Assembly: GCF_001429605.1 (NCBI RefSeq)
Contig: NZ_LMSS01000006.1
Span: forward strand, 455,256 to 519,255
Source of the DNA: Phycicoccus sp. Soil802
GTDB taxonomy: Bacteria > Actinomycetota > Actinomycetes > Actinomycetales > Dermatophilaceae
Length of the DNA stretch: 64,000 nt
Direction of reading: 5' to 3'
In this document: in pieces, positions 1 to 64,000 of the stretch
How the letters are laid out: each line of letters opens with the position of its first letter
Position numbering within the stretch: the first letter of the stretch is position 1
Program-made: the position numbers and the translations under genes
The notes under the pieces: generated by a model
What the model saw: only the letters and a program-made list of their open reading frames with translations
Database searches by the model: none
Told to the model about the DNA's origin: nothing

Positions 1-286
1 TGGGCCGCCGGGCGCCGACCACGGCGACCTCGGCTCCGACCAGTGCGTTGAAGAGGCTGGACTTGCCCGAACCCGTGGCGCCCGCGAGCGCGACCACGGT
101 GTGGTTGCCGGCTTTGGAGATCCGCTCACCGATCTTGTCGACCACGGCCCGGGCGGCAGCGACCGCGGCAGGGTCGAGCTCACGACCGCCGGTCTCCACC
201 GCCTGTTCCAGAGCCGCCGACCTGGAGGTCAGCTCCTCGGCACTGACTGCCTTGACCTGCTTGCTGCCCATTTTCAACGGGCTCAT
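1..286 (-). CDS. Dynamin-like/YfjP-type GTPase, N-terminal part (runs off the window)
   Basis: Only the first 95 codons are in the window; the gene continues beyond base 1. About 47 residues in there is a clear P-loop, AGATGSGKSSLFNALVG, in the style of TRAFAC/dynamin-like GTPases, and the visible part ends in VVGARRP, where the family's switch I region begins. The chosen start is the ATG at 286-284, which overlaps the stop of the upstream GTPase gene (ATGA), so the two are probably translationally coupled. A second possible start (MGSKQ) lies five codons in. GTP binding is supported by the motif; the membrane-remodelling role is inference from the tandem-GTPase arrangement seen in actinobacterial dynamin-like pairs. 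Confidence 0.8.
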   Translation of the reverse strand, partial: MSPLKMGSKQVKAVSAEELTSRSAALEQAVETGGRELDPAAVAAARAVVDKIGERISKAGNHTVVALAGATGSGKSSLFNALVGAEVAVVGARRP

Positions 287-1989
287 CGAACCGCCTTCAC
301 CGCTGCTGCCGCGTCGGCCAGGCGTTGCGCCTGGCCGGATCTGGTCTCCACGTCCTCGAGGGCCTGGTCGTAGCGGACCCGCTCCGCGGCATACAGCTCC
401 TGCACGTGCTCGAGGAGGCGCTTGCGCGCCTTGGTCGCCATCTCTCGCACCGCCTGGTCGCCGAAGATCGCCTCGAGCACCTTCTGGGCCAGCACGGCGG
501 TGCCGCCGGCGATGCCCACCTCGGCGCCGATCAGGCCACCGGTGTGCGCGAAGGCCACCAGCATGAGGATCACGCCGATGCCGTTGAGCCCGTATGCCGC
601 GATGCGGGCCGTCGTGCGACGGTCCTTGCCCTCGCCGCGCACCAGCTCGAGCACCTCGCCCTGCCAGTCACGGACCAGCCGCTCCGTGCGCTCCCCCAGG
701 TCCGGGGACGCCTTCGACAGCCCTGTCGTCTCGTCCAACAGCGCATCACCGCCGGGGAGCTTGCGCCACTGGCGGGCCACGGTCGCGGCGGCGCCCTGCC
801 CCTGGGCGTCGATCAGGGCCGCGACGCCGGTCTGCAGCGCCTCACCGAGGTCGCCGGACGGTGGGGCCTGGCCCTTGAGCGCCGCGGTGATCCGGTCGCG
901 GACCTTGGAGATCGTCGACTCGACCTGCTTGAAGAACTCGCCGGTGCCGACGTACTCCTGCCAGCGAGCCAGCACCTCGCCGCGCAGGAGGGTGCCGTCG
1001 GTCATGCCGTGCTCGACGTTGGCCAGCGCCTCGCGGTAGGCCGTGTCGGACTCCCGCTGCAGCGCGGCCAAGGCCTGCGCCTGCTGGTGGGTCGCCGTCA
1101 CGAGCACCGCGGCCCGCTCGTCGAGGCTGCCGAGAGCGCCGTCGAGGGTCTGCTTGACGATCACCGAGCGGGCTCGGGCGTCGCTGGCCAGGGCGGTGAG
1201 CCACGACCGCAGCCGGGCCACGTCGGGCTCGGGCAGGCGTCCCTCGGCCGTCAGGGTCGCCTCCGGGATGCCGAAGATGGGTGCGGTCGACAGGCCCTGC
1301 TCGCGCAACATGGAGGCGAGGTGGCTGCGGATGTCGGCCATCGCCTCTGGCGGCACCCGGTCGAGGACGATCGCGATGGCGGTGCCGCGCTCGGCGGCTT
1401 CGCGCAGCAGGTCCCACGGCACCGCATCCGCATAGCGCGCGGCAGTCGTGACGAAGAGCCAGAGGTCCGCCGCGGCGAGCAGCTGCGCGGCCAGCGCGCG
1501 GTTGGCGCTGACCACCGAGTCGATGTCAGGGGCGTCGAGCAGGGCCATGCCCGGCGGCAGGGAGCTGGACGGCACGAGGCGCAGGGTGTTGGCCCCGTCA
1601 CCCTCGGTCGGCGCGCCGGTGATCCGGCTCAGGGTCGGGAGCACGCGGTCGTCGGCGAACCACCGCTCGTCCTGGGGGTGGTGCACCAGCACCGGGGTCG
1701 TGGTCGTGGGTCGCAGCACCCCGGAGCGACTCACCTCGGCGTCGACGATCGAGTTCACCAGGGTCGACTTGCCGGCTCCGGTCGACCCGCCGACGACGGC
1801 CAGCAGGGGCGCGTCGAGGGAGCGCAGCCGCGGGATGACGTAGTCGTCGAGCTGCTTCAGGAGGGCGTCCCGGGTCGCGCGCCCGGTCATCGCATCGGGG
1901 ATGTCGAGAGGCAGCCGGGCCTGCTCGACCTCTTCGCGGAGGATCGACACGGCGCCCAGCATGGACACGGCGTCGTCCCTGGAAATCAC
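283..1989 (-). CDS. Dynamin-like membrane-associated GTPase
   Basis: 568-residue protein with a G domain near the N-terminus: P-loop GGSTGAGKST, a switch/DxxG-like LLDAPDIDS, and IVLDRVP in the position of the N/TKxD specificity motif (degenerate). A long helical middle follows, then a hydrophobic stretch near residues 460-500 (GVILMLVAFAH) and a basic helical tail, the layout of bacterial dynamin-like proteins that bind membranes through a hydrophobic paddle. It starts with GTG at 1989; an ATG nine codons in is an alternative. It overlaps the next GTPase gene by 4 bp. The pair may act as a hetero-oligomer on the cytoplasmic membrane, by analogy with paired dynamin-like proteins; the exact role is not evident. 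Confidence 0.82.
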   Translation of the reverse strand: MISRDDAVSMLGAVSILREEVEQARLPLDIPDAMTGRATRDALLKQLDDYVIPRLRSLDAPLLAVVGGSTGAGKSTLVNSIVDAEVSRSGVLRPTTTTPVLVHHPQDERWFADDRVLPTLSRITGAPTEGDGANTLRLVPSSSLPPGMALLDAPDIDSVVSANRALAAQLLAAADLWLFVTTAARYADAVPWDLLREAAERGTAIAIVLDRVPPEAMADIRSHLASMLREQGLSTAPIFGIPEATLTAEGRLPEPDVARLRSWLTALASDARARSVIVKQTLDGALGSLDERAAVLVTATHQQAQALAALQRESDTAYREALANVEHGMTDGTLLRGEVLARWQEYVGTGEFFKQVESTISKVRDRITAALKGQAPPSGDLGEALQTGVAALIDAQGQGAAATVARQWRKLPGGDALLDETTGLSKASPDLGERTERLVRDWQGEVLELVRGEGKDRRTTARIAAYGLNGIGVILMLVAFAHTGGLIGAEVGIAGGTAVLAQKVLEAIFGDQAVREMATKARKRLLEHVQELYAAERVRYDQALEDVETRSGQAQRLADAAAAVKAVR

Positions 1990-2068
1990 ACCGCAAGCCT
2001 AACGAACTGAATGACCGCGACTGCACGCGACAGACCCGACCGAAGGCATGCGTTCGATAAAAGCAGCC

Positions 2069-2833
2069 CTAGAAACGGCGGAAGTAGTCGTCGTACCCGC
2101 TCGGCGTCGATCCGTCGCCGTCGTCGTCGCGCGGGTGCAGGCGCTCGACCGGCTCGATCAGCTCGACCCCGTCGAGGGTCAGGTCGTCGACATTCGCGTC
2201 GGGTGCGGGGGCGGGGCGCCAGCGACGCGGCCTCCGGACCGACGGGTCCGGCTCCTCGTCAGGCGCCTCGAAGTCGACGGGGAGCCGGAGCCACCAGAGC
2301 GCCGAGACCGACAGCAGGAGGAGGCACAGCACCGGGAGGGTCGCCCCGGCCGCCAGCACCTCGATGATGCTGGGCCCGGTGTCGATGCGCACCACCCCGT
2401 CGTCCGGCGGCGCGTTGGGGTCACCGCGGACCAAGGCCACCACCACCGACAGGACCAGCACCACGTTGCCCAGGAACACGACCGCCCAGAGGCTGAAGAC
2501 CTCCCAGCGCAGCACCGACGCGTGGCTGACCGGCTGGGCGAAGTGCAGGATGGCGACCAGCCCGAGCAGCACCAGGCACGCGAGCGGGGCGGAGAAGGGG
2601 GCCTGCCCGTAGCCGAAGCCGTACATCGCGAAGAGCGTGACGCGGTCGAGGAACGGCGGGGCACCGGTCGGGGTGCCGTCCTCGCCGAAGTTCTGCGCGG
2701 TCGACTGGTAGACCTGCCAGCTCTGGAGCGCCCACCCGAGGACGGCCACCACGGCCGCGACCTCGAGGAGCCGCGCGGTGACGAACCACGTGCGCGGTGG
2801 TGTCCACTCCACGCGAACAGTCGACAGCGGCAT
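2069..2833 (-). CDS. Actinobacterial membrane protein of unknown function
   Basis: 254-residue protein with four likely transmembrane helices (around residues 20-40, 80-100, 118-140 and 165-185) and a charged, Pro/Asp-rich cytoplasmic tail ending GYDDYFRRF. The ATG at 2833 is preceded by a strong AGGAGG-type ribosome site about 13 bases upstream, which rules out the much longer open frame. I do not recognise a named family. It lies divergent to the phosphodiesterase gene, sharing an ~85-bp promoter region, and is separated from the GTPase gene downstream by about 80 bp. Confidence 0.75.
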   Translation of the reverse strand: MPLSTVRVEWTPPRTWFVTARLLEVAAVVAVLGWALQSWQVYQSTAQNFGEDGTPTGAPPFLDRVTLFAMYGFGYGQAPFSAPLACLVLLGLVAILHFAQPVSHASVLRWEVFSLWAVVFLGNVVLVLSVVVALVRGDPNAPPDDGVVRIDTGPSIIEVLAAGATLPVLCLLLLSVSALWWLRLPVDFEAPDEEPDPSVRRPRRWRPAPAPDANVDDLTLDGVELIEPVERLHPRDDDGDGSTPSGYDDYFRRF

Positions 2834-2918
2834 GGCGACCCCTTCCTCCTCGCGCCAATCTATTCCAGCCCGCGCCACACGGAGCAGTCCATGGGGATGC
2901 CTCCGACAGAATGGGCCG

Positions 2919-3485
2919 ATGCGCATCTTTGCCGCCGTCGTCCCGCCCGAGTCGGCCCTGGACGACCTCGCGGAGTTCCTCGACCCGCGCCGGGATGCCG
3001 GGCCGGACCTGCGCTGGACCGATCCCAGTCTCTGGCACGTCACCACGGCGTTCATGGCCGACGTCCCGAGCCGGCTGGTCGACCCCATGGTCGAAGGCGT
3101 CGCGGAAGCGGTGGCGAGCCGCCGTCCCCTCACCGTGTCGATCCGCGGTGGTGGCGCCTTCCCCAACCCCTACGAGGCGCGGGTCACCTGGATGGGCATC
3201 GACGGGGAGCCGGACGAGCTCGAGTCCCTGGCCGGGCTCGCCCGGGCCGTCCGTCGCGCGTGCAGCCACGTCGGCGCCAGCCCCGAGGGCGGGCCGTTCA
3301 CCCCGCACCTCACCGTGGCCCGGTCACGCCACCCGTTCGAGGCGACCCGGTGGTTGCGGGTGCTCGAGGGGTATGCCGGTCCGGAATGGACCGCGGACGA
3401 GGTCACCGTGTTCGCGTCGCACCGCGGTGAGGGCCGGGCTCGACCGCACTACGAGCCGATAGCCGTCGTGGAGCTCTCCGGCTGA
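2919..3485 (+). CDS. thpR: RNA 2',3'-cyclic phosphodiesterase (2H family)
   Basis: 188 residues, the usual size for ThpR/LigT-like 2H phosphoesterases. Both catalytic H-x-T-x motifs are visible: HVTT near residue 44 and HLTV near residue 129. The N-terminus MRIFAAVVPPE is typical of the family. The enzyme hydrolyses 2',3'-cyclic phosphate ends of RNA to 2'-phosphates and can ligate tRNA halves in vitro; it is cytosolic. The start is the ATG that begins MRIFAA, since upstream in-frame codons read through the promoter region of the divergent membrane-protein gene. Confidence 0.88.
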   Translation: MRIFAAVVPPESALDDLAEFLDPRRDAGPDLRWTDPSLWHVTTAFMADVPSRLVDPMVEGVAEAVASRRPLTVSIRGGGAFPNPYEARVTWMGIDGEPDELESLAGLARAVRRACSHVGASPEGGPFTPHLTVARSRHPFEATRWLRVLEGYAGPEWTADEVTVFASHRGEGRARPHYEPIAVVELSG

Positions 3486-3500
3486 GTCCCCCACGGTCAC

Positions 3501-3587
3501 CACTTCTGGCCAGAGGTGGTGGATCCGCGGACGGTTCGGGGCGGGCGTTGAGGCATGGGTGGCCAGGAGTCGCGGTGGTTGGCGCCC
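3501..3587. repeat. 87-bp dispersed repeat, copy A
   Basis: Ungapped match of 87 bp to 4410-4496 with about 14 mismatches by eye (roughly 84% identity). Each copy begins CACTTCTGGCCA and carries an inverted TGGCCAG(A/G)AGTC near its far end, so each could fold into a large stem-loop, as REP-like intergenic palindromes do. Both copies end in GGTTGGCGCCC. The pair flanks the unknown gene at 3595-4341 in direct orientation. Confidence 0.7.
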
Positions 3588-3594
3588 TCGCGGG

Positions 3595-4341
3595 TCAGAG
3601 CGCGAGCATGCCTTCGGAGAGGCTGTGTCGGACCTCCCACTGCGCGTCACCGTCGGCCTGGCCGGGAAAGCCGCCGTTGCTGAAGACGTGGTTGAGGTAG
3701 GCGACGAAGGGCATGGCGACCTCGCCGACGAAGATGCCCTCCGCGGTCCGATCCGGAAGCGGCACGCCGTAGGGGTCGCCGCCGCTGACGTTGGCCTTGT
3801 GGAGCGCGTCGGGGGCCAGCGGAAGCAGGAACGGCTCGTCGTCGTACCCCTCGTCGCGCGCCTCCTCCCACGCATCGTGCTCGTCCTCGAAGTAGTCAGC
3901 GATCGAGGCCTCCGGGTATCGCGAGCCCTCGGCCTCGATCACGAGCGGGTCGGCGTCCGAGGACTCGCGCCACCGCGGGTGCGTGCCGACCAGCCAGACG
4001 TCACCGACCAGGCGGATCCACGACGACAGGGCCATCGGGATCGGCCCGAGGTGGTCCTCCAGCCAGGCGACGTGCGCCGACGCCTCGGGACCGGGCGGGT
4101 GGAACGGCTCGACGGCGGCCTGCCGGTTGTCGTTGACGTGGAAGCGGTACCCCTGCTCGCGGAGCCGGGCCACGACCAGCCGGACGTTGTGCGCGGCGCG
4201 CGTCGCCATCTCGTCGCACACCGCCTGCGCCTCAGCCGCGTACTCGGGCTCACGCACCCGGTCGCCCAGCTGGCGCAGCTCGTGCCACACGAGCTCGCGC
4301 TCCCCTGCTTGGTACCGCTCCAGCCATCGTCCCTCCGGCAT
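3595..4341 (-). CDS. Conserved hypothetical protein bracketed by repeats
   Basis: 248-residue acidic protein starting MPEGRWLERYQAGER. No signal peptide or membrane segment is visible. It contains aromatic/Asp-rich segments (HVNDNRQAAVEPFHPPG; SIADYFEDEHDAWEEA) and may belong to a family of actinobacterial proteins of unknown function; I assign no activity. The ATG at 4341 is chosen because upstream codons lie in repeat copy B and the tRNA remnant. The gene is sandwiched between two 87-bp direct repeats, suggesting it could have arrived or been duplicated with them. Confidence 0.7.
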   Translation of the reverse strand: MPEGRWLERYQAGERELVWHELRQLGDRVREPEYAAEAQAVCDEMATRAAHNVRLVVARLREQGYRFHVNDNRQAAVEPFHPPGPEASAHVAWLEDHLGPIPMALSSWIRLVGDVWLVGTHPRWRESSDADPLVIEAEGSRYPEASIADYFEDEHDAWEEARDEGYDDEPFLLPLAPDALHKANVSGGDPYGVPLPDRTAEGIFVGEVAMPFVAYLNHVFSNGGFPGQADGDAQWEVRHSLSEGMLAL

Positions 4342-4409
4342 GGCGCCGATCCTGCCAGCCGGAGGCCCGACTCGCGATCGACGCGCCAGTCCACACCCGA
4401 AGGAGCCAT

Positions 4410-4496
4410 CACTTCTGGCCAGCCGTGGTGCATCGATGGCCGGTTCGGGGCACCCGATGAGGCCTGGGTGGCCAGAAGTCACGGTGGTTGGCGCCC
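4410..4496. repeat. 87-bp dispersed repeat, copy B
   Basis: Partner of the repeat at 3501-3587, in the same orientation. Its terminal inverted repeats are better preserved here: ACTTCTGGCCA and TGGCCAGAAGT. Its last bases (GGCGCC) merge with the CCA end of the displaced tRNA-Arg 3' fragment, so the repeat sits directly downstream of the original tRNA gene. Confidence 0.7.
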
Positions 4497-4528
4497 CCGG
4501 CAGGACTCGAACCTGCGACCCAGTCATT
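4493..4528. repeat. Left attachment-site repeat of the integrative element (displaced tRNA-Arg 3' end)
   Basis: 36 bp identical to 23765-23800 inside the tRNA-Arg(TCT) gene; identity resumes for five bases (GAAGT) after one mismatch. Read on the minus strand it is the T-arm and acceptor 3' strand of the tRNA followed by G-CCA, i.e. the original chromosomal 3' end pushed about 19.3 kb away. The tRNA 5' half is absent here, so this copy is not functional. Confidence 0.92.
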
Positions 4529-4658
4529 TGAAGTCCGATCGAAATCGAGGCTTCATCAGCACTCACGATGAGACGTCAGAAGCGTTAGCGCGAAGCATGA
4601 TTGGGGTGATAAGGCACCCTGAGGGCTCATCCGCCATCATCGCCAGTCACCTCTACTT

Positions 4659-4678
4659 CGGGTGACAGTACGGGTAAC
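4659..4678 (+). promoter_or_regulatory. Putative integrase arm-binding sites, left end
   Basis: CGGGTGAC at 4659-4666 and CGGGTAAC at 4671-4678 form a direct pair with 12-bp register. The same octamer pair with the same register occurs at the right end (23687-23706). Matching repeats inside both ends are what arm-type sites of a tyrosine integrase look like; binding is inferred. Confidence 0.5.
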
Positions 4679-4707
4679 CACGGAACAACCATGAGAGGAA
4701 CGAGACA

Positions 4708-5061
4708 ATGAGCGAGCGCGCACACATCTTCGCCCCGGAGGAGATCGAGCAGCAGAGGACACTTGGTCGCATCTCCTGGGACCTGCCGAAACCAGACGTC
4801 GAAGAGCGCGCGCTCAACGGTGCGCTCGTCAGGCTCGTGTTCGGAGCTCAGACCGCGGACCTTCGTCGCAGCGCGACATATCCCTACGGCGTCCTGAGGT
4901 CTATGCAGGACACGGACGTGGCCTACCAGGCGAGTTGGGACGCGGTGACCGACTGGCTCGTCACGATCGGCCTGCGGCCCGCTGACGATCCGATCCCCGA
5001 CGGAGACCCGGCGTGCGACGTCTACCCGCTCGAGCCCGTGCTCCAGGAAGACTGGACCTAG
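4708..5061 (+). CDS. Hypothetical protein at the left end of the element
   Basis: 117-residue soluble acidic protein, MSERAHIFAPEEIEQQ at the N-terminus, ending EPVLQEDWT. The ATG is preceded by GAGAGGAACGAGACA, a usable ribosome site. No domain is recognised. It is the first gene inside the element, followed by a hairpin that looks like its terminator, so it is probably monocistronic cargo. Confidence 0.6.
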   Translation: MSERAHIFAPEEIEQQRTLGRISWDLPKPDVEERALNGALVRLVFGAQTADLRRSATYPYGVLRSMQDTDVAYQASWDAVTDWLVTIGLRPADDPIPDGDPACDVYPLEPVLQEDWT

Positions 5062-5083
5062 AGGGTCACCGAACTTCGCTACC

Positions 5084-5114
5084 GGAGCCGCTGGCCGTCG
5101 TGGTCAGCGGCTCC
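5084..5114 (+). terminator. Stem-loop terminator candidate
   Basis: Perfect 10-bp stem GGAGCCGCTG / CAGCGGCTCC with an 11-base loop, starting 23 bases after the stop of the 117-residue gene. There is no long T run after it, as is common in high-GC actinobacteria. Confidence 0.55.
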
Positions 5115-5586
5115 TCTGCACACCATCCGGCCCGTGGCGTTGCGAGACGGCCCCCGAGGCCCCCTGCATGGGAGCGCCGGCCCGGGGGGCGAACGACTGT
5201 CGGCCCGGTGAGCTCCCCCTCTGGCGCGCACGGTTAGTGCTGCTGCCCCCCTGATCTAGGGCGCTGACTACAACCGCAAGCAGCTGTCAGCCTGTCCAGC
5301 AGGCCACCGCCAAAGGGCCGACCGCGCGACTCTGGCCCGCCAAGGGAGCCTTGCAGGCGCCCGCCGGCAGCGCCGGAGCTTGACCCACCCATGTTTAATC
5401 AGGCACCCCCACCCCCTGTGTACTATCCCGCCGAAAAAAATTGCCCAACCGTCGGTCGTGTCTCGCTGCACCCGATGGGTGGCTCCTACTCAGCCGTTTG
5501 GCTGATTTCGTCGAGGCGACCAGAACTCCAACCAGGGCCACTCGTTGACCGGACAGAAGGAACGTCGAAAACGAGGGGGTCTGGCA
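5115..5586. other. Non-coding stretch, no supported gene
   Basis: About 470 bp without a convincing coding frame. It contains a GC-rich first half and a less GC-rich patch near 5395-5460 (with a run of seven A) that could hold the promoter for the small gene at 5587. Nothing else is recognised. Confidence 0.4.
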
Positions 5587-5781
5587 ATGAGCGCTGCTGA
5601 GGCGAGTCCTGTGGAGGAGTTAAGCGACACGGTCCTGGCCCAAGAGATCGAACTCTTGGGCGACATGATCGAAACGGTGGCGACCACCGACCACCCGCTG
5701 TGCCAAGCCGAGATCGACCGCGCACTCCACATCACCCCACCGTCTGGCGAGGCTGCGGCCGGCGGTCAAGCCGCATCCTGA
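5587..5781 (+). CDS. Small acidic hypothetical protein
   Basis: 64 residues, MSAAEASPVEELSD at the N-terminus, predicted largely helical (LAQEIELLGDMIETVA) with a disordered Ala/Gly tail. The ATG at 5587 follows a GAGGGGGT ribosome site. Short helical proteins like this occur in actinobacterial mobile elements and often act as small regulators, but I have no specific family match. Confidence 0.5.
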   Translation: MSAAEASPVEELSDTVLAQEIELLGDMIETVATTDHPLCQAEIDRALHITPPSGEAAAGGQAAS

Positions 5782-5809
5782 AGCTGCTTTAGTCGGGGCT
5801 ACTCGACCT

Positions 5810-6124
5810 CTACGGGTCGGTGGCGCTACCCGCGTTATCGCGAACGTTGGCCGCAGCACGCTCCGCGTTCGACTTGCTTGCGAAGCTCTCTCCGGAGGCG
5901 GCGACCTTGTCGCTGGACCTGGACGCGCGCCATCGCCACTTGCCGCCCATGTCCTCGTAGACGTCGTACCTAGCCGACGATGCCCCGTTCTTGAATGCCT
6001 CCGCGGCCCGAGTCGCGTTATACGTGCTTCCGAACGATTCGCCCGCCCACGCCACCATGTCGCTGCTGCTGTACAGCCACCACGACGGGTGGCCGCCGCT
6101 GTCGTTGCCCACGACGAACTTCAT
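5810..6124 (-). CDS. DUF1508 (YegP-like) double-repeat protein
   Basis: 104 residues made of two tandem DUF1508 units, each with the family's W...S/R-D-...A-x-S-G-E-S-F-x-S-K/T-x-N-A pattern: WWLYSSSDMVAWAGESF and WRWRASRSSDKVAASGESF. YegP-like proteins are small beta-alpha units of unknown biochemical role, frequent in plasmids and prophages. The ATG at 6124 has GGAGGGG seven bases upstream. The gene is convergent with the 64-residue gene and divergent from the SIR2-like gene. Confidence 0.8.
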   Translation of the reverse strand: MKFVVGNDSGGHPSWWLYSSSDMVAWAGESFGSTYNATRAAEAFKNGASSARYDVYEDMGGKWRWRASRSSDKVAASGESFASKSNAERAAANVRDNAGSATDP

Positions 6125-6349
6125 GAGAACCCCTCCGCGCTCACGGGTCCAAAGTTCCTCCCCGGACCTCGCTGATCCGAGTGTCCAGCGGTCGCTGGTG
6201 GCCCGCAAGGGCCTGGACAAGTACCGGCTCGCCGTCAACAGGCTCGACAGCCGTCGCGGCCGAGTAGGGCCCCGTGCTGGCAGAATCATCCGACACATGG
6301 CGCCCCCCGGTGGGCCGCCGTACCGAACGAGCGCGGTTGGAGACCGACT

Positions 6350-7669
6350 ATGCCTCGTCTAGCCGTAGTCCTGGGAGCTGGCTTCTCGCGAGCCGCGGCC
6401 GGCCTGCCAACCACAGACGAACTCGGTAACGAGCTCAGAGGGCGGATCGAAGGCTTGGCGGATCGGGTCCCGCAGCTGTTCACCGATGGCAACTTTGAGA
6501 CCTGGATGTCCGGTGTGGCTGAGCCCCAGCCCTACCTCAGCGATGAGCAGAACGCAGACAACGCTGCGCTCTTCGTCGCAGCAACCCAAGCGCTCCACGA
6601 CATCCTCGTAGAGCGCGAGGCGCAGGCTCTCGCCGCCCCGCCCAAGCCTTGGCTTCTCAGCCTCATGCGAGTGCTCCATGCAACGCGCGCCGACGTGATC
6701 ACCTTCAATTACGACACGCTGGTGGAGCGGGCGGCCCTGTCGGCAGGGCTTTTCGACGCCGAGGTTGGCTCCTACGCGAACATGGAGTCGATCCTCGACG
6801 CCCTACCCCCGCCACTTACAGCGTCGTACGCGATGCTCGCGCCCACGCCGATGAGCAGCTTTCGACTGATGAAGCTTCACGGATCGCTAGACACGTACTG
6901 GGTGCGAGGGGACGCCACAGGGTCGACAATCGGACGCCTCCGAGGTGAGCGCAACTGGGATGGCGCCTACCCGTCCAACTTCGAACGTACCAAGCACGCC
7001 CCCGGCCGGCAGCCGTTTCTCGTGCCACCCGCCGCCGCGAAGTCCGCCTTCTACGACAACCCAATCACGCGGCAACTCTGGCGCAACGCCTCGGAAGCGC
7101 TGAGCCGGGCGGATCGGGTAGCCGTGGTGGGCTACTCCCTGCCGCTGACCGATCTGGTGACGGCCGGAATGCTGCGTGAGGCCCTCGCGGGCCGCCGCGT
7201 CACCGTGGACGTTGTGAATCCCGACGCCGCCGAAGTAAAGGAACGGCTCCACGCCCTGGGTGTGGATGGGGATCTGCCCGTACACACCGGAGCCGAATGC
7301 GTGGCGAACTACTCCGCCTTCCTGGCGAATCGGCTGGGACTGGAAGTGCTGGGCGCGTTAGAGCAAGTCGACCCGAACCTGAAGGTGTCCGTCGCGTCGA
7401 GGCGCGGCATCCATCCAGTCATACGGGCGGAGGCGACGCCAGACGGAGTCTGTTTGAACGCTGATTGGGGAAGCGTCATCGCCGACCTGAGTGGGGCCAA
7501 TTACATGGCGGCTGCGGTCACGGTTGGCAAAATCATGTCTGCGGTCGAGCGAAGTCCCGGGACGGCTGGGCCGAACATCCTCATGCGTGGTGTCAGCACA
7601 GCCGCAATCAGCGTCAGGCTGGAGGTGTGCAACTGGGCGACGTTGACGCCGGAGGCTTACGTGCCCTAG
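6350..7669 (+). CDS. SIR2-like (NADase-type) protein, candidate defence cargo
   Basis: 439 residues. Rossmann-type start VVLGAGFSRAAAGLPTTDEL (GAGFS at 9-13), ITFNYDTLVE at 117-126 and LMKLHGSLDTYW at 173-184, with N120, D122 and H177 in the places of SIR2 NAD-binding/catalytic residues; VVGYSLPLTD at 259-268 completes the fold. This variant (TFNYD, KLHGS) is the one found in bacterial anti-phage NADases rather than in protein deacetylases. Residues ~310-439 form a C-terminal extension I do not recognise, probably a sensor or oligomerisation module. The start has GGAG upstream. NAD depletion on phage infection is inference from the family and from location in a mobile element. Confidence 0.78.
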   Translation: MPRLAVVLGAGFSRAAAGLPTTDELGNELRGRIEGLADRVPQLFTDGNFETWMSGVAEPQPYLSDEQNADNAALFVAATQALHDILVEREAQALAAPPKPWLLSLMRVLHATRADVITFNYDTLVERAALSAGLFDAEVGSYANMESILDALPPPLTASYAMLAPTPMSSFRLMKLHGSLDTYWVRGDATGSTIGRLRGERNWDGAYPSNFERTKHAPGRQPFLVPPAAAKSAFYDNPITRQLWRNASEALSRADRVAVVGYSLPLTDLVTAGMLREALAGRRVTVDVVNPDAAEVKERLHALGVDGDLPVHTGAECVANYSAFLANRLGLEVLGALEQVDPNLKVSVASRRGIHPVIRAEATPDGVCLNADWGSVIADLSGANYMAAAVTVGKIMSAVERSPGTAGPNILMRGVSTAAISVRLEVCNWATLTPEAYVP

Positions 7670-7803
7670 CTCAGTTCATCGCCGCCCAACGTTGACCCGT
7701 ACCCCGCGGATGTGACCTTCAACCGAGGACCCGTCCTCGTCCGTACGCCGATGTCACGCAATTGACGGAAGCGCTAGCGCTCTGGCATTCGTACCGTGGG
7801 AAC

Positions 7804-8586
7804 ATGGAGGGACGGAGACTGGCGACAGCGCTCCTGCTTGTTATGCCATTGCTCTTGTCTGTTCCGGACGTCGCTCGCGCGAGCCAGCCAGAGGGAGGGG
7901 CCAATGCATTCGTGGCAAGCGTCGAGGCAGGGTTCGGGCCGACTTACATGGCGAGCGTTTCGGACCTTCCGTCGTTCCGTGCCGGGATTCTGGACGCCGG
8001 GCGATCCGCCTGTGGTTACAAGGCCGCCGACAAACCACGTGACGACTACCAGCGCGACTTCAGAACGACAGTAGCCACAACGCCCAACGGCTCGCTCTTC
8101 CCGAATGAAGCTATCGATGCGATGTCGCTGGTCATTTGGTCGGCGGCGATGAAGGACCTGTGTTCGGACGATCCGACTCCGCGCTCCAACACGATCGCAG
8201 CCCCACTCTGGCTCATTGTTGTCGGCGTGTTGGTGGGGCTGCCCGTGCTGCTTTGGCTCTTGTCGTGGCTCGTCAGCTTCCTGAGGGTGGGCATGAGCGG
8301 TCCCGCAGCCCGAAAGGACGCCAGCGAATTCATCAGGGCGTGGGAGGCCATTTCTCTGGTGCCCGTTGGCAGGCTTGACGCTGGGGAGCGTGGAGCCGTC
8401 CGAGCGCTCATGGCTGATTGGAGGACGGAGAACCGGATGGGTCCTCGCACCTCGGCATGGGACTATCTCAGACTGCGATTTGGGTCCAGCCCGAGCAGGG
8501 AAGCGCACACCCCGCAGGACCGCGGCCTCGCGCCCCCTAGGGGTTCGGACGGCCCCTCCGACCCTGCGCAGTGGCTGCCTCACTAG
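7804..8586 (+). CDS. Secreted/membrane-anchored DUF732-like protein
   Basis: 260 residues from the ATG at 7804. The N-terminus is a signal peptide (LATALLLVMPLLLSVPDVARA) with cleavage expected after ARA-S. The exported part (residues ~30-115) has the spacing of the actinobacterial DUF732 domain, with two conserved Cys (SACGYK, DLCSDD). One transmembrane region follows (about 135-160, LWLIVVGVLVGLPVLLWLL), then a cytoplasmic ~90-residue tail. It lies 134 bp after the SIR2-like gene on the same strand; functional linkage is possible but not shown. Confidence 0.62.
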   Translation: MEGRRLATALLLVMPLLLSVPDVARASQPEGGANAFVASVEAGFGPTYMASVSDLPSFRAGILDAGRSACGYKAADKPRDDYQRDFRTTVATTPNGSLFPNEAIDAMSLVIWSAAMKDLCSDDPTPRSNTIAAPLWLIVVGVLVGLPVLLWLLSWLVSFLRVGMSGPAARKDASEFIRAWEAISLVPVGRLDAGERGAVRALMADWRTENRMGPRTSAWDYLRLRFGSSPSREAHTPQDRGLAPPRGSDGPSDPAQWLPH

Positions 8587-8860
8587 GCGATCCATTGGGT
8601 GCCGATCAAGTACCGGTGGCGGCTGACTACGCCGAGCGGACCAAGCTCTCCAGAATCCTCTCGGGCAGCTGTGGAAGCCGAACGATCACCATCCCGGCGC
8701 TCGAGAAGTCGCCGCCACATGGACAGCCTGCCCTCCTGCAAGACCGAGATGAGGCACTCCTACAGGGATAACGAGGGGGGCTCGCCTCGAGTCACGGCCC
8801 CCGGAGCAATGCTCCACCTCAGCGAAACGCGCCGCGTGGGGTCGAGGGCCGAGCCATGCC

Positions 8861-9202
8861 CTAGTCGTTTCCCCGCTTGATCGCCACGGTGATCCAGTAC
8901 CCGGCAAGGCAGGCCAAGGAGCCGGGAAAGAGCATCTTGATGCCCGCACTGAGGTCGGAGCATGGCCCCGCGGTAGGGGAGGTGCTTCCCGGCACGGTGG
9001 AGCCGGAGTCGCAGAACGCTTGGCGCTCGTGCTGGACGGTCTGAACCGCGCCGACGACCCCGCTGATGCCGAGGACCGCGAGGCATGCCCACACGACGCC
9101 CGCGGCCTGGAACTTCGACGACTCCATGAGCCCCACCCCGAGGCCCAGAACGGCCCCGATGACGAAGCCCGCAAAAACGTAGCCCACGGTCATACGGTCC
9201 AT
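8861..9202 (-). CDS. Small three-helix membrane protein
   Basis: 113 residues starting MDRMTVGYVFAG. Three hydrophobic segments: residues ~5-25, ~38-56 and ~88-108. A short Cys-containing loop (AFCDSGSTV, GPCSDL) lies between helices two and three. Family not recognised. It is convergent with the DUF732-like gene and divergent from the first DUF6221-like gene. Confidence 0.5.
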   Translation of the reverse strand: MDRMTVGYVFAGFVIGAVLGLGVGLMESSKFQAAGVVWACLAVLGISGVVGAVQTVQHERQAFCDSGSTVPGSTSPTAGPCSDLSAGIKMLFPGSLACLAGYWITVAIKRGND

Positions 9203-9302
9203 CCGCGCGTCCCACTTTCCACCAGCCCAATGTCCTAATCCCGGCCGGCAACGATCGCGCGGTGAGCGTGGAGTCGCGAACGGGCCATAGTGTGGGCTCG
9301 TC

Positions 9303-9557
9303 ATGAGGTTGGTTGACTTCCTGAACGCCCGGATCACGGAGCAGGAGATCCGGTGCAGGACCCTGCTCGAGACCGCAGAGCTGTCGCCGGACGTGCGTCG
9401 GGCGGTGTGCGTGGCGCTCGCGGACTGCACGGCCAAGCGGCGGGTCATCGAGATGCAGGAGATTCTCCTCGGGGGCGAGGAGGCGACCTGGGAGCTCATG
9501 GCCCTGGCGTACACCTATGCCGATCACCCGGACTGGCGCACAGAGTGGGCACCGTGA
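9303..9557 (+). CDS. DUF6221-like small protein, copy 1
   Basis: 84 residues: MRLVDFLNARITEQEIRCR..., a central AKRRVIEMQE helix and the family's ending YADHPDWRTEWAP. DUF6221 proteins are abundant in Streptomyces-type genomes and mobile elements; their function is unknown. It is a paralogue of the gene at 10172, sharing ARITEQEIRCR, LLE, AKRR(V/I)(I/V)E and HPDW....WAP. Confidence 0.75.
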   Translation: MRLVDFLNARITEQEIRCRTLLETAELSPDVRRAVCVALADCTAKRRVIEMQEILLGGEEATWELMALAYTYADHPDWRTEWAP

Positions 9558-9914
9558 GTGAGAACCGCGGCCCGGAATCCATGCCACACCTTGCTCCCGG
9601 GCCGCGGCGCCCTCCCTGCTAGCCACGACCCGAGGGAGGGCCAAGGGGGGCAGGGTCCTCTACCCCGGGCCGCGGTAGTCGAGGGATACCCGCGCTGCTG
9701 CCGGCCAAACCAGCGACGAATGGGCGCGGGCGGCGCAGGGGGCTCCCGCTCTACAGGGGGTTGGCGGGTCCCGCATCCCTACGCCAGCCCGCTGACCCCC
9801 AGAGCAGGGGCTGTGCGGACGCTACGCCCCCATTGGCCGGGTCACCAGCCCCCGGCGGACGCACGCGCCGTGTGACGTGCACCTGTTCGTGTAGAGGGGG
9901 CTTAATCTGCTGCC
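9558..9914. repeat. Intergenic stretch with three copies of a CCGGGCCGCGG motif
   Basis: About 360 bp without a gene. CCGCGGCCCGG at 9565-9575 and CCGGGCCGCGG at 9597-9607 form a perfect 11-bp stem with a 21-base loop, placed just after the first DUF6221-like stop and therefore terminator-like. A further direct copy lies around 9666-9676. Nothing else is recognised. Confidence 0.4.
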
Positions 9915-10112
9915 ATGGCCGCCTTAATCGCATACGAGACATCCGACGGTTCGGGACCTGCGCACGCCGAGGACGTCGGCGCCCTCCAGTCCTATTGCGG
10001 CCGGTGGATGTTCATCCACGCTGGTGTGCCGTGGCCAAGCCTCAGGAGCATCTGGCCACAAGACGCCGTCCTGTGCCCGCAGTGCGAACGGATGGTCTAC
10101 GAGGACTCATAG
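9915..10112 (+). CDS. Small hypothetical protein with Cys motif
   Basis: 65 residues, MAALIAYETSDGSG at the N-terminus, with CGRW near residue 29 and a CPQC pair near residue 55 (VLCPQCERMVYED). The Cys spacing could bind zinc. It lies between the two DUF6221-like genes on the same strand. Length and position make it plausible, but there is no family support. Confidence 0.4.
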   Translation: MAALIAYETSDGSGPAHAEDVGALQSYCGRWMFIHAGVPWPSLRSIWPQDAVLCPQCERMVYEDS

Positions 10113-10171
10113 CCAAGGCCCACCACCAGGCGCCCCCGCCATCATCTGTGGCGAGGGCGCTGTCTTAACGC

Positions 10172-10441
10172 ATGATGTTGGGCGTGACCATCACAGAGTT
10201 CCTTCAGGCGAGGATCACGGAGCAGGAGATCCGGTGTAGAGCGCTGCTCGAGGCGGAGTTGATGCCGGTCGCGGTGCGCCAGTCCGTGAGCTTGGCGCTG
10301 GCCGCCTGTGAGGCCAAGCGTCGAATCGTCGAGGTGCACGAGGGCTACTTCCCCGACGGACAGGACCCCTCATGGGAGCTTCTGTCCCTGGCTTCCGCGT
10401 ACTCGCGCCATCCCGACTGGAACTGCAAGTGGGCACCCTGA
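10172..10441 (+). CDS. DUF6221-like small protein, copy 2
   Basis: 89 residues, clearly homologous to the protein at 9303: ARITEQEIRCRALLE is nearly identical, AKRRIVEVHE replaces AKRRVIEMQE, and the C-terminus is RHPDWNCKWAP. Starts at 10172, 10175 or the GTG at 10184 are all possible; the last would match the paralogue's N-terminus best. The pair looks like a local duplication about 0.9 kb apart. Confidence 0.72.
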   Translation: MMLGVTITEFLQARITEQEIRCRALLEAELMPVAVRQSVSLALAACEAKRRIVEVHEGYFPDGQDPSWELLSLASAYSRHPDWNCKWAP

Positions 10442-10549
10442 GCTGGCTGGTCGCACGCCCGCACTGAACCTTTACCGTCCCCTGATGCATGGAACCCGCG
10501 GCGTTGGGTAGGCGCCAAGTGGGCTGGGAGGGTCAAACAGCCGGCTCTC

Positions 10550-11266
10550 TCAGTTCGCGGGGGCCAGCTCGACGCTGCCCGTGTCGAGGACCTGGTGCGC
10601 CAGCACAGATAGCTTGATGTTGTTGTTCTGACTTGCGGTGGACAGCACGGTCCAGGCTTCATCGAGGCTGATCTGGCGGCTGTTCATCAGGATTCCCAAG
10701 GCGACGCCGATCCGGCGACTGGTGTGCAAAGCCCGTTCGAGTTGCTTGGCCCTGTCGTCGTGATGGGCGACGCGCAGCGTGCCGGCCGCGGTAGAGGCGA
10801 AGATCGAGAGCAGGGTCTCATGCTCGGTTGAGAAGGCGTGGGGGCGGGCTGCGTAGACGTTGACCGCGCTCACGACGTTGGCGCCCACGGGCCTGACAGC
10901 GGCGACCATGCTGCGCATCCCGAGCCTGCTGGACGTCGTCCGCCCGAAGGTAGGCCAGCGTGTATCGGTGGTCAGGTCGTCGATCCGCACGCCGTCAGTG
11001 GTCTGGGTTGCATCGACGCAGGGCCCCTCCTTGGTTTCGGCCTGGATCTCGTCAACCATGCCGGGCAGCTCACTGGTGCTGGCGACGGACGAGAACTTGC
11101 CGCGGTTGACGGTGGTGATGGATGCGTGGTCCCCCTCGACCACCTTCATCGCCAGATCGCACAGTGCCGCAAGGGCGTCTCTGTGGTCATCCTGGAGCTG
11201 GGCCAGGCGGGCGACCTCAGCGAAGTCGTCCAACATTTGCCAGGTCTCGTCCAGCTCCCGGGGCAT
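10550..11266 (-). CDS. GAF-ANTAR domain regulator
   Basis: 238 residues. A GAF sensor domain occupies about residues 25-165 (DHASITTVNRGKF, GPCVDATQT, RSMVAAVRPVGANVVSAVNVY). The C-terminal ~60 residues form an ANTAR RNA-binding domain (RRIGVALGILMNSRQISLDEAW...ASQNNNIKL). ANTAR proteins bind tandem hexaloop hairpins in nascent mRNA and prevent termination. As element cargo it could control element or host transcripts. The target is unknown; whether the hairpin array at 18817-19134 contains ANTAR-type loops is a testable idea, although the loops there are mostly 3-5 bases. Confidence 0.85.
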   Translation of the reverse strand: MPRELDETWQMLDDFAEVARLAQLQDDHRDALAALCDLAMKVVEGDHASITTVNRGKFSSVASTSELPGMVDEIQAETKEGPCVDATQTTDGVRIDDLTTDTRWPTFGRTTSSRLGMRSMVAAVRPVGANVVSAVNVYAARPHAFSTEHETLLSIFASTAAGTLRVAHHDDRAKQLERALHTSRRIGVALGILMNSRQISLDEAWTVLSTASQNNNIKLSVLAHQVLDTGSVELAPAN

Positions 11267-11832
11267 CGACTCGTCCTTACTAGCCCAACCGGGCGGGTAC
11301 GCGACCCGTTTGGCCGTTGACCTGATTCAACCCTGCCTACAGGCGCCTGTCACTTCCTCGACGGACGTCCCCGTCTGGACGATGTGGCCATCGGCGGCGG
11401 TCGCGGCCGGAGAGCACACGCGCTGTGGGTAGAGGACCCCACGCCGGAGGGGCTCGGGGGAAGGCGGGGGAGCCTCGCTCACACGTCAGCTTGACTAGGA
11501 CCACTGTGCGTCCTTCGCGTGCCTTGACGTGGATATCGTTGCCCACATCGCGGCCTGGACCTCCCCCCTCGCCGGGCCGCGTAGCCGCCCCGCCCAATAC
11601 CCCTGTAGGGCGGGGCGGCGCCAGGCCCCTTGCGCAACAGCAGTGCCCCCACCCGGTGAGGATGGAGGCACTGCTTCCGGCGGCCATCGCCCAACCCCCT
11701 GAGGCGCACTCGTCGCCTTGGGGCTGAAGTTCTGGTACGCCCCTCGGACCCGAAACTTCACGCCATGAAGTGCGACGGGTGCGGGTCTGGGCAGGCGCCT
11801 CTTGCAAGGTACACCCGCTGCGCGTGCGCGAA

Positions 11833-11867
11833 AAGAGCCCTCACCGCAAGGAGGGGTGAGGGCTCTT
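11833..11867. terminator. Strong bidirectional stem-loop
   Basis: Perfect 13-bp stem AAGAGCCCTCACC / GGTGAGGGCTCTT with a 9-base loop, preceded by AA on one side. The flanking A/T bases are few but the stem is very stable. Confidence 0.75.
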
Positions 11868-11995
11868 CCGGCGCCCGGTCGGTGAGGGGCGTACTCGGGC
11901 GCCTGAGCCCACAAGGTTAGCGCCTGGGTCGACTTGGTTGGCTCGAGCGGAGGTTCTAGGTCAACTTGAACAGGTCGACGACGTGGCATGACAGA

Positions 11996-12035
11996 AGAAA
12001 GGGACGCCCACCCGGGCGGGTGGAGGTCCCTTTCT
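11996..12035 (-). terminator. Terminator of the giant phage-like gene
   Basis: Long stem AGAAAGGGAC / GTCCCTTTCT enclosing a second GC stem (CCACCC/GGGTGG around GGGC). It begins 10 bases after the stop codon of the 1552-residue gene, and on the minus strand the stem ends in TTTCTTCTGT, giving a U-rich tail. Confidence 0.85.
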
Positions 12036-12045
12036 GGACAGACAG

Positions 12046-15000
12046 TTAAAACCTGAACGTCGGTGAGCTGCTCGTCGACGAGGAATCCACCAGCGCGTCC
12101 TTCTCGCCGGTGTCGACCTCCCGCTGGAGGACTCGCTGCCACATCTGGGAGAACCCGATGTTCTCTTGAGCGAGGGCCGCGCCCAGCTCGTTGAGGATCG
12201 CGCGCAGGTTTGCAGCTTTCTGGGAGCCGAGGGAGTACCCGTTGGCGTTTGCTTGGGCCATCGCCGCAGTCCGCACTTCGAGGTAGTCCCTCATGGCCTT
12301 GATGTCGGAGCGGTTCTTCAGCCGCCCGTCCTTCAGCGCCGGCTCGGCGACCTGGGTCAGGAACGTCTGCATCTTCGTCGAGTCGAACGAGTTGTAGTCC
12401 TTGGCCCACGAGGGGTTCTCCGCGGACAGGCTGTTGCGGAAGTCCTTCATCACGGCAGCGAGATCCTCGGCGCCCTTCTGTTGGGTCGAGTGGAGACCGC
12501 GCTCGGCCAGCTTGGCGTCGATCGCGTCCTTCACCTTGTAGTACTCGTCCCACCCGAGCGAGGCCGCAGTCTTCTCGCGGATCTCGCTGTTGGACAGCTT
12601 CGACCTCCAGGTGTCACCCGAGCCGGGCGTCGCCTCGCGGCCGAACTGCGCCGAGTACGACGCGGCGGAGAACTCCCCGCCCACGTTGTCCGAGCCGATG
12701 TAGAACCACCCGAAGTCGGGGTTCTTCTGGATGTCCTTGCCGAACTTCCGGACCCGGTCCTCCACCTTCAGCGAGGCGTTGATCCCGGTCTTGTTCTCGG
12801 AGAACGACCACTCGAGGCCAGCCGCCTCCGGGTGCTGGCGGAGCATCTCCTCGGTGGGAGACGACCCGCGGGCGTAGAGGGCGTCGGCGTTCTTGCTGAT
12901 CTCGCGGTACCGCTGCCGGTAGAAGTCCGCCTTGGTGGCGCCTTCGCCGGACATGCCGAGACCCCAGTTCGATACGAACTCGAGGAACATCATCGACCTC
13001 GCGGTCTTGCGAGCCTTCGCGTCGGCGGTCTCGAGAACCCGTTTCTCGTTGGGGTCCTTGCCGGCCTCCCGGGCCTTGAGGATCTCGGAGTTGAGGGCCA
13101 TCGCGTAGGCGTCGTTGAACTGGTCGCTGTTGCCGTCGAAGATGTTCTCGAGCCGCCGGTACCAGCCCGGCTTCACGTCCTCGACGACGGAGCCGATCTG
13201 CTCGCCGGTGGTGGCTCCCGTCTTGGGGAGGCCGAAACCGAACATCTGGCGCAGGACCGGGTTGCTCCCGACGTTGACGCCCTTGACCTCGAAGTTGGGG
13301 TCGGCGATCTCGGGGAACGTGCGGGCTGCGATCTGGGTCGTCAGCACCTGCACGCCCGGGCCGAAGCCCGGAGCCCACGGCACCTCGCCCTGGAACATCG
13401 AGTTGAACGAGTCCTTGCGGATCTTGAACTCGTCGTAGTCGACGCCGGGCAGCCACTGGACGGGCAGCACGATCCACTTCTCCCGGGCCTTGTCGCCCGG
13501 GCGGACCCGGTTGCCGTTCTCGTCGACGATCAGACCGCCCCTCTCGGGGGCGTACCAGATCTTCGCCAGCTTGCCGACCCGCGACGGGTCGTCGTAGAAC
13601 ATCCGACCCCACGCGCGCATCGAGTCCTCCCACGCACCGAGGAACGCGAACCCCATGCGGGCCACGCGGTCGTGTGCGCCGGTGAACCGGGCGGTGTCGT
13701 ACATCGTCTGGCGGACGTCTTGGATCGCGCGGTGACGCGAGATGCCCTCGATCTTGGCGCGAGCCTCGACCCCGAGTTCGCCCGTCCGGTCGAGTTCGCG
13801 CTGGGCGAGCTCGCGGTAGTGGGTGAAGTACTTCTCGGTGTACATCGGGACCCGGCCCAGCACGGTGTCGGGCTGGTCGGAGAGGATCCGGACGACCTTC
13901 TTGGCGAGGTCCATCGCGGACTCGATCCCGTTCTTGGACGGGTCCAGCATGTCCATCTCGGGCGCATGAACAGGCGGCCGGTCCGGGAGCATCGAGCCCT
14001 CGTCGCCGACCTTCTTGAACAGCGCCTCGGCGTCGCTCTGCTCGAGGATCTTCCCTGAGCGGAGGGCGTCGCGGACCTCCCGGGTGGGGGCGGTCCACTC
14101 GACCTGCGAGATCGCGCGGTCCAGCCACGACTCGAACTCCGGGTTGCGGTCGCGGACAGCCTTCCACGCAGCCTTCACGTCGGCGTCGGCGCGCAGGTGA
14201 CGCACCATGTCGACCGTCGGCTCGTCGAGGGCGTCGACGATCTTCCGTCCCGCCTTCGACTGCATCATCGCGTCCTTGGACCGCAGCCAAGCCGCAGCCC
14301 ACGTCGGCTCGTCCGGGAGCGTGGTGACCCACGAACCGGAGTTCTGGGTCATCCGCATCTGGATTTTGCCCTGGATCTGGGTGATCGCGTCGCCGATCGA
14401 GACGTCGCCCGTGTGCAGGGCGGCGACGAGGTTACGGGCCTCGACCTCAGACGCAGCAGCGCGGGTCGTGACCTCCCCGCCCTTCAGCTTCAGGGTGCGG
14501 TCCTCGGTGACCAGCCGACGCGCGGGCGCGTCGTACTGGACGGTCTTGGCCGCCTCCTCCTCGAGCGCGTCGGCGCGAGCGAGCATCTTCCGCCCGGCGT
14601 CACCGCCGACCACAGAAGCCTTCGCGCGCAGGTCCGCAGCGTCGGCCGCGAGGTGCTGCTGGCGGAGCAGGTCGGAGGCCAGAGCCTCCACCTTCACCAC
14701 CTCGGCGCCCTTCAGGCGGTCGGTGACCTTGTGGCCGAGACCCTTCATCGCGTCGCGGACCACCGTGGTGGCACCGATCGTCATCGCCGAGCGGGCCTGC
14801 GTGTCGAGTTGGGTGCGGACCACGAACCCCGGACGCATCAGCGTCAGGGTCCGCCACAGGTCGTTCGCCGACTCGGCGGTGTTCAAGGCCCACTCGCCAG
14901 ACTTCAGCGCGCGGTCGGTCGCGGTGCCAGCGCCCTTGGCGTGGCGGACGAGCCGCTCCAGCACCTGCACGTCCGGGATCGCGACGTTGTTCGCGATGTG

Positions 15001-16704
15001 GGTCTCGAACAGCGCACGGTCGATCGACGTCGGGGTGCCGGTCAGCGGGTCCTCGAGCACGACCCGGGTTCCGTTGGCGGCGCGAGCCGCCTCCATCTGC
15101 TTGGTCGTGTACGTGCGGGCCGCCGAGGACCAGCCCCGGTAGGACTTGATCGTGTGGTCGAGCAGCTTCCGGTCGCCGGCGAAGTGCTTCGCGGCGAGCT
15201 TGTTCAGCATGATCTCCGGCAGCGCCTGAGCCATGTTGGAGCGGGCCGCCTGGTCGGGGGCCAGCCACCACTGCTCGGAGACCGCCTTGCGCTGCTCGGC
15301 CGGGAACAGCCTGGACCGCATCATCGTGTCCATGAGCTCGTCGTGGCCGCGCACGGCGTCGTCGGTGGCGATGACGCCCTTCATGCGCTGCCCGGTCGCC
15401 CAGTGGACGACGCGGACGGTGCGGGACGCGGGGCCGGGCTGGAAGTAGAACTCGCGCGCCATCCCGGCGCGGTACTTCGACTTCACGGTGCCGAGCACGG
15501 AACCGGCGACGTTCTCCACGCCGCCTACCTCGCCGACCTTCGCGGTCGCGGCGATCCGGGTGTGGATGTCATCGAGCTCCTTGGCGTACGCCTCGAGCTC
15601 CTTCTGGTTCCCCTTCGACGCCCACCGGCCGGCGGCCTTGATGAGCGCGTCTCCGGTGACACCTTCGGCCACCATGTCGTCGACGATCTGGAACGACTCC
15701 GGCGGCAGCGACACACGCTGCACGGCGCGGGCGATCTGAGGGGCGGCCTGCATCAGCCGGTCGCGGGCCTGCGTGGACCCGGCCGCGGCGAGGAGCGCGT
15801 CGGCCTTGACCTGACGCTGCACCGCGACGTCGGCGATCCGGCCAGCGTGACCGAGGATCCCGACGATCGGACCGGCGTCGCCGGACCTCTCGAGGTTCTG
15901 CTTGAAGTACGCGGCGGTCTCGTCGATCCCCATGCCGTCGGTCTTGGCGACGTGGTGGTACAGCCGCGAGGCCGTCTCCTCGGGGGCCGAGGACAGGGCT
16001 CCGCCCGCGCGCTCGGCGAGACCGCGCTCTGCGGTCGGGAGGGCGTCGAACACCTTCTCCGCGTCCGCGCCGTCGACGATCCTGCTGCCCAGCCGGGCCG
16101 CCTTGGCGACCTTGCCGCCGACGATGGTCGGGTCGGCGTACCACGTCGAGATGATGTCCATCGCGCCGGCGGAGACCTTGAACGCGGTCTTCTGGCGCTC
16201 GGCCTGGAGGTCGGCGTCGTCGCCAGCCCACCAGCGGCGGCCGGGGTCGGTGCGGTTGCCGAGCATGTCGTTGACGATCGCCTCGCCACCGGAGACGCCT
16301 TCGGAGGCGTCCCACGCCTGCTCCCAGGTGTCCTTGCTCCAGAGTTCGTTCGACCACAGGGCGTCGACCCCGGTCTCGCCCGCGTCGGACAGGGCGCCGC
16401 CGACGGCGGCGACCGTGGAGAGCCCGTGCGATGCCTGGTTCCCGGTCCACACGACCGGGGCGAGCAGCTTCTGGGCCGGGTCGGAGTTGACCACCCCGAG
16501 CCCGCCCTGAGCCGCGAGGTGCGGAGCAGAGCTCTTGAAGAACGCGGCGCCGAGCTGGGTCGCGTTCTGCTTGAACGAGTCGGGCCCGTCCTCGGGGTTC
16601 TCGGTCTGAGCGGCCACCCGGGCTGCGTCGAACACGCCGAGCAGGGGATTGCCGGCCTTGGCGGCGGCTTCGGCCATGTGGCCGAGGGTCTTCCAGAAGG
16701 TCAT
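12046..16704 (-). CDS. Giant phage virion-internal-like protein, 1552 residues
   Basis: Starts at the ATG at 16704 (MTFWKTLGHMAEAAAKAG), with GAAAGG upstream, and ends in a Ser-rich tail (DSSSTSSSPTFRF). No signal peptide; mostly helical with long Ala/Arg/Glu segments. Around residues 1017-1035 it has FAFLGAWEDSMRAWGRM, followed by Gly/Pro-rich segments (VPWAPGFGPGVQVL; NPVLRQMFGFGLPK) and repeated KxRKTA/RQRYREI helices. This layout, a large helical front, an (F)P/A-x(n)-AWGR motif and a Pro-Gly-rich section, is what I know from large virion-internal or DNA-ejection proteins of tailed phages and from polyvalent proteins. No neighbouring structural gene supports virion assembly. The function is inferred from style, not from a catalytic motif. 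Confidence 0.72.
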   Translation of the reverse strand: MTFWKTLGHMAEAAAKAGNPLLGVFDAARVAAQTENPEDGPDSFKQNATQLGAAFFKSSAPHLAAQGGLGVVNSDPAQKLLAPVVWTGNQASHGLSTVAAVGGALSDAGETGVDALWSNELWSKDTWEQAWDASEGVSGGEAIVNDMLGNRTDPGRRWWAGDDADLQAERQKTAFKVSAGAMDIISTWYADPTIVGGKVAKAARLGSRIVDGADAEKVFDALPTAERGLAERAGGALSSAPEETASRLYHHVAKTDGMGIDETAAYFKQNLERSGDAGPIVGILGHAGRIADVAVQRQVKADALLAAAGSTQARDRLMQAAPQIARAVQRVSLPPESFQIVDDMVAEGVTGDALIKAAGRWASKGNQKELEAYAKELDDIHTRIAATAKVGEVGGVENVAGSVLGTVKSKYRAGMAREFYFQPGPASRTVRVVHWATGQRMKGVIATDDAVRGHDELMDTMMRSRLFPAEQRKAVSEQWWLAPDQAARSNMAQALPEIMLNKLAAKHFAGDRKLLDHTIKSYRGWSSAARTYTTKQMEAARAANGTRVVLEDPLTGTPTSIDRALFETHIANNVAIPDVQVLERLVRHAKGAGTATDRALKSGEWALNTAESANDLWRTLTLMRPGFVVRTQLDTQARSAMTIGATTVVRDAMKGLGHKVTDRLKGAEVVKVEALASDLLRQQHLAADAADLRAKASVVGGDAGRKMLARADALEEEAAKTVQYDAPARRLVTEDRTLKLKGGEVTTRAAASEVEARNLVAALHTGDVSIGDAITQIQGKIQMRMTQNSGSWVTTLPDEPTWAAAWLRSKDAMMQSKAGRKIVDALDEPTVDMVRHLRADADVKAAWKAVRDRNPEFESWLDRAISQVEWTAPTREVRDALRSGKILEQSDAEALFKKVGDEGSMLPDRPPVHAPEMDMLDPSKNGIESAMDLAKKVVRILSDQPDTVLGRVPMYTEKYFTHYRELAQRELDRTGELGVEARAKIEGISRHRAIQDVRQTMYDTARFTGAHDRVARMGFAFLGAWEDSMRAWGRMFYDDPSRVGKLAKIWYAPERGGLIVDENGNRVRPGDKAREKWIVLPVQWLPGVDYDEFKIRKDSFNSMFQGEVPWAPGFGPGVQVLTTQIAARTFPEIADPNFEVKGVNVGSNPVLRQMFGFGLPKTGATTGEQIGSVVEDVKPGWYRRLENIFDGNSDQFNDAYAMALNSEILKAREAGKDPNEKRVLETADAKARKTARSMMFLEFVSNWGLGMSGEGATKADFYRQRYREISKNADALYARGSSPTEEMLRQHPEAAGLEWSFSENKTGINASLKVEDRVRKFGKDIQKNPDFGWFYIGSDNVGGEFSAASYSAQFGREATPGSGDTWRSKLSNSEIREKTAASLGWDEYYKVKDAIDAKLAERGLHSTQQKGAEDLAAVMKDFRNSLSAENPSWAKDYNSFDSTKMQTFLTQVAEPALKDGRLKNRSDIKAMRDYLEVRTAAMAQANANGYSLGSQKAANLRAILNELGAALAQENIGFSQMWQRVLQREVDTGEKDALVDSSSTSSSPTFRF

Positions 16705-16941
16705 TCGTGAACCTTTCGTTCGTCGTAGATCTGTGGTCTGAGCACCCCCTCGAAGCCACCCCCTCACCCACCCCCTCGCTGGGCCGTCCACCCCCCTCAT
16801 TCGTGGGCGATATGGGCGATTTCGGGGGCTGTGGGGCTGAGGAGATAGTCCTGTCGTGCAACTAATCTCAACCGCGCGAGTCCAGGACCGTCTGGCCGTT
16901 TGGCTGCGCGTTGTCGGGGCCGCGGCGGACAATGACGTGGC

Positions 16942-17367
16942 ATGAATCGGGGACTGCTGGTGACCGCGGGGGCGGCGTTGTTGTTCGGGGCACTGGGCGG
17001 GGCCGGAGGGGCTGTGGCTCTGGCGGCCCACGGTGATCTACAGGGCCCGCCGGGCCCGGTAGGACCGTCTGGCGCGCAGGGGCCGGTTGGCGCGACGGGT
17101 ATGCCCGGGCTGGACGGACCGGTCGGCGAGCGGGGTCCTGAGGGTCCTCATGGACCGCCGGGGCCGCCCGCCGTCCCGGTACTTGCTGGCCCTTCCTCGG
17201 TCCTACGGGGGGTGACGGTCGTCGGTGATCCCGCCTGCCCACTCGGCAGTTCTCGGGTGGGCGAAGTCGTGGTGAGGGTCACTGCCATCCAAGACTTCCT
17301 GGCGGCCACCACTGAGCAGACCGTGCGCGGGATCCGGACGGAGACGCTGCCCCTCTGTCGCTACTGA
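16942..17367 (+). CDS. Secreted collagen-like repeat protein
   Basis: 141 residues. The N-terminus is a signal peptide or signal anchor ([25 protein letters not shown]). Residues ~37-76 are Gly-x-y collagen repeats rich in Pro ([28 protein letters not shown]). The last ~65 residues contain two Cys ([14 protein letters not shown]), probably a disulfide-linked globular end. Phage-encoded collagen repeats usually sit in tail fibres, but the export signal here suggests a cell-surface protein. It is divergent from the giant gene across a 237-bp region. Confidence 0.8.
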
Positions 17368-17396
17368 CGACCAACGACCGAGGGCCTCAGCGGCCG

Positions 17397-18800
17397 TCAC
17401 GCTGCCACCCCGCCAGGGGCCAGGACCGGTGCGGCCTGCTCGGCCTTCCGCTCGAGGGTCTCCAGCTGCTTGCGCGTTTGAGGCGTGTCGGGCAGGAACA
17501 CGAGATGGCGGTACGTGGCGTTCGGCGACCCGATCCGGCGCAGCCGGCCTTCCCGCTGAGCTTCGCGCGCGGGGTTGTATGTCTGACCCACAGAGACCAG
17601 CACGTTCGAAAACTGCAGATTCAGGCCGTGCTCGAGCACCTTCGTGCCGATCAGGACGGGGGTCGCTGGGTCGTCTCGGAAGACCTCCACGGCGTCGGAT
17701 CGCTCATCCTTCGTGTTCTCTCCCTTGAGCGCTACGTGACCGACTTCCGCAGCCTCGAGGCTGGTCGAGAGGTCGCCCAGGATCTCGAGGTGTTCGGCGA
17801 ACACGACGACCTTCTCTCCTCGCTCCGCGAGCTCGCGGATCGTTTCCACGGCTGCGTCCACGACCGAGGACGACCCGTCGCTGCCGCGCCGTGCTGCCTT
17901 CGCCATGCGGGCGTGACGGACGAGTGCGTGGTTGATCCATCGGGCCTTGTCGTACTCCTTCTGCTGGACCGTGGACAGCGGGACGAGCCTGTGGCCGCTG
18001 TCCACGCGGACCGGCAGGGGTAGCCCGACCTGCTCGGCCGTGCGTCGCAGGAAGCGGGCCCCGAGCCACCGCATGACGATGCCGGCGTTCTCGGGGGTCA
18101 ACCATCCGACCGGCTTCCGGGTGCCGTCCGAGAACTCTCGCCACTCGACGTGCTGCCCGAACTGCTCCTTGTCGGGCGTTCCGGGGAGCCCTGCGAGGGA
18201 CATCACCGCCCAGAGCTCCATGGGGTCGTTCTCCTGCGGAGTGGCGGTGACGGCCGCGACCCGCTCGGCGTCGTCGCAGAGGGCCTTGGCGGCCTCGTAG
18301 CGGGCTCCTGCGCCCTTGAGGGCGCTCGCCTCATCGACGACCACCAGCAGGGGCCGGAGGGCGCTCAGGTGGTCTACCCGCCGGTTGGCCAGGTCGTGGT
18401 TAGTCACGATCACGTCGGGTCCGGACGGGTGTGCCGCGAGGAACGCCTCCATCCGCTCCCGATCGGCCTTGTTGCCGATCGTCCCGCTCTCCGAGGTGGT
18501 GACTCCCAGCGACGGGAGGAAGCGCTTCAGCTCGGCCTCGGTCTGGGCAACGAGGCCGGCCGTGGTGATCCAGAGGACCGGCAACCGCGGCAAGGCGACG
18601 CCCCTCTGGGGAGGCTCGTTGGCGGGGTCTGGAGCGGGCTCGCGAAGCGTGCCCGTGTCGGCGAGGTGACCGATCAGGGCAGCGAGCTGCACGGTCTTCC
18701 CGAGACCGACCTGGTCGGCGAGGATCGCGCGTGGCTGGTCACGGAGGAAGGTAAGTCCCTCGGTCTGGTGGGGGTGGAGCGTTCCGACGAAGGTGGTCAC
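17397..18800 (-). CDS. SNF2/DEAD-type helicase
   Basis: 467 residues with SF2 motifs in order: LHPHQTEGL (Q-like), motif I ADQVGLGKT at 28-36, motif II VVDEAS near 155-159, motif III TATPQEN near 185-191, and motif V/VI EHGLNLQFSN...QREGRLRRIG near 400-440. The short form without accessory domains resembles phage-encoded SNF2-like helicases. GTG start at 18800 with GAGAGGA upstream. It is the last gene of a minus-strand set with the RepA-like ATPase, separated from it by the 371-bp hairpin region, so it may be part of a replication or recombination module. Confidence 0.85.
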   Translation of the reverse strand: MTTFVGTLHPHQTEGLTFLRDQPRAILADQVGLGKTVQLAALIGHLADTGTLREPAPDPANEPPQRGVALPRLPVLWITTAGLVAQTEAELKRFLPSLGVTTSESGTIGNKADRERMEAFLAAHPSGPDVIVTNHDLANRRVDHLSALRPLLVVVDEASALKGAGARYEAAKALCDDAERVAAVTATPQENDPMELWAVMSLAGLPGTPDKEQFGQHVEWREFSDGTRKPVGWLTPENAGIVMRWLGARFLRRTAEQVGLPLPVRVDSGHRLVPLSTVQQKEYDKARWINHALVRHARMAKAARRGSDGSSSVVDAAVETIRELAERGEKVVVFAEHLEILGDLSTSLEAAEVGHVALKGENTKDERSDAVEVFRDDPATPVLIGTKVLEHGLNLQFSNVLVSVGQTYNPAREAQREGRLRRIGSPNATYRHLVFLPDTPQTRKQLETLERKAEQAAPVLAPGGVAA

Positions 18801-18816
18801 TGGGGTCCTCTCGTGG

Positions 18817-19134
18817 CGCGGGCTCGTGCCCGCGTCGTGTCTGTCTTCTGGTCGGTCGGCGAGCCCCTCCGGGCTCGCGCGCGTCGTAGCGTCCGGCCCT
18901 CAAGGCCGGACACCAACGGGTGGATCTCGTCGCTTCGCTCCTCGTCGGCGAGGAGAAGGACGTCAGTCCTTCGACCTCGTTCGGCTTCGTCGCCTGCGGC
19001 CGACGAGCCTCAGCGAGTCGGACCATCTGGTCGGCCTGTTGGCCTCCCACTTCTTCCCTCGTCGAATCCGGAGGCTTGAGGCCTCCGGCTCCATTGAGCC
19101 CCTTCGGGTAGGGAGTGCGACGAAGGAGCACTCC
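18817..19134. repeat. Array of eight distinct short hairpins
   Basis: Perfect or near-perfect stems with mostly 3-5-base loops, each with a different stem sequence: 18817-18834 (CGCGGGC/GCCCGCG), 18859-18878 (GCGAGCCC/GGGCTCGC), 18891-18911 (GTCCGGCC/GGCCGGAC), 18938-18955 (CTCCTCG/CGAGGAG), 18955-18972 (GAAGGAC/GTCCTTC), 18987-19006 (TCGTCGCC/GGC-CGACGA, one bulge), 19068-19088 (CCGGAGGC/GCCTCCGG), 19112-19134 (GGAGTGC/GCACTCC, 9-base loop). They fill the gap between two replication-type genes. No convincing coding frame is present in the gap. A structured RNA leader, a replication origin or a packaging signal are all possible. Confidence 0.75.
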
Positions 19135-19171
19135 TCATGGGGGAACATCGGGAACACGGGAACGAGGAACG

Positions 19172-20182
19172 TCACCCAGGCCGGGCCGTCTCGGTCCATC
19201 GCCGCGTGGAGCCGTCGAACGTGAGGAAGGCGCCGATCTTCCTGCCGCTCGACAGATGCTTGGCGATCTGTCGGGCGGGCTGTGCGCCCCCGGAGAGCCA
19301 AGGGTGCTGGTCAGCCAAGAGCCGACTCAGCTCAGCGGCCGTCTCGACGTGCGCGTGGTTCTCGACCGCCCACCTGGCCACCTCCACGAAGCGTGCCGCT
19401 TGACCCTCGTCTCTACGACGCGCGGAGGCTTCGGCCGCCTTCTGCGCATCCTCTTCCGCTACTAGTGCGAATGGTTCAGCGCCACCGCCCGACAAGGTCA
19501 GCCTCTCGGCCGCGCTCGCGTTTGGGCTCGTCGTGAGGATGACCTGGCCCCGAGACCGACGGAGGGTCAACGTCAACCTCGCCGCCGCCTGGAAGAAGCT
19601 GCTGCCCAATCCGTCCGTCGGCTGCCAGCCGTTCTGGCCCCTCTTCCGCGTCGAATGGTGGACGATCAGCACAGCGGCGCCCGCATCGACCCACCCGCCC
19701 AGGCAGGCCCACAGGGACCGGACCGCTTCGTCGCTGTTCAGACTCGTCCCCTCGGACAAGATGAATATGAGGGGATCGACGATGACGAGGTCGCCCGGGC
19801 GAGGCGCGACGTCATCGCGCAGAGCAGACCAGTCGTCGTTGGACAGGGACGCGACGCCCGGGTACAAGACGATGCGTTCAGTCTCCAGATGACGCCCAAG
19901 CCCGCGGTCGACGAGTCTTTGGGCGTACTCCCCAGTTCCGCCCATCTCAGGGCTGAGGACTACCACTCTGCTGACAGGCCGCGTGAAGTCGCGGCGGAGG
20001 AATGGCTCACCACGCAGCGCTGCCGCGATCAGGTCCGCGACGAGAGTCGATTTTCCGGCCTCGCTCTGACCGATGAGCATCGTTGCCCGGCTGTCCAACA
20101 GGCCGGGCACGAGATGAAAAGGGCGGGCTTCCACCTCACGCAGAGCATCATCGAGCGAGAGCGCCCTGAACTCCCGCTTCAC
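19172..20182 (-). CDS. RepA-like AAA ATPase (AAA_25 type)
   Basis: 336 residues. Walker A GQSEAGKST at 38-46, Walker B DLVIVDPL around 131-138, and HHSTRKRG at 175-182, the arrangement of RecA-fold RepA/AAA_25 helicases that replicate plasmids such as RSF1010 and of many phage/ICE replication ATPases. The C-terminal ~80 residues look like a winged-helix region (WAVENHAHVETAAELSRLL). GTG start at 20182 overlaps the stop of the small HTH gene by 4 bp, so they are co-translated. Likely role: replicative helicase or loader for the excised circular form. Confidence 0.85.
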   Translation of the reverse strand: MKREFRALSLDDALREVEARPFHLVPGLLDSRATMLIGQSEAGKSTLVADLIAAALRGEPFLRRDFTRPVSRVVVLSPEMGGTGEYAQRLVDRGLGRHLETERIVLYPGVASLSNDDWSALRDDVAPRPGDLVIVDPLIFILSEGTSLNSDEAVRSLWACLGGWVDAGAAVLIVHHSTRKRGQNGWQPTDGLGSSFFQAAARLTLTLRRSRGQVILTTSPNASAAERLTLSGGGAEPFALVAEEDAQKAAEASARRRDEGQAARFVEVARWAVENHAHVETAAELSRLLADQHPWLSGGAQPARQIAKHLSSGRKIGAFLTFDGSTRRWTETARPG

Positions 20183-20394
20183 GCCGCGGTCCTCTGTTGG
20201 CGCAGGGCCGAGACGAGGCGCTCTGACTCAAACTCCTCGATGTCGGCCAACCGATAGACGACCTTGCCGGCGGACAGCTTCAGGTACCGCGGCCCGCGTC
20301 CGGCTGAGCGCAGGTTGGCCAGGTGCCCTGCGGTGGTCCGCCACCGACCCGCGAGCTCTCGCGGGGAAAGGTGGGTGCAGACAGTTGGTTCCAT
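20179..20394 (-). CDS. Small HTH_17/excisionase-like DNA-binding protein
   Basis: 71 residues: LSPRELAGRWRTTAGHLANLRSAGRGPRYLKLSAGKVVYRLADIEEFE is a MerR-like winged HTH of the excisionase/HTH_17 family, complete with the GPRY-K-V-Y-DIE signature. Such proteins bend DNA as recombination directionality factors or act as small repressors. It overlaps the RepA-like gene (GTGA) and is divergent from the HTH gene at 20611, so it may regulate both directions. Confidence 0.8.
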   Translation of the reverse strand: MEPTVCTHLSPRELAGRWRTTAGHLANLRSAGRGPRYLKLSAGKVVYRLADIEEFESERLVSALRQQRTAA

Positions 20395-20462
20395 GAAGAC
20401 TCGCCTTCTCCCGCCTCGGGCGGGGACTCAATGTGTTCTCGTTACGAGCCTTCTGCTCGCTT

Positions 20463-20477
20463 GTCTAACCACTAGAC
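20463..20477. promoter_or_regulatory. Possible operator in the divergent HTH promoter region
   Basis: GTCTA-ACCAC-TAGAC, a perfect 5-bp inverted repeat with 5-base spacer, in the 216 bp between the two divergently transcribed HTH genes. Position suggests an operator; no binding protein can be assigned. Confidence 0.35.
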
Positions 20478-20610
20478 GGCGAGATAGTCCCGATCCGTGA
20501 CGACCGGCCCGTAGCGCTCACAACGATCATGAGCCTCCCCGCCGACGGGATGCGGAGCGGTGGGCCGGCGCTTGACGCGCCGCGGACTCGCCATCACCAT
20601 TCCAATCACG

Positions 20611-21081
20611 ATGGGACGAAATGGAAGAGGCTTGGGAAGGCAGAGGATCGACTACTCCGAGGCCGAGCAGATGCTGCGCTCGGGTGCTACGCAGGCAGAG
20701 GTGGGAGCCCGCTTCGGGGTCAGTCAGGCCGCCATCTCGGCGGCGATCCGTCGAGGACGGATCAAGTGGGAGCGGCCGAATCAGGCTGAGGGTAGAGCGG
20801 TGCCGTGGCACCCGATCCGCAAGGAGCACCGGGACCAGTACCTGATCCGGATGCTGCGCGTGAACCACCGGCGACAGCAGGGGCTCCCGAGCGCCGCGGT
20901 CCTCGAGGCGATGCTGGACAACTTCCTCGCCGACGCTCAGGCGCGCGACTTCGTAGTCACCTACGACCCCGACACCGAGCAGGGGTTTTTCCGGGTGTCG
21001 CGTCGGCCAGGGGTAGACCGTGGACTTGTACGCGACCCGAGCGTGGATGATCGCGGCTGGCCGACGCAGCGGCCCAAGTGA
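20611..21081 (+). CDS. HTH-domain DNA-binding protein
   Basis: 156 residues from the ATG at 20611 (a GTG at 20560 would add 17). Residues ~13-50 are a homeodomain-like HTH: YSEAEQMLRSGATQAEVGARFGVSQAAISAAIRRGRI, followed by a basic region (IRKEHRDQYLIRMLRVNHRRQQG) and an unrecognised C-terminus. There is no clear ribosome site at either start, so the transcript may be leaderless. It likely regulates element genes or acts in replication initiation; it faces away from the excisionase-like gene. Confidence 0.65.
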   Translation: MGRNGRGLGRQRIDYSEAEQMLRSGATQAEVGARFGVSQAAISAAIRRGRIKWERPNQAEGRAVPWHPIRKEHRDQYLIRMLRVNHRRQQGLPSAAVLEAMLDNFLADAQARDFVVTYDPDTEQGFFRVSRRPGVDRGLVRDPSVDDRGWPTQRPK

Positions 21082-21179
21082 GCGTTGCCGCGGCGCGACC
21101 AAACGCACATGGGTAGAACTGTCTCCCTCCCTGGGCGCGGCGCTTTGGGCGCTGATCGCAGTCTCGGCCAACATGACTC

Positions 21180-22409
21180 ATGGCCAGTTTCGGAGCGGTA
21201 GATCTCGGAACGGGGGGCGCCGGAGTCTTCGAGCTGACCTCCGAGTCAGACGACGTGGAGTTCGTCCATAAGGCCTCCGACGGCACGGTCGTCGTAATTC
21301 CGCCAAGCGAGAAATTCATCGTTGTTCAGGAGTGTCCCGGCGAAGACTTTGATGAGGTCAACAGAAACGCTCTTGCAGCAGCCAATCGCGCGATCGACAT
21401 CCACTTTGGCCAGGGCGGCCGGCCCTTGGCGTTGGCACACCTGAGCAGCCCATTCATTGTCTGCTGGAAGGCGCCCGTGGGCCGAATCCTCCGAATCGTG
21501 GGACGGCTCCATATGAACCTGCGCATTCGAGCCACGGCTGTAGTCCGCGACACCGAAGGCAACATCGTGACCCAGCCTCCTGCGCCACCGAAGGTGTGGC
21601 ATGAGAGTTTGCGGTACTACCGCCTCTCGGAGGCGGCGACCGACCTCTTCGACTCGTTCCGAAATCTGTATCTCGCCATCGAGTCCTTGCTGAGCGGCGA
21701 GGTTCCACCCGCCGAGGGTCCCCGAGGACGACCCGAGGGCGACAGCGCGTGGCTCGCTCGCGCTCTGCGCAAAGTGGCAGAGGACGTGGACCTCTCTCCG
21801 TTCGCGCCATCGTCAGCGAAGGCGGCTCACAACGCAATCCACGAGGATCTCTACGTCAACCTTCGAACGGCCATGTTCCACGCGAAGTTGGGGCGGGAGA
21901 CGTGGACCCCGCAGGACTGGTCGTCGCGAAGCCCGATCGTGGCGGCACGTATTCGTTACGCGCGGATGTTCAGGGCTTTGGCGGCGCAGTATCTCGACGT
22001 TCCGTATCCGAGCAGTGGGTTCTTCAGCGCCTACTGGGCGGAGACCATTGAGCAGCAACTCCTGGCGTACACGGTGTTCGTCAGCAACGATCCAACTCTC
22101 GTCTCTGACGAGCCTACGGGCGAGTATCAACTCTCTCCGGCGGGCGGCCGCCACATAACCCTGCCGTCGAGCCTTGCTGAAGACGTGTCCCAAGTATGGA
22201 CGCGCGGCATCGTTGGCGTTGAGAGGGGTACATCCGTCGTTGGAGCAATCGGCGAGGTGCGGAGGTTCGGGACGGTGCGGGGGGACGCGTTGGCGATGGT
22301 CGAGAACCTAAGAGAGCCGCTCCGCCTCGATGGGATCGAGGAGCTACAGGTTGTTCTCCTCGTCGAAGGGCGCAACTACGGACAGTCGCGGCGGGACTTC
22401 GAGACGTAG
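21180..22409 (+). CDS. HEPN-like protein with R-x4-H motif, MauJ-like
   Basis: 409 residues, soluble. The middle (about 145-240) is helical, with LFDSFRNLYLAIESLLSG at 156-172 followed by NLRTAMFHAK at 227-236; R229-x4-H234 fits the R(x4-6)H active-site motif of HEPN ribonucleases, and FRNLYLAIESLL resembles the first HEPN helix. The overall shape recalls proteins annotated as MauJ-like near mobile elements. The N- and C-terminal parts are unrecognised. RNase activity and a defence role are inference. It sits directly before the integrase gene, a common cargo position. Confidence 0.55.
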   Translation: MASFGAVDLGTGGAGVFELTSESDDVEFVHKASDGTVVVIPPSEKFIVVQECPGEDFDEVNRNALAAANRAIDIHFGQGGRPLALAHLSSPFIVCWKAPVGRILRIVGRLHMNLRIRATAVVRDTEGNIVTQPPAPPKVWHESLRYYRLSEAATDLFDSFRNLYLAIESLLSGEVPPAEGPRGRPEGDSAWLARALRKVAEDVDLSPFAPSSAKAAHNAIHEDLYVNLRTAMFHAKLGRETWTPQDWSSRSPIVAARIRYARMFRALAAQYLDVPYPSSGFFSAYWAETIEQQLLAYTVFVSNDPTLVSDEPTGEYQLSPAGGRHITLPSSLAEDVSQVWTRGIVGVERGTSVVGAIGEVRRFGTVRGDALAMVENLREPLRLDGIEELQVVLLVEGRNYGQSRRDFET

Positions 22410-22454
22410 CGTGTCCTGCGAGACAAATTACCCTTACTTTGGTACCCTAATAAT

Positions 22455-23675
22455 ATGAGAGGCAAGCGGCTCGCACTTGGTGAGCGCGGCGAGATCGAGG
22501 TGACCGTCCAGCGACGTGACGCCTCCGGGAAGTGGCGGACGGTTCCGCGCTTCAAGGCCGGTGACCGCTACAGGGCTCGGTGTCGCTTCCGTGGCCATGA
22601 CGGCGAGCCGGGTGAGCTGTCCCGCGTAGCCACTCCCGGTCCCGACCTTCCCTCAGTGAAGGCCAAGCAGGCCGCGGTGAAGGCCCTTGAGGACGCCTGG
22701 TCGAGCCTGGGGAAGTCTGGCGGCCACCTGGCCTCCTCGACTCGTCTCGACGACGCTGGGCGCATCTGGCTCGCGCAGATCCAGCGAGCAGACTCGGGCC
22801 TCAGCCCACGGACTGTGGACGACTACTCGCGGTCCTTCTCTCGCTACATCGACGCCAAGGGCTCCCCCGTTCGTGGCCTCACGCTCGCGCAGCTCGACGC
22901 CTCCCGCCTGCGCGCCTTCCTCCAGGGCCTGGCCGACGACCGCGGCACCGGAGCAGCCAAATCGGCTCGGGCCGCCCTGTCGGGCATCCTCGGTCTCGCG
23001 GTCTCGGACGGCGTCCTGCCGGCCGACCCGTTGAGGTCGGTTCGCCCCGTGAAGCAAGAGCCCTCGTTGCGGCGCAGCACGGTCCGGGACCACACGCGCG
23101 CCTTCACGCGCCAGGAGCGCGACCATGTCGTCTCCCACCTCTACAAGCTCGCCGGGGAGGCCCTGCACCCGTCCACGCAGCGCAAGGCCTACGCGGTGGC
23201 CGACCTCGTCGCCTTCCTGGCCGGCACTGGCGCCCGGATCGACGAGGCGCGGGAGCTCCTGTGGCAGGACGTCGACCTCGAGGCCCACACGGCCGTGATC
23301 CGGGGCAGCAAGTCGAAGTCGTCTCTGCGGGCCATCCCGCTGCCCCTGTGGCTCGTTGACCGGCTCAGGGACCGGGCCGCTCGCAGCGGCACGGAAGGTC
23401 GTCTCTTTCCCTCTCCTCACGTCTCGGACGCGTCAAAGGCCTGGGACCAAAGCAACAGCGCCAAGGCCGTACGCGCGGCCCTGGACGCCGCAGGGGCCCC
23501 GTGGGCGGTTCCGCACACCATGAGGCGCACTGTCGCCTCCCTGCTTCACGAGGCCGGCGTGCCGCTGGTGAAGATTGCCGACCAGCTGGGTCATGCGGAC
23601 CCCGCCATGACCGCGAGCGTCTACCTGGGAAGGGACCTCATGGGGCACACCTCGGGTGCGGAAAAGTACCTCTAA
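22455..23675 (+). CDS. int: Tyrosine integrase
   Basis: 406 residues, normal for a phage/ICE integrase. SAM-like core-binding domain about residues 95-190; catalytic domain about 210-400 with first Arg near 261 (GTGARIDEARELLW), HTMRR at 354-358 (His and second Arg), LGHADP and nucleophile Tyr390 in SVYLGRD. An AP2/arm-binding-like basic N-terminus is present. It catalyses site-specific recombination between the element and the tRNA-Arg 3' end. It reads toward the tRNA, with the paired arm-like repeats and the att repeat in the 90 bp beyond its stop. Confidence 0.95.
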   Translation: MRGKRLALGERGEIEVTVQRRDASGKWRTVPRFKAGDRYRARCRFRGHDGEPGELSRVATPGPDLPSVKAKQAAVKALEDAWSSLGKSGGHLASSTRLDDAGRIWLAQIQRADSGLSPRTVDDYSRSFSRYIDAKGSPVRGLTLAQLDASRLRAFLQGLADDRGTGAAKSARAALSGILGLAVSDGVLPADPLRSVRPVKQEPSLRRSTVRDHTRAFTRQERDHVVSHLYKLAGEALHPSTQRKAYAVADLVAFLAGTGARIDEARELLWQDVDLEAHTAVIRGSKSKSSLRAIPLPLWLVDRLRDRAARSGTEGRLFPSPHVSDASKAWDQSNSAKAVRAALDAAGAPWAVPHTMRRTVASLLHEAGVPLVKIADQLGHADPAMTASVYLGRDLMGHTSGAEKYL

Positions 23676-23686
23676 ACTCTTGTCTA

Positions 23687-23706
23687 CGGGTAACGGTACG
23701 GGTAAC
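23687..23706 (+). promoter_or_regulatory. Putative integrase arm-binding sites, right end
   Basis: Two copies of ACGGGTAAC in tandem, CGGGTAAC at 23687-23694 and 23699-23706, in the same 12-bp register and orientation as the pair at 4659-4678. They lie between the integrase stop and the att repeat. Confidence 0.55.
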
Positions 23707-23763
23707 ATAGACCTCAGCATCAACCAACATGCGCAAGAGAGTGCAGGTCAGAGACCTAATTGG

Positions 23764-23836
23764 TGCCCCCGGCAGGACTCGAACCTGCGACCCAGTCATT
23801 AGAAGTGACTCGCTCTATCCGCTGAGCTACGGGGGC
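23764..23836 (-). tRNA. tRNA-Arg (anticodon TCT)
   Basis: Full cloverleaf on the minus strand: acceptor GCCCCCG/CGGGGGC, D-arm GCTC...GAGC, anticodon stem AGTCA/TGACT with loop CTTCTAA (anticodon TCT), T-arm GCAGG/CCTGC with TTCGAGT. Discriminator A, then CCA encoded at 23763-23761. The 5' half is chromosomal; the 3' half and CCA end are supplied by the integrated element. Confidence 0.95.
23765..23800. repeat. Right attachment-site repeat within tRNA-Arg
   Basis: 36 bp identical to 4493-4528. It covers the T-arm, variable loop and 3' side of the anticodon stem. Recombination must have taken place within this identity block because the bases on either side differ between the two copies. Confidence 0.92.
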
Positions 23837-23849
23837 AATGCCGCAGAGT

Positions 23850-25106
23850 CTAGGACGAGCTGGCGGTCCGCTCGGGTGCTGCCAGCTGACGTAGGCGACG
23901 GAGCGCGAGCTCGGCGAGCAGGGCCGCCCCGTCCGGGACGACCGAGTCGTCGAAGTCTGCTCGCGGCGAGTGGTTGTCGGGCTCCGACGCGAAGTCGGCT
24001 GCCGGGCAGGCACTGAGGTTGACGTAGGCGCTGGGCACCTCCTGCCCGACGAAGGCGAAGTCCTCCGCACCCATCTCCGGGTTGCGCTGGTGGACGTAGC
24101 GGTCGGGCCCGAAGACGTCGACGATGGTGTCCTTGGCGAACGCGTACTCGTCCTCGTCGTTGACCGTCACCGGGTAGCCCGGGAGGTACTCGACCTCGGC
24201 GATCAGGCCGTGCGCCTGGGCCAGGCTGGTGGCGAGCAGCTCGATCTTCTCGGCCATCTCGGCGCGGGCCCGCTCGGACAGGCTGCGCAGCGTGGCCTCG
24301 AAGACCGCGTCGTCCGGGATGATGTTGTCCTTGGTGCCGCCGGCGAACTTCCCGACCGTGACGACCACGGGGTCGAAGACGTCGAACTGGCGCGTGACGA
24401 GGGTCTGCAGCGCCACGACGATCTCGCACGCCACCGGGATCGGGTCCTTGGCGCGGAACGGCTGCGACCCGTGACCACCCTCACCGACCACGCGCACCTT
24501 GACCTCGTCCGCCGCGGCCATCAGCGGCCCGGGACGCCCGAACCAGGTGCCGAGCGGGTGCTCGGAGGAGTAGACGTGCAGGGCGTATGCCGCGTCGACC
24601 CGTCGCCCGGCCACGTCCAGCAGGCCTTCGTCGATCATCGGCTTCGCACCGCCCGGGCCCTCCTCCCCCGGCTGGAACATGAACACCACGTCACCCTCGA
24701 GCTCGTCGCGCAGCTCGTGCAGGATCCGCGCGGCGCCCACGAGCCCCGCGACGTGCAGGTCGTGGCCGCAGGCGTGCATGAGTCCCTGGTGCTGCGAGAC
24801 GAAGTCGAGCGGCAGGTCCTCGGTCACGGGCAAGGCGTCCATGTCGCCGCGCAGCAGCACGACCGGGCGCTCGACCCCCACCGGGTCGACCCCCGCGCCG
24901 GTCGCGGTGCCCCGCCCACGCAGGACGGCGACGACGGACGAGAGCGACTTGCCCAGCGTGATCTCGAGGTCGAGCCCGGCGAGCGCCTGGAGCACTGCCT
25001 GCTGGGTGAGCGGGAGCGACATCCCGAGCTCGGGGATCTGGTGGAGGCGGCGGCGGAGCGCGATCAGGTCCGGACCGATGGCGGAGGCGAGTTCGAGGGT
25101 GCGCAC
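23850..25106 (-). CDS. M20 family amidohydrolase/peptidase
   Basis: 418 residues from a GTG at 25106 (another GTG lies three codons upstream). Metal-site motifs of the hippurate/IAA-amino-acid hydrolase branch are clear: LRRRLHQIPELG, RGDMDALPV, HACGHDLHV, FQPGEEGPGGAKPM, LHVYSSEHPLGT and MGAEDFAFV. A dimerisation domain (GEGGHGSQPF region) is inserted as usual. It hydrolyses N-acyl amino acids or related amides with two divalent metal ions in the cytosol; the substrate is not predictable. Its start is about 10 bp after the stop of the PrsW-like gene, so they may be cotranscribed. Confidence 0.88.
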   Translation of the reverse strand: MRTLELASAIGPDLIALRRRLHQIPELGMSLPLTQQAVLQALAGLDLEITLGKSLSSVVAVLRGRGTATGAGVDPVGVERPVVLLRGDMDALPVTEDLPLDFVSQHQGLMHACGHDLHVAGLVGAARILHELRDELEGDVVFMFQPGEEGPGGAKPMIDEGLLDVAGRRVDAAYALHVYSSEHPLGTWFGRPGPLMAAADEVKVRVVGEGGHGSQPFRAKDPIPVACEIVVALQTLVTRQFDVFDPVVVTVGKFAGGTKDNIIPDDAVFEATLRSLSERARAEMAEKIELLATSLAQAHGLIAEVEYLPGYPVTVNDEDEYAFAKDTIVDVFGPDRYVHQRNPEMGAEDFAFVGQEVPSAYVNLSACPAADFASEPDNHSPRADFDDSVVPDGAALLAELALRRLRQLAAPERTASSS

Positions 25107-25116
25107 GCCCTGCACG

Positions 25117-26307
25117 CTAGTACGCGCCGAGGAGGTCCCTGCGACTGGCGGTGATGGCCTCCAAGAGCTCACGCTCGGTCTCCAGCGCTCGGGTGTCGGC
25201 AGCGCTGTGGTGCATCCGGGCGCGCAGCAGGGCCAGCTCGCTCGCGGAGTCCTGGAACCTCCGCATCGACCGGAGCATGGCCCGACCACCCGACGTCCGG
25301 GCCCACACCCGCGCCGAGCGGCGGCCGTTCATGGTGGACAGCATCTGCACCTCGCTGGGTGACAGCCAGCCCGCGTCGGCATATTCGCTGAGGTGGCGCC
25401 CGATGAGGCGACCTTCCCGCCGCCGGGCCCAGACGACCAGGGCGACGAACCCGATGAAGATCGGCACCTCGACGACGAGGTAGACCGAGAGCATCCCCGC
25501 GCCGCCGGTGATGGCGGCCAGGTTCCACACGGCGTGCGAGAGCGCGGCCAGCAGGTAGCCACCCACCGGTGCCAGCACCTTGAGGGCGCGGTTCTGCGTG
25601 GTGGCGGCGATCCCGATCCCGATCCCGGTCAGCACGGTGAACATGGGGTGGGCGAACGGCGTGAAGAGGCAGCGGGCGATGAACGTGCCGGTGAGGGACG
25701 CGTCGCCGCCGGAGTCGTAGGCCATGCCGAGGTACTGGATGTTCTCGGTGAAGGCGAAGCCAGCGGCCACCACCCCGGCGTAGACCATCCCGTCGATGAT
25801 CCCGTCGAACTCGCGACGCCGGAACCACCAGATGAGAAGCACGAGCAGACCCTTCGACGCCTCCTCCACCAGGGGTGCGGAGAAAACCGCCGTGGCGAGG
25901 AGGGCGTCGTCCTCGCGCCCGATGGCCGACTGGAAGGCAACGTGGGCGCCGGTGTTGAAAACCGCGGCGACCAGCGCAGCGACCAGGGCCCCCCAGAGGA
26001 ACGCGGTGACGAGGTAGCGCGCCGGCTCCGCCTCGAACCGGTCGAGCCACAGGAAGGTGGGGATGACGATGCCCAGCGGGATGGCCGCGAGCACCAGCGC
26101 CAAGAGCGTCGTCACGAGCCCGAGGGTCGCCCCGTAGTACACCGCCAGCACGACGGCCGCGAGGCCGAACCCCACGACGACGAGGCCCACGAGGAGCCAC
26201 CCGCGCAGGCGGCTCCGGCCGGAGCCGCTCGACCCGGCCCCGACGGGCGCGGGCGCGCCCGCGGGCGGTGCGTCCGCGGCATACTCCTGGCCCTGTCCCC
26301 ACGTCAT
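25117..26307 (-). CDS. PrsW-like intramembrane metalloprotease
   Basis: 396 residues, about eight transmembrane helices. Family motifs are present: PLVEEASKG (EExxK), FAFTENIQYLG (ENxxY), a His in the next helix (FAHPMFT) and SHAVWN. A Pro/Ala-rich cytoplasmic N-terminus (residues 1-35) precedes the first helix, and a ~90-residue soluble helical tail (residues ~310-396) follows the last. PrsW cleaves anti-sigma factors in Bacillus; in actinobacteria targets are largely unknown. The ATG at 26307 begins MTWGQGQEYAAD. Divergent from orn. Confidence 0.85.
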   Translation of the reverse strand: MTWGQGQEYAADAPPAGAPAPVGAGSSGSGRSRLRGWLLVGLVVVGFGLAAVVLAVYYGATLGLVTTLLALVLAAIPLGIVIPTFLWLDRFEAEPARYLVTAFLWGALVAALVAAVFNTGAHVAFQSAIGREDDALLATAVFSAPLVEEASKGLLVLLIWWFRRREFDGIIDGMVYAGVVAAGFAFTENIQYLGMAYDSGGDASLTGTFIARCLFTPFAHPMFTVLTGIGIGIAATTQNRALKVLAPVGGYLLAALSHAVWNLAAITGGAGMLSVYLVVEVPIFIGFVALVVWARRREGRLIGRHLSEYADAGWLSPSEVQMLSTMNGRRSARVWARTSGGRAMLRSMRRFQDSASELALLRARMHHSAADTRALETERELLEAITASRRDLLGAY

Positions 26308-26373
26308 GCCGGGAAGGGTAGTCGAGGAGGTCGGGCGGCCGCCCGTGTCACAGCGGGGCAATAAGGTGGGCCG

Positions 26374-27003
26374 GTGACTGCCACCCCCACCGACCGCTCC
26401 GTCAACGACCGCATCGTCTGGATCGACTGCGAGATGACCGGGCTCTCCCTCGAGGCCGACGCCCTCATCGAGGTCGCGGCCCTCGTGACGGACTTCGAGC
26501 TCAACCAGCTCGGCGACGGCGTCGACGTCGTGATCCGCCCCCCGGACGCGGCGCTGGAGCAGATGGACGACTTCGTCCGCAGCATGCACACCACGTCGGG
26601 GCTGCTCGAGGAGCTGCCGGGCGGCACGACGATGGAGGACGCGCAGGAGCAGGTGCTCGCCTACATCCGCGAGTGGGTGCCCGAGCCGCGCAAGGCCCCC
26701 CTGGGCGGCAACACCGTCGGCACCGACCGCAACTTCCTGGCCCGCGACATGGCCGAGCTGGAGGCGCACCTGCACTACCGCATCATCGACGTCTCCTCGA
26801 TCAAGGAGCTGTCCCGCCGCTGGTACCCGCGCGCCTACTTCGGCTCCCCCAAGAAGTCCGGTGGCCACCGCGCGCTCGCCGACATCCGCGAGTCGATCGC
26901 CGAGCTGCGCTACTACCGCGAGGCCGTCTTCGTTGCTCCCCCCGGGCCGGACAGCGAGACGGCCAAGGGCATCGCCGCGCGGCACATCGTCGACCACGGC
27001 TGA
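26374..27003 (+). CDS. orn: Oligoribonuclease
   Basis: 209 residues, standard length. DEDDh exonuclease motifs: WIDCEMTGL (Exo I D-x-E), GGNTVGTDRNFL (Exo II) and SGGHRALADIRESI (Exo III H-x4-D). It degrades 2-5-nt RNA fragments and pGpG to mononucleotides and is usually essential in actinobacteria. GTG start at 26374. tRNA-His follows 140 bp downstream, a synteny seen widely in actinobacteria. Confidence 0.96.
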   Translation: MTATPTDRSVNDRIVWIDCEMTGLSLEADALIEVAALVTDFELNQLGDGVDVVIRPPDAALEQMDDFVRSMHTTSGLLEELPGGTTMEDAQEQVLAYIREWVPEPRKAPLGGNTVGTDRNFLARDMAELEAHLHYRIIDVSSIKELSRRWYPRAYFGSPKKSGGHRALADIRESIAELRYYREAVFVAPPGPDSETAKGIAARHIVDHG

Positions 27004-27144
27004 CCACACCACCACGACCAGCCCGTATGCCGCGGCCTCGCCGGCCGCGTCTGCGTCACCTCCCCGGGGTGGTCACGAGCACCGGTCCGGAACAGGTACT
27101 ATTGGCGTCGCTTCCGCGACCGGCACTGTCCGGTCGTGACGCAT

Positions 27145-27218
27145 GGTGGGCGTAGCTCAGCTGGTAGAGCACCGCGTTGTGGTCGCGGGGGTCGCGGGTT
27201 CAAGCCCCGTCGCTCACC
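27145..27218 (+). tRNA. tRNA-His (anticodon GTG)
   Basis: Acceptor GTGGGCG/CGCTCAC with the extra 5' G (-1) paired with C73, D-arm GCTC...GAGC, anticodon loop TTGTGGT (GTG), T-loop TTCAAGC. CCA is encoded at 27219-27221. Confidence 0.95.
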
Positions 27219-27224
27219 CCAAAC

Positions 27225-27259
27225 CGAAGGCCCCTGACCGAGACGGTCAGGGGCCTTCG
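27225..27259 (+). terminator. Terminator after tRNA-His
   Basis: Perfect 16-bp stem CGAAGGCCCCTGACCG / CGGTCAGGGGCCTTCG with a 3-base loop, immediately after the tRNA CCA end. Confidence 0.9.
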
Positions 27260-27315
27260 TCGTCCCCGGTCTCCCGGCTCTGGTGCTCGTGCTCACCGCC
27301 CGGGAGACTGGCGGC

Positions 27316-27966
27316 ATGTCCGGCTGCTGCGACCCGCATGGGTACGACGAGGTGTTCAGCCCGCGGTTCGCGCGCCGGCAGGCGCGGCGCTACCGCAGGC
27401 GCGGGCTGGGCCGGGCGGAGCGCGACATGGTCGAGTTCCTCGCCGGTCGTGGCGTGGCCGGGGCGACCGTGCTCGAGATCGGTGGTGGCGTCGGCGAGAT
27501 CCAGCTCGAGCTGCTGAAGCTAGGCGCCGCCCGCACGACCAACCTGGAGCTGGTCGCGTCCTACGACGGTCCGGCCGGCGAGCTGGCCCGCGAGGCCGGT
27601 CTGGCGGACCGGGTCGAGCGGCGGCTGCACGACATCGTCGAGGCCCCGGACCAGGTCGCGAAGGCCGACGTCGTGGTGCTCCACCGGGTCGTCTGCTGCT
27701 ACCCCGACTACGAACGCCTGCTGGGAGCAGCAGCCGATCATGCCGGACGGCTCCTGGTCTTCAGCCACCCGCCGCGCAACCTGGCGGTCCGTGCGTACAG
27801 CGCCGCCCAGAACGCCGTGCTGCGGCTGACCGGCCACTCCTACCAGTCGTTCGCCCACCCGCCCGAGGCGATGTTGGCCGTCTTGCGGGACCGCGGGCTG
27901 ACCGCCGTGCACACCCACCGCGGGCCGGTCTGGCACGTGGAGGGCTTGGAGCGTCGGGCGGCCTGA
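27316..27966 (+). CDS. Class I SAM-dependent methyltransferase
   Basis: 216 residues. Motif I is VLEIGGGVGEIQLELLKLGA (residues ~52-71), followed by acidic loop NLELVASYD and motif IV region ADVVVLHRVVCCYPDY. The N-terminus has CCDPHGYDEVFSPRFARRQARRY, a pattern of small methyltransferases close to the Mg-protoporphyrin O-methyltransferase group, though no chlorophyll genes are nearby. The substrate is unknown. The ATG at 27316 begins MSGCCDP. Confidence 0.78.
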   Translation: MSGCCDPHGYDEVFSPRFARRQARRYRRRGLGRAERDMVEFLAGRGVAGATVLEIGGGVGEIQLELLKLGAARTTNLELVASYDGPAGELAREAGLADRVERRLHDIVEAPDQVAKADVVVLHRVVCCYPDYERLLGAAADHAGRLLVFSHPPRNLAVRAYSAAQNAVLRLTGHSYQSFAHPPEAMLAVLRDRGLTAVHTHRGPVWHVEGLERRAA

Positions 27967-28032
27967 GACGCAGTGTGCGCCTGGGGCGCCAGGATCGCGA
28001 GGCGACCGGTCAGGCAGGATGGTCGGGTGTTC

Positions 28033-28647
28033 ATGGACTCCGAGGGCAAGACCAAGGTCATCCGGATCGGGGTGTGGGTCGCGATCATCGGCCTGCTGCT
28101 GGGGGTGCTCAGCTCGCTCGTGATGGCGACCAGCGCTGACGCCCACGCCGTGCTGAGGTCGATCACCCCGAAAGATGGCGCGACGCTGACTGCCGTCCCC
28201 ACGAAGGTCGTCCTGACCTTCAACGAGCCGATCGGCACGAGCTTCGCCACCGTCAGCGTGGCCGGTCCCGACGGTTCGGTCTCGGAGGGCAAGGCCGTCG
28301 TCGACGGGTCGACGGTCACCCAGGCGCTGGCCGACGACCTGCCCAACGGGCGCTACACGGTGTCCTTTCACGTGGTCAGCGAGGACGGTCACCCGGTCTC
28401 CGACCGGACCACGTTCTCGGTGGCTGCGGTGGCCACCGCCACCCCGCTGCCGGCTCCCTCGTCGACCTCGACCACGAGCGCACCGCCCACCAGCGAACCG
28501 ACCACCAGCACGCCTTCGACCCGCCCTGCCGACGACGAGGGAGACGGACGGGCCCTGCGGCTCGGGCTGGCCGTCGGCGTGGCTGCTCTCGCGCTCGCGG
28601 GAGGTACTGCCCTCGTGGCCGCGTCCCGGCGCCGATCCGGCGACTGA
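28033..28647 (+). CDS. copC: CopC-domain copper-binding membrane protein
   Basis: 204 residues. A signal sequence (VAIIGLLLGVLSSLVMATSADA) ends just before HAVLRSITPKDGATL; the first residue of the mature CopC fold is the Cu(II)-binding His. EDGHPVSDRTTFSV supplies the second conserved ligand region. A Thr/Ser/Pro-rich linker (about 138-170) leads to a C-terminal transmembrane helix (LAVGVAALALAGGTALVAA) and a basic tail, so it is anchored outside the membrane. It handles copper in the cell envelope; no CopD partner is adjacent. The start may be GTG 28027 or ATG 28033. Confidence 0.85.
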   Translation: MDSEGKTKVIRIGVWVAIIGLLLGVLSSLVMATSADAHAVLRSITPKDGATLTAVPTKVVLTFNEPIGTSFATVSVAGPDGSVSEGKAVVDGSTVTQALADDLPNGRYTVSFHVVSEDGHPVSDRTTFSVAAVATATPLPAPSSTSTTSAPPTSEPTTSTPSTRPADDEGDGRALRLGLAVGVAALALAGGTALVAASRRRSGD

Positions 28648-28728
28648 CCCCTCGCCGAACCGGCGAATGAGCCGTGGCGTCAGCCGATTTCACGCCGCCC
28701 GCATCGTCCTGCTAAGGTCTCTCCTCGC

Positions 28729-28801
<73 letters not shown>

Positions 28802-29011
28802 CCATCCACGTGTACGAGTTCGCCCGACGCTTGACGTTTGGGCTTCGGTTGATGCCTGACAAGCTGTCCGCATCAGATGGACCCGGCGGTCGAGGTCGCG
28901 GTGCTGCCCCCAACGGTGTGCGCCAAACGACGTAAGGATCGAGCGCCAGAGCGGACCTAGACTGGATGGACCCCTGGGGCTCAACCGGCGGGGTGAAGGG
29001 TTCGGACGGCC

Positions 29012-31357
29012 ATGGCACGTGCGAAATCAGCGGCGAAGGTGCCTGGCTCACTTCCCGCCGAGATGACCAGCTTCGTCGGGCGGCGACGCGAGCTCACTGA
29101 GACCCGCCGTCTGCTGTCCGCCAGCCGTCTGCTCACGCTCACCGGCATGGGTGGCGTCGGAAAGACCCGCCTGGCGCTGAGGACGGCGGCCGACCTGCGC
29201 CGGACCTTTCCTGACGGGGTCTGGTTCGTCGAGCTCGCCTCGCTCCACGACCCGCAGCTGCTCCCCCACACCGTCGCCAACACCTTGGACCTGCGACAGG
29301 TCTCCGCGAACCCCGCCGCCGACCTGGCGGAGTACCTGGAGGACAAGCGGCTGCTGGTGGTGCTCGACAACTGCGAGCACCTGACCGATGCCTGCGCGGT
29401 GCTCACCAGCAAGCTGCTGGCCGCGGCTCCCGGGCTGCAGGTCCTGGCCACCAGCCGACACGTCCTCGGGGTCGAGGGGGAGCAGATCCTGCCTGTCCCG
29501 CCGCTCTCATCACCCGACGAGGACTCCCCAGAGACCCGGGAGCCCCGACGCTATGAGTCGGTGGCGCTGTTCCTGGACCGCGCCACCGCCGTGACCCCCG
29601 ACTTCCAGCTCGTGGACGCCAACCGAGCCGCGGTGCTCGAGCTGTGCCGGCGCCTCGATGGGATTCCCCTGGCCATCGAGCTGGCCGCGGTATGGCTGCG
29701 GACCCTCACCCCCGCCCAGATCCTCGAGCGGCTCGAGGACCGCTTCGCGCTTCTCACCTCCGGGCGGAACGCCGCGCCAGCCCGCCAGCGTGCCCTGGAC
29801 ACCGCGATCGGGTGGAGCTTCGACCTCTGCTCTCCCGCCGAGCGCCTCCTCTGGGCCCGGCTCTCGGTGTTCGTCGGAGGTTTCGACCTCGAGGCCGCCG
29901 AGGACGTGTGCTCGGGGAGCGGCATCGTCCGAGACGATGTATTGGGCCTGATCGCGGGTCTGGTCACCAAGTCGATCATCACCCGACAGGACGGTACGAG
30001 CCAGGCATCGTCCCGCTACCAGATGTTGGAGACCCTCCGCCAGTACGGTGCTGCGCAGCTCGTCGAGTCCGGGGACGCGCCGGACATCCACCATCGACAC
30101 CGGGACCACTACGGCTCGCTCGCGCAGCAGTTCGGGCGTGAGAGCTTCAGCACGCTGCAAGCCGACTGGTTCCTGCGGCTGAGGCGCGAGCACGACAACG
30201 TGCGAGCCGCCATCGACCTGTGCTTGGAGACACCTGGCGAGTCCTCCGCCGCGCTGGACATAGCAGCACCCCTGTGGAACTTCTGGTTTGCCGGGTTCCT
30301 GCGGGAAGGGCACCGCTATCTCGTCCGGGCGCTGGAGGGTGCCACGGCGCCGGACCTCTGCCGCGCTTATGGGTTGTGGGCTGCGAGCTACCTGTCCATG
30401 TTCGCCGGCGAGTTCGACCGGACGCACACGATGCTCGCCGAGTGCACGGACCTGGCCGAGCAGTTCGACGACGAGCTGTTGCGAGGGCGCATCGACGAGT
30501 GCCGTGGCCACGCGGCCATGTACCAGGGGGATCTTCCTGGCGCCTGCGTGCTCTTGGAGAGCGGGCTCAGTCGATTCCGCGCGGTGGGCGACCCACTCGG
30601 CGAGTTCGACACCTTGCTCCTGCTGTCGGCCGCCGCGTTCTTCATGGACGACCCTCGGACCGAGGAGTTCAGCGAGCAGGCTCTGGCCCTCGCCGAGCGC
30701 CACGGCGCGCTCTCCTCGAAGGCCTACGCGCTATGGAGTGTCGGGATCGTGCGCTGGAGCCAAGGTCGGCTCGACGAAGCTCGCCGAGCGCTCCGCCAGT
30801 CGATCAGGCTGTTCGAGCCGATGCACGACCTGACCGGGCTCAGCTTCGACGTCCAGGCGCTGTCGTGGTGCGCCGCGCTCGAGGCCCCCGACGAACGGGC
30901 GGCCCGGTTGCTGGGCGCATCGCAGGCGGTGTGGCGGGCCAGCGGAGCAAAGGTCGACGAGACCACGGCATACGGCATGTTCGACCGGCGATCGGAGGAC
31001 GCGGTCCGCGAAGCTCTCGGTGACACCCTGTTCGAGAAGGCGTTCGCCGAGGGTGCCGCCTCTTCACTTGACCAGGCACTCGGCCTGGCCAAGGGAGACG
31101 ACGAGGGCCCCGACCAGGGAACCAGCGACGGCGAACCACCTCCAGCTGCCGACGTCGGCACCGCCCATGGACTGACCCGCCGGGAGCAGGAGATCGCGGC
31201 CCTCATAGCTCAGGGGCTGAGCAACAGGGAGATTGCCGCACGTCTCGTGATCTCGAGCCGCACAGCCGAGACGCACGTCGGCAACATCTTGAACAAGCTG
31301 GGGCTCACCTCACGAGCACAGGTGGCCAGCCGATTGGGGCAGCACTGGCCCCACTGA
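29012..31357 (+). CDS. Large STAND ATPase-LuxR transcriptional regulator
   Basis: 781 residues. An AAA/NB-ARC-type ATPase begins with the family's FVGRRRELTETRRLL, Walker A TGMGGVGKTRLA (residues ~44-55) and Walker B LLVVLDNCEHL; LATSRHVLGVEGE is the sensor region. The middle (about 360-690) is TPR-like helical repeats, and the C-terminus is a LuxR/GerE HTH (LTRREQEIAALIAQGLSNREIAARL). It resembles the predicted ATPase-LuxR activators of actinobacteria. It lies 124 bp upstream of and codirectional with the GH13 gene, so it may control that operon. Confidence 0.88.
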   Translation: MARAKSAAKVPGSLPAEMTSFVGRRRELTETRRLLSASRLLTLTGMGGVGKTRLALRTAADLRRTFPDGVWFVELASLHDPQLLPHTVANTLDLRQVSANPAADLAEYLEDKRLLVVLDNCEHLTDACAVLTSKLLAAAPGLQVLATSRHVLGVEGEQILPVPPLSSPDEDSPETREPRRYESVALFLDRATAVTPDFQLVDANRAAVLELCRRLDGIPLAIELAAVWLRTLTPAQILERLEDRFALLTSGRNAAPARQRALDTAIGWSFDLCSPAERLLWARLSVFVGGFDLEAAEDVCSGSGIVRDDVLGLIAGLVTKSIITRQDGTSQASSRYQMLETLRQYGAAQLVESGDAPDIHHRHRDHYGSLAQQFGRESFSTLQADWFLRLRREHDNVRAAIDLCLETPGESSAALDIAAPLWNFWFAGFLREGHRYLVRALEGATAPDLCRAYGLWAASYLSMFAGEFDRTHTMLAECTDLAEQFDDELLRGRIDECRGHAAMYQGDLPGACVLLESGLSRFRAVGDPLGEFDTLLLLSAAAFFMDDPRTEEFSEQALALAERHGALSSKAYALWSVGIVRWSQGRLDEARRALRQSIRLFEPMHDLTGLSFDVQALSWCAALEAPDERAARLLGASQAVWRASGAKVDETTAYGMFDRRSEDAVREALGDTLFEKAFAEGAASSLDQALGLAKGDDEGPDQGTSDGEPPPAADVGTAHGLTRREQEIAALIAQGLSNREIAARLVISSRTAETHVGNILNKLGLTSRAQVASRLGQHWPH

Positions 31358-31481
31358 GGGTCGACTACGTACTCGGACGATCTCAGTACCGATCCCCGTA
31401 GTTCTCCGGATGCCGCGGTCGTGACGCACGCGGAACTCTGTGGTGCACGAAAGTTAGCGCTCACACCCCGAGGCCACCACG

Positions 31482-33230
31482 ATGCACAGCCTGCCCAGCA
31501 CCGCACTCCGCCAGCCTGGCGGACCTGTGCGTCCCGCCCGGCACCCCCACCCGCAGGCCGCCCGCAGCAGCGGGTCGCACAGCGACCAGGGGAACCTCGG
31601 CTGGTGGCGCCAGGCCGTCACTTACCAGGTCTATGTGCGCAGCTTTCAGGACTCTGATGGTGACGGCGTGGGCGACCTCGGCGGAGTCCGCCATCGCCTG
31701 CCGTACCTGCGCAGCCTTGGCGTCGACGCCATCTGGCTCAACCCGTTCTTTCCCTCGCCCCTGCACGACCACGGGTATGACGTCGCTGACTATCTCGACG
31801 TGGACCCCCAATACGGCACTCTCGAGGGTTTCGACGCCCTGGTCCGCGACGCTCACCGGCTCGACATCAAGGTCCTCATCGACGTCGTTCCCAACCACTG
31901 CTCGATCGAGCACGCCTGGTTCGCCGCGGCAGTGGCCGCCGGACCGGGCAGCCCCGAACGTCGTCGCTTCCACTTCGCCGACGGCCGAGGCGCGCAGGGA
32001 GAGCTGCCGCCCAACAACTGGCGCTCCATCTTCGGGGGACCGGCATGGCGGCGGATCACCGAGCCCGACGGCACACCCGGGCAGTGGTACCTGCACACCT
32101 TCGCTGAGGAGCAGGCTGACTTCAACTGGCGACACCCAGCCGTGCCGGCGTACTTCGAGGAGGTGTTGCGGTTCTGGTTCGACCGGGGCGTCGACGGGCT
32201 GCGGATCGACGTGGCCCACGGTCTCCACAAGCAGGAAGGGCTGCCGGACCACGACTCCGCCCTCGACGACGAGCTCACCGGCGACCCGAACAACCCCCAT
32301 GCCTGGAACCAGCCGGAGGTGCACGACGTGTGGCGCCGCTGGCGCGCCATCGCCGACTGGTACACCGCTTCCACCGGACACGAGCGCGTGCTCATCGGCG
32401 AGGTCGGGGTGTTGGACACGGCGGAGCTCGCCGCATACCAGCGCCCGGACGAGCTTCACCAGAGCTTCTTCTTCGAGTTCCTGCGGACCCCCTGGGACGT
32501 CGAGCAGCTGCGCGGCGTGATCGATCGCGGACGGCTGACGGTTGCCGCCACCGGCTCACCCGTCGCGTGGGTGCTCAACAACCACGACATGCCCCGAGTG
32601 GTGACCCGGTACGCGGGCGGCGCCCCGGGCGGCCCGGTCGGCGACATCGAGCTGGGCCTCAGCAGGGCTCGCGCCGCCGCCCTGCTCATGCTGGCGCTCC
32701 CCGGGTCGGCGTTCATCTACCAGGGCGAGGAGCTGGGTCTGCCGGAGGTCACCGACCTGCCGGAACACCTGCTGACAGACCCCATGTTCCACCGCACGGC
32801 CGGTGCGCGCCGGGGACGGGACGGCTGTCGGGTCCCACTGCCCTGGGACTCGGGCAGGGACGCCTTGGGCTTCTCCCCGGAGCCCGCTGCTGCGACCACC
32901 TGGCTCCCGCAGCCGGACTGGTTCGGTTACCACGCCGTCGACCGGCAGCTGGAGTCCGGCGAGTCGATGCTGCACCTGTACCGCGAGGCGATCGCGCTGC
33001 GCCGCAGGGTGCCTGGCATCACCCAAGGGGAGTTCCGGTGGCTGCCCACCGAGCCGGGAGTGCTGGCCTTCATGCGCGGTGACGGCTTCGCGTGCGTGGT
33101 GAACTGCTCGTCCCGACCCGTGTGCATGCCCGTCGACGGTCACGTGCTGCACGCCAGCAAGGCCGAGGTGGGCGAGAAGCTGCCGCCCGACAGCGCGGCA
33201 TGGCTGCTCGTGAGGGCCTGTGATGAGTGA
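31482..33230 (+). CDS. GH13 alpha-glucosidase
   Basis: 582 residues, no signal peptide, so intracellular. A (beta/alpha)8 barrel of the oligo-1,6-glucosidase/alpha-glucosidase group: YQVYVRSFQDSDGDGVGDL, IDVVPNHCS (region I), GLRIDVAHG (catalytic Asp nucleophile, region II), LIGEVGV (acid/base Glu, region III), LNNHDMPRV (region IV). The IWLNPFFPSP segment suggests specificity for short alpha-glucosides. The protein ends ...WLLVRACDE and overlaps the next gene by 8 bp. Confidence 0.9.
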   Translation: MHSLPSTALRQPGGPVRPARHPHPQAARSSGSHSDQGNLGWWRQAVTYQVYVRSFQDSDGDGVGDLGGVRHRLPYLRSLGVDAIWLNPFFPSPLHDHGYDVADYLDVDPQYGTLEGFDALVRDAHRLDIKVLIDVVPNHCSIEHAWFAAAVAAGPGSPERRRFHFADGRGAQGELPPNNWRSIFGGPAWRRITEPDGTPGQWYLHTFAEEQADFNWRHPAVPAYFEEVLRFWFDRGVDGLRIDVAHGLHKQEGLPDHDSALDDELTGDPNNPHAWNQPEVHDVWRRWRAIADWYTASTGHERVLIGEVGVLDTAELAAYQRPDELHQSFFFEFLRTPWDVEQLRGVIDRGRLTVAATGSPVAWVLNNHDMPRVVTRYAGGAPGGPVGDIELGLSRARAAALLMLALPGSAFIYQGEELGLPEVTDLPEHLLTDPMFHRTAGARRGRDGCRVPLPWDSGRDALGFSPEPAAATTWLPQPDWFGYHAVDRQLESGESMLHLYREAIALRRRVPGITQGEFRWLPTEPGVLAFMRGDGFACVVNCSSRPVCMPVDGHVLHASKAEVGEKLPPDSAAWLLVRACDE

Positions 33231-33558
33231 CCGCTTCCGACCCCTGGTGTTCGGCTACATCTGTGAGGGCGCGCTCGATGAAGGGGAGCCCCTCACCAGC
33301 GCCGAGACGCGTCTCGAGCACTTCGCCCGCAGCGAAGGGTTCACGCTCGGGACCATTTTCATCGACCGACGCCACGCCGTGCCATCGGCCTTCGACGCGC
33401 TGATGCAGCAGTTCCGCCGCGGCGACGAGGCCTGGGGCATCGTCATTCCGGACATCGGGCACCTGAGCGATGCGAACCGACGGGCCATGAGCGCCAGCCA
33501 GGAGGACTACACGAGCCTGACCGTCCTCGTCGCCAACGCGTCCTTGCGCTCCCCCTAA
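33223..33558 (+). CDS. Degenerate serine-recombinase-like domain protein
   Basis: 111 residues from the ATG at 33223. The pattern FGYICEGAL...LEHFARSEGFTLGTIFIDRR...AFDALMQQFRRGDEAWGIVIPDIGHLSD matches the N-terminal fold of small serine recombinases (GYxRVS...L..f...GF.l...f.D...pafd.lm..l), but the catalytic Ser of the GYxRVS motif is missing and no DNA-binding tail follows. Such resolvase-like stand-alone proteins occur in actinobacteria and are presumably not recombinases. Translationally coupled to the GH13 gene. Confidence 0.65.
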   Translation: MSDRFRPLVFGYICEGALDEGEPLTSAETRLEHFARSEGFTLGTIFIDRRHAVPSAFDALMQQFRRGDEAWGIVIPDIGHLSDANRRAMSASQEDYTSLTVLVANASLRSP

Positions 33559-33561
33559 ACC

Positions 33562-33605
33562 GGCGGACCTGGCGGTTGAGCCCCCCTATCGCCGCCAGGT
33601 CCGCC
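33562..33605 (+). terminator. Terminator of the GH13 operon
   Basis: Perfect 14-bp stem GGCGGACCTGGCGG / CCGCCAGGTCCGCC, 16-base loop, followed by TTT, starting three bases after the stop codon. Confidence 0.9.
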
Positions 33606-33756
33606 TTTCCAAGAGTCGCGGCTTGGTGCGGTGGTCGAAGCCGTCTCGCCGGGCAGTAGACGGTGCCGCTCTCCGCCCAGCAGCGCTCGGGTGCGTATCT
33701 CCCTGTGACATCCGGGCGCTTCGCCGGCGGCACGGGCGCCTGCCCCCCTGGTCAGG

Positions 33757-33903
33757 CTAGTCGGCGGGCGCACGGGTGTTGAGGCTGAACACCTGGTGCG
33801 GCGGCTTCTGTGACAGCTCCAGGCGTCTGTATGCGCTGGGTGTCATGCCGACTTCGGCGAGGAACTGGCGGTTGAAGTTCGCGAGGTTGCTGTAGCCGCT
33901 CAG
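33757..33903 (-). pseudogene. AraC-family regulator, C-terminal remnant
   Basis: 48 codons ending in TAG read LSGYSNLANFNRQFLAEVGMTPSAYRRLEL and on to NTRAPAD. GYSNLANFNRQF...GMTPSAYRR is the second HTH of AraC/XylS regulators. An in-frame TGA (33906-33904) stops the frame immediately upstream and no start or first HTH is present, so the gene is truncated. The rest of 33606-34055 contains nothing else I recognise apart from the promoter region of the SDR gene. Confidence 0.82.
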
Positions 33904-34055
33904 TCACGGCGGCTCCCCGACCGGGTCGGCTGGGAACGGCTGGACTCGGGTCGGAACGACATCGTCGCCTGCCTCTCAAGGACACGAGAAAAGTATCAAG
34001 AACGCGGGTCGGGGGCGCTTGTCGTGCGTCTCGCCCGCCTCCTAGCGTTCCCCGC

Positions 34056-34799
34056 ATGAGCAGACAGCGCAGCCTGCGAGACACAGTCGTCGTCGTCACC
34101 GGTGCGGGTGGCGGGATCGGGGGAGCGATCACCCGCCAGGTCCTGGCGGGTGGCGGCCGGGTCGTTGCGGGCGACCTGCGCCCCCAGTCGTTGGCGACCT
34201 TGCAGGCTGAGCTCCAGGACGAGGACCGGCTCGTGGTCGTCCCCGGGGACGTCCGCGACGAAGCCACCTCGGCAGCCCTCATCGAGGCCGGGATCAGCGC
34301 GTTCGGGCGGGTGGACTCGGTGGTGGCCAACGCCGCCATCGGCTTCTACGGCGGAGTTCTCGATTACTCGGCCGACGACGTCAGCCTCATGATCGACGTC
34401 AATGTCAAGGGTTCCGTCTGGCTGGCCCGCGCGGCCGTGCGCCAGTTCCGCGTGCAGGGCGACGGAGGCGACATCGTCATCATCGGTTCCGTCGCCGGCC
34501 TCCTGATCGGAGGTGGCAAGGAGGCGGTGTATGCCGCGACCAAGGGCGCGCAGATCAACCTGGGTTACGCCCTCGACCGCGAGCTTCGAAGCGAAGGCAT
34601 CCGCACGACCGTGATCGCGCCGGCCGGCGTGAACACGGCGTTCGCCGCCGCCGATGGACGGTTCGGAGGCGCGGACCCGTCCGAGGGGCAGTTCATGGAG
34701 CCGACCGACATCGCCGAGGCCGTCGTCTACACACTGCAACAGCCGCGGCGGATGCGCACCGAGCTCTGGACCATGTGGAGCATGGCCGAAACCCACTAG
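34056..34799 (+). CDS. Short-chain dehydrogenase/reductase
   Basis: 247 residues, classical SDR length. Cofactor motif TGAGGGIGG near residue 14, NAAIG near residue 95 and catalytic Ser...Tyr-x3-Lys (GSVAG...YAATKG) near 144-166. GDLRPQ after beta-2 (Asp) suggests NAD(H) preference. Cytosolic oxidoreductase of unknown substrate. It stands alone between the AraC remnant and the convergent MFS gene. Confidence 0.88.
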   Translation: MSRQRSLRDTVVVVTGAGGGIGGAITRQVLAGGGRVVAGDLRPQSLATLQAELQDEDRLVVVPGDVRDEATSAALIEAGISAFGRVDSVVANAAIGFYGGVLDYSADDVSLMIDVNVKGSVWLARAAVRQFRVQGDGGDIVIIGSVAGLLIGGGKEAVYAATKGAQINLGYALDRELRSEGIRTTVIAPAGVNTAFAAADGRFGGADPSEGQFMEPTDIAEAVVYTLQQPRRMRTELWTMWSMAETH

Positions 34800-34822
34800 C
34801 TTCCGTTGCGTTGGGTTGGCGG

Positions 34823-36040
34823 TCAGCGAGATCGTCCGCCGGCGAGGCCCGCCACTGTCACGGCGCCCAGGGTCAGGGCGCCCAGCGCGGCTAGCACTTG
34901 TGTTGGTGGCAGGCCGGCGGTGAGACCGGCGGCTGCCGTGCCGGCGGACGCGAAGGCCACTTTCGTCCCGGCCACGGTGACGAAGACGGTGCCCTGAGTG
35001 CCCGCGGGTGCGTACTCGCCTCGGGCCGCAAGGCTGAGCATTGTCTGAGGCGCGACGACCAGGCCCAGGGTCGTGAAGGTGGCCAGCAATGGGGGAAGGC
35101 TCGTCCCGAGGAGCGCACCCGCGGTGAGCACCGGGACGAGCCCACCGACCCACATCATCATCCCGCGGGCTGGGTCTGCTCGCACTGGGTGCACGGCGAG
35201 CAGAAGGCCGCCGACAAGGCCACCGCTTCCGAAAGCGGCGGCGATCCATCCGCCGTGGCCGGTGGCGTTCCGTTCGCCCAAGGACATCCCGGCGAGCAAC
35301 GCTGCCGCGACGACGAACGCGCCCAGCCAGGTGAGTATCGCGACCTGCCTGAGCCGTCGGTCACGCCAGATCGCGGACAGGCCGGACCGAAGACCAGAGA
35401 GCGCGGGGGATGTCGGATCGTGATGGTTTTCGGCGCCCCACGACGCATGACGCGTCCGCTCGCTCCGCCCCTTCACCTGTCGGGTGGAGGGTAGGTGCAT
35501 GACCAGCCCGGCGCCCAGAAGGCCCAGACCGCAGAGAGCCAGGAGCGCACCGCGGGGCGATACGAGCGTCGCGAGGACCGCGATGAAGGCGGGCGCGGCT
35601 GCCCCGGCAAGGCCGTAGGTGAGAGCGTCGAGAGCGCGACTCCGTCGTGCCTGTTTGTCGGCCCGACGTCCGTCGACCAAGCTGCTCAACCCACCGGTGA
35701 GCAACGGCCCTGACCCGCCGGCGATCAGGCAGAGTAGGAAGACGACCCCCAGTGGAGCGGTTGCGAGTGCCGTCGTGGCCGCCGCAAGCATGCTCGCAAA
35801 AGTGGCTGCGGCGGCACCGATGACCCGTCGCGGGTCGCGGGAGTGGTCGAGGAGGGGGGCCGTGACGAAGCCGAGGACGTGCGGAGCCGTGAGGGCCGCC
35901 CCGAGGAGTCCGGCGGTCCGCAGCGGCGACGACATCTGCGAGGCGCTGCACAGGAGCACCACGCCGACGGTGGCTCCCGCGTCCATGGCCCGCACCAGCA
36001 CGGCCGCTGCCATGTAGGTGGTCATCGTCCTCGAAGGCAT
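34823..36040 (-). CDS. MFS transporter
   Basis: 405 residues with about twelve hydrophobic helices in two halves, separated by a basic cytoplasmic loop near residues 185-215 (KGRSERTRHASWGAENHHD). MFS-like loop features include DHSRDPRRVIG after helix 2. Probable drug or metabolite exporter. The ATG at 36040 has GAGGAG seven bases upstream. It is divergent from the CGNR regulator gene, with a palindromic operator candidate between them, which implies local regulation. Confidence 0.82.
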   Translation of the reverse strand: MPSRTMTTYMAAAVLVRAMDAGATVGVVLLCSASQMSSPLRTAGLLGAALTAPHVLGFVTAPLLDHSRDPRRVIGAAAATFASMLAAATTALATAPLGVVFLLCLIAGGSGPLLTGGLSSLVDGRRADKQARRSRALDALTYGLAGAAAPAFIAVLATLVSPRGALLALCGLGLLGAGLVMHLPSTRQVKGRSERTRHASWGAENHHDPTSPALSGLRSGLSAIWRDRRLRQVAILTWLGAFVVAAALLAGMSLGERNATGHGGWIAAAFGSGGLVGGLLLAVHPVRADPARGMMMWVGGLVPVLTAGALLGTSLPPLLATFTTLGLVVAPQTMLSLAARGEYAPAGTQGTVFVTVAGTKVAFASAGTAAAGLTAGLPPTQVLAALGALTLGAVTVAGLAGGRSR

Positions 36041-36052
36041 GACACTCCTCAA

Positions 36053-36091
36053 ACCGGTTACCTCCACGTTGCCAGACGTGACGTAACCGGT
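36053..36091. promoter_or_regulatory. Operator candidate between MFS and CGNR regulator genes
   Basis: ACCGGTTA at 36053-36060 and TAACCGGT at 36084-36091 form a perfect 8-bp inverted repeat around a further CACGT...ACGTG palindrome. It occupies the centre of the 63-bp divergent promoter region. Confidence 0.55.
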
Positions 36092-36103
36092 CAAACTGGT
36101 GAC

Positions 36104-36733
36104 ATGTCAATGGTTCACGTCGCTGGGAACACCGCGCTCGATTTCGTGGGCACTGTGAGCGAGCGGGGCACCCGCAACGAGGAGGGCCTCGACAGCGGCG
36201 CCACGCTCGGTCGCTGGTACGTCGAGGCGGGTCTGGTCGACCGTGTTCCTCCGGTGAGCGAGCCAGACTTGAACCGCGCCCGTGAGCTGCGAGAGCACCT
36301 GTTCGACGTGGTTACTGCACTCTTGGAGGGGACACCGATACCTGAGCGCAGCCGGCTGGCCCTCAACAGGGCCGCCAGCCAACAAGGACCCATCAACAGC
36401 GTGGGGCCAGACGGCCGACGTGTCCGACGTGGTGATGCAGCAGCCTGTCTTGCGGCCGTGGCCCAGGCCGGCATCGCTCTCGTCGACCCCACCGACGGCG
36501 CCATCCTGAAGCTGTGCGCAGACGACCTGTGCACTCACCCCTTCCTCGACCGCTCGCGCGCGAAGGCGCGACGGTGGTGTGACATGGAGACGTGCGGAGA
36601 TCGCGCCAAGGTGCGCCGTTACCGCGCCCAGCAGGCGGCGGCCCGATCGCATCGTGACGGCTCTCTCGTCGTCTCTCGGCCTTCGCAAGGGCTGCCCCCG
36701 GCTCGGTCAGAATTCGGGGTCGACGACGTTTAG
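36104..36733 (+). CDS. ABATE/CGNR zinc-finger transcriptional regulator
   Basis: 209 residues. The N-terminal ABATE domain (GNTALDFVGTVSERG, LREHLFDVVTALLEG) is a predicted stress-sensing fold; the C-terminus holds the zinc finger CADDLC...RRWCDMETCGDRAKVRRYR, with CGDR in place of the usual CGNR. These proteins are DNA-binding regulators, often next to transporters. The gene is divergent from the MFS exporter and presumably controls it from the shared operator. ATG 36104 is preferred because upstream codons overlap the transporter's coding region. Confidence 0.85.
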   Translation: MSMVHVAGNTALDFVGTVSERGTRNEEGLDSGATLGRWYVEAGLVDRVPPVSEPDLNRARELREHLFDVVTALLEGTPIPERSRLALNRAASQQGPINSVGPDGRRVRRGDAAACLAAVAQAGIALVDPTDGAILKLCADDLCTHPFLDRSRAKARRWCDMETCGDRAKVRRYRAQQAAARSHRDGSLVVSRPSQGLPPARSEFGVDDV

Positions 36734-36784
36734 AAGCTCCCGGTCTGGGCACTATCTCTGAAGCCTGAGATCAAGGAGGTAGGC

Positions 36785-36940
36785 ATGATCATCCTCGGCA
36801 TCATCCTGGTCATCATCGGCTACGTGGCCGATCTCCCCATCCTCATCACGATCGGCGTCATCCTGGCCGTCATCGGCCTGGTGCTGGTGCTGCTCGGCTC
36901 GACGGGCCGCGCGATCGGCGGGCGTCGGCACTGGTACTGA
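36785..36940 (+). CDS. Small two-helix membrane protein (DUF6131-like)
   Basis: 51 residues: MIILGIILVIIGYVAD, then a second Ile/Leu/Val-rich helix, a short GSTGRAIGG linker and C-terminal RRHWY. This is the pattern of tiny DUF6131-like membrane proteins common in actinobacteria. Ribosome site AAGGAGGT four bases before the ATG. Probably general stress-related, inferred from neighbouring small genes. Confidence 0.75.
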   Translation: MIILGIILVIIGYVADLPILITIGVILAVIGLVLVLLGSTGRAIGGRRHWY

Positions 36941-36987
36941 CCTCCCCGCGGAGTGCGAGGAAGAAGGAACCACGGAAGGAGTCCACC

Positions 36988-37197
36988 GTGTCCAAGGACC
37001 TCAGTGACACCGAGAACCGCAAGAAGCTGAAGAAGTCGTCGTTCGCGTTGCCGGAGCAGGAGAAGTACCCCATTCCGGACATCGAGCACGCACGCAACGC
37101 CCTGGCCCGGGTGGCCCAACACGGGTCGGAGTCCGAGCAGAAGAAGGTCCGGGCGGCGGTCGAGAAGAAGTACCCGAGCCTCAAGAAGGACGACTGA
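36988..37197 (+). CDS. DUF6582-like small basic protein
   Basis: 69 residues, MSKDLSDTENRKKLKKS followed by FALPEQEKYPIPDIEHARNA and VEKKYPSL. The segment ALPxxxKYPIxDxxHAxNAL is shared with DUF6582 and the C-terminal part of some phage-protease-associated proteins. GTG start with GGAAGGAG upstream. Very Lys-rich compared with neighbours. Confidence 0.75.
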   Translation: MSKDLSDTENRKKLKKSSFALPEQEKYPIPDIEHARNALARVAQHGSESEQKKVRAAVEKKYPSLKKDD

Positions 37198-37204
37198 CGA
37201 GCGG

Positions 37205-37350
37205 GTCTCCGGCGCGGCCAGGGTCGCCGGCTTGATGTTGTGCTGGGTCGAGTAGCTCCGCAGGAGTCCGAAGGCGACCTCGGCGTCAACACCCGAAGCG
37301 CAGCATCAGCGCGCCCTTGGCCTGCTCGATCGCCGATCGATGTGCTGCCG
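37205..37350 (-). pseudogene. ANTAR-domain regulator remnant, frameshifted
   Basis: On the minus strand one frame reads HRSAIEQAKGALMLRFGC and stops; a +1-type shift continues as GVDAEVAFGLLRSYSTQHNIKP. Together they are the core of an ANTAR domain (IEQAKGxLM...AFxLLRxYSxxxN). No intact start or sensor domain is found upstream. The rest of 37198-37683 shows no gene; the ribosome site AGGAGGAC for the next gene is at its end. Confidence 0.75.
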
Positions 37351-37683
37351 AGGATGAGCTCGGTCGTGGGCGCCTGGTGATCGCTGCCCTTCAGGGGCAC
37401 GGAACGCACCGTGTCCAGCAACAGCCCCTTTGCGTTGACCCCACTGCTACATACCATTGACAGAAGCGCCTGCCCGGACCCGCAGGCCATGGTCGATGGC
37501 CATCGTCGGGTCCAACAGCGCCGCTCAGACCCCCGGCCATCACGGCGACGTCCTGCAAGTTCAGGGGCGCTGGACGTCGGCCGAGGTGGTGCCCCCGCTC
37601 GCTCGGGTGGGGGCACTGCTGCGTCAGGGGTCTCGCGTTCGGCAAGCCCGTTCGCACCGTTGACCGAGCCCTAGGAGGACAAG

Positions 37684-38316
37684 ATGGCCGATCCGACCGA
37701 CACCTACACCCAGACCCGGCTCAGCCTGCACGCGCTGGCCGAGCTGGTCCTCGCCGGGCCGCGGTTCCGCGAGACCGGCGACCTGCGGCTGCGGGTGCGC
37801 CCAGAGGGCATCGGCACCTGGGACGACCCGGTCATCGCGCTGGCCGGCGGTGAGCTGGTCACCCGGACCTCACGGATTCCCCTCAACGGGCTCACGATCT
37901 CGGACGCGGCCAAGCAGGCCGGCTGGGAGGCCAGCCCGCTGGACGACGTCTACAGCGACGGCCCCCACGTCGCACCGTCGGAGACCGTGCAGCTGGATCC
38001 CGGCTCGGTCCACGTCATCGAGACGGCCTTCCGACTCGGCGACGAGGCTCTCCGCGAGTTCAGATCCGACGCCGAACGCACCCTCTGGCCGGAACACTTC
38101 GACGTCGCCACCAGCGTGGACGAGGTCAACTACGGGGTCTCCCCCGGCGACGGCTACCTGGACCGGCCGTACGCCTACGTCGGCCCGTACCGCCCGGTCA
38201 CCGGTGACTTCTGGAACGCCCCGTTCGGCGCCGCTCGCCTCGTCGACGAGCTGGCCGACGTCGCCGGGATCGCAGCCTTCTTCACGGAGGGTGCCCGCCT
38301 CGCCGCCCGATCCTGA
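37684..38316 (+). CDS. Conserved hypothetical protein
   Basis: 210 residues, soluble, acidic. Distinctive segments are WPEHFDVATSVDEVNYG and GDGYLDRPYAYVGPY near residues 138-165. I recall similar conserved actinobacterial proteins but know no function. AGGAGGAC ribosome site before the ATG. Convergent with the rhamnosidase gene, with only 6 bp between stops. Confidence 0.75.
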   Translation: MADPTDTYTQTRLSLHALAELVLAGPRFRETGDLRLRVRPEGIGTWDDPVIALAGGELVTRTSRIPLNGLTISDAAKQAGWEASPLDDVYSDGPHVAPSETVQLDPGSVHVIETAFRLGDEALREFRSDAERTLWPEHFDVATSVDEVNYGVSPGDGYLDRPYAYVGPYRPVTGDFWNAPFGAARLVDELADVAGIAAFFTEGARLAARS

Positions 38317-38322
38317 CAAGAC

Positions 38323-40584
38323 TCAGCTGGGCGCGGTGAACTGGTGGTCCCCGGCGCCCACCACCACCCGTTCCGTGCCGTCGGGCAGCCGCACTGTGGC
38401 CTCGACGCCCTGAGGCACGGTCACCCGAAGCGACAGCGTGCCTTGGTCGTCCAGAGACCAGTCGGAGGCGATGGTGCCGTGCCTGGTGTCCAGGGCGCCC
38501 TTGGCCCAGGTCAGCCCTCCGCCCGGTCGTGGCGCGATGAGGACACGGTCGTACCCGGGCGCGAGCGGGGCGATGCCGGCGATGGTCCGGTGCATCCAGT
38601 CGGCCACGGCGCCCAGGGCGTAGTGGTTGAAGCTCGTCATCTCGCCGGGGTTGATGGTCCCATCGGGCAGCATCGAGTCCCAGCGCTCCCAGACGGTGGT
38701 GGCACCCATCGTGACCGGGTACAGCCACGAGGGGCACTCCCGCTCCAGGAGCAGCTGGTAGGCATCGTCGAGGTGCCCCGTGGACGTCAGGGCGTCGGTC
38801 ACGAACGGCGTCCCGGCGAAACCCGTGGAGATGCGGAAACCGTTGTCCCGCACCAGTTCTGCGAGCCGGTCACCGGCACCCTGGCGATCGGCCTCATCGA
38901 GCAGGCCGAACTCGATGGCGAGGGCGTAGACGGTGGCGCAGTCGCTCAGGACGCGGCCGCCCTCGGTGACGTAGTGCTTCTGGAAGGCACTGCGCACCCG
39001 CTCGGCCAGGGCCGAGAAGTAGCCCGCGTCGTCGGGGATGCCGAGGATCTCGGCCGTCGCAGCCACCTGGCGCAGGGTTCGGTAGTAGCACGCCGTTGCC
39101 ACGACGCCGTTGTCCGCCTTCGCCTTGAACGGCTGGTCCGGTGGCGCTTGCGGGTCCAGCCAGTCGCCGAACTGGAAACCCTTGTCCCACAGGTCGTTGT
39201 CCGAGAGCAGTCCTTCGACCCGATGGGCGTGCGCCGTCATCGCCGGGTACTGGCGCTCGAGGGCCGCCTTGTCGCCGTAGGCGGTCCACAGTGCCCACGG
39301 CACCCAGGCCGCCGCATCGCTCCAGACCGCCGTGCTGTCGGGGTCGGGGAAGTCTGCCGGGATTTCCATGTACTTGAGGACGTCCGGCACGACGAAGGGC
39401 ACCATGCCATCGGCATGGCTCTGCTCGAGGTCGACGTCGACGAGCCAGTTCGACAGGAAGCCGGAGACGTCATAGAGGTATGCCGCGGTGGGGGCGAAGG
39501 CAGCGATGTCACCGGTCCAGCCCAGCCGCTCATCGCGTTGCGGGCAGTCGGTGGGGACATCGAGGAAGTTGCCCTTGAGGCCCCAGACCACGTTGCGGTG
39601 CAGCTGGTTGAGGAGCTCGTCGGACGACTCGAAGGTGCCGGTCCGCTCGAGCTCGGAGTGCACGACCACGGCCTCGAGCGAGTCCTCGGTGAGCTGGCCC
39701 GGCCAGCCCGACACCTCGGCATACCGGAAACCGTGGAAGGTCTTGGTGGGCTCGAAGGTGTCGACCCCCCCGCTGAGGATGAAGCGGTCGGTCGCCTCGG
39801 CGGTGCGTAGCGGTCGGGTGCCGAGCTCGTCGTGCTCGAGGACCTCGGCATGGCGGACCGTGATCTCGCTGCCTGCCTCGCCCTGAACGGAGAAGCGGAG
39901 CCAGCCGACCAGGTTCTGCCCGAAGTCGACCAGCGTCGCTCCCGCCGGGGAGGTCCACACCTTCACCGGCGCCACGACCTCCTGACGACGGACGGGGGGC
40001 CCGAGGTACGGCTCCAGCCGTCCACCGTCATGGGCCACCACGTGCACCCCGGACCAACCCTCGAGGGCGGCGCCGGGCTGGGTCCAGTCGGAGGACTCCA
40101 GGCGGGCGTCGATGGTCTGGCCGTCGTACAGGTCGTTGACCAGCGTGGCGGAGGGACCTGCCTGCCAGGTGGCGTCAGTGCCCACGAGCTGGCGGTGCCC
40201 GTCCTCGAACTCCACGTGGAGCTCCGCGAGGCCCGCGAGCTCGGCGCCGTAGAACCCACTCTTTCCACTCCACCCCAGGCGCCCACGGAACCAGCCGTTG
40301 CCCAGGGCGAGCCCCAGCACCGAGGTGTCCGAGACCAGCGGCGTGACGTCGTAGCTGCGATAGCGCAGGCGCCACTCGTAGCTGGTCCACCCTGGGGTGA
40401 GCACCTCGTCCGAGACGGGAGTGCCGTTGATGGTCGGCTCGACGATCCCGTGCGCCGTGACGAAGAGCGTCGCCCCCACCACGGGACCGTGGCCCTGGTC
40501 GAGCGCAAACTCCTTGCGCAGCAAGGGGGCTCCGGCGAAGTCCTTGTCAGGGGCGATCAGGTCCGCGGACCATTCGTGGGTCAT
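38323..40584 (-). CDS. Alpha-L-rhamnosidase (GH78)
   Basis: 753 residues without signal peptide. N-terminal beta domains (FVTAHGIVEPTINGTPVSDEVLTPGWTSYEWRLRYRSYDVT, abbreviated here as the typical GH78 start) precede an (alpha/alpha)6 barrel with the general-acid loop DCPQRDERLGWTGD, AAAWVPWALW and the C-terminal catalytic Glu region EMTSFNHYALGAVADWM. It removes terminal L-rhamnose from rhamnosides in the cytoplasm. Last gene of the minus-strand operon, 90 bp after the second permease gene. Confidence 0.92.
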   Translation of the reverse strand: MTHEWSADLIAPDKDFAGAPLLRKEFALDQGHGPVVGATLFVTAHGIVEPTINGTPVSDEVLTPGWTSYEWRLRYRSYDVTPLVSDTSVLGLALGNGWFRGRLGWSGKSGFYGAELAGLAELHVEFEDGHRQLVGTDATWQAGPSATLVNDLYDGQTIDARLESSDWTQPGAALEGWSGVHVVAHDGGRLEPYLGPPVRRQEVVAPVKVWTSPAGATLVDFGQNLVGWLRFSVQGEAGSEITVRHAEVLEHDELGTRPLRTAEATDRFILSGGVDTFEPTKTFHGFRYAEVSGWPGQLTEDSLEAVVVHSELERTGTFESSDELLNQLHRNVVWGLKGNFLDVPTDCPQRDERLGWTGDIAAFAPTAAYLYDVSGFLSNWLVDVDLEQSHADGMVPFVVPDVLKYMEIPADFPDPDSTAVWSDAAAWVPWALWTAYGDKAALERQYPAMTAHAHRVEGLLSDNDLWDKGFQFGDWLDPQAPPDQPFKAKADNGVVATACYYRTLRQVAATAEILGIPDDAGYFSALAERVRSAFQKHYVTEGGRVLSDCATVYALAIEFGLLDEADRQGAGDRLAELVRDNGFRISTGFAGTPFVTDALTSTGHLDDAYQLLLERECPSWLYPVTMGATTVWERWDSMLPDGTINPGEMTSFNHYALGAVADWMHRTIAGIAPLAPGYDRVLIAPRPGGGLTWAKGALDTRHGTIASDWSLDDQGTLSLRVTVPQGVEATVRLPDGTERVVVGAGDHQFTAPS

Positions 40585-40674
40585 GGCTGCCTTTCGGGAG
40601 AGCTGTGCGAGCTGTCGGGAGAACGGTGGGGTAGGGATGGTCGGGCGGGCCCTGCGCCCACCCGCCGAAGGGCG

Positions 40675-41508
40675 TCAGCCCTTGACGGCGCCGGACGTCA
40701 TTCCGGCGACGATCTTGCGGTTGAAGAAGATGAAGAGGACGAGCGGCGGCAGCGTGACGAGCACGATGTCCATGAAGAGCAGGTTGTACTGCGTGCTGAA
40801 CTGGCTGAGGAAGTTGAACAGCGTGAGCTGCACCGTGGCGTTCTCGTCACCGGGCAGGAAGTACAGCGGGTTGACGAAGTCGCTGTAGATGAAGACCGAG
40901 CTCGTGAGGATCACCGTGATCGTGACTGGCCGAAGGAGCGGGAAGATCACGCGGAAGAACAGGTTCAGCCCCGTGCACCCGTCGATCATGGCTGCCTCGT
41001 CCAGCTCCCGGGGGATGGCGGCGACGAAGGCGCGGAAGAGCAGCACGCAGAACGCCATCTGGTAGGCGACCTCGACCAGGATCAGCCCGGGCAGGGTCTT
41101 GAACAGGTGCATCTGCTGCAGGACCCAGATGGTCGGCACGACGGCCGGCGGGATGATCAGCCCGGAGATGACCAGGATGTTGGCGAGGTTCGCCACCCGC
41201 CCAGGACGGCGCTGGATGACGTAGCCGACCATCGAGCACAGCACCACGAGGATGGCCACCGAGACGACGGTGAGGATGGTGCTGTTCTTGAAGGCCGTGA
41301 GCAGCATCCCGTCCCGAGCTGCGAAGGCCTCCTTGATGTTGTCGACGACAGCCCAGTCGGTGGGCAGCGAGAACTTCAGGTCGGCCGACTCGAACTCGTC
41401 CTTGGACGCGGTGAGGAACATGAACACGAACGGAACGACGAACACGACCAGGGCGACCAGGATGGCCACGACTTCCAGCGAGACGCTTCTCAGGGTTTTC
41501 GTCCTCAT
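40675..41508 (-). CDS. Carbohydrate ABC transporter permease (MalG-type)
   Basis: 277 residues, six predicted transmembrane helices. The EAA loop that contacts the ATPase is visible as ELDEAAMIDGCTGLNLFFRVIFPL (cited in part). The C-terminal FNRKIVAGMTSGAVKG is the classical MalG-type ending. Starts at ATG 41508, overlapping the stop of the first permease (ATGA). Imports a rhamnose-containing sugar together with the neighbouring permease and binding protein. Confidence 0.93.
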   Translation of the reverse strand: MRTKTLRSVSLEVVAILVALVVFVVPFVFMFLTASKDEFESADLKFSLPTDWAVVDNIKEAFAARDGMLLTAFKNSTILTVVSVAILVVLCSMVGYVIQRRPGRVANLANILVISGLIIPPAVVPTIWVLQQMHLFKTLPGLILVEVAYQMAFCVLLFRAFVAAIPRELDEAAMIDGCTGLNLFFRVIFPLLRPVTITVILTSSVFIYSDFVNPLYFLPGDENATVQLTLFNFLSQFSTQYNLLFMDIVLVTLPPLVLFIFFNRKIVAGMTSGAVKG

Positions 41509-42470
41509 GACTCCACCTCCTTCGAGTTGAAGTACCGGAACAGCGGGAAGATGATCAGGGACACCATGACGAAGAGGACGACGTTGCCCGCCGTGGCCAA
41601 GCCGTAGAAGCCGGCTTGGTACTGCTTGTAGATCACCGACGCGATCACGTCGCTGCTGAACCCGGGCCCGCCCCCGGTCATCGTCCAGATGAGGTCGAAC
41701 GACCGGAGACCTCCGATGAGGGACAGGAGGATGACGGTGAAGGTCGCCGGGCGGGCGAGCGGGAGGGTGATGTTCCGGAACTTGGTCCAGGCACTGCCGC
41801 CGTCGACGTCGACGGCCTCGTAGTAGTCCTTGGGGATCGCGAGGATGCCCGCGATGTAGATCAGCGTCGCGAGTCCCACGCCCTTCCACACGTCGACGAG
41901 GGCCACGGACAGCAGGGCGAGGCTGGGGTCACCGAGCCAGTCGGGCGAGGTGATGCCGACCTTGCTCAGGACGGTGGCGACGAGGCCGAAGTCCGGCTGC
42001 AGCAGCACGCTGAACGTGATGCCCACGGCCACGGTGCTCACGAGGACCGGGAAGAACACGACCGAGCGCAGGAGGCCACGCGAGCGGATCGGGCCGGTCA
42101 GCAGGACGGCGAAGAGCATGCCGAGCACCACCTTGAGGCCACTGGTGAGGACCGCGTAGATCAGCGTGTTCTTGAGGCCGCTGACCAATGACTGCTCTGA
42201 GAAGAACTGCCTGAAGTTGTCCAGACCGATGAACTCTGAGTCGAACAGCGTCCAGCGAGTGAGGGAGTAGTAGAAGGCGATCACGGTCGGCACCAGGAAG
42301 ATCAGGCCGTAGATCACCGCTGCGGGCGCGTAGAACCAGTAGGAGTAGGTCCGGGCGCGGAGGTTGCGGGCGCCACCGGACCGGGCCTGCTTCCGGGTGG
42401 GCCGACCGGCCCCCGCGTCACCGCGGGGGCCGGTCGTCCGAGTCTGGCTCGGGGTGACGCTGGTTACCAT
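41505..42470 (-). CDS. Carbohydrate ABC transporter permease (MalF-type)
   Basis: 321 residues with an N-terminal basic tail (KQARSGGARNLRARTYSY) and six helices; the EAA loop reads YEAVDVDGGSAWTKFRNITLP. The family signature SLIGGLRSFDLIWTMTGGGP is present near residue 245. It overlaps the binding-protein stop by 7 bp and the second permease start by 4 bp, so the three transport genes are tightly coupled. Confidence 0.93.
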   Translation of the reverse strand: MVTSVTPSQTRTTGPRGDAGAGRPTRKQARSGGARNLRARTYSYWFYAPAAVIYGLIFLVPTVIAFYYSLTRWTLFDSEFIGLDNFRQFFSEQSLVSGLKNTLIYAVLTSGLKVVLGMLFAVLLTGPIRSRGLLRSVVFFPVLVSTVAVGITFSVLLQPDFGLVATVLSKVGITSPDWLGDPSLALLSVALVDVWKGVGLATLIYIAGILAIPKDYYEAVDVDGGSAWTKFRNITLPLARPATFTVILLSLIGGLRSFDLIWTMTGGGPGFSSDVIASVIYKQYQAGFYGLATAGNVVLFVMVSLIIFPLFRYFNSKEVES

Positions 42471-43759
42471 CCCGGCAGTCCCAGCTGCTTGGCCTGCTTG
42501 GTCACGTCGGCGTCGTACTGGGCGGCACCGTCCTTGCCCGAGGTCTGGCCGGTCTCGACGGCGACGGTGATCTGCTCCAGCGACGGGCCCTTCACCGGCG
42601 ACAGGAACTCGAGGGCCGGGGTCGTCGCCTTGGCGTCGATGTAGGCCTGGAGATCCTGGGCGACCGGCGGTGCGTCAGCGGGCACCTTCGATCCGGTCAC
42701 CATGTACGGGCCGGTGGGCGGGGCTGCCGAGGAGTACACCTCAGAGCCGGCGGGCGAGGCCACGAAGGCGATGAACTTCTTGGCAGCGTCGATGTTCTTG
42801 CTGGTCTTGGGGATGTACTGACCGTTGCCGGGCCAGATGGTGGCGCCGTTCTTGCTCGCGTCGTCACCCGGGATCCCGAAGAAGCCGATCTTGGCGGCGT
42901 CCGCCTTCGACAGCGTGCCGACCGGGAAGGTGAGCAGCGGGTACTGGCCCGCCTTGCCACTGGCCAGCAGCTTCATGCCCTGGTCGAAGGTGGTCGAGCC
43001 GGCACTCTTGTTGAGCCAGCCCCTGGCCTTCGCCTCTGCGGTCTTCTCGAAGCCCTTCACCGCCGTCGGATCCGTCGCGTACTTGACCTTGTTCGCGGTG
43101 TAGTCGGCAGCGAAGCTGGGGTTGGCCGAGGCGACGTTGTGGAAGTCGCCGAGCACGAACAGCTGGGACGTCCAGGTGTCCTTGAAGCTGCCCACCACCG
43201 CGGTGAGCCCGGCGGCCTTGATCTTGTCGCTGTTCGACTCGAACTCCGCCCACGTCTTGGGGACCGACAGGCCGAGCTTGGAGTAGACCTCCTTGTTGTA
43301 GAGGATGCCGCCACCCATCACGGTGCCCACGGGAGCGCCGTAGACCTTGCCGTTCTGCGTGACCGTCGGCAGGAACGCCGGGTCGGTGTCCTTGAGAGCC
43401 GCGTCGCCGGTCAGGTCGACCAGGTTCTTCTCCGGGCTGAGCGCCTGCAGGAGCGAACCGGAGTTGTACCAGAACACGTCTGCCATGTCGCCGGTCGACA
43501 GCTTGGTCTTGACCAGGTTGTCGCCGTCGGCGCCGCCGGGTCGGGACTCCAGCTTGACGGTGATGGTCGGGTTGGCCTTCTCGAAGGCCTCGGCGATCGC
43601 CTTGGCCGGCTTCACCGTCGTCTCCGCGTTGTCGGTGAGCAGCGTGATCGTCGTCTTGCCGGACGAGGCCGCATCCCCACCGCCGCCACAGGCAGCGAGC
43701 GACACGACGGCAGTTGCAGCAACGACGGTGGCCGCGAACTTTGAACGGGAAATCTTCAT
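42464..43759 (-). CDS. Extracellular sugar-binding lipoprotein (rhamnose/rhamnoside ABC)
   Basis: 431 residues from ATG 43759 (MKISRSKFAATVVAAT). Lipobox VVSLAAC places the lipidated Cys near residue 24; the rest is a family 1 solute-binding fold (TITLLTDNAETTVKPA; FWYNSGSLLQ; GPYMVTGSKVP). Captures the sugar outside the membrane. First gene of the operon, with a LacI-type operator 54 bp upstream of the start. No ATPase gene is in the operon, as in other actinobacterial sugar importers that share MsmK. Confidence 0.92.
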   Translation of the reverse strand: MKISRSKFAATVVAATAVVSLAACGGGGDAASSGKTTITLLTDNAETTVKPAKAIAEAFEKANPTITVKLESRPGGADGDNLVKTKLSTGDMADVFWYNSGSLLQALSPEKNLVDLTGDAALKDTDPAFLPTVTQNGKVYGAPVGTVMGGGILYNKEVYSKLGLSVPKTWAEFESNSDKIKAAGLTAVVGSFKDTWTSQLFVLGDFHNVASANPSFAADYTANKVKYATDPTAVKGFEKTAEAKARGWLNKSAGSTTFDQGMKLLASGKAGQYPLLTFPVGTLSKADAAKIGFFGIPGDDASKNGATIWPGNGQYIPKTSKNIDAAKKFIAFVASPAGSEVYSSAAPPTGPYMVTGSKVPADAPPVAQDLQAYIDAKATTPALEFLSPVKGPSLEQITVAVETGQTSGKDGAAQYDADVTKQAKQLGLPGW

Positions 43760-43812
43760 GGGTACCTCCACAGCATTGGGGCGCGTATCCGCGTTGGTCT
43801 CACGTCGTGTTT

Positions 43813-43824
43813 TGAATCGCTTCA
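43813..43824. promoter_or_regulatory. LacI-type operator near the transporter operon
   Basis: TGAATCGCTTCA, an almost perfect 12-bp palindrome with central CG, 54 bp before the binding-protein start. It differs by one base from the second site at 44003-44014. Both have TTT on the right flank. Confidence 0.8.
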
Positions 43825-44002
43825 TTTCCTGACGTGGCTCCAAGGTAGGGGCGCCGCCTGGACCTGTCAACCATTCTCCCTCGATTTGTTTCCGCCGTGA
43901 ATTGCCTTGATATCAAGACGTCCAACCCCAGCACTCCTCCTGCAGGGCGTTCCCGAGCTCGGCGTTGACGCGCGTCGCTTCTTGCTGTTTACTCCATGCA
44001 AC

Positions 44003-44014
44003 TGAAGCGCTTCA
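44003..44014. promoter_or_regulatory. LacI-type operator before the rhamnose catabolic operon
   Basis: TGAAGCGCTTCA, a perfect 12-bp palindrome with the central CpG typical of LacI-family sites, 27 bp before the rhamnose isomerase ATG. The LacI-family protein at 48806 is the obvious ligand. Confidence 0.85.
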
Positions 44015-44041
44015 TTTGCACTCATGAACGGACGGTCAGGC

Positions 44042-45208
44042 ATGAACACCTTCGCCGACATCGCGGACAGCCTCGCCCAGCAGGCGATCGAGCTGCCCTC
44101 CTGGGCGTTCGGCAACTCGGGCACGCGCTTCAAGGTCTTCACCACCCCGGGCACGCCGCGCACGGTCGAGGAGAAGCTGGCAGACGCGGCCCAGGTGCAC
44201 CGGCTCACCGGGCTCGCGCCCTCGGTCGCCCTGCACATCCCCTGGGACAAGGTCGACGACTACGACAAGCTCGGCCGGGTCGCGGAGGACCTCGGGGTGC
44301 GCCTCGGGACGATCAACTCCAACACCTTCCAGGACGACGACTACAAGTTCGGCAGCCTGACCCACGTCGACGAGCGGATCCGGGCGAAGGCGATCGCCCA
44401 CCAGCTCGAGTGCATCGACATCATGGACGTCACCGGCAGCCGGGACCTGAAGATCTGGCTCGCCGACGGCACCAACTACCCGGGCCAGGGTGACCTGCGC
44501 GACCGCCAGGACCGCCTCGCCGACTCGCTCGCGCAGGTCTACACGCGACTCGGCCAGGACCAGCGACTGGTCCTCGAGTACAAGTTCTTCGAGCCGGCGT
44601 TCTACGCGACCGACGTCCCCGACTGGGGCACCTCCCTGGTCCACTGCCTCGCCCTCGGCGAGCGCGCCACGGTCTGCCTCGACACCGGCCACCACGCACC
44701 CGGCACCAACATCGAGTTCATCGTCGCCCAGCTCCTGCGGCTGGGCCGGCTGGGCTCGTTCGACTTCAACTCGCGCTTCTACGCCGACGACGACCTCATC
44801 GTCGGCGCGGCCGACCCGTTCCAGCTGTTCCGGATCCTCTACGAGGTGATCCGCGGCGGCGGCTACGGCGAGGACAGCGACGTCGCGTTCATGCTCGACC
44901 AGTGCCACAACGTCGAGGACAAGATCCCCGGCCAGATCCGCTCGGTCCTCAACGTCCAGGAGATGACCACCCGGGCCCTGCTCGTCGACCGTGCCGCGCT
45001 GCGCGAGGCCGAGCGCGCGGGCGACGTGCTGGGCGCCAACGGCATCCTCATGGACGCCTTCTACACCGACGTCCGCGCCGACCTCGCCGACTGGCGCGTC
45101 ACCCGCGGGCTGCCCGCCGACCCCATGAAGGCCTACGCCGCGAGTGGCTACCAGGACCACATCGCCGCCGACCGCGTCGGCGGCACGCAAGCCGGCTGGG
45201 GCGCCTGA
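44042..45208 (+). CDS. rhaI: L-rhamnose isomerase
   Basis: 388 residues from ATG 44042 (ATG 44024 would add six). Xylose-isomerase-like TIM barrel of the Pseudomonas stutzeri RhaI type: SVALHIPWDK, GTINSNTF, YKFGSLTHVDER, FEPAFYATDVPDWGT, CLDTGHHAPGTNIE (metal-binding His/Asp), FDFNSRFYADDDL and MLDQCHNVEDK. Converts L-rhamnose to L-rhamnulose with divalent metal ions. First gene of the plus-strand catabolic operon, right after an operator. Confidence 0.93.
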   Translation: MNTFADIADSLAQQAIELPSWAFGNSGTRFKVFTTPGTPRTVEEKLADAAQVHRLTGLAPSVALHIPWDKVDDYDKLGRVAEDLGVRLGTINSNTFQDDDYKFGSLTHVDERIRAKAIAHQLECIDIMDVTGSRDLKIWLADGTNYPGQGDLRDRQDRLADSLAQVYTRLGQDQRLVLEYKFFEPAFYATDVPDWGTSLVHCLALGERATVCLDTGHHAPGTNIEFIVAQLLRLGRLGSFDFNSRFYADDDLIVGAADPFQLFRILYEVIRGGGYGEDSDVAFMLDQCHNVEDKIPGQIRSVLNVQEMTTRALLVDRAALREAERAGDVLGANGILMDAFYTDVRADLADWRVTRGLPADPMKAYAASGYQDHIAADRVGGTQAGWGA

Positions 45209-45268
45209 GCCCCACTCCCCCTCCCTGGCCCTCCCCACGTCCTCCCGTTCGACCGAGAAAGAACCCCG

Positions 45269-47305
45269 ATGACCAACAACGCCGTTGCCGACCTGATCGC
45301 CCGCTCCAACCGGCTGGGTGCCGACCCGAGGAACACCAACTACGCGGGTGGCAACACCTCCGCCAAGGGGTCCGAGACCGACCCGGTGACCGGCGAGCAG
45401 GTCGAGCTGCTGTGGGTGAAGGGCTCCGGCGGTGACCTCGGCACCCTGACGGAGCCCGGTCTGGCCGTCCTTCGCCTGGACCGGATGCGCTCCCTCGTCA
45501 AGGTCTACCCCGGCCTCGACCGCGAGGACGAGATGGTCGCCGCCTTCGACTACTGCCTGCACGGCAAGGGCGGCGCAGCTCCCTCGATCGACACGGCCAT
45601 GCACGGGCTCGTCGACGCAGCGCACGTGGACCACCTGCACCCCGACAGCGGCATCGCCATCGCCACCGCCAAGGACGGCGAGCAGCTCACCAAGGAGATC
45701 TACGGCGACAAGGTCGTGTGGGTGCCCTGGCGGCGCCCCGGCTTCCAGCTCGGGCTCGACATCGCGGCCATCAAGGCGGCCAACCCGCAGGCCGTCGGCA
45801 CCATCCTCGGCGGACACGGCGTGACCGCGTGGGGCGACACCAGCGAGGAGGCCGAGGCCAACTCGCTGTGGATCATCCAGACCGCGCAGGCCTACCTCGA
45901 CGAGCACGGCAACACCGAGCCCTTCGGCCCGCAGGTGCCCGGGTATGCCGCCCTGCCGGAGTCCGAGCGGCGCGCCAAGGCCGCGGCCCTCGCCCCCCAC
46001 ATCCGTGCGGTCGCCTCGCAGGACAAGGCGATGGTCGGCCACTTCACCGACAGTGCTGTCGTCCTCGAGTTCCTGGCCAGCGAGAAGCTCGCCCCCCTCG
46101 CCGAGCTCGGCACCTCCTGCCCCGACCACTTCCTGCGCACCAAGGTCAAGCCCCTGGTGGTCGACCTCCCCACTGACGCAACGGTCGAGGAGATCGTCGC
46201 CCGCCTCGCCGAGCTGCACGCGGCCTACCGGCAGGACTACCAGGGCTATTACGACCGCAACGCCACCCCCGACTCCCCCGCGATCCGCGGCGCCGACCCG
46301 GCCATCGTCCTCGTGCCCGGCGTAGGGATGTTCTCCTACGGCAAGGACAAGCAGACCGCCCGCGTGGCCGGCGAGTTCTACACCAACGCCATCAACGTCA
46401 TGCGCGGAGCCGAGTCGGTCTCCACCTACTCCCCCATCGACGAGGCGGAGAAGTTCCGCATCGAGTACTGGGCCCTCGAGGAGGCCAAGCTCGCCCGCCT
46501 GCCCAAGCCCCGCTCGCACGCAGGGCGGATCGCCCTCGTGACCGGCGCCGCCTCCGGCATCGGCAAGGCCATCGCCACCCGGCTCGCCGCCGAAGGCGCG
46601 TGCGTCGTCATCGCCGACCTCGACCTCGCCAAGGCCCAGGCCGCAGCCGCCGAGCTCGGCAGCAGCGACGTCGCCGTCGGCGTCCAGGCTGACGTCACCG
46701 ACGCCGACGCCGTCCAGGCCGCCGTCGACGCCACCCTCCTCGCCTTCGGCGGGATCGACCTGCTGGTCAACAACGCCGGCCTGTCCATCTCCAAGCCCCT
46801 GCTCGAGACCACCGAGGCCGACTGGGACCTGCAGCACGACGTGATGGCCAAGGGCAGCTTCCTCGCCTCGAAGTCCGCCGCCGCCGCGATGATCGCCCAG
46901 AAGCTCGGCGGCGACATCCTCTACATCTCCTCCAAGAACTCGGTCTTCGCCGGCCCCAACAACATCGCCTACTCCGCGGTCAAGGCCGACCAGGCCCACC
47001 AGGTGCGGCTGCTCGCTGCCGAGCTCGGCGAGCACGGCATCAAGGTCAACGGCATCAACCCCGACGGCGTCGTCCGCGGCAGCGGCATCTTCGCCGGCGG
47101 CTGGGGCGCCAAGCGGGCCGAGGTCTACGGCGTCCCCGAGGAAGAGCTCGGCGCCTACTACGCCAAGCGCACCCTGCTCGGGCGCGAGGTCCTGCCCGAG
47201 CACGTCGCCAACGCCGCCGCGGTCCTGACCTCCGACGAGCTCAGCCACACCACGGGCCTGCACATCCCCGTCGACTCCGGCGTCGCCAACGCCTTCCTGC
47301 GCTAG
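45269..47305 (+). CDS. rhaEW: Bifunctional rhamnulose-1-phosphate aldolase / L-lactaldehyde dehydrogenase
   Basis: 678 residues in two parts. Residues ~1-400 are a class II aldolase (NYAGGNTSAKG, metal-site HVDHLHPDSG, GGHGVTAWG); residues ~415-678 are an SDR domain with TGAASGIGKA near 424 and YSAVKAD as the Tyr-x3-Lys catalytic pair. This fusion cleaves L-rhamnulose-1-phosphate to DHAP and L-lactaldehyde and oxidises the aldehyde to L-lactate with NAD+. It lies 60 bp after rhaI. The lactate product explains the lut genes downstream. Confidence 0.93.
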   Translation: MTNNAVADLIARSNRLGADPRNTNYAGGNTSAKGSETDPVTGEQVELLWVKGSGGDLGTLTEPGLAVLRLDRMRSLVKVYPGLDREDEMVAAFDYCLHGKGGAAPSIDTAMHGLVDAAHVDHLHPDSGIAIATAKDGEQLTKEIYGDKVVWVPWRRPGFQLGLDIAAIKAANPQAVGTILGGHGVTAWGDTSEEAEANSLWIIQTAQAYLDEHGNTEPFGPQVPGYAALPESERRAKAAALAPHIRAVASQDKAMVGHFTDSAVVLEFLASEKLAPLAELGTSCPDHFLRTKVKPLVVDLPTDATVEEIVARLAELHAAYRQDYQGYYDRNATPDSPAIRGADPAIVLVPGVGMFSYGKDKQTARVAGEFYTNAINVMRGAESVSTYSPIDEAEKFRIEYWALEEAKLARLPKPRSHAGRIALVTGAASGIGKAIATRLAAEGACVVIADLDLAKAQAAAAELGSSDVAVGVQADVTDADAVQAAVDATLLAFGGIDLLVNNAGLSISKPLLETTEADWDLQHDVMAKGSFLASKSAAAAMIAQKLGGDILYISSKNSVFAGPNNIAYSAVKADQAHQVRLLAAELGEHGIKVNGINPDGVVRGSGIFAGGWGAKRAEVYGVPEEELGAYYAKRTLLGREVLPEHVANAAAVLTSDELSHTTGLHIPVDSGVANAFLR

Positions 47306-47308
47306 ACC

Positions 47309-48733
47309 ATGGCCGCAAGGGTGTTCGGCGCCATCGACATCGGCGCCTCCGGTGGGCGCGTGATGGCGGGCGTCGTCCACCCATCGAGCGGGCGGACCCA
47401 GTTGCACACCCTGCATCGCTTTGCCAACGGGGCGACGATGCAGGGTGGTCACCTGAGGTGGAACCTCACGGGCCTGTTCGCCGAGGTCATGACAGGCCTG
47501 ACGGCGCTGGCGGCCCAGTTCCCCGAGGTCGAGTCCATCGGCATCGACACCTGGGCCGTCGACTACGGCCTGCTCGACGCCGACGGCCGGCTCCTCGCCG
47601 AACCCATCTCCTACCGCGACAGCCGCACCGACAGCGTCATCGAACGCGTGCACGACCGGGTCACCCAGGACGAGCTGTATGCCGTCAACGGCCTCCAGTA
47701 CCTGCCCTTCAACACCCTCTACCAGCTCGAAGCGGAGAAGCGCTCCCCCTTGTGGGACAAGACCGCCCACGTCGTCCTCCTGCCGGACCTGTTGGCCTAC
47801 TGGCTCACGGGCCAGCTCCGCACCGAAGCCACCAACGCCTCCACCACCGGGCTGCTCGACGTCTCCACCGGGGACTGGTCGGCCGCGCTGCTTGAGCTGC
47901 TCGACCTGCCTCCGCAGCTGCTTCCGGAGATCGACCAGCCGGGCGAGGTCCGCGGTCGCCTGCTCCCACGTGTGAGCCGGGCGACCGGTCTGGCTGACCG
48001 GGTCGTGGTCACCACGGTCGGGTCGCACGACACCGCCTCGGCCGTCGTCGCGGTGCCCGCGACCAGCCGGCGCTTCGGCTACGTCTCCAGCGGCACCTGG
48101 TCCCTGGCCGGCCTGGAGCTCGACAAGCCGGTGCTGACCGCGGAGAGCCAACAGGCGAACTTCACCAACGAAGGTGGTGTCGACGGCCGGGTCCGGTACC
48201 TGCGCAACGTCGGCGGCCTGTGGCTGCTCCAGGAGTCGCTGCGGACCTGGGCCGACGAGGGCACCAGCCACGACCTCGCCTCGCTCCTCACCGAGGCCGA
48301 GACCCTCCCCAGCGGTGGCCCGACCATCGACGTCGACGACCCCGAGCTCATCCCGCCCGGACGGATGCCGCAGCGGATCGCCGCCGCAGTGACCCACAAG
48401 GGCGGCACTCCTCCCACCGGACCCGCTGCCACGGTGCGGTGCATCCTCGACTCGCTCGCCGCGGCATACGCAAGCACTCTGGGCCGGGCGAGCGAGCTGG
48501 CCCACGGCATCGACGTCATCCACATCGTCGGCGGCGGGTCACAGAACGCCCTCCTGTGCCAGCTCACGGCCGACCTCTCGGGCACGCCGGTCACCGGCGG
48601 GCCGGTCGAGGCCACGGCGCTCGGCAACGTCCTGGTCCAGGCACGCACCCACGGTGCCGCACCGGACAGCCTCGAGGAGCTCCGCGCCGCCCTGCGGGAG
48701 ACCCAGGAGGTGCGTGTCTTTGTGCCTTCCTGA
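47309..48733 (+). CDS. rhaB: Rhamnulokinase
   Basis: 474 residues, FGGY kinase fold: FGAIDIGASGGRVMAG (phosphate 1 region), GIDTWAVDYGLLD, RDSRTD, LPDLLAYWLTG, VTTVGSHDTASAV and IHIVGGGSQNALLCQ (adenosine site). Phosphorylates L-rhamnulose with ATP. Only 3 bp separate it from the aldolase-dehydrogenase gene. Confidence 0.94.
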   Translation: MAARVFGAIDIGASGGRVMAGVVHPSSGRTQLHTLHRFANGATMQGGHLRWNLTGLFAEVMTGLTALAAQFPEVESIGIDTWAVDYGLLDADGRLLAEPISYRDSRTDSVIERVHDRVTQDELYAVNGLQYLPFNTLYQLEAEKRSPLWDKTAHVVLLPDLLAYWLTGQLRTEATNASTTGLLDVSTGDWSAALLELLDLPPQLLPEIDQPGEVRGRLLPRVSRATGLADRVVVTTVGSHDTASAVVAVPATSRRFGYVSSGTWSLAGLELDKPVLTAESQQANFTNEGGVDGRVRYLRNVGGLWLLQESLRTWADEGTSHDLASLLTEAETLPSGGPTIDVDDPELIPPGRMPQRIAAAVTHKGGTPPTGPAATVRCILDSLAAAYASTLGRASELAHGIDVIHIVGGGSQNALLCQLTADLSGTPVTGGPVEATALGNVLVQARTHGAAPDSLEELRAALRETQEVRVFVPS

Positions 48734-48805
48734 CCTCCCCGACTCCTCCCCACCGCAACAATGAGAGGGCGTCCCGGTACCTTGCATCGACGGATAGGAG
48801 CGCAG

Positions 48806-49837
48806 ATGGCATCGGCCAGCATCAAGGACGTCGCGGCAGCGGCGGGTGTGTCCGTCGGCACCGTGTCGAACGTGCTCAACCGTCCTGCTGCCGTCCGTCC
48901 GACCACGCGCGCCAAGGTCGAGACGGCCATCGCCCGGCTCGGTTTCGTGCCCAACGCCTCGGCGCGCCAGCTCGCTGCGGGCCGCAGCGACACCCTGGCC
49001 TACCTCGTCCTCGATGCCTCGAACCCGTTCTTCACCGATGTCACGCGAGGGATCGAGGAGGTCGCCAAGACCGAGCACCTCTCGCTCTTCCTCTGCAACA
49101 GCGACCTGGACGCCGACCGCGAGGACCAGTACCTCGAGCAGCTCACCCAGCTGCGGGTGCGCGGGGTGCTCATCACCGCGATGGACTACGCGAACCCGCG
49201 ACTGACCCGACTGCGCGAGCAAGGGGTGCCCGTCGTCCTCGTCGACCGGGCGCCACAGGACGGCCACGACTGGTGCACCGTCGGCGTCGACGACGTGAGC
49301 GGGGGGGAGCTGGCCATCAGCCACCTCCTCGAGTCCGGTCACCGCAAGATCGCGTTCATCGGCGGGCCCCTGGAGATCCCCCAGGTGACGGACCGCCTCA
49401 CCGGGGCCCGTCGGGCGATGGAGACCGCTGGCCTCAGCGCCGACGACCTGAGCCTCATCCAGACCGACGCCCTGACCATCGCCGACGGCAGACGGGCCGG
49501 GGAGCGGCTCCTCGGGCTGCCGCGGAGTGGCCGGCCCACCAGCGTGTTCTGCGCCAACGACCTGCTCGCCCTCGGTCTCCTGCAGCACCTGGTCCAGCTC
49601 GGGGTGCGCGTCCCTGACGACGTGGCCATCGTGGGCTACGACGACATCGAGTACGCCGCCGCGGCGGCAGTCCCCCTCACCACCGTGGCGCAGCCGCGCC
49701 AGCTGCTGGGGCGCACCGCAGCCCGGCTGCTCATGGACGAGGCCGAGCGGGGCGACGACCACCACCACGAGCACGTGGTCTTCCAGCCGGAGCTCGTGGC
49801 CCGCGCCTCGTCCGCAGCGGTCCGCAGGACTGCCTGA
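48806..49837 (+). CDS. LacI-family regulator of rhamnose use
   Basis: 343 residues from ATG 48806, with ATAGGAG upstream. N-terminal HTH and hinge: IKDVAAAAGVSVGTVSNVLNRP ... ASARQLAAGRS (quoted in parts); C-terminal periplasmic-binding-protein-like effector domain (YLVLDASNPFFTDV, VGVDDVSGG, GYDDIEYA). Expected to repress both operons at the two operators until rhamnose or a derivative binds. Unusually it is placed inside the catabolic operon, with its stop overlapping the lutA start by one base. Confidence 0.92.
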   Translation: MASASIKDVAAAAGVSVGTVSNVLNRPAAVRPTTRAKVETAIARLGFVPNASARQLAAGRSDTLAYLVLDASNPFFTDVTRGIEEVAKTEHLSLFLCNSDLDADREDQYLEQLTQLRVRGVLITAMDYANPRLTRLREQGVPVVLVDRAPQDGHDWCTVGVDDVSGGELAISHLLESGHRKIAFIGGPLEIPQVTDRLTGARRAMETAGLSADDLSLIQTDALTIADGRRAGERLLGLPRSGRPTSVFCANDLLALGLLQHLVQLGVRVPDDVAIVGYDDIEYAAAAAVPLTTVAQPRQLLGRTAARLLMDEAERGDDHHHEHVVFQPELVARASSAAVRRTA

Positions 49838-50580
49838 TGAAGGTCGCCCTGTTCGTCACCTGCCTCGGTGACGTCCTCTTCCCCGACGTGGGCCGCGCGA
49901 CGGTCACGGTGCTCGAGCGCCTCGGCCACGAGGTGGTCTTCCCCCACGCGCAGACCTGCTGCGGCCAGATGCACACCAACACCGGCTACCAGCGCGACGC
50001 CGTGGGTCTGGTGCGCCACCACGTCGAGGTGTTCGAGCAGGCCCTCGCGGACGGCTGCGAAGCCATCGTGGCGCCCTCGGGGTCGTGTGCCGGGTCGGTC
50101 CGCCACCAGCACGCCGCCCTCGCCCGCCGTGCCGGCGACGAGGCGCTCGCCGTCCGCGCGGAAGCCGTTGCAGCACAGACGTTCGAGCTGTCCCAGCTGC
50201 TCGTCGACGTGCTCGGGGTCACCGACGTCGGAGCCTCCTATCCCCATCGCGTCACCTACCACCCCACCTGCCACTCGCTGCGGCTGCTGGGGGTCGGCGA
50301 GGCTCCGTTGCAGCTCCTGCGGGCAGTTCGTGGCATCGACCTGGTCGAGCTGCCGGCCGCCGACGTGTGCTGCGGCTTCGGGGGCACCTTCTCGATCAAG
50401 AACGCCGAGACCTCCACCGCGATGCTCGCCGACAAGATGTCCGCGGTGCTCACGACCAAGGCGGAGGTGGTCACCGCCGGCGACGCCTCCTGCCTGATGC
50501 ACATCGGCGGCGGCCTCTCCCGCCTCAAGACCGGCGTCCGGCCGGTGCACCTCGCCGAGATCCTCGCGAGCACCGCATGA
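49837..50580 (+). CDS. lutA: L-lactate utilisation protein A
   Basis: 247 residues, two CCG-type Fe-S/heterodisulfide-reductase-like domains: FPHAQTCCGQMH near residue 45 and VCCGFGGTFSIK near residue 186, plus PTCHSLR. LutABC together oxidise L-lactate to pyruvate; LutA is an iron-sulfur subunit. ATG overlaps the TGA of the LacI gene and its own TGA overlaps the lutB start (ATGA). Confidence 0.94.
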   Translation: MKVALFVTCLGDVLFPDVGRATVTVLERLGHEVVFPHAQTCCGQMHTNTGYQRDAVGLVRHHVEVFEQALADGCEAIVAPSGSCAGSVRHQHAALARRAGDEALAVRAEAVAAQTFELSQLLVDVLGVTDVGASYPHRVTYHPTCHSLRLLGVGEAPLQLLRAVRGIDLVELPAADVCCGFGGTFSIKNAETSTAMLADKMSAVLTTKAEVVTAGDASCLMHIGGGLSRLKTGVRPVHLAEILASTA

Positions 50581-52091
50581 GCACCTTCCTCGGCATGCCG
50601 GGCGGCCGGACTGCCGGCACAAGGGGCCCGGCCGCCGACCCGGGCGTGGGTCACCTCACCGGCGACCGGTCGTTCCCCGCCGCGGCCCACGACGCGTTGG
50701 CCAACACCCAGCTGCGGCGCAACCTCGCCCACGCAACCTCGACCATCCGCGCCAAGCGCGCCAGCGTCGTGGCCGAGGTCCCCGACTGGGAGGCCCTGCG
50801 CGACGCCGGCTCGGCGATCAAGGCCGACACCATGGCCCGGCTGCCCGAGCTGCTCGAGCAGCTCGAGGCCAACGTCATCGCGCGGGGCGGCACGGTGCAC
50901 TGGGCCCGCGACGCCGCCGAGGCCAACCGGATCGTGACCGACCTGGTCCGCGCGACCGGCGCCGACGAGGTCGTCAAAGTGAAGTCGATGGCGACCCAGG
51001 AGATCGGGCTCAACGAGGCCCTCGAGGCCGCCGGCATCACCGCCCACGAGACCGACCTCGCCGAGCTGATCGTCCAGCTCGGTCACGACAAGCCGTCGCA
51101 CATCCTCGTGCCCGCGATCCACCGCGGCCGAGCCGAGATCCGCGAGATCTTCGCCCGCGAGATGCCCGGCGTCGACCCCTTGCTGACCGACGAGCCAGCG
51201 GTGCTCGCTGCCGCCGCACGGACCCACCTGCGCGAGGTGTTCCTTCGCGCCAAGGTGGCCGTGTCCGGCGCCAACTTCGGGGTGGCCGAGACCGGCACGC
51301 TGACCGTGGTCGAGTCCGAGGGCAACGGACGCATGTGCCTCACCCTGCCCGACACCCTCATCACGGTGATGGGGATCGAGAAGGTCGTCCCGACCTGGCG
51401 CGACCTCGAGGTCTTCCTCCAGCTGCTCCCCCGATCCTCCACCGGCGAGCGGATGAACCCCTACACCTCGACCTGGACCGGCGTGGTCCCAGGCGACGGG
51501 CCCCAGGACTTCCACCTCGTCCTGCTCGACAACGGCCGCACCCGGGCCCTGGCCGACGAGCTCGGCCGGACCGCCCTGCACTGCATCCGCTGCTCCGCCT
51601 GCCTCAACGTCTGCCCCGTCTACGAACGCACCGGCGGCCACGCCTACGGCTCGGTCTACCCCGGCCCGATCGGCGCCATCCTCAGCCCCCTGCTGACCGG
51701 GCTCACCGGCGGCGACGACCCCAACGACTCGCTTCCCTACGCCTCCAGCCTCTGCGGCGCCTGCTACGACGTCTGCCCCGTCAAGATCAACATCCCGGAC
51801 ATGCTCGTCCAGCTGCGCGCCGAGCACACCGAGGCCCACGCCGACACCCATCGGCTGCCCAGCCCCGAGGCCGCCGCGATGAAAGCCGCCGCCTGGGTGA
51901 TGGCCGACGAGGGCCGCTTCGCGAAAGCCGGTCGCGCCGCCGCCGTGGCGCGACACGGCATACGTCGAGGGAAGCCGCGCATCCCGCTGCCGCCGCCACT
52001 CAACGGGTGGACCGCCTCCCGCGACGCACCCGCCCCGGCGGCCGAGTCGTTCCGCGACTGGTGGACCCGCACCCGCGGAGGCTCGTCGTGA
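50577..52091 (+). CDS. lutB: L-lactate utilisation protein B
   Basis: 504 residues. LUD domain (VKVKSMATQEIGLNEAL; GANFGVAETGTL) followed by two [4Fe-4S] motifs CIRCSACLNVCPVY and CGACYDVCPVKI, then a C-terminal LutB extension (GRAAAVARHGI). Electron-transfer subunit of the lactate oxidation complex. Coupled to lutA and lutC through 4-bp overlaps. Confidence 0.95.
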   Translation: MSTFLGMPGGRTAGTRGPAADPGVGHLTGDRSFPAAAHDALANTQLRRNLAHATSTIRAKRASVVAEVPDWEALRDAGSAIKADTMARLPELLEQLEANVIARGGTVHWARDAAEANRIVTDLVRATGADEVVKVKSMATQEIGLNEALEAAGITAHETDLAELIVQLGHDKPSHILVPAIHRGRAEIREIFAREMPGVDPLLTDEPAVLAAAARTHLREVFLRAKVAVSGANFGVAETGTLTVVESEGNGRMCLTLPDTLITVMGIEKVVPTWRDLEVFLQLLPRSSTGERMNPYTSTWTGVVPGDGPQDFHLVLLDNGRTRALADELGRTALHCIRCSACLNVCPVYERTGGHAYGSVYPGPIGAILSPLLTGLTGGDDPNDSLPYASSLCGACYDVCPVKINIPDMLVQLRAEHTEAHADTHRLPSPEAAAMKAAAWVMADEGRFAKAGRAAAVARHGIRRGKPRIPLPPPLNGWTASRDAPAPAAESFRDWWTRTRGGSS

Positions 52092-52720
52092 GTGCCCGCG
52101 ACGACGTGCTGGCGCGCATCCGCGGCGCCCTCGGTGCCGACCCCACGGCGCCGCCGGTCCCGCGCGCCTACCGCCAGCACGGTGAGTATGCCGCCGGGGC
52201 ACCAGAGCTCGTCCTGCAGCTCGTCGACCGGCTCGAGGACTACCGCGCCACCGTCGTCCGCATCGGCGCGGACGACGACGACTCCATCGGCCGGGCCGTC
52301 GCAGACGCGCTGGCCCCGCGGGAGATCGGCCAGGCGGTCACGCCGCCCGGCACGCCCCGGGAATGGACCGGCTGGCTGGCCGACGTCGTCGTGGACGACG
52401 GGTCGCTCGACGCCAAGGCGCTCGACCGCATCCCCGCCGTCGTCACCGGATCCGTGGTGACCATCGCCGAGACCGGCACCATCGTCCTCGACGGCGGTGA
52501 GCTGTGCGGACGACGAGCCATCACCCTGGTGCCCGACACGCACGTCTGCGTCGTCCGCGTCAGCGACGTGGTGCAGACGGTCCCCGAGGGCCTGCAGCGG
52601 GTGGACCCCGTCCGCCCGCTCACCTTCATCAGCGGCCCGTCCGCCACCAGCGACATCGAGCTCGACCGGGTGGAAGGCGTCCACGGCCCCCGACAGCTGG
52701 TCGTCATCGTGAGCGGCTGA
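52088..52720 (+). CDS. lutC: L-lactate utilisation protein C
   Basis: 210 residues, LUD domain: VLARIRGALG at the start, VTIAETGTIVLDG and RAITLVPDTHVCVV, ending GPRQLVVIVSG. GTG start at 52088 overlapping lutB (GTGA). Completes the LutABC complex that removes the L-lactate made by the rhamnose pathway. Last gene of the operon; no strong terminator hairpin is seen before the convergent regulator gene. Confidence 0.94.
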   Translation: MSARDDVLARIRGALGADPTAPPVPRAYRQHGEYAAGAPELVLQLVDRLEDYRATVVRIGADDDDSIGRAVADALAPREIGQAVTPPGTPREWTGWLADVVVDDGSLDAKALDRIPAVVTGSVVTIAETGTIVLDGGELCGRRAITLVPDTHVCVVRVSDVVQTVPEGLQRVDPVRPLTFISGPSATSDIELDRVEGVHGPRQLVVIVSG

Positions 52721-52726
52721 CGCCGG

Positions 52727-53605
52727 TCACGTGCGCCCGACGCTGGCTTCCTGCTGCGTCGCTGCCCACGAGGCAAGCAGTGAAAGGGCCTGCGCCGTGG
52801 GCGATCCCGGTTCCGCGCTGTAGATGGTCATGCTCAGACCGGCCCCGGAGCGCAGGTCCATCGACTCGTAGGCCAGCTCGAGGTCGCCGACGACGTGGTG
52901 GTGGTAGTGCTTGGTGCCACCAGCATGCGTCCGGACGTTGTGTGTACCCCACCGGCGTCGAAAGTCGTCACTTCGCGTGGACAGCTCCCCGATGAGGTCC
53001 TGAAGGGCCCTGTCGTGGGGGTCCTGCCCCGCCGCGGTGCGCAGGTTGGCGACGGTGATGTCGGCCATGTGTTCCCAGTCGGGGTAGAGCCGATGGGCGG
53101 CGGCGTCGAGGAACGCGAACCGGGCCAGGTTCGGCGGACGGGTTGGGTCGGTGTACACGTCGACATACAGAGCTCGCCCCAGGTGGTTGGCGGCGAGCAA
53201 GTCGGACCGGTTGTTGCCGACGATCGCCGGTCCGGTGGTGATGGAGTCCAGCACCCACTGCAGGCTCGGCGGGAGCGCCCACTGGGCGGGGCTACGTCGG
53301 CGGGGGCGCATGGCTGCCGTGGTGCCGTCGGCAGCTTGGGCAAGCAAGAACAGGTGGCGGCGCTCGGCATCGTCGAGCTGCAGCGCGCGGCCGATCGCGT
53401 CGAGGACACCCGCAGACACGCCCCCAAGTGCGCCGCGTTCGAGCTTGGCGTAGTACTCGACGCTCATCCCGGCCAGTGCGGCCACCTCGCTGCGGCGCAG
53501 GCCTGGTACCCGGCGCTGCCCAGCCTGGGGCACGCCCGCCTGCTCGGGGGTGATCTTGGCTCGCCGCGAGGTCAGGAACTCGCGGACTTCGGCTCGGTTG
53601 TCCAC
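52727..53605 (-). CDS. XRE-family regulator with MmyB-like ligand domain
   Basis: 292 residues from GTG 53605 (GTG 53614 also possible). HTH about residues 28-70 (GLRRSEVAALAGMSVEYYAKLERG), then the PAS-like MmyB domain (PSLQWVLDSITTGPAIVGNNRSDLLAANHLGRAL; quoted in part) and the tail ELAYESMDLRSGAGLSMTIYSAEPGSP. These proteins commonly regulate a neighbouring dehydrogenase or transporter gene; here the divergent gene is the cyclophilin-like protein followed by an MFS exporter. Confidence 0.9.
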   Translation of the reverse strand: MDNRAEVREFLTSRRAKITPEQAGVPQAGQRRVPGLRRSEVAALAGMSVEYYAKLERGALGGVSAGVLDAIGRALQLDDAERRHLFLLAQAADGTTAAMRPRRRSPAQWALPPSLQWVLDSITTGPAIVGNNRSDLLAANHLGRALYVDVYTDPTRPPNLARFAFLDAAAHRLYPDWEHMADITVANLRTAAGQDPHDRALQDLIGELSTRSDDFRRRWGTHNVRTHAGGTKHYHHHVVGDLELAYESMDLRSGAGLSMTIYSAEPGSPTAQALSLLASWAATQQEASVGRT

Positions 53606-53706
53606 GTCGACCACGGTACGACCGCGAGTGACGATGAGGGATGCCCTGTCGGTACACCCATCATCAGTGACTTTTCCAGGCGTCGCGCCGACGGTCTCCT
53701 TGGGAC

Positions 53707-54276
53707 ATGACCAGCACCCGACGACCCCGACGCCAACCCCGCCTGGTGGCGGGCGCAGCATTGGTCCCCGCGTCCGTGGTCGCGTTGCTGGCGTGCTGGA
53801 CCCTGAGCGGCCCCGCTCCCTCCGGGTCGACACTTCCCGCCGTCCCGGCTCTGCCGACCGACGCAAGCGTCAGCCGCGTTCCCAGAACGGGCGACGTCTT
53901 CTTGCGTGTCCCCGCTGGACGGGCGGTGGTCAGCCTTGATGACACTCCGGCAGCGCGAGCGTTTGCTGCGATGCTGCCGTTGCGGGTGTCCATGGGCGAC
54001 CCGATGGGTCAGGCCAAGTCCGGCAGGCTGCCGGCGCCGATCGACGTGTCCGGCGCGGCGCGGGTGTTCGACCCCCGCGAGGGGGAGCTGTACTACTGGG
54101 CTCCGAGCCACACGGTCGCGATCTTCCATGACGACCTTGGGCAGTCGGTTCCCCCGCCTGGCCTGGTTCGGCTCGGGGTCGTGGACAGTGGGCTCTCGTC
54201 GATCGACGAGGCCGGCAACAGCTTCCTCGTCCGGATCGAGCCAGCGACCGGCACCCCCACGACCATGGGGTCTTGA
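53707..54276 (+). CDS. Cyclophilin-like domain protein, exported
   Basis: 189 residues. The N-terminus has an Arg-rich start and a hydrophobic segment ending VVALLACW, compatible with a lipobox (LLAC). The C-terminal ~120 residues have the cyclophilin-like (PF18050-type) features: FAAMLPLRVSMGD, GELYYWAPSHTVAIFHDD and LVRLGVVDSG. The peptidyl-prolyl isomerase active site is not evident in this family. It lies divergent from the MmyB-like regulator and directly in front of an MFS exporter gene. Confidence 0.75.
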   Translation: MTSTRRPRRQPRLVAGAALVPASVVALLACWTLSGPAPSGSTLPAVPALPTDASVSRVPRTGDVFLRVPAGRAVVSLDDTPAARAFAAMLPLRVSMGDPMGQAKSGRLPAPIDVSGAARVFDPREGELYYWAPSHTVAIFHDDLGQSVPPPGLVRLGVVDSGLSSIDEAGNSFLVRIEPATGTPTTMGS

Positions 54277-54278
54277 GC

Positions 54279-55511
54279 GTGGAAACCACTCCGCCCCTCG
54301 TTGACCCAGGGCCTGTGACGTCCTCGGCAACAGTCGCGGTGGGCCGCGGCGTCCCTGCGATCCTGGCGTTGCTCACGGTCTTGGGGCCAGCCTCCATGGA
54401 CCTCTACCTTCCGGTACTGCCCGCCCTCGCCCGCGACGTGGAGGCGAGCACGTCGTCCGCGCAACTGACCATGACCACGTGCCTGCTCGGTCTGGCGCTC
54501 GGCCAGGTGGTCGCGGGGCCGGTCTCTGACCGCTACGGTCGCCGTCGGCCGCTGATCGCCGGCTTGGTCGTCTTCATGGTTGCCTCCGCGTTGTGTGTCT
54601 TCAGCAGTTCCGTCGGGATGCTCATCGCTCTGCGTTTCGTCCAGGGTTTGGCCGGCGCGGTAGGCCTGGTCATTGCGCAGGCCGCAGGCCGCGACATCTA
54701 CGTGGGTCGGCAGCTGACGCGTTACTACGGTCGGATCGTCGTGCTGTCCGGGCTGGCTGCGATCGTCGCCCCGGTGGTCGGAGGGCAGCTGGCGACGCTG
54801 CTCGCGTGGCGAGGATTCTTCGTCGTTCTCACCGCGATCGGTGGGCTCGTGCTGCTCGCCGTCATCCTCGGATTCCGGGAGAGCCTGCCCGTCGCACTGC
54901 GCGTCAGTGGGGGCGCTCGGAGCACCGGCGGACACGTCCGGACCCTCCTCGGCGACCGCGTCTTCCTCGGCGCGATGCTCGCCAGCGCGTTCACAGCCGC
55001 GGCCTACTTCGGCTACCTTGCGGGGGCATCGTTCGTCCTGCAGGACGTCTACGCGCTGCCACCGGCGACGTACTCCCTGGTCTTCGGTCTCAACGCGGCA
55101 GGGTTCGCTGGGTTCGGATTCCTCGGTGGGCGCCTGGCCGAGCACTGGTCGGAGAGACTGGCCTTCATCGTCGGTCTCGGCATCATGGCGGCGGGGGCTG
55201 GCGGGCTCCTGGCGACGGCCGTGACCCACCTGCCGCTGCCGTGCGCGATCGCGTCGTTCTTCGCAGTTGCAGCGGGCGCGGCGGCGGTCTCTCCGCCGGC
55301 GACATCGCTGGCCCTGGCCGACTACCCGCAGTTCGCCGGCACCGCGTCATCCATCCTCGGCGTCACCCGGTTCGCGGCCGGCGCCCTGACCGCGCCACTG
55401 GTCGGCCTCGGCGGCTCAATGACGCTGGTTCCCCTGGGCATCGTCACCGTGGCCAGCGTTGGACTCGCTGTCGCGGCCTACGTCTGGTTCGTCCACAGGG
55501 CCGTAGCCTGA
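54279..55511 (+). CDS. Bcr/CflA-type multidrug MFS exporter
   Basis: 410 residues from GTG 54279 (TTG 54273 is possible). Twelve helices; DLYLPVLPALARDV in helix 1, GQVVAGPVSDRYGRRRPL in loop 2-3 (motif A) and GLAGAVGLVIAQAAGRDIYV in helix 4-5 are Bcr/CflA hallmarks. Drug:H+ antiporter in the cytoplasmic membrane. Its start is next to or overlaps the stop of the cyclophilin-like gene, so the MmyB-like regulator may control both. Confidence 0.9.
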   Translation: METTPPLVDPGPVTSSATVAVGRGVPAILALLTVLGPASMDLYLPVLPALARDVEASTSSAQLTMTTCLLGLALGQVVAGPVSDRYGRRRPLIAGLVVFMVASALCVFSSSVGMLIALRFVQGLAGAVGLVIAQAAGRDIYVGRQLTRYYGRIVVLSGLAAIVAPVVGGQLATLLAWRGFFVVLTAIGGLVLLAVILGFRESLPVALRVSGGARSTGGHVRTLLGDRVFLGAMLASAFTAAAYFGYLAGASFVLQDVYALPPATYSLVFGLNAAGFAGFGFLGGRLAEHWSERLAFIVGLGIMAAGAGGLLATAVTHLPLPCAIASFFAVAAGAAAVSPPATSLALADYPQFAGTASSILGVTRFAAGALTAPLVGLGGSMTLVPLGIVTVASVGLAVAAYVWFVHRAVA

Positions 55512-55631
55512 CGACGTTCCGATCGAACGGCGGCCGCCGGAGCTCAGCACCCCCGGCGAGGCGTTCGACATCAAAGGTGTGCGCGACCGAGATCTGGGGT
55601 ATGCCTTCTCCATCACACGAGAGGCTGGTCA

Positions 55632-57851
55632 ATGAGGTCGTGGCGCAAGTCCGAGGCCGGCGGTCTCGCCAGGCTGTTCGCGTGGCTCGTGGTCACGTTC
55701 CGCTGGTTCCTGGTGGCCGGGTGGGCGGTCGTCCTCGTCGCTGCGGCCCTCTGGCTTCCGGCAAGCACGTCCAACGCCGACCTCGGCGGCTTCGCGCCGC
55801 CCAACAGCCGCGCCATCGCGACGGAGACCACGTCGGCCAAGGCCTTCGGGTTCCCCATCCTGTCGCGCACCCTGCTGGTGCAGCGCGACGAGGACGGTCT
55901 GTCGCAGGCCGCGCAGCAGCGCGCCGTGGAGCGGGCGGTGGCCGTGGCGAAGCACACTGCGGGAGACGTCGGTCCCATCGTGGCGGTCGTGCCGATCGGC
56001 AACGCCGAGGCCGTCTTCCCGTCGTCGGCGGAGCGGGACACCACCGCCCTGAGCTACGTCTTCACCAAGCCGGGCACCACGTTCGGCGACGAGGTCGCTG
56101 CCGCGAAGAGGTTCGCCCGGGAGCACGTGAACCAGCCCGACGACCACTTCGTCGGGGTCACGGGGACGGTCCCCGCCCAGCTGGCGCAGTCGGACATCCT
56201 CTACGGCCACCTGCTGCTCCTCGAGTGCGCCACGCTCGTCGTGGTGATCGGGATCGTGGCCCTCAAGTTCCGTTCGATCGTCGCGCCGCTCGTGGCGTTG
56301 GTGACCGCTGCGGCGTCGTACTTCCTGGCCGTTCGCGTCACCAACTACGCCGGCGGGTTCATCGAGGGCGGGGCACCCGAGGAGCTGAAACCGCTCGTGC
56401 TGGCGCTGGTGCTGGGCATCGTGACGGACTACGCGATCTTCTACCTCTCCAGCATGCGCACCGGTCTCGAGGACGGCCTGGACAAGGTCGAGGCGGCCAA
56501 GGCCTCGGCCACCCAGACCGGTCGGATCGTGCTGGTCGCCGGGATCGCGGTCGCGGCAGGCAGCGCGGCGATGCTCGTGGCCAAGTCGGGCTTCTTCCGC
56601 GCCTTTGGTCCCGTGCTCTCGCTGTCCGTGCTGTCCGCGGTCGTCGTCTCGCTGACCCTGATCCCGGCGCTGATGGCGATCTTCGGTCGCGCGTTGTTCT
56701 GGCCCAGCCGGCCCAGTCGGAACACCACGCTCCCCCTCGCCCGGGCCGCCGCCCGGCTGCTGACGGTGCGGGTGGTGGCGCTGGTCCTCGGTGGAGCGTG
56801 CGTGCTCGGGCTCGCGACCCTGGCCACCGACGCGGGACGCCTGCACCTGGGCGTCTCCTTCGCGGCGTCCCTCCCTTCCGACAGCGCGCCGCAGCGCGCG
56901 GCGCAGGCCGCCGCGTCCGGGTTCGCGCCCGGCATCGTCGCGCCGACCGAGCTGCTGCTGCAAGGCAGCAAGGTGGGAGGCGACCGGGACAAGCTCACCC
57001 GCCTGGGCAAGGAGCTCGCGGAACAGAAGGGCGTCGCGGGTGTGCTGAGCCCTGAGGCCCTGCCCGACGAGGTGGTGGCCGGGGCGCTGGTGACCAAGAA
57101 CGGCGACGCGGCTCGTCTCATCGTGGTCCTCGACCACGATCCGTTGGGGCCCACCGCGATCCGCGACCTCAACCGGGTGTCTGCGGCCATGCCCGACCTG
57201 CTGCAGCGGGCGGGACTGGGTGACGCCCGCTACGGCTTCGCCGGCGACACGGCTGTGGCGAGCGAGCTCGTGGCCGCGACCAACGCCGACCTGCAGCGCA
57301 TTGCCGTCGCGGTGCTGCTCGTCAACCTGGTCCTGCTGATGGTCTTCCTGCGGGCCTTCGTCGCCCCGGTGCTGCTGCTCGCGTGCAGCGTGCTCGCCCT
57401 CGCCGCATCGCTGGGTTGCCTCACGCTGGTCTTCCAGGACCGGCTGGGCCACGAAGGGGTGGCCTTCTACGTGCCGTTCGCCGCCTCGGTCCTGCTGCTG
57501 TCCCTCGGGTCCGACTACAACATCTACGGGGTCGGTCACGTCTGGACCCGGGCCAAGCAGACCACCATGCGCAAGGCCATCGCCGAACGCGTGCCGGAGA
57601 CCTCCGGCGCCATCACGGCCGCTGGCATCACCCTCGCGGCGAGCTTCGGCATGCTCGCCCTCGTGCCGCTCCGCCAGTTCCGTGAGCTGGCGTTCGTCAT
57701 GGGGCTGGGAGTCCTCATCGACGCCCTGGTGGTGCGCGCAGTCCTGGTCCCCGCCCTGCTCGCACTCCTCGGCGGGTTCAGCGCCTGGCCCCGCAAGCTC
57801 AGGGGCGCCGAGGTCGACCGCGAAGAGGTGCCGGCCAGCACGACGGCGTGA
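55632..57851 (+). CDS. MMPL-family RND-type transporter
   Basis: 739 residues, typical for actinobacterial MMPL proteins. Two copies of one helix + periplasmic domain + five helices: FRWFLVAGWAVVLVAAAL near residue 24, VLGIVTDYAIFYLSSMRTG near 260 with the Asp-Tyr proton-relay pair, and LGSDYNIYGVGHVW near 620. Exports lipids or hydrophobic compounds using the proton gradient; the substrate is unknown. Confidence 0.92.
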   Translation: MRSWRKSEAGGLARLFAWLVVTFRWFLVAGWAVVLVAAALWLPASTSNADLGGFAPPNSRAIATETTSAKAFGFPILSRTLLVQRDEDGLSQAAQQRAVERAVAVAKHTAGDVGPIVAVVPIGNAEAVFPSSAERDTTALSYVFTKPGTTFGDEVAAAKRFAREHVNQPDDHFVGVTGTVPAQLAQSDILYGHLLLLECATLVVVIGIVALKFRSIVAPLVALVTAAASYFLAVRVTNYAGGFIEGGAPEELKPLVLALVLGIVTDYAIFYLSSMRTGLEDGLDKVEAAKASATQTGRIVLVAGIAVAAGSAAMLVAKSGFFRAFGPVLSLSVLSAVVVSLTLIPALMAIFGRALFWPSRPSRNTTLPLARAAARLLTVRVVALVLGGACVLGLATLATDAGRLHLGVSFAASLPSDSAPQRAAQAAASGFAPGIVAPTELLLQGSKVGGDRDKLTRLGKELAEQKGVAGVLSPEALPDEVVAGALVTKNGDAARLIVVLDHDPLGPTAIRDLNRVSAAMPDLLQRAGLGDARYGFAGDTAVASELVAATNADLQRIAVAVLLVNLVLLMVFLRAFVAPVLLLACSVLALAASLGCLTLVFQDRLGHEGVAFYVPFAASVLLLSLGSDYNIYGVGHVWTRAKQTTMRKAIAERVPETSGAITAAGITLAASFGMLALVPLRQFRELAFVMGLGVLIDALVVRAVLVPALLALLGGFSAWPRKLRGAEVDREEVPASTTA

Positions 57852-57900
57852 CTCGGCGAACCCAGCCCCATCTGCAGCGCGCGGCCCCTACAGTCCGGTC

Positions 57901-58773
57901 ATGGACTCAGCGCTGACCACCGTGGGGCTGCCCGTCGCCCTGGCCATCATCATGTTCGGGCTCGGCCTCTCGCTGACGCCCGACGACTTCCGCAGGGTGG
58001 GCCGCCACCCGCGGGCCGTCGCGGTCGCCCTCGCCTGCCAGCTCCTCCTGCTGCCCGCCGTCTGCTTCGGGCTGGTCAAGCTCTTCGACCTGCCCCCGCT
58101 CCTGGCCATCGGCATGATGCTGCTCGCCGCCTCGCCCGGCGGCACCAGCGCCAACCTCTTCAGTCACCTGTTCCGGGGCGACGTCGCGCTCAACGTGACG
58201 CTGACCGCGATCAACTCGATCATCGCGATCGTCAGCCTGCCGATCATCACCAACCTCGCGATCGCGCACTACGACCAGTCCGACACCGTGAGCCTGCAGT
58301 TCGGCAAGGTCCTCGAGGTGTTCGCCATCGTCCTGGTCCCCGTCGCCATCGGGATGGCGGTGCGCGCCAAGGCCCCCGCCTTCGCGGCCCGCACCGACAA
58401 GGGTGTGCGGATCGCGTCGGCCGTGATCCTGGCGGTGCTGGTCGTCGGCATCCTGCTCGACCAGCGCGAGAACGTCGCCGACTACCTCGCCGACGTCGGT
58501 CTGGTCGCCGCGCTGTTCTGCGCCGCCAGCCTCGTCTCCGGGTACGTCATCCCGAAGGCGCTCGGCATCGTCGAGGGTCAGGCGATCGCCTCGTCGATGG
58601 AGATCGGGGTGCACAACGCGACCCTCGCCATCTTCGTGGCGGTCGAGGTCCTGGAAGCCACCGAGATCTCCATCCCGGCAGCGGTCTACTCGCTGTTCAT
58701 GTTCGTCTTCGCGGCAGCCTGGGGCTCGGTCATCAGCCGGCGGGTCACCGGCAGGGCCACCACCGCGGCCTGA
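57901..58773 (+). CDS. Bile acid:sodium symporter family transporter
   Basis: 290 residues, about nine or ten helices. Family signatures: IMFGLGLSLTPDDF, the crossover motif AASPGGTSANLFSHLFRGDV near residue 75 and GVHNATLAIFVA near residue 240. BASS proteins import organic anions with Na+; bacterial substrates include pantoate, pyruvate and other acids. ATG at 57901; no operon partner is evident. Confidence 0.9.
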   Translation: MDSALTTVGLPVALAIIMFGLGLSLTPDDFRRVGRHPRAVAVALACQLLLLPAVCFGLVKLFDLPPLLAIGMMLLAASPGGTSANLFSHLFRGDVALNVTLTAINSIIAIVSLPIITNLAIAHYDQSDTVSLQFGKVLEVFAIVLVPVAIGMAVRAKAPAFAARTDKGVRIASAVILAVLVVGILLDQRENVADYLADVGLVAALFCAASLVSGYVIPKALGIVEGQAIASSMEIGVHNATLAIFVAVEVLEATEISIPAAVYSLFMFVFAAAWGSVISRRVTGRATTAA

Positions 58774-58863
58774 CCGCGATTCGGTGCGTCGAAGCGCCCC
58801 GACCCACGGCTCCGGGGCCTTACACTCATGCGGCCACACGACATCTCTTGGGGGGATCCAACC

Positions 58864-61146
58864 GTGAGCTTTCTGCCGACCTGGCGCCATGTCCTGAGTG
58901 GAGCCACCGCGTTCGCCGTGCTCGTGGGCGCCCTCGCGGTCTCTGCGCCGGCCGCTCAGGCCGCCGACACCGAGGCCCCGATGCTGGCCTCCTTCTCGGT
59001 CTCGCCCCGGGCCGTCGGGCCCGGCCAGGACGTCACGGTGACCTACGCAGCGACCGAGGCGGCCGGGACCCTCTCGTCGGTCGAGTTCCAGTTCCAACGC
59101 GGCACAGTCGCCTACACGGCCCACGCGACTGGTGCCGTGCCGACCTCGGGCACCGTCCACGTCAGCCTGCCGGACGGCTCCGCGAACGGGACCTACTCCC
59201 TCAGCCTGGTGCGGCTCAAGGACCCAGCCGGCAACACCTCTACCGCCTTCCGCGGCGGCTCGGTCAGCTACTCCTCGGGCGCCACCGGCCCGGCGACCCA
59301 TCCGTTGGTCCTGGCCGACGGTGACCTCACCCTGACCGGCTCCGTCGCCGACTGGACGTCACCTGTGTTGACCTCCGCCTCCATCAGCGACTCGACGCTC
59401 ACCGTGGGCGACTCGCTGGCCGTCAACTACGCCATGGATGAGCAGCACCTCTTGCGCGCCGTGACCGTGTACTACCAGAACAAGACCGCCGACTTCTCGC
59501 CCTACGTCCGGGCTGCCAAGCTGGTCGACGCCGACCTGCCGACCTCCGGCACGGCGACCACCACGGTCCCGGACACCTGGGCCAACGGCACGTACGCCGT
59601 GACCTCGGTCGCCGTGGTAGACCAGTTCGGGAACAGCTCGAGCTTCTACTCCGACGGTACAGCGATCCGCGATGGGTTCTGGGGCACCCACGACGTCGAC
59701 CTCAAGTCCCTGTCCTTCACCGTCTCAGGCTCCCCGGCCGACTTCGAACCCCCCGTCCTGACCAGCCTGGGTCTCCCGACGCCGCTGGCCACCTTCGGGG
59801 GCACGGTGTCCCTGCCGTACACCACGACCGACGCGAGCGGCCACCTCGGCAGCATCACGGCGACCTTCACCTCGTCATCTGGCGACTCCTTCACCCTGAC
59901 CAACACCGGCGCGCCCTTGTCGGGGACCCTCACCGGCCCAGCCAACCCGACTCCGATGAAGAGCATCGCGGACTACGAGCTCGCCTCCCTCCGCGTCACG
60001 GACGCGAAGGGGCGCTCGGCGACGTACCACCGGGGCGGCCTCCTCGACCTCCCCGGCGGTTCGACCACCCACAGCTTCGACTTCTCGATCCGCGAGGTCC
60101 GTCTCGCGAAGGTTCCGACCGCCCCGACGTGGGCCGCTGTCACCCCCGGCCCGGCCTCGGCCAAGGTCCAGTGGGACAGCGCCGGCGACAACGGCGCCCC
60201 GATCACCGGCTGGACCATCACCGTCAGTCCTGGTGGGAAGGTCGTCACCACGAGCGGGTCGGCCCGGTCGGCGTCCATCACCCGACTGACCAACAAGACC
60301 CGCTACACCTTCACGGTCCGCGCCAAGAACGCGGTCGGTACCGGTGCCGGAAGGTCGGTCTCCGGCACCCCGCGCGCCTTCGGGCTGCGCATCCTGTCGC
60401 CGGGAGACTTCGGCGACGACGGGAAGACCGACATCCTGGCCGTCAACCACGACGGCAAGCTGCTCTACTACCGCGGCAACGGGCGCGGGGGTTTCGCGTC
60501 CACCGGCAAGGTCATCGGAGCCGGTTGGCAGGTGAACCGACTGGTCCTCCCCCGGGTGGGTCCTCGGGAGGGTGGCCTGCTGCCCGACGCGTGGGCGGTC
60601 ACCTACGACGGCGCCCTCCGACGCTACGACGCGACACGCCAAGGAACGTTCTCATCCTGGGCACCGGTGGGCTCCGGCTGGGACAAGTTCGACAAGGTGT
60701 TCACGTCCGGCGACTTCGGCACCGACGGCTACCCCGACGTCATGGGCATCACCGACGGCGGCGATCTCTACTACTACCCCTACCGGTCGCAGACGGCCGG
60801 CCTCTACCCGGGCGTCCGGATCGGCGGCGGCTGGAACGTGTTCACCCAGGTGTTCGGCGCGGGCGACCAGACCGGCGACGGACGCAACGACCTGATGGCG
60901 ATCAAGTCCGACGGCACGCTCTGGCTGTACGCCGGCAACGGCAAGGGCGGGTTCGCCGCCGCCGGCAAGCGGATCGGCAGCGGCTGGGGCTCGGTGCGGG
61001 CGGCGTTCGTCACCGACTTCGACGGTGGCGGCCCCGACCTGCTCACGGTCGACGCCAAGGGAGACCTGCGGCTCTACCACGGCAACAACCGGGCGGGTTT
61101 CAGCTACCGCGGCGTCATCGGCAAGGGCTGGAACATCTTCCTCTGA
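58864..61146 (+). CDS. Secreted protein with FN3 and FG-GAP/VCBS repeats
   Basis: 760 residues from GTG 58864, preceded by GGGGGGAT. Signal peptide ends in APAAQAAD (about residue 35). Residues ~38-410 are three Ig-like repeats of about 125 residues each (vSPRAVGPGQDVTVTYAATE; SISDSTLTVGDSLAVNYAMDE; LGLPTPLATFGGTVSLPYTTTD). One fibronectin III domain follows (about 415-510, PTAPTWAAVTPGPASAKVQW). The C-terminal third is FG-GAP-like beta-propeller repeats (GDFGDDGKTDILAVN; GDFGTDGYPDVMGI; GDQTGDGRNDLMAI). Surface adhesion or binding role inferred; no anchor is seen. Confidence 0.85.
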   Translation: MSFLPTWRHVLSGATAFAVLVGALAVSAPAAQAADTEAPMLASFSVSPRAVGPGQDVTVTYAATEAAGTLSSVEFQFQRGTVAYTAHATGAVPTSGTVHVSLPDGSANGTYSLSLVRLKDPAGNTSTAFRGGSVSYSSGATGPATHPLVLADGDLTLTGSVADWTSPVLTSASISDSTLTVGDSLAVNYAMDEQHLLRAVTVYYQNKTADFSPYVRAAKLVDADLPTSGTATTTVPDTWANGTYAVTSVAVVDQFGNSSSFYSDGTAIRDGFWGTHDVDLKSLSFTVSGSPADFEPPVLTSLGLPTPLATFGGTVSLPYTTTDASGHLGSITATFTSSSGDSFTLTNTGAPLSGTLTGPANPTPMKSIADYELASLRVTDAKGRSATYHRGGLLDLPGGSTTHSFDFSIREVRLAKVPTAPTWAAVTPGPASAKVQWDSAGDNGAPITGWTITVSPGGKVVTTSGSARSASITRLTNKTRYTFTVRAKNAVGTGAGRSVSGTPRAFGLRILSPGDFGDDGKTDILAVNHDGKLLYYRGNGRGGFASTGKVIGAGWQVNRLVLPRVGPREGGLLPDAWAVTYDGALRRYDATRQGTFSSWAPVGSGWDKFDKVFTSGDFGTDGYPDVMGITDGGDLYYYPYRSQTAGLYPGVRIGGGWNVFTQVFGAGDQTGDGRNDLMAIKSDGTLWLYAGNGKGGFAAAGKRIGSGWGSVRAAFVTDFDGGGPDLLTVDAKGDLRLYHGNNRAGFSYRGVIGKGWNIFL

Positions 61147-61252
61147 CCGTCGGGCTGACGCGGTCGGTCGTCGCTGCACAGCCACGACCGGCTGACGAGC
61201 GGGCACCCGCGGGAGCACACTGGCCGGACGAGTCGTCGGCAGGAGGCCCAGC

Positions 61253-61930
61253 ATGACCGTGTCGCCATCGGAAGCACCCCCGCCGCAGGGCGTCCCCGAC
61301 GGGGTCCGCGCGCAGATCCTCGCCACCGAGCACTGGAGCCTGCTGGCCACGCGCAGCATGACCTGGTCCGAGGTGATGAGCCGGATCACCATCCACCTCA
61401 CCGTGTCGTCGGCCTCCCTCGTGGTGCTCGCGCTCTTCGCCCAGGCGTCCGGGTTCGACACCGCCTTCCGGGTGATGGCGATCGGGCTCGCGGCGGCCGT
61501 GCTCGTCATGGGCACCCTGACCCAGATCCGGGTGGTCAACGCCAGCATCGACGACGCCTCGACCGTCCTCGGCATGAACCGGCTCCGCGCGGCCTACCTC
61601 GACCTCGACCCGGGCATCGCGCCATACCTCATCACCTCGGCCCACGACGACCAGAAAGGCCTGATGTTGACCTACCTGATGGGCTGGCCGCGCTCGACGC
61701 TGAGCCACGTCGCGGGGAGCACGAGCATCTTCCTGACCGTCGTCAACGCGATCGTCGCCGGGACGCTCGGTGCCCTGGTGGCCGATGCGGCCGGCGCCGC
61801 GTCACCGGCCGTGGCGATCATCGGCGTCGGGTGCGGCCTCGGCTACGTGGCCGGCCAGCTGGTGATCGGGCAGCGGACCTTCGCCTCGCCCCGGCAGGAG
61901 TCGCGCTTCCCCACGCCGGACGTCGACTGA
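61253..61930 (+). CDS. Membrane protein of unknown function
   Basis: 225 residues, four predicted helices in two pairs (about 48-66, 72-92, 150-172 and 178-200) separated by a soluble loop with AAYLDLDPGIAPYLITSAHDD. AGGAGG ribosome site seven bases before the ATG. I recall related actinobacterial proteins but no function. Confidence 0.7.
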   Translation: MTVSPSEAPPPQGVPDGVRAQILATEHWSLLATRSMTWSEVMSRITIHLTVSSASLVVLALFAQASGFDTAFRVMAIGLAAAVLVMGTLTQIRVVNASIDDASTVLGMNRLRAAYLDLDPGIAPYLITSAHDDQKGLMLTYLMGWPRSTLSHVAGSTSIFLTVVNAIVAGTLGALVADAAGAASPAVAIIGVGCGLGYVAGQLVIGQRTFASPRQESRFPTPDVD

Positions 61931-62018
61931 TCCCCCGTTCGTCCGCGTTTCGTCCGGTCTGCGAGACGGCTGGACGACTCCGTGGACGAGTCCCGCCCCG
62001 TCGTGCTCCACTGATGGC

Positions 62019-62099
62019 ATGTCTTCGACCACCGCGGTGACCGCCACGCACATGGCTTCCATGTGCTGCGGCGTCATGCGGTGTTGCTGCTGCGCCTGA
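62019..62099 (+). CDS. Cys-rich leader peptide 1
   Basis: 26 codons, MSSTTAVTATHMASM then CCGVMRCCCCA and stop: six Cys in the last eleven residues. Clusters of Cys at the end of a tiny ORF upstream of sulfur-metabolism genes are the known design of cysteine-responsive attenuation in actinobacteria, where shortage of Cys-tRNA stalls the ribosome. A hairpin follows 21 bases after the stop. Similar to the Cys-rich leader peptides named for Mycobacterium smegmatis loci. Confidence 0.75.
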   Translation: MSSTTAVTATHMASMCCGVMRCCCCA

Positions 62100-62120
62100 G
62101 TCCCAGCCCCGCACCAGCCC

Positions 62121-62143
62121 GGCGCTCCATCTGAGTGAGCGCC
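62121..62143 (+). promoter_or_regulatory. Attenuator-type hairpin after leader peptide 1
   Basis: Perfect 7-bp stem GGCGCTC / GAGCGCC, 9-base loop. GCGCC just inside the end of the leader ORF could pair with GGCGC of the stem's left arm, offering an alternative structure whose choice would depend on ribosome position. There is no U run, so it may work through Rho or translation initiation. Confidence 0.5.
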
Positions 62144-62165
62144 CCACCGCACCGGAGACGAACCC

Positions 62166-62357
62166 ATGAGCACCACTCTTGCCAGCCACGCGGCATACCA
62201 CCGCATCCACCTCGACCTGCACCTGACCCAGGGCTCTGTGTGTCCGCGAATGTGTTGCCACGCCGCACATTCCGACACCCAGTCCACTGAACAGGAGCAG
62301 TTCCATGACCGCCATCACCACCGCCGGCACTCCCGGCGTCAACCGGTTCACCCGTAG
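62166..62357 (+). CDS. Cys/His-containing leader ORF 2 overlapping cysteine dioxygenase
   Basis: 63 codons with GGAG upstream. Residues ~12-31 contain HRIHLDLHL...SVCPRMCC, which resembles the R-x-H-x-DL-x(n)-C consensus of putative actinobacterial leader peptides linked to sulfur genes. Its frame runs 53 bases past the cysteine dioxygenase ATG, so a ribosome reading to the end passes over that gene's ribosome site. Likely regulatory; the His-rich tail (DRHHHRRH) may have no function of its own. Confidence 0.6.
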   Translation: MSTTLASHAAYHRIHLDLHLTQGSVCPRMCCHAAHSDTQSTEQEQFHDRHHHRRHSRRQPVHP

Positions 62358-62790
62358 CCAGCTGCTGCGCACCGCGCGGCTCTTCGCCACCGACCCCGAC
62401 CTCGACCGCCTGGTCGACCCCGAGGCCACCGAGCGCAGCTGGCAGCGCCTCGACGCGACCGACCACCTCGAGATCTGGCTGATCAGCTGGCCCGTCGGCG
62501 CCAGCACCGGGTGGCACGACCACCTCCAGTCGGAGGGCGCCTTCCTCACCGTCAGGGGCGAGCTCGCCGAGCAGTCCTGGTCGGGGAACACCGCCCACGA
62601 CCGCTACCTCTGGGAGGGCGAGGGCCGGACGTTCGGTCCGCACCACATCCACAACGTCGCCAACCTCGGCGACCGGCCGGCCCTGTCCGTGCACGTCTAC
62701 TCCCCCTCGCTGCGCGGGATGACCCGCTACGCACTGCTCGACGGACGCCTGAAGCAGACCGGGATCGAGCGGGCGGGAGAGCAGTGGTGA
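62305..62790 (+). CDS. cdo: Cysteine dioxygenase
   Basis: 161 residues, bacterial CDO size. Cupin motif 1 GASTGWHDHLQSEGAF supplies two of the three Fe-binding His, and motif 2 GPHHIHNVANLG supplies the third. Oxidises L-cysteine to cysteine sulfinate with O2. AGGAG ribosome site lies inside leader ORF 2. The rhodanese gene overlaps its end (GTGA). Confidence 0.92.
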   Translation: MTAITTAGTPGVNRFTRSQLLRTARLFATDPDLDRLVDPEATERSWQRLDATDHLEIWLISWPVGASTGWHDHLQSEGAFLTVRGELAEQSWSGNTAHDRYLWEGEGRTFGPHHIHNVANLGDRPALSVHVYSPSLRGMTRYALLDGRLKQTGIERAGEQW

Positions 62791-63293
62791 CCGCCGTCGC
62801 GCCCAGCACCACGGCGGCACCCTCCGTCCACTGGGAGACCCGGCTGTTCAGCGACCCGACCGCGACCAGTGCGCCGCCGGCCGGGCGCGGCTGGGACGCG
62901 CCGACCTACGCCGGCATCGACGACCAGCTGGGTGACGCCCGCAGCCGTCTGGACCGGGTGAGCGTGCGCGCCGCCTACCAGGAGGTGCTCTACGGGCGGG
63001 CCATCCTGGTCGACATCCGACCTGCGGCCCAGCGCCTCGTCGAGGGCGAGGTGGCGCCCCACCTCGGTGTCCTCGTCGTCGAGCGCAACGTGCTCGAGTG
63101 GCGGTTCGACCCCCGGCACGACGCGCGCCTCGAGGTCGCGTCGTTCGACGCCCGCATCCTCGTCCTGTGCCAGGAAGGCTTCACCTCGTCGCTGGCCGCG
63201 GATGCCTTGCTGCGCCTGGGGATCCACCGCAGCACGGATGTCGTGGGCGGGTTCCGCGCGTGGCGCGAGGCCGGGCTGCCGGTCGCCGCCTGA
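62787..63293 (+). CDS. Rhodanese-like sulfurtransferase
   Basis: 168 residues. Rhodanese domain from about residue 60: GRAILVDIRPAAQRLVEGEV, ILVLCQEGFTSSLAADAL (active-site loop CQEGFTS with the catalytic Cys) and VVGGFRAWREAGLPV. A ~55-residue N-terminal extension is Ala/Thr/Pro-rich. GTG start overlaps the cdo stop. Pairing with CDO suggests a joint role in cysteine sulfur disposal. Confidence 0.9.
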   Translation: MTAVAPSTTAAPSVHWETRLFSDPTATSAPPAGRGWDAPTYAGIDDQLGDARSRLDRVSVRAAYQEVLYGRAILVDIRPAAQRLVEGEVAPHLGVLVVERNVLEWRFDPRHDARLEVASFDARILVLCQEGFTSSLAADALLRLGIHRSTDVVGGFRAWREAGLPVAA

Positions 63294-63362
63294 GCTGCCA
63301 CCCGGGCGACCGGGGTATGCCGCGCGGCTGGGCCCCGCGGCATACTTCCTGTCAGCTGGGCC

Positions 63363-63439
63363 GCTGGAACCGGCCAATTGGCCGACTTCTCAGCCAGGAT
63401 CGCGGGTTGGCGCGCTGGAACCGGGCAATTGGCCGACTT
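63363..63439. repeat. 26-bp direct repeat containing a GGCCAATTGGCC palindrome
   Basis: GCTGGAACCGGCCAATTGGC...CGACTT at 63363-63388 recurs at 63414-63439 with one mismatch (GGGCAATTGGCC in the second copy), 51 bp apart. Located in the 189-bp gap between the rhodanese and DUF3618 genes. Could be a REP-type element or a pair of regulator sites. Confidence 0.65.
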
Positions 63440-63482
63440 TAAGGCGCGCGACGGTGCCGCGCGGCGCCCTCCGCTGGGACGT

Positions 63483-63773
63483 TCAGCCGCGTCGGCGGCG
63501 GATCGCCCCCAGGCCGATCAGCGCGACGGCCGCCGCGGCCAGCGCGGCGATGCGCTCGGTGCGCAGGTCACCGGACTCGGTGCGGGTGGCCTCGGTGAAC
63601 TTCGCCTTGGCCGACGCCACCTGACGTCGGGCGATCTCCTGTGGCGCGGTGCGGGTGTGCAGCTCGTCGACCGTGCCCGCGAGCCGCTCGCGCGCCGCGG
63701 CGATGTCGGCCTCGATCTGGTCGACGGACCGGCTCGCCCCGGACGAGGCCTTGCCGTTCTGGTTCTCGCTCAT
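63483..63773 (-). CDS. DUF3618 family protein
   Basis: 96 residues. SVDQIEADIAAARERLAGTVDELHTRTAP near residue 16 is the DUF3618 signature (quoted in part), followed by a helical ARRQVASAKAKF and a C-terminal transmembrane helix (IAALAAAAVALIGLGAI) with Arg-rich tail. Small membrane-attached protein of unknown role, usually near membrane-stress genes. AGGAG upstream of ATG 63773. Confidence 0.88.
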   Translation of the reverse strand: MSENQNGKASSGASRSVDQIEADIAAARERLAGTVDELHTRTAPQEIARRQVASAKAKFTEATRTESGDLRTERIAALAAAAVALIGLGAIRRRRG

Positions 63774-63837
63774 GCGGCGCTCCTCGGTGGGTCGGGCGGA
63801 GTCTGGGTCAGGCGGGGAGACGGGGGTGAGCCGGACG

Positions 63838-64000
63838 TCAGGCCAGCCCCAGGTCACGGCGCAGCTTGGCGACGTGCCCGGTGGCCTTGACGTTGTACCA
63901 GGCGTTCGAGACCTTCCCGTCCTCGTCGACCACGACGGTGCTGCGCAGGACGCCCTCGACGGTCTTGCCGTAGAGCTTCTTCTCGCCGAACGCGCCGTAG
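63838..64000 (-). CDS. bcp: Thiol peroxidase Bcp, C-terminal part
   Basis: The last ~53 codons are in the window; the gene continues past base 64000. YGAFGEKKLYGKTVEGVLRS, TVVVDEDGKV and WYNVKATGHVAKLRRDLGL are the C-terminal part of BCP-type peroxiredoxins. Reduces hydroperoxides with thioredoxin in the cytosol. The catalytic Cys lies outside the window. Confidence 0.88.
   Translation of the reverse strand, partial: YGAFGEKKLYGKTVEGVLRSTVVVDEDGKVSNAWYNVKATGHVAKLRRDLGLA

Follow-up and report, generated by a model that had tools for sequence, protein, structure and literature searches.

Two short cysteine-containing ORFs and the hairpin between them very probably form a Cys-tRNA sensor of a dioxygenase-rhodanese operon in Phycicoccus sp. 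Soil802, as judged from comparison with related loci. Both ORFs lie in tandem upstream of the operon in the window, which is the whole stretch of 64,000 nucleotides that was analyzed, and we propose with fair confidence that they are two cysteine-responsive translational attenuators in series, arranged as in the model for ermA and opened by the stalling of ribosomes starved of Cys-tRNA.

Layout of the leader region and the operon

The features of the leader region and the operon are as follows:

61983-62012, plus strand: candidate promoter, with -35 TGGACG (61983-61988), an 18-nt spacer, and extended -10 TGC-TCCACT (62004-62012)
62019-62099, plus strand: leader 1, 26 aa with six Cys, probably on a leaderless mRNA, reading MSSTTAVTATHMASMCCGVMRCCCCA and stop
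62020-62027, plus strand: anti-SD 1, mRNA nt 2-9 (UGUCUUCG), predicted partner of the leader 2 SD
62029-62084, plus strand: inner helix, CCACCGC (62029-62035) with GCGGUGU (62078-62084, containing a Cys codon), from the RNAalifold consensus
62048-62055 and 62059-62066, plus strand: hairpin enclosed by the inner helix, GCACAUGG with CCAUGUGC, from the RNAalifold consensus
62121-62143, plus strand: inter-leader hairpin, GGCGCTC-CATCTGAGT-GAGCGCC
62153-62159, plus strand: leader 2 SD, CGGAGAC, predicted to be masked by anti-SD 1
62166-62357, plus strand: leader 2, 63 aa with Cys at codons 26, 30, and 31, beginning MSTTLASHAAYHRIHLDLHLTQGSVCPRMCC
62217-62225, plus strand: anti-SD 2, leader 2 codons 18-20 (CUGCACCUG), predicted partner of the dioxygenase SD, located by duplex computation
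62248-62272, plus strand: hairpin GAAUGUG / CACAUUC spanning the last leader 2 Cys codons, from RNAalifold of 11 congeneric loci
62292-62300, plus strand: dioxygenase SD region, CAGGAGCAG
62305-62790, plus strand: cupin thiol dioxygenase, 161 aa (PF05995 CDO_I)
62787-63293, plus strand: rhodanese (PF00581), whose GTG start overlaps the dioxygenase stop

The original prediction had described six Cys among the last eleven residues of leader 1, three Cys in leader 2 together with its 53-base overlap with the dioxygenase start (62305) in another frame, and a 7-bp hairpin between the leaders; all of these were confirmed, and the hairpin proved to be conserved as well.

The extended -10 of the candidate promoter ends 6 nt upstream of the leader 1 ATG. 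Counting by eye, we found TGCTNCACT 6-7 nt 5′ of the start codon in 13 of the 15 aligned loci and the TGGAC of the candidate -35 in 12 of the 15, and a sigma-70 consensus scan returned no promoters. Leader 1 has no SD and carries this conserved -10-like element 6-7 nt before its start codon (GTG in L008, the sole such genome), and it is probably translated from a leaderless mRNA. Intrinsic terminators, sought as a stem followed by a U run, were absent within 61900-62800, so that there is no sign of a transcription attenuator with an intrinsic terminator there, and Rfam covariance models gave no matches up to E 1 within 61900-62900.

Conservation of the leaders and the hairpin

The original prediction had proposed looking for both ORFs upstream of the dioxygenase and for their Cys codons in relatives, and both leaders were present in 11/11 congeneric genomes. 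The window comes from a genome of the Pedococcus/Phycicoccus group, and two relatives could be named, P. bigeumensis S9.3A and Phycicoccus sp. Root101. Both leaders were also found in four of six loci of three further genera (g44, g43, and g52; L014, L015, L016, and L017), giving 15 double-leader loci, all of them related and hence not independent events. The exceptions, which leave two of the six loci without a recognized leader 1, are both from G181 in g52, where L018 has leader 2 only and L033 has neither leader. The Cys codons of leader 1 are likewise conserved, with codons 16 and 24 kept in 14/14 loci, codon 22 in 13/14, codon 25 in 12/14, and codon 23 in 11/14, in a count that leaves out L011 with its one-codon insertion.

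The leader 1 consensus among these loci is about MSST...HM.SMC..(V/A)MRCCCCA, and that of leader 2 about H(T/A)AY(R/H)R.H(L/I)DL......C. In 15/15 double-leader loci, leader 2 is preceded by an SD-like site, contains the motif H[IL]DL, and has one or more Cys codons 5′ of the dioxygenase. The frame of leader 2 relative to the dioxygenase is identical in 15/15 as well, and leader 2 overlaps the dioxygenase start in 14/15 with its stop 50-89 bases within the gene, only plus-strand loci having been taken from the first ORF list for the frame and end positions; in L016, leader 2 stops at -34, short of the dioxygenase start.

At the level of codon change, the two leaders differ. The pN/pS of leader 1 is 0.188/0.189 vs 0.171/0.232 and 0.180/0.211 in its other frames; it has no excess of synonymous change and leans to coding constraint less than its own control frames, so peptide-level selection on leader 1 is unsupported. 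For the leader 2 core, we obtained 0.174/0.263 vs 0.198/0.234 and 0.223/0.150 in its other frames, and of the two leaders only leader 2 leans towards coding constraint. The value for the dioxygenase (0.390/0.404) was set aside as ungapped and with partly misaligned codons.

At a fixed distance from leader 2, a stem of at least 6 bp is present in 13/15 double-leader loci vs 0.6 expected, a shuffle probability that treats the loci as independent when they are related. The hairpin sequences differ between loci while the position holds, and on this comparison the inter-leader hairpin is a real RNA feature. The inner helix of leader 1 is nearly invariant in sequence and therefore displays little covariation.

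Relatives of the dioxygenase occur in 79/186 genomes in the family search, and in the phylum sample the enzyme was found in 80/396 genomes. Upstream of the dioxygenase, our Cys-leader detector reached a score of at least 4 in 52/96 loci, compared with 0.25 expected from dinucleotide shuffles and 0/96 on the reverse strand; when the threshold was relaxed to 3, there were 55 loci, with 7.0 expected by shuffling and 6 on the reverse strand. Some of the 44/96 loci below score 4 have weaker leader-like ORFs and some have none, and the locus set comprises the best-scoring f6 enzyme copies and only part of the lower-ranked places from the family search.

The two leader types also occur separately. 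In genus g30, the leader 1 type stands alone, directly 5′ of the dioxygenase, in eight loci (e.g., MSSTAAARMFPVMPAAVMCCRCCR), and the corresponding hairpin stands out less from its shuffles (mean MFE z -0.73). The leader 2 type is found without leader 1, as far as listed, in ten loci of the window's own family (L025, L035, L037, L038, L039, L041, L042, L058, L059, and L062). In family f6, a large-genome family that is probably Streptomyces-like, RRVHMDL(V/L)R(Y/F)AGC(V/M)C precedes the gene in 17/17 loci (L081-L097, each the best-scoring enzyme copy per genome), with the first R replaced by H once.

We observed further leader types beside these. A third type begins MSS..., ends WHxC(R/L), has one or two Cys only, and precedes dioxygenases for which no rhodanese was found (L029, L030, L032, L040, L043, L048, L052, and L053); these leaders have the AUGUCUUCG start, and the downstream SD is CGGAGAC in all but L030. 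The f7 loci L099, L100, L102, and L103 have short ORFs ending ECCR.. or CCGA that sit 180-216 bases 5′ of the enzyme match and could be another Cys leader type.

A reading that we find highly improbable is that the leaders are translated while the signal is something other than Cys-tRNA charging, either another stress that slows ribosomes at Cys codons or the nascent leader 2 peptide together with a thiol ligand. It would account for the Cys found 11 residues C-terminal to the His of H(I/L/V/M)DL in the class-B leaders compared by eye, and for the presence of only one or two Cys in the WHxC(R/L) leaders of rhodanese-less loci. It fits poorly with the poly-Cys runs, which are retained with differing codons (TGT/TGC) across the leader 1 types of different genera, and with the mycobacterial cases, which depend on cysteine availability according to the available part of one report (PMC9031893).

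Elsewhere in the genome of the window, rhodanese matches had no Cys leader in the 600 bases upstream, a scan beyond whose reach the window's own leaders stand, at more than 600 bases from the rhodanese domain. The genome's sulfate-reduction genes (L119) had no Cys leader just upstream by a simple detector, unlike the thiol dioxygenase with its two. In a 14-kb region with two PAPS-reductase-type genes, the detector gave three short ORFs, of which one is on the opposite strand, one lies out of frame within a PAPS-reductase gene, and the third, of 10 residues, lies ~90 bases before an ABC-like ORF (named by eye); just upstream of a sulfite-reductase-like ORF in that region (also named by eye), there was no detector ORF.

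Predicted masking of the ribosome sites and the proposed direction of control

In ensemble folds, the leader 2 SD pairs with mRNA nt 1-15 with a probability of at least 0.5 in 11/15 double-leader loci, reaching 0.99 for anti-SD 1 in the window mRNA, and the helix is missing in the other 4/15. The dioxygenase SD pairs in turn with the pre-Cys codons of leader 2 with a probability of at least 0.6 in 14/15 (0.80 in the window), L017 being without this second helix. Taken together, these folds suggest a nested structure in which the leader 1 5′ end would hold the leader 2 SD and the leader 2 pre-Cys codons would hold the dioxygenase SD.

Against controls made of synonymous leaders and shuffled spacers, the accessibility of the leader 2 SD was 0.12 vs 0.26 (under the control mean in 13/15 loci) and that of the dioxygenase SD was 0.13 vs 0.25 (under the control mean in 14/15), with p <=0.05 in single loci for 5/15 and 3/15, respectively. 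In the window, accessibility is 0.00 vs 0.24 for the leader 2 SD (p 0.02) and hardly lower than the control for the dioxygenase SD (0.20 vs 0.23, p 0.15). For the anti-SD 2 duplex, the gain over synonymous controls is only modest, with a mean z of -1.14.

The first helix is further supported by covariation between genera. Leaders starting AUGUCUUCG are mostly followed by CGGAGAC or GGAAGAC as the SD of the next ORF, and the g30 leaders start AUGUCGUCG in 6/8 loci with GACGAC or ACGACA preceding the dioxygenase SD, a pre-SD stretch that is extended to CGACGACAU in L019 and L021. A helix of at least 7 bp between the leader 5′ end and the next SD was found for 25/34 leader-like matches, a set that includes false entries (the second match of L011, L069, L082, and L094), an internal start (L027), and misplaced next starts (L016 and L026), compared with 16% of control pairings; the same 5′ ends gave at least 7 bp with the non-adjacent dioxygenase SD in 2/14.

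Under the serial model, leader 1 would be read through when Cys-tRNA is ample, its 5′ end would base-pair with the leader 2 site, and any ribosome on leader 2 would cross the dioxygenase start and block it, leaving the operon off. When Cys-tRNA is scarce, stalled ribosomes would line up along leader 1 as far as the 5′ end and cover it, freeing the leader 2 site, and ribosomes on leader 2 would halt at its Cys codons, upstream of the dioxygenase site, and break the masking helix, so that the operon would be on only if both leaders stall. The conserved hairpin and the inner helices would organize the first stage, and the frame-shifted run of leader 2 over the dioxygenase start would provide a second, steric route to the off state when Cys-tRNA is plentiful.

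Simulated ribosome placement bears on both stages. In the double-leader loci, covering the mRNA 5′ end lifts the accessibility of the leader 2 SD from 0.12 to 0.36-0.38, but the value is 0.16 when a ribosome occupies only the leader 1 Cys run. With a ribosome halted at the first leader 2 Cys, the mean accessibility of the dioxygenase SD goes from 0.22 to 0.24, rising in L007 and L009-L013 and falling in L001, L004, L006, and L014-L016, with the SD set at a default place in L008, L016, and L017; in the window (L001), it falls from 0.25 to 0.08.

In f6, the predicted partner of the dioxygenase SD is the Cys-codon region of the leader itself, with a partner fraction of at least 0.66 in 15/16 loci (the exception is L088; L095, with no recognized SD, was left out of the folding set). 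Accessibility of the SD is 0.04 vs 0.21 in controls, under the control mean in 14/16, and climbs to 0.28 with a ribosome on the Cys codons in the simulation. The stall simulations thus give a mixed picture, agreeing with opening in f6 and only partly in the double-leader loci. In most f6 loci (L081-L097), the dioxygenase SD has its complement in the leader-end codons UCC UGC, which would make a very compact sensor. Among the ten single class-B leaders of the window's own family, pairing of the SD to pre-Cys codons reaches at least 0.67 in four and 0.44 in L041, and it is 0.03 or less in five.

It is unlikely, in our judgment, that only leader 2 senses cysteine and that leader 1 acts separately, on mRNA stability or in early, possibly Rho-dependent, termination, with no cascade between them. 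Such an arrangement would agree with the many loci where class-B leaders stand alone as far as listed (e.g., L035, L038, L041, and L081-L097) and with the lack of a clean hand-over in the stall simulations, and a similar alternative is given for ermA in the available part of that account (PMC8274638). However, the 5′ end of leader 1 is a specific complement of the SD that follows at the adjacent ORF and covaries with it between genera, and g30 has the leader 1 type by itself directly 5′ of the dioxygenase, both of which speak against this reading.

Sequestration by pre-Cys and Cys-codon sequences means that a ribosome stalled for lack of Cys-tRNA should open the next site, and we infer from the modeled folds, for the sign as for the cascade, that the direction of control is likely the usual one, on at Cys-tRNA shortage. 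The original prediction had suggested that control might be the inverse, with expression when Cys-tRNA is plentiful; under that reading, which would serve to dispose of cysteine, read-through of leader 2 would deliver ribosomes to the dioxygenase start. The enzyme does belong to the cysteine dioxygenase Pfam family, leader 2 does end 53 bases inside the gene, and the window's own leader 2 stall reduces the accessibility of the dioxygenase SD. Nevertheless, in the folds the next site is masked by sequences that precede or overlap the Cys codons in 14/15 double-leader and 15/16 f6 loci, a ribosome placed on the f6 Cys codons opens the SD in the simulation, and the closest solved enzymes act on ergothioneine. 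In addition, the frame of leader 2 is not that of the dioxygenase, and its stop lies 50-89 bases within the gene in 14/15 loci, suggesting occlusion rather than delivery. Inverted control is therefore unsupported and appears improbable to us; of the cysteine sensing first proposed, the tandem leaders and conserved hairpin stand as a very probable Cys-tRNA sensor, and the inverted sign does not stand.

Only tentatively, and as a possibility that we would not yet call probable, do we extend the serial model to a two-stage, AND-like sensor in which the start-codon region of a leaderless ORF is antisense to the next ribosome site, leader 2 controls the operon by helix opening together with its frame-shifted overlap with the operon start, and the operon is a starvation response acting on non-cysteine thiols. 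In such a sensor, initiation at the 5′ end would compete with masking of the downstream site, and ribosome queuing, not one stalled ribosome, would be the signal. If this is true, a serial two-leader design joins the known single Cys-leader attenuators of Actinobacteria, and the use of a leaderless start region as an antisense of the next ribosome site recurs in at least three leader types.

Known leader systems and the downstream enzyme

Leader 1 is a short first ORF with a Cys run near its stop codon, as in mycobacterial-type polycysteine attenuators, on which Canestrari et al. reportedly carried out experimental work in Mycobacterium in 2020. Those leaderless polycysteine ORFs of Mycobacterium are cysteine-responsive attenuators (PMC9031893, PMC9094748, and PMC13236596, in the parts available), and they share with the present locus a short ORF of leaderless type (probable here), a Cys run, a sulfur-metabolism target, and attenuation via ribosome speed at Cys codons (proposed here). 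Sequestration of the next site, as in the mycobacterial type, was computed for leader 1 in 11/15 loci at a pairing of at least 0.5 and was lacking in 4/15. Unlike them, our locus has a second, SD-led leader that overlaps the gene and a thiol dioxygenase-rhodanese target, and the available parts of those three papers mention no leader pair on one operon. Leader 1 had no family match in NCBIfam and resembles the mycobacterial ORFs in layout only.

For leader 2, the nearest described family is NF042934, a cis_reg_atten entry named 'putative leader peptide' with a curated cut-off of 27 bits. The window copy, which ends PRMCC and continues into the gene, did not match it, either full-length or trimmed. 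The leader 2 of L016 scored 28.3 bits, above the cut-off, those of L014 and L015 fell below it (13.4 and 13.0 bits), and those of L007, L012, L013, and L017 as well as the leaders of L018, L025, L035, and L037 gave no match; other leaders reached it in L041 (28.6 bits), L059 (30.2), L039 (32.5), and L085 of f6 (37.1). Weaker matches were to the mycobacterial Cys-rich leader families NF042933 (Ms5788A) and NF042936 (Ms4527A), all of them below the cut-offs. Since the window copy has no match and most scanned orthologs are below the cut-off, we do not file leader 2 under NF042934 and describe it as a divergent, syntenic relative of the family and not a member. Leader 2 as a protein query retrieved no sequence but its own, and a class-B leader searched against a plasmid collection had three matches, all weak (E 6-10).

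Serial pairs of short ORFs upstream of a single gene are also found at ermA and ermB, and in one of two models for ermAL1-ermAL2, a stall on the first leader switches on translation of the second, where a further stall allows ermA to be translated (PMC8274638, in the part available). Stalling there is induced by antibiotics and here would follow from amino acid shortage, and unlike in ermA and ermB, the first leader here looks leaderless and its own 5′ end is the anti-SD. Candidate Cys leaders have been described upstream of Bifidobacterium cbs and of cys operons in Mycobacterium and P. acnes; these, like ours, have Cys codons near the stop and no terminator, but in the available part of the report they are single leaders without conserved hairpins, for which Rho-dependent termination is suggested (PMC1262725). 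Further single Cys attenuator candidates appear in the accessible part of PMC4633059. Among the literature matches listed, which covered titles and abstract openings and few subscription papers, there was neither a tandem Cys leader nor a leader before a thiol dioxygenase. As far as those matches go, what is new is the tandem of leader types, the recurring predicted helix between a leaderless 5′ end and the ribosome site that follows it, and a target operon of thiol dioxygenase and rhodanese. Single Cys switches are known in related bacteria, and no paired one on such an operon is among those matches.

The dioxygenase matches PF05995 CDO_I with E 1.9e-18 (67 bits, cut-off 23), and its AlphaFold model (pLDDT 90.8) has a cupin fold. 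The best PDB matches are seven entries of the ergothioneine dioxygenase of Thermocatellispora tengchongensis (Z 19.8-21.1, 27-29% identity), and cysteine dioxygenases rank lower, with Z 17.2 for that of B. subtilis and about 16 for mammalian ones. The sequence search agrees (E 1e-15 for ergothioneine dioxygenase vs 2e-6 for cysteine dioxygenase). With ergothioneine dioxygenases as the closest solved relatives, the original premise that the downstream genes destroy cysteine is weak, and the operon may release sulfur from other thiols. This genome has no EgtD (PF10017), which 3/11 congeneric genomes have. Self-made ergothioneine was rejected as a general substrate, given that EgtD is missing in 8/11 congeneric genomes, which leaves ergothioneine from outside or another thiol as the substrate. 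The operon product probably frees sulfur from thiols rather than discarding surplus cysteine, and a thiol dioxygenase would be useful to cysteine-starved cells if sulfite is eventually formed from its product. The model also suggests that a widespread 'cysteine dioxygenase' gene belongs to the cysteine-starvation response and calls its assumed substrate into question.

A rhodanese lies near the dioxygenase in 72/96 loci, a number that may be an undercount because flanks are short at some rhodanese-less loci, where the sequence covers a few hundred bases past the dioxygenase match. In the window, the operon is adjoined at 58828-61146 by a gene for a large protein with Ig-like, fibronectin III, and FG-GAP repeats. 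On the 3′ side of the rhodanese, two direct copies of ~26 bp (GCTGGAACCGG(C/G)CAATTGGCCGACTT) lie within 63363-63439, and the first of them holds the inner palindrome GGCCAATTGGCC.
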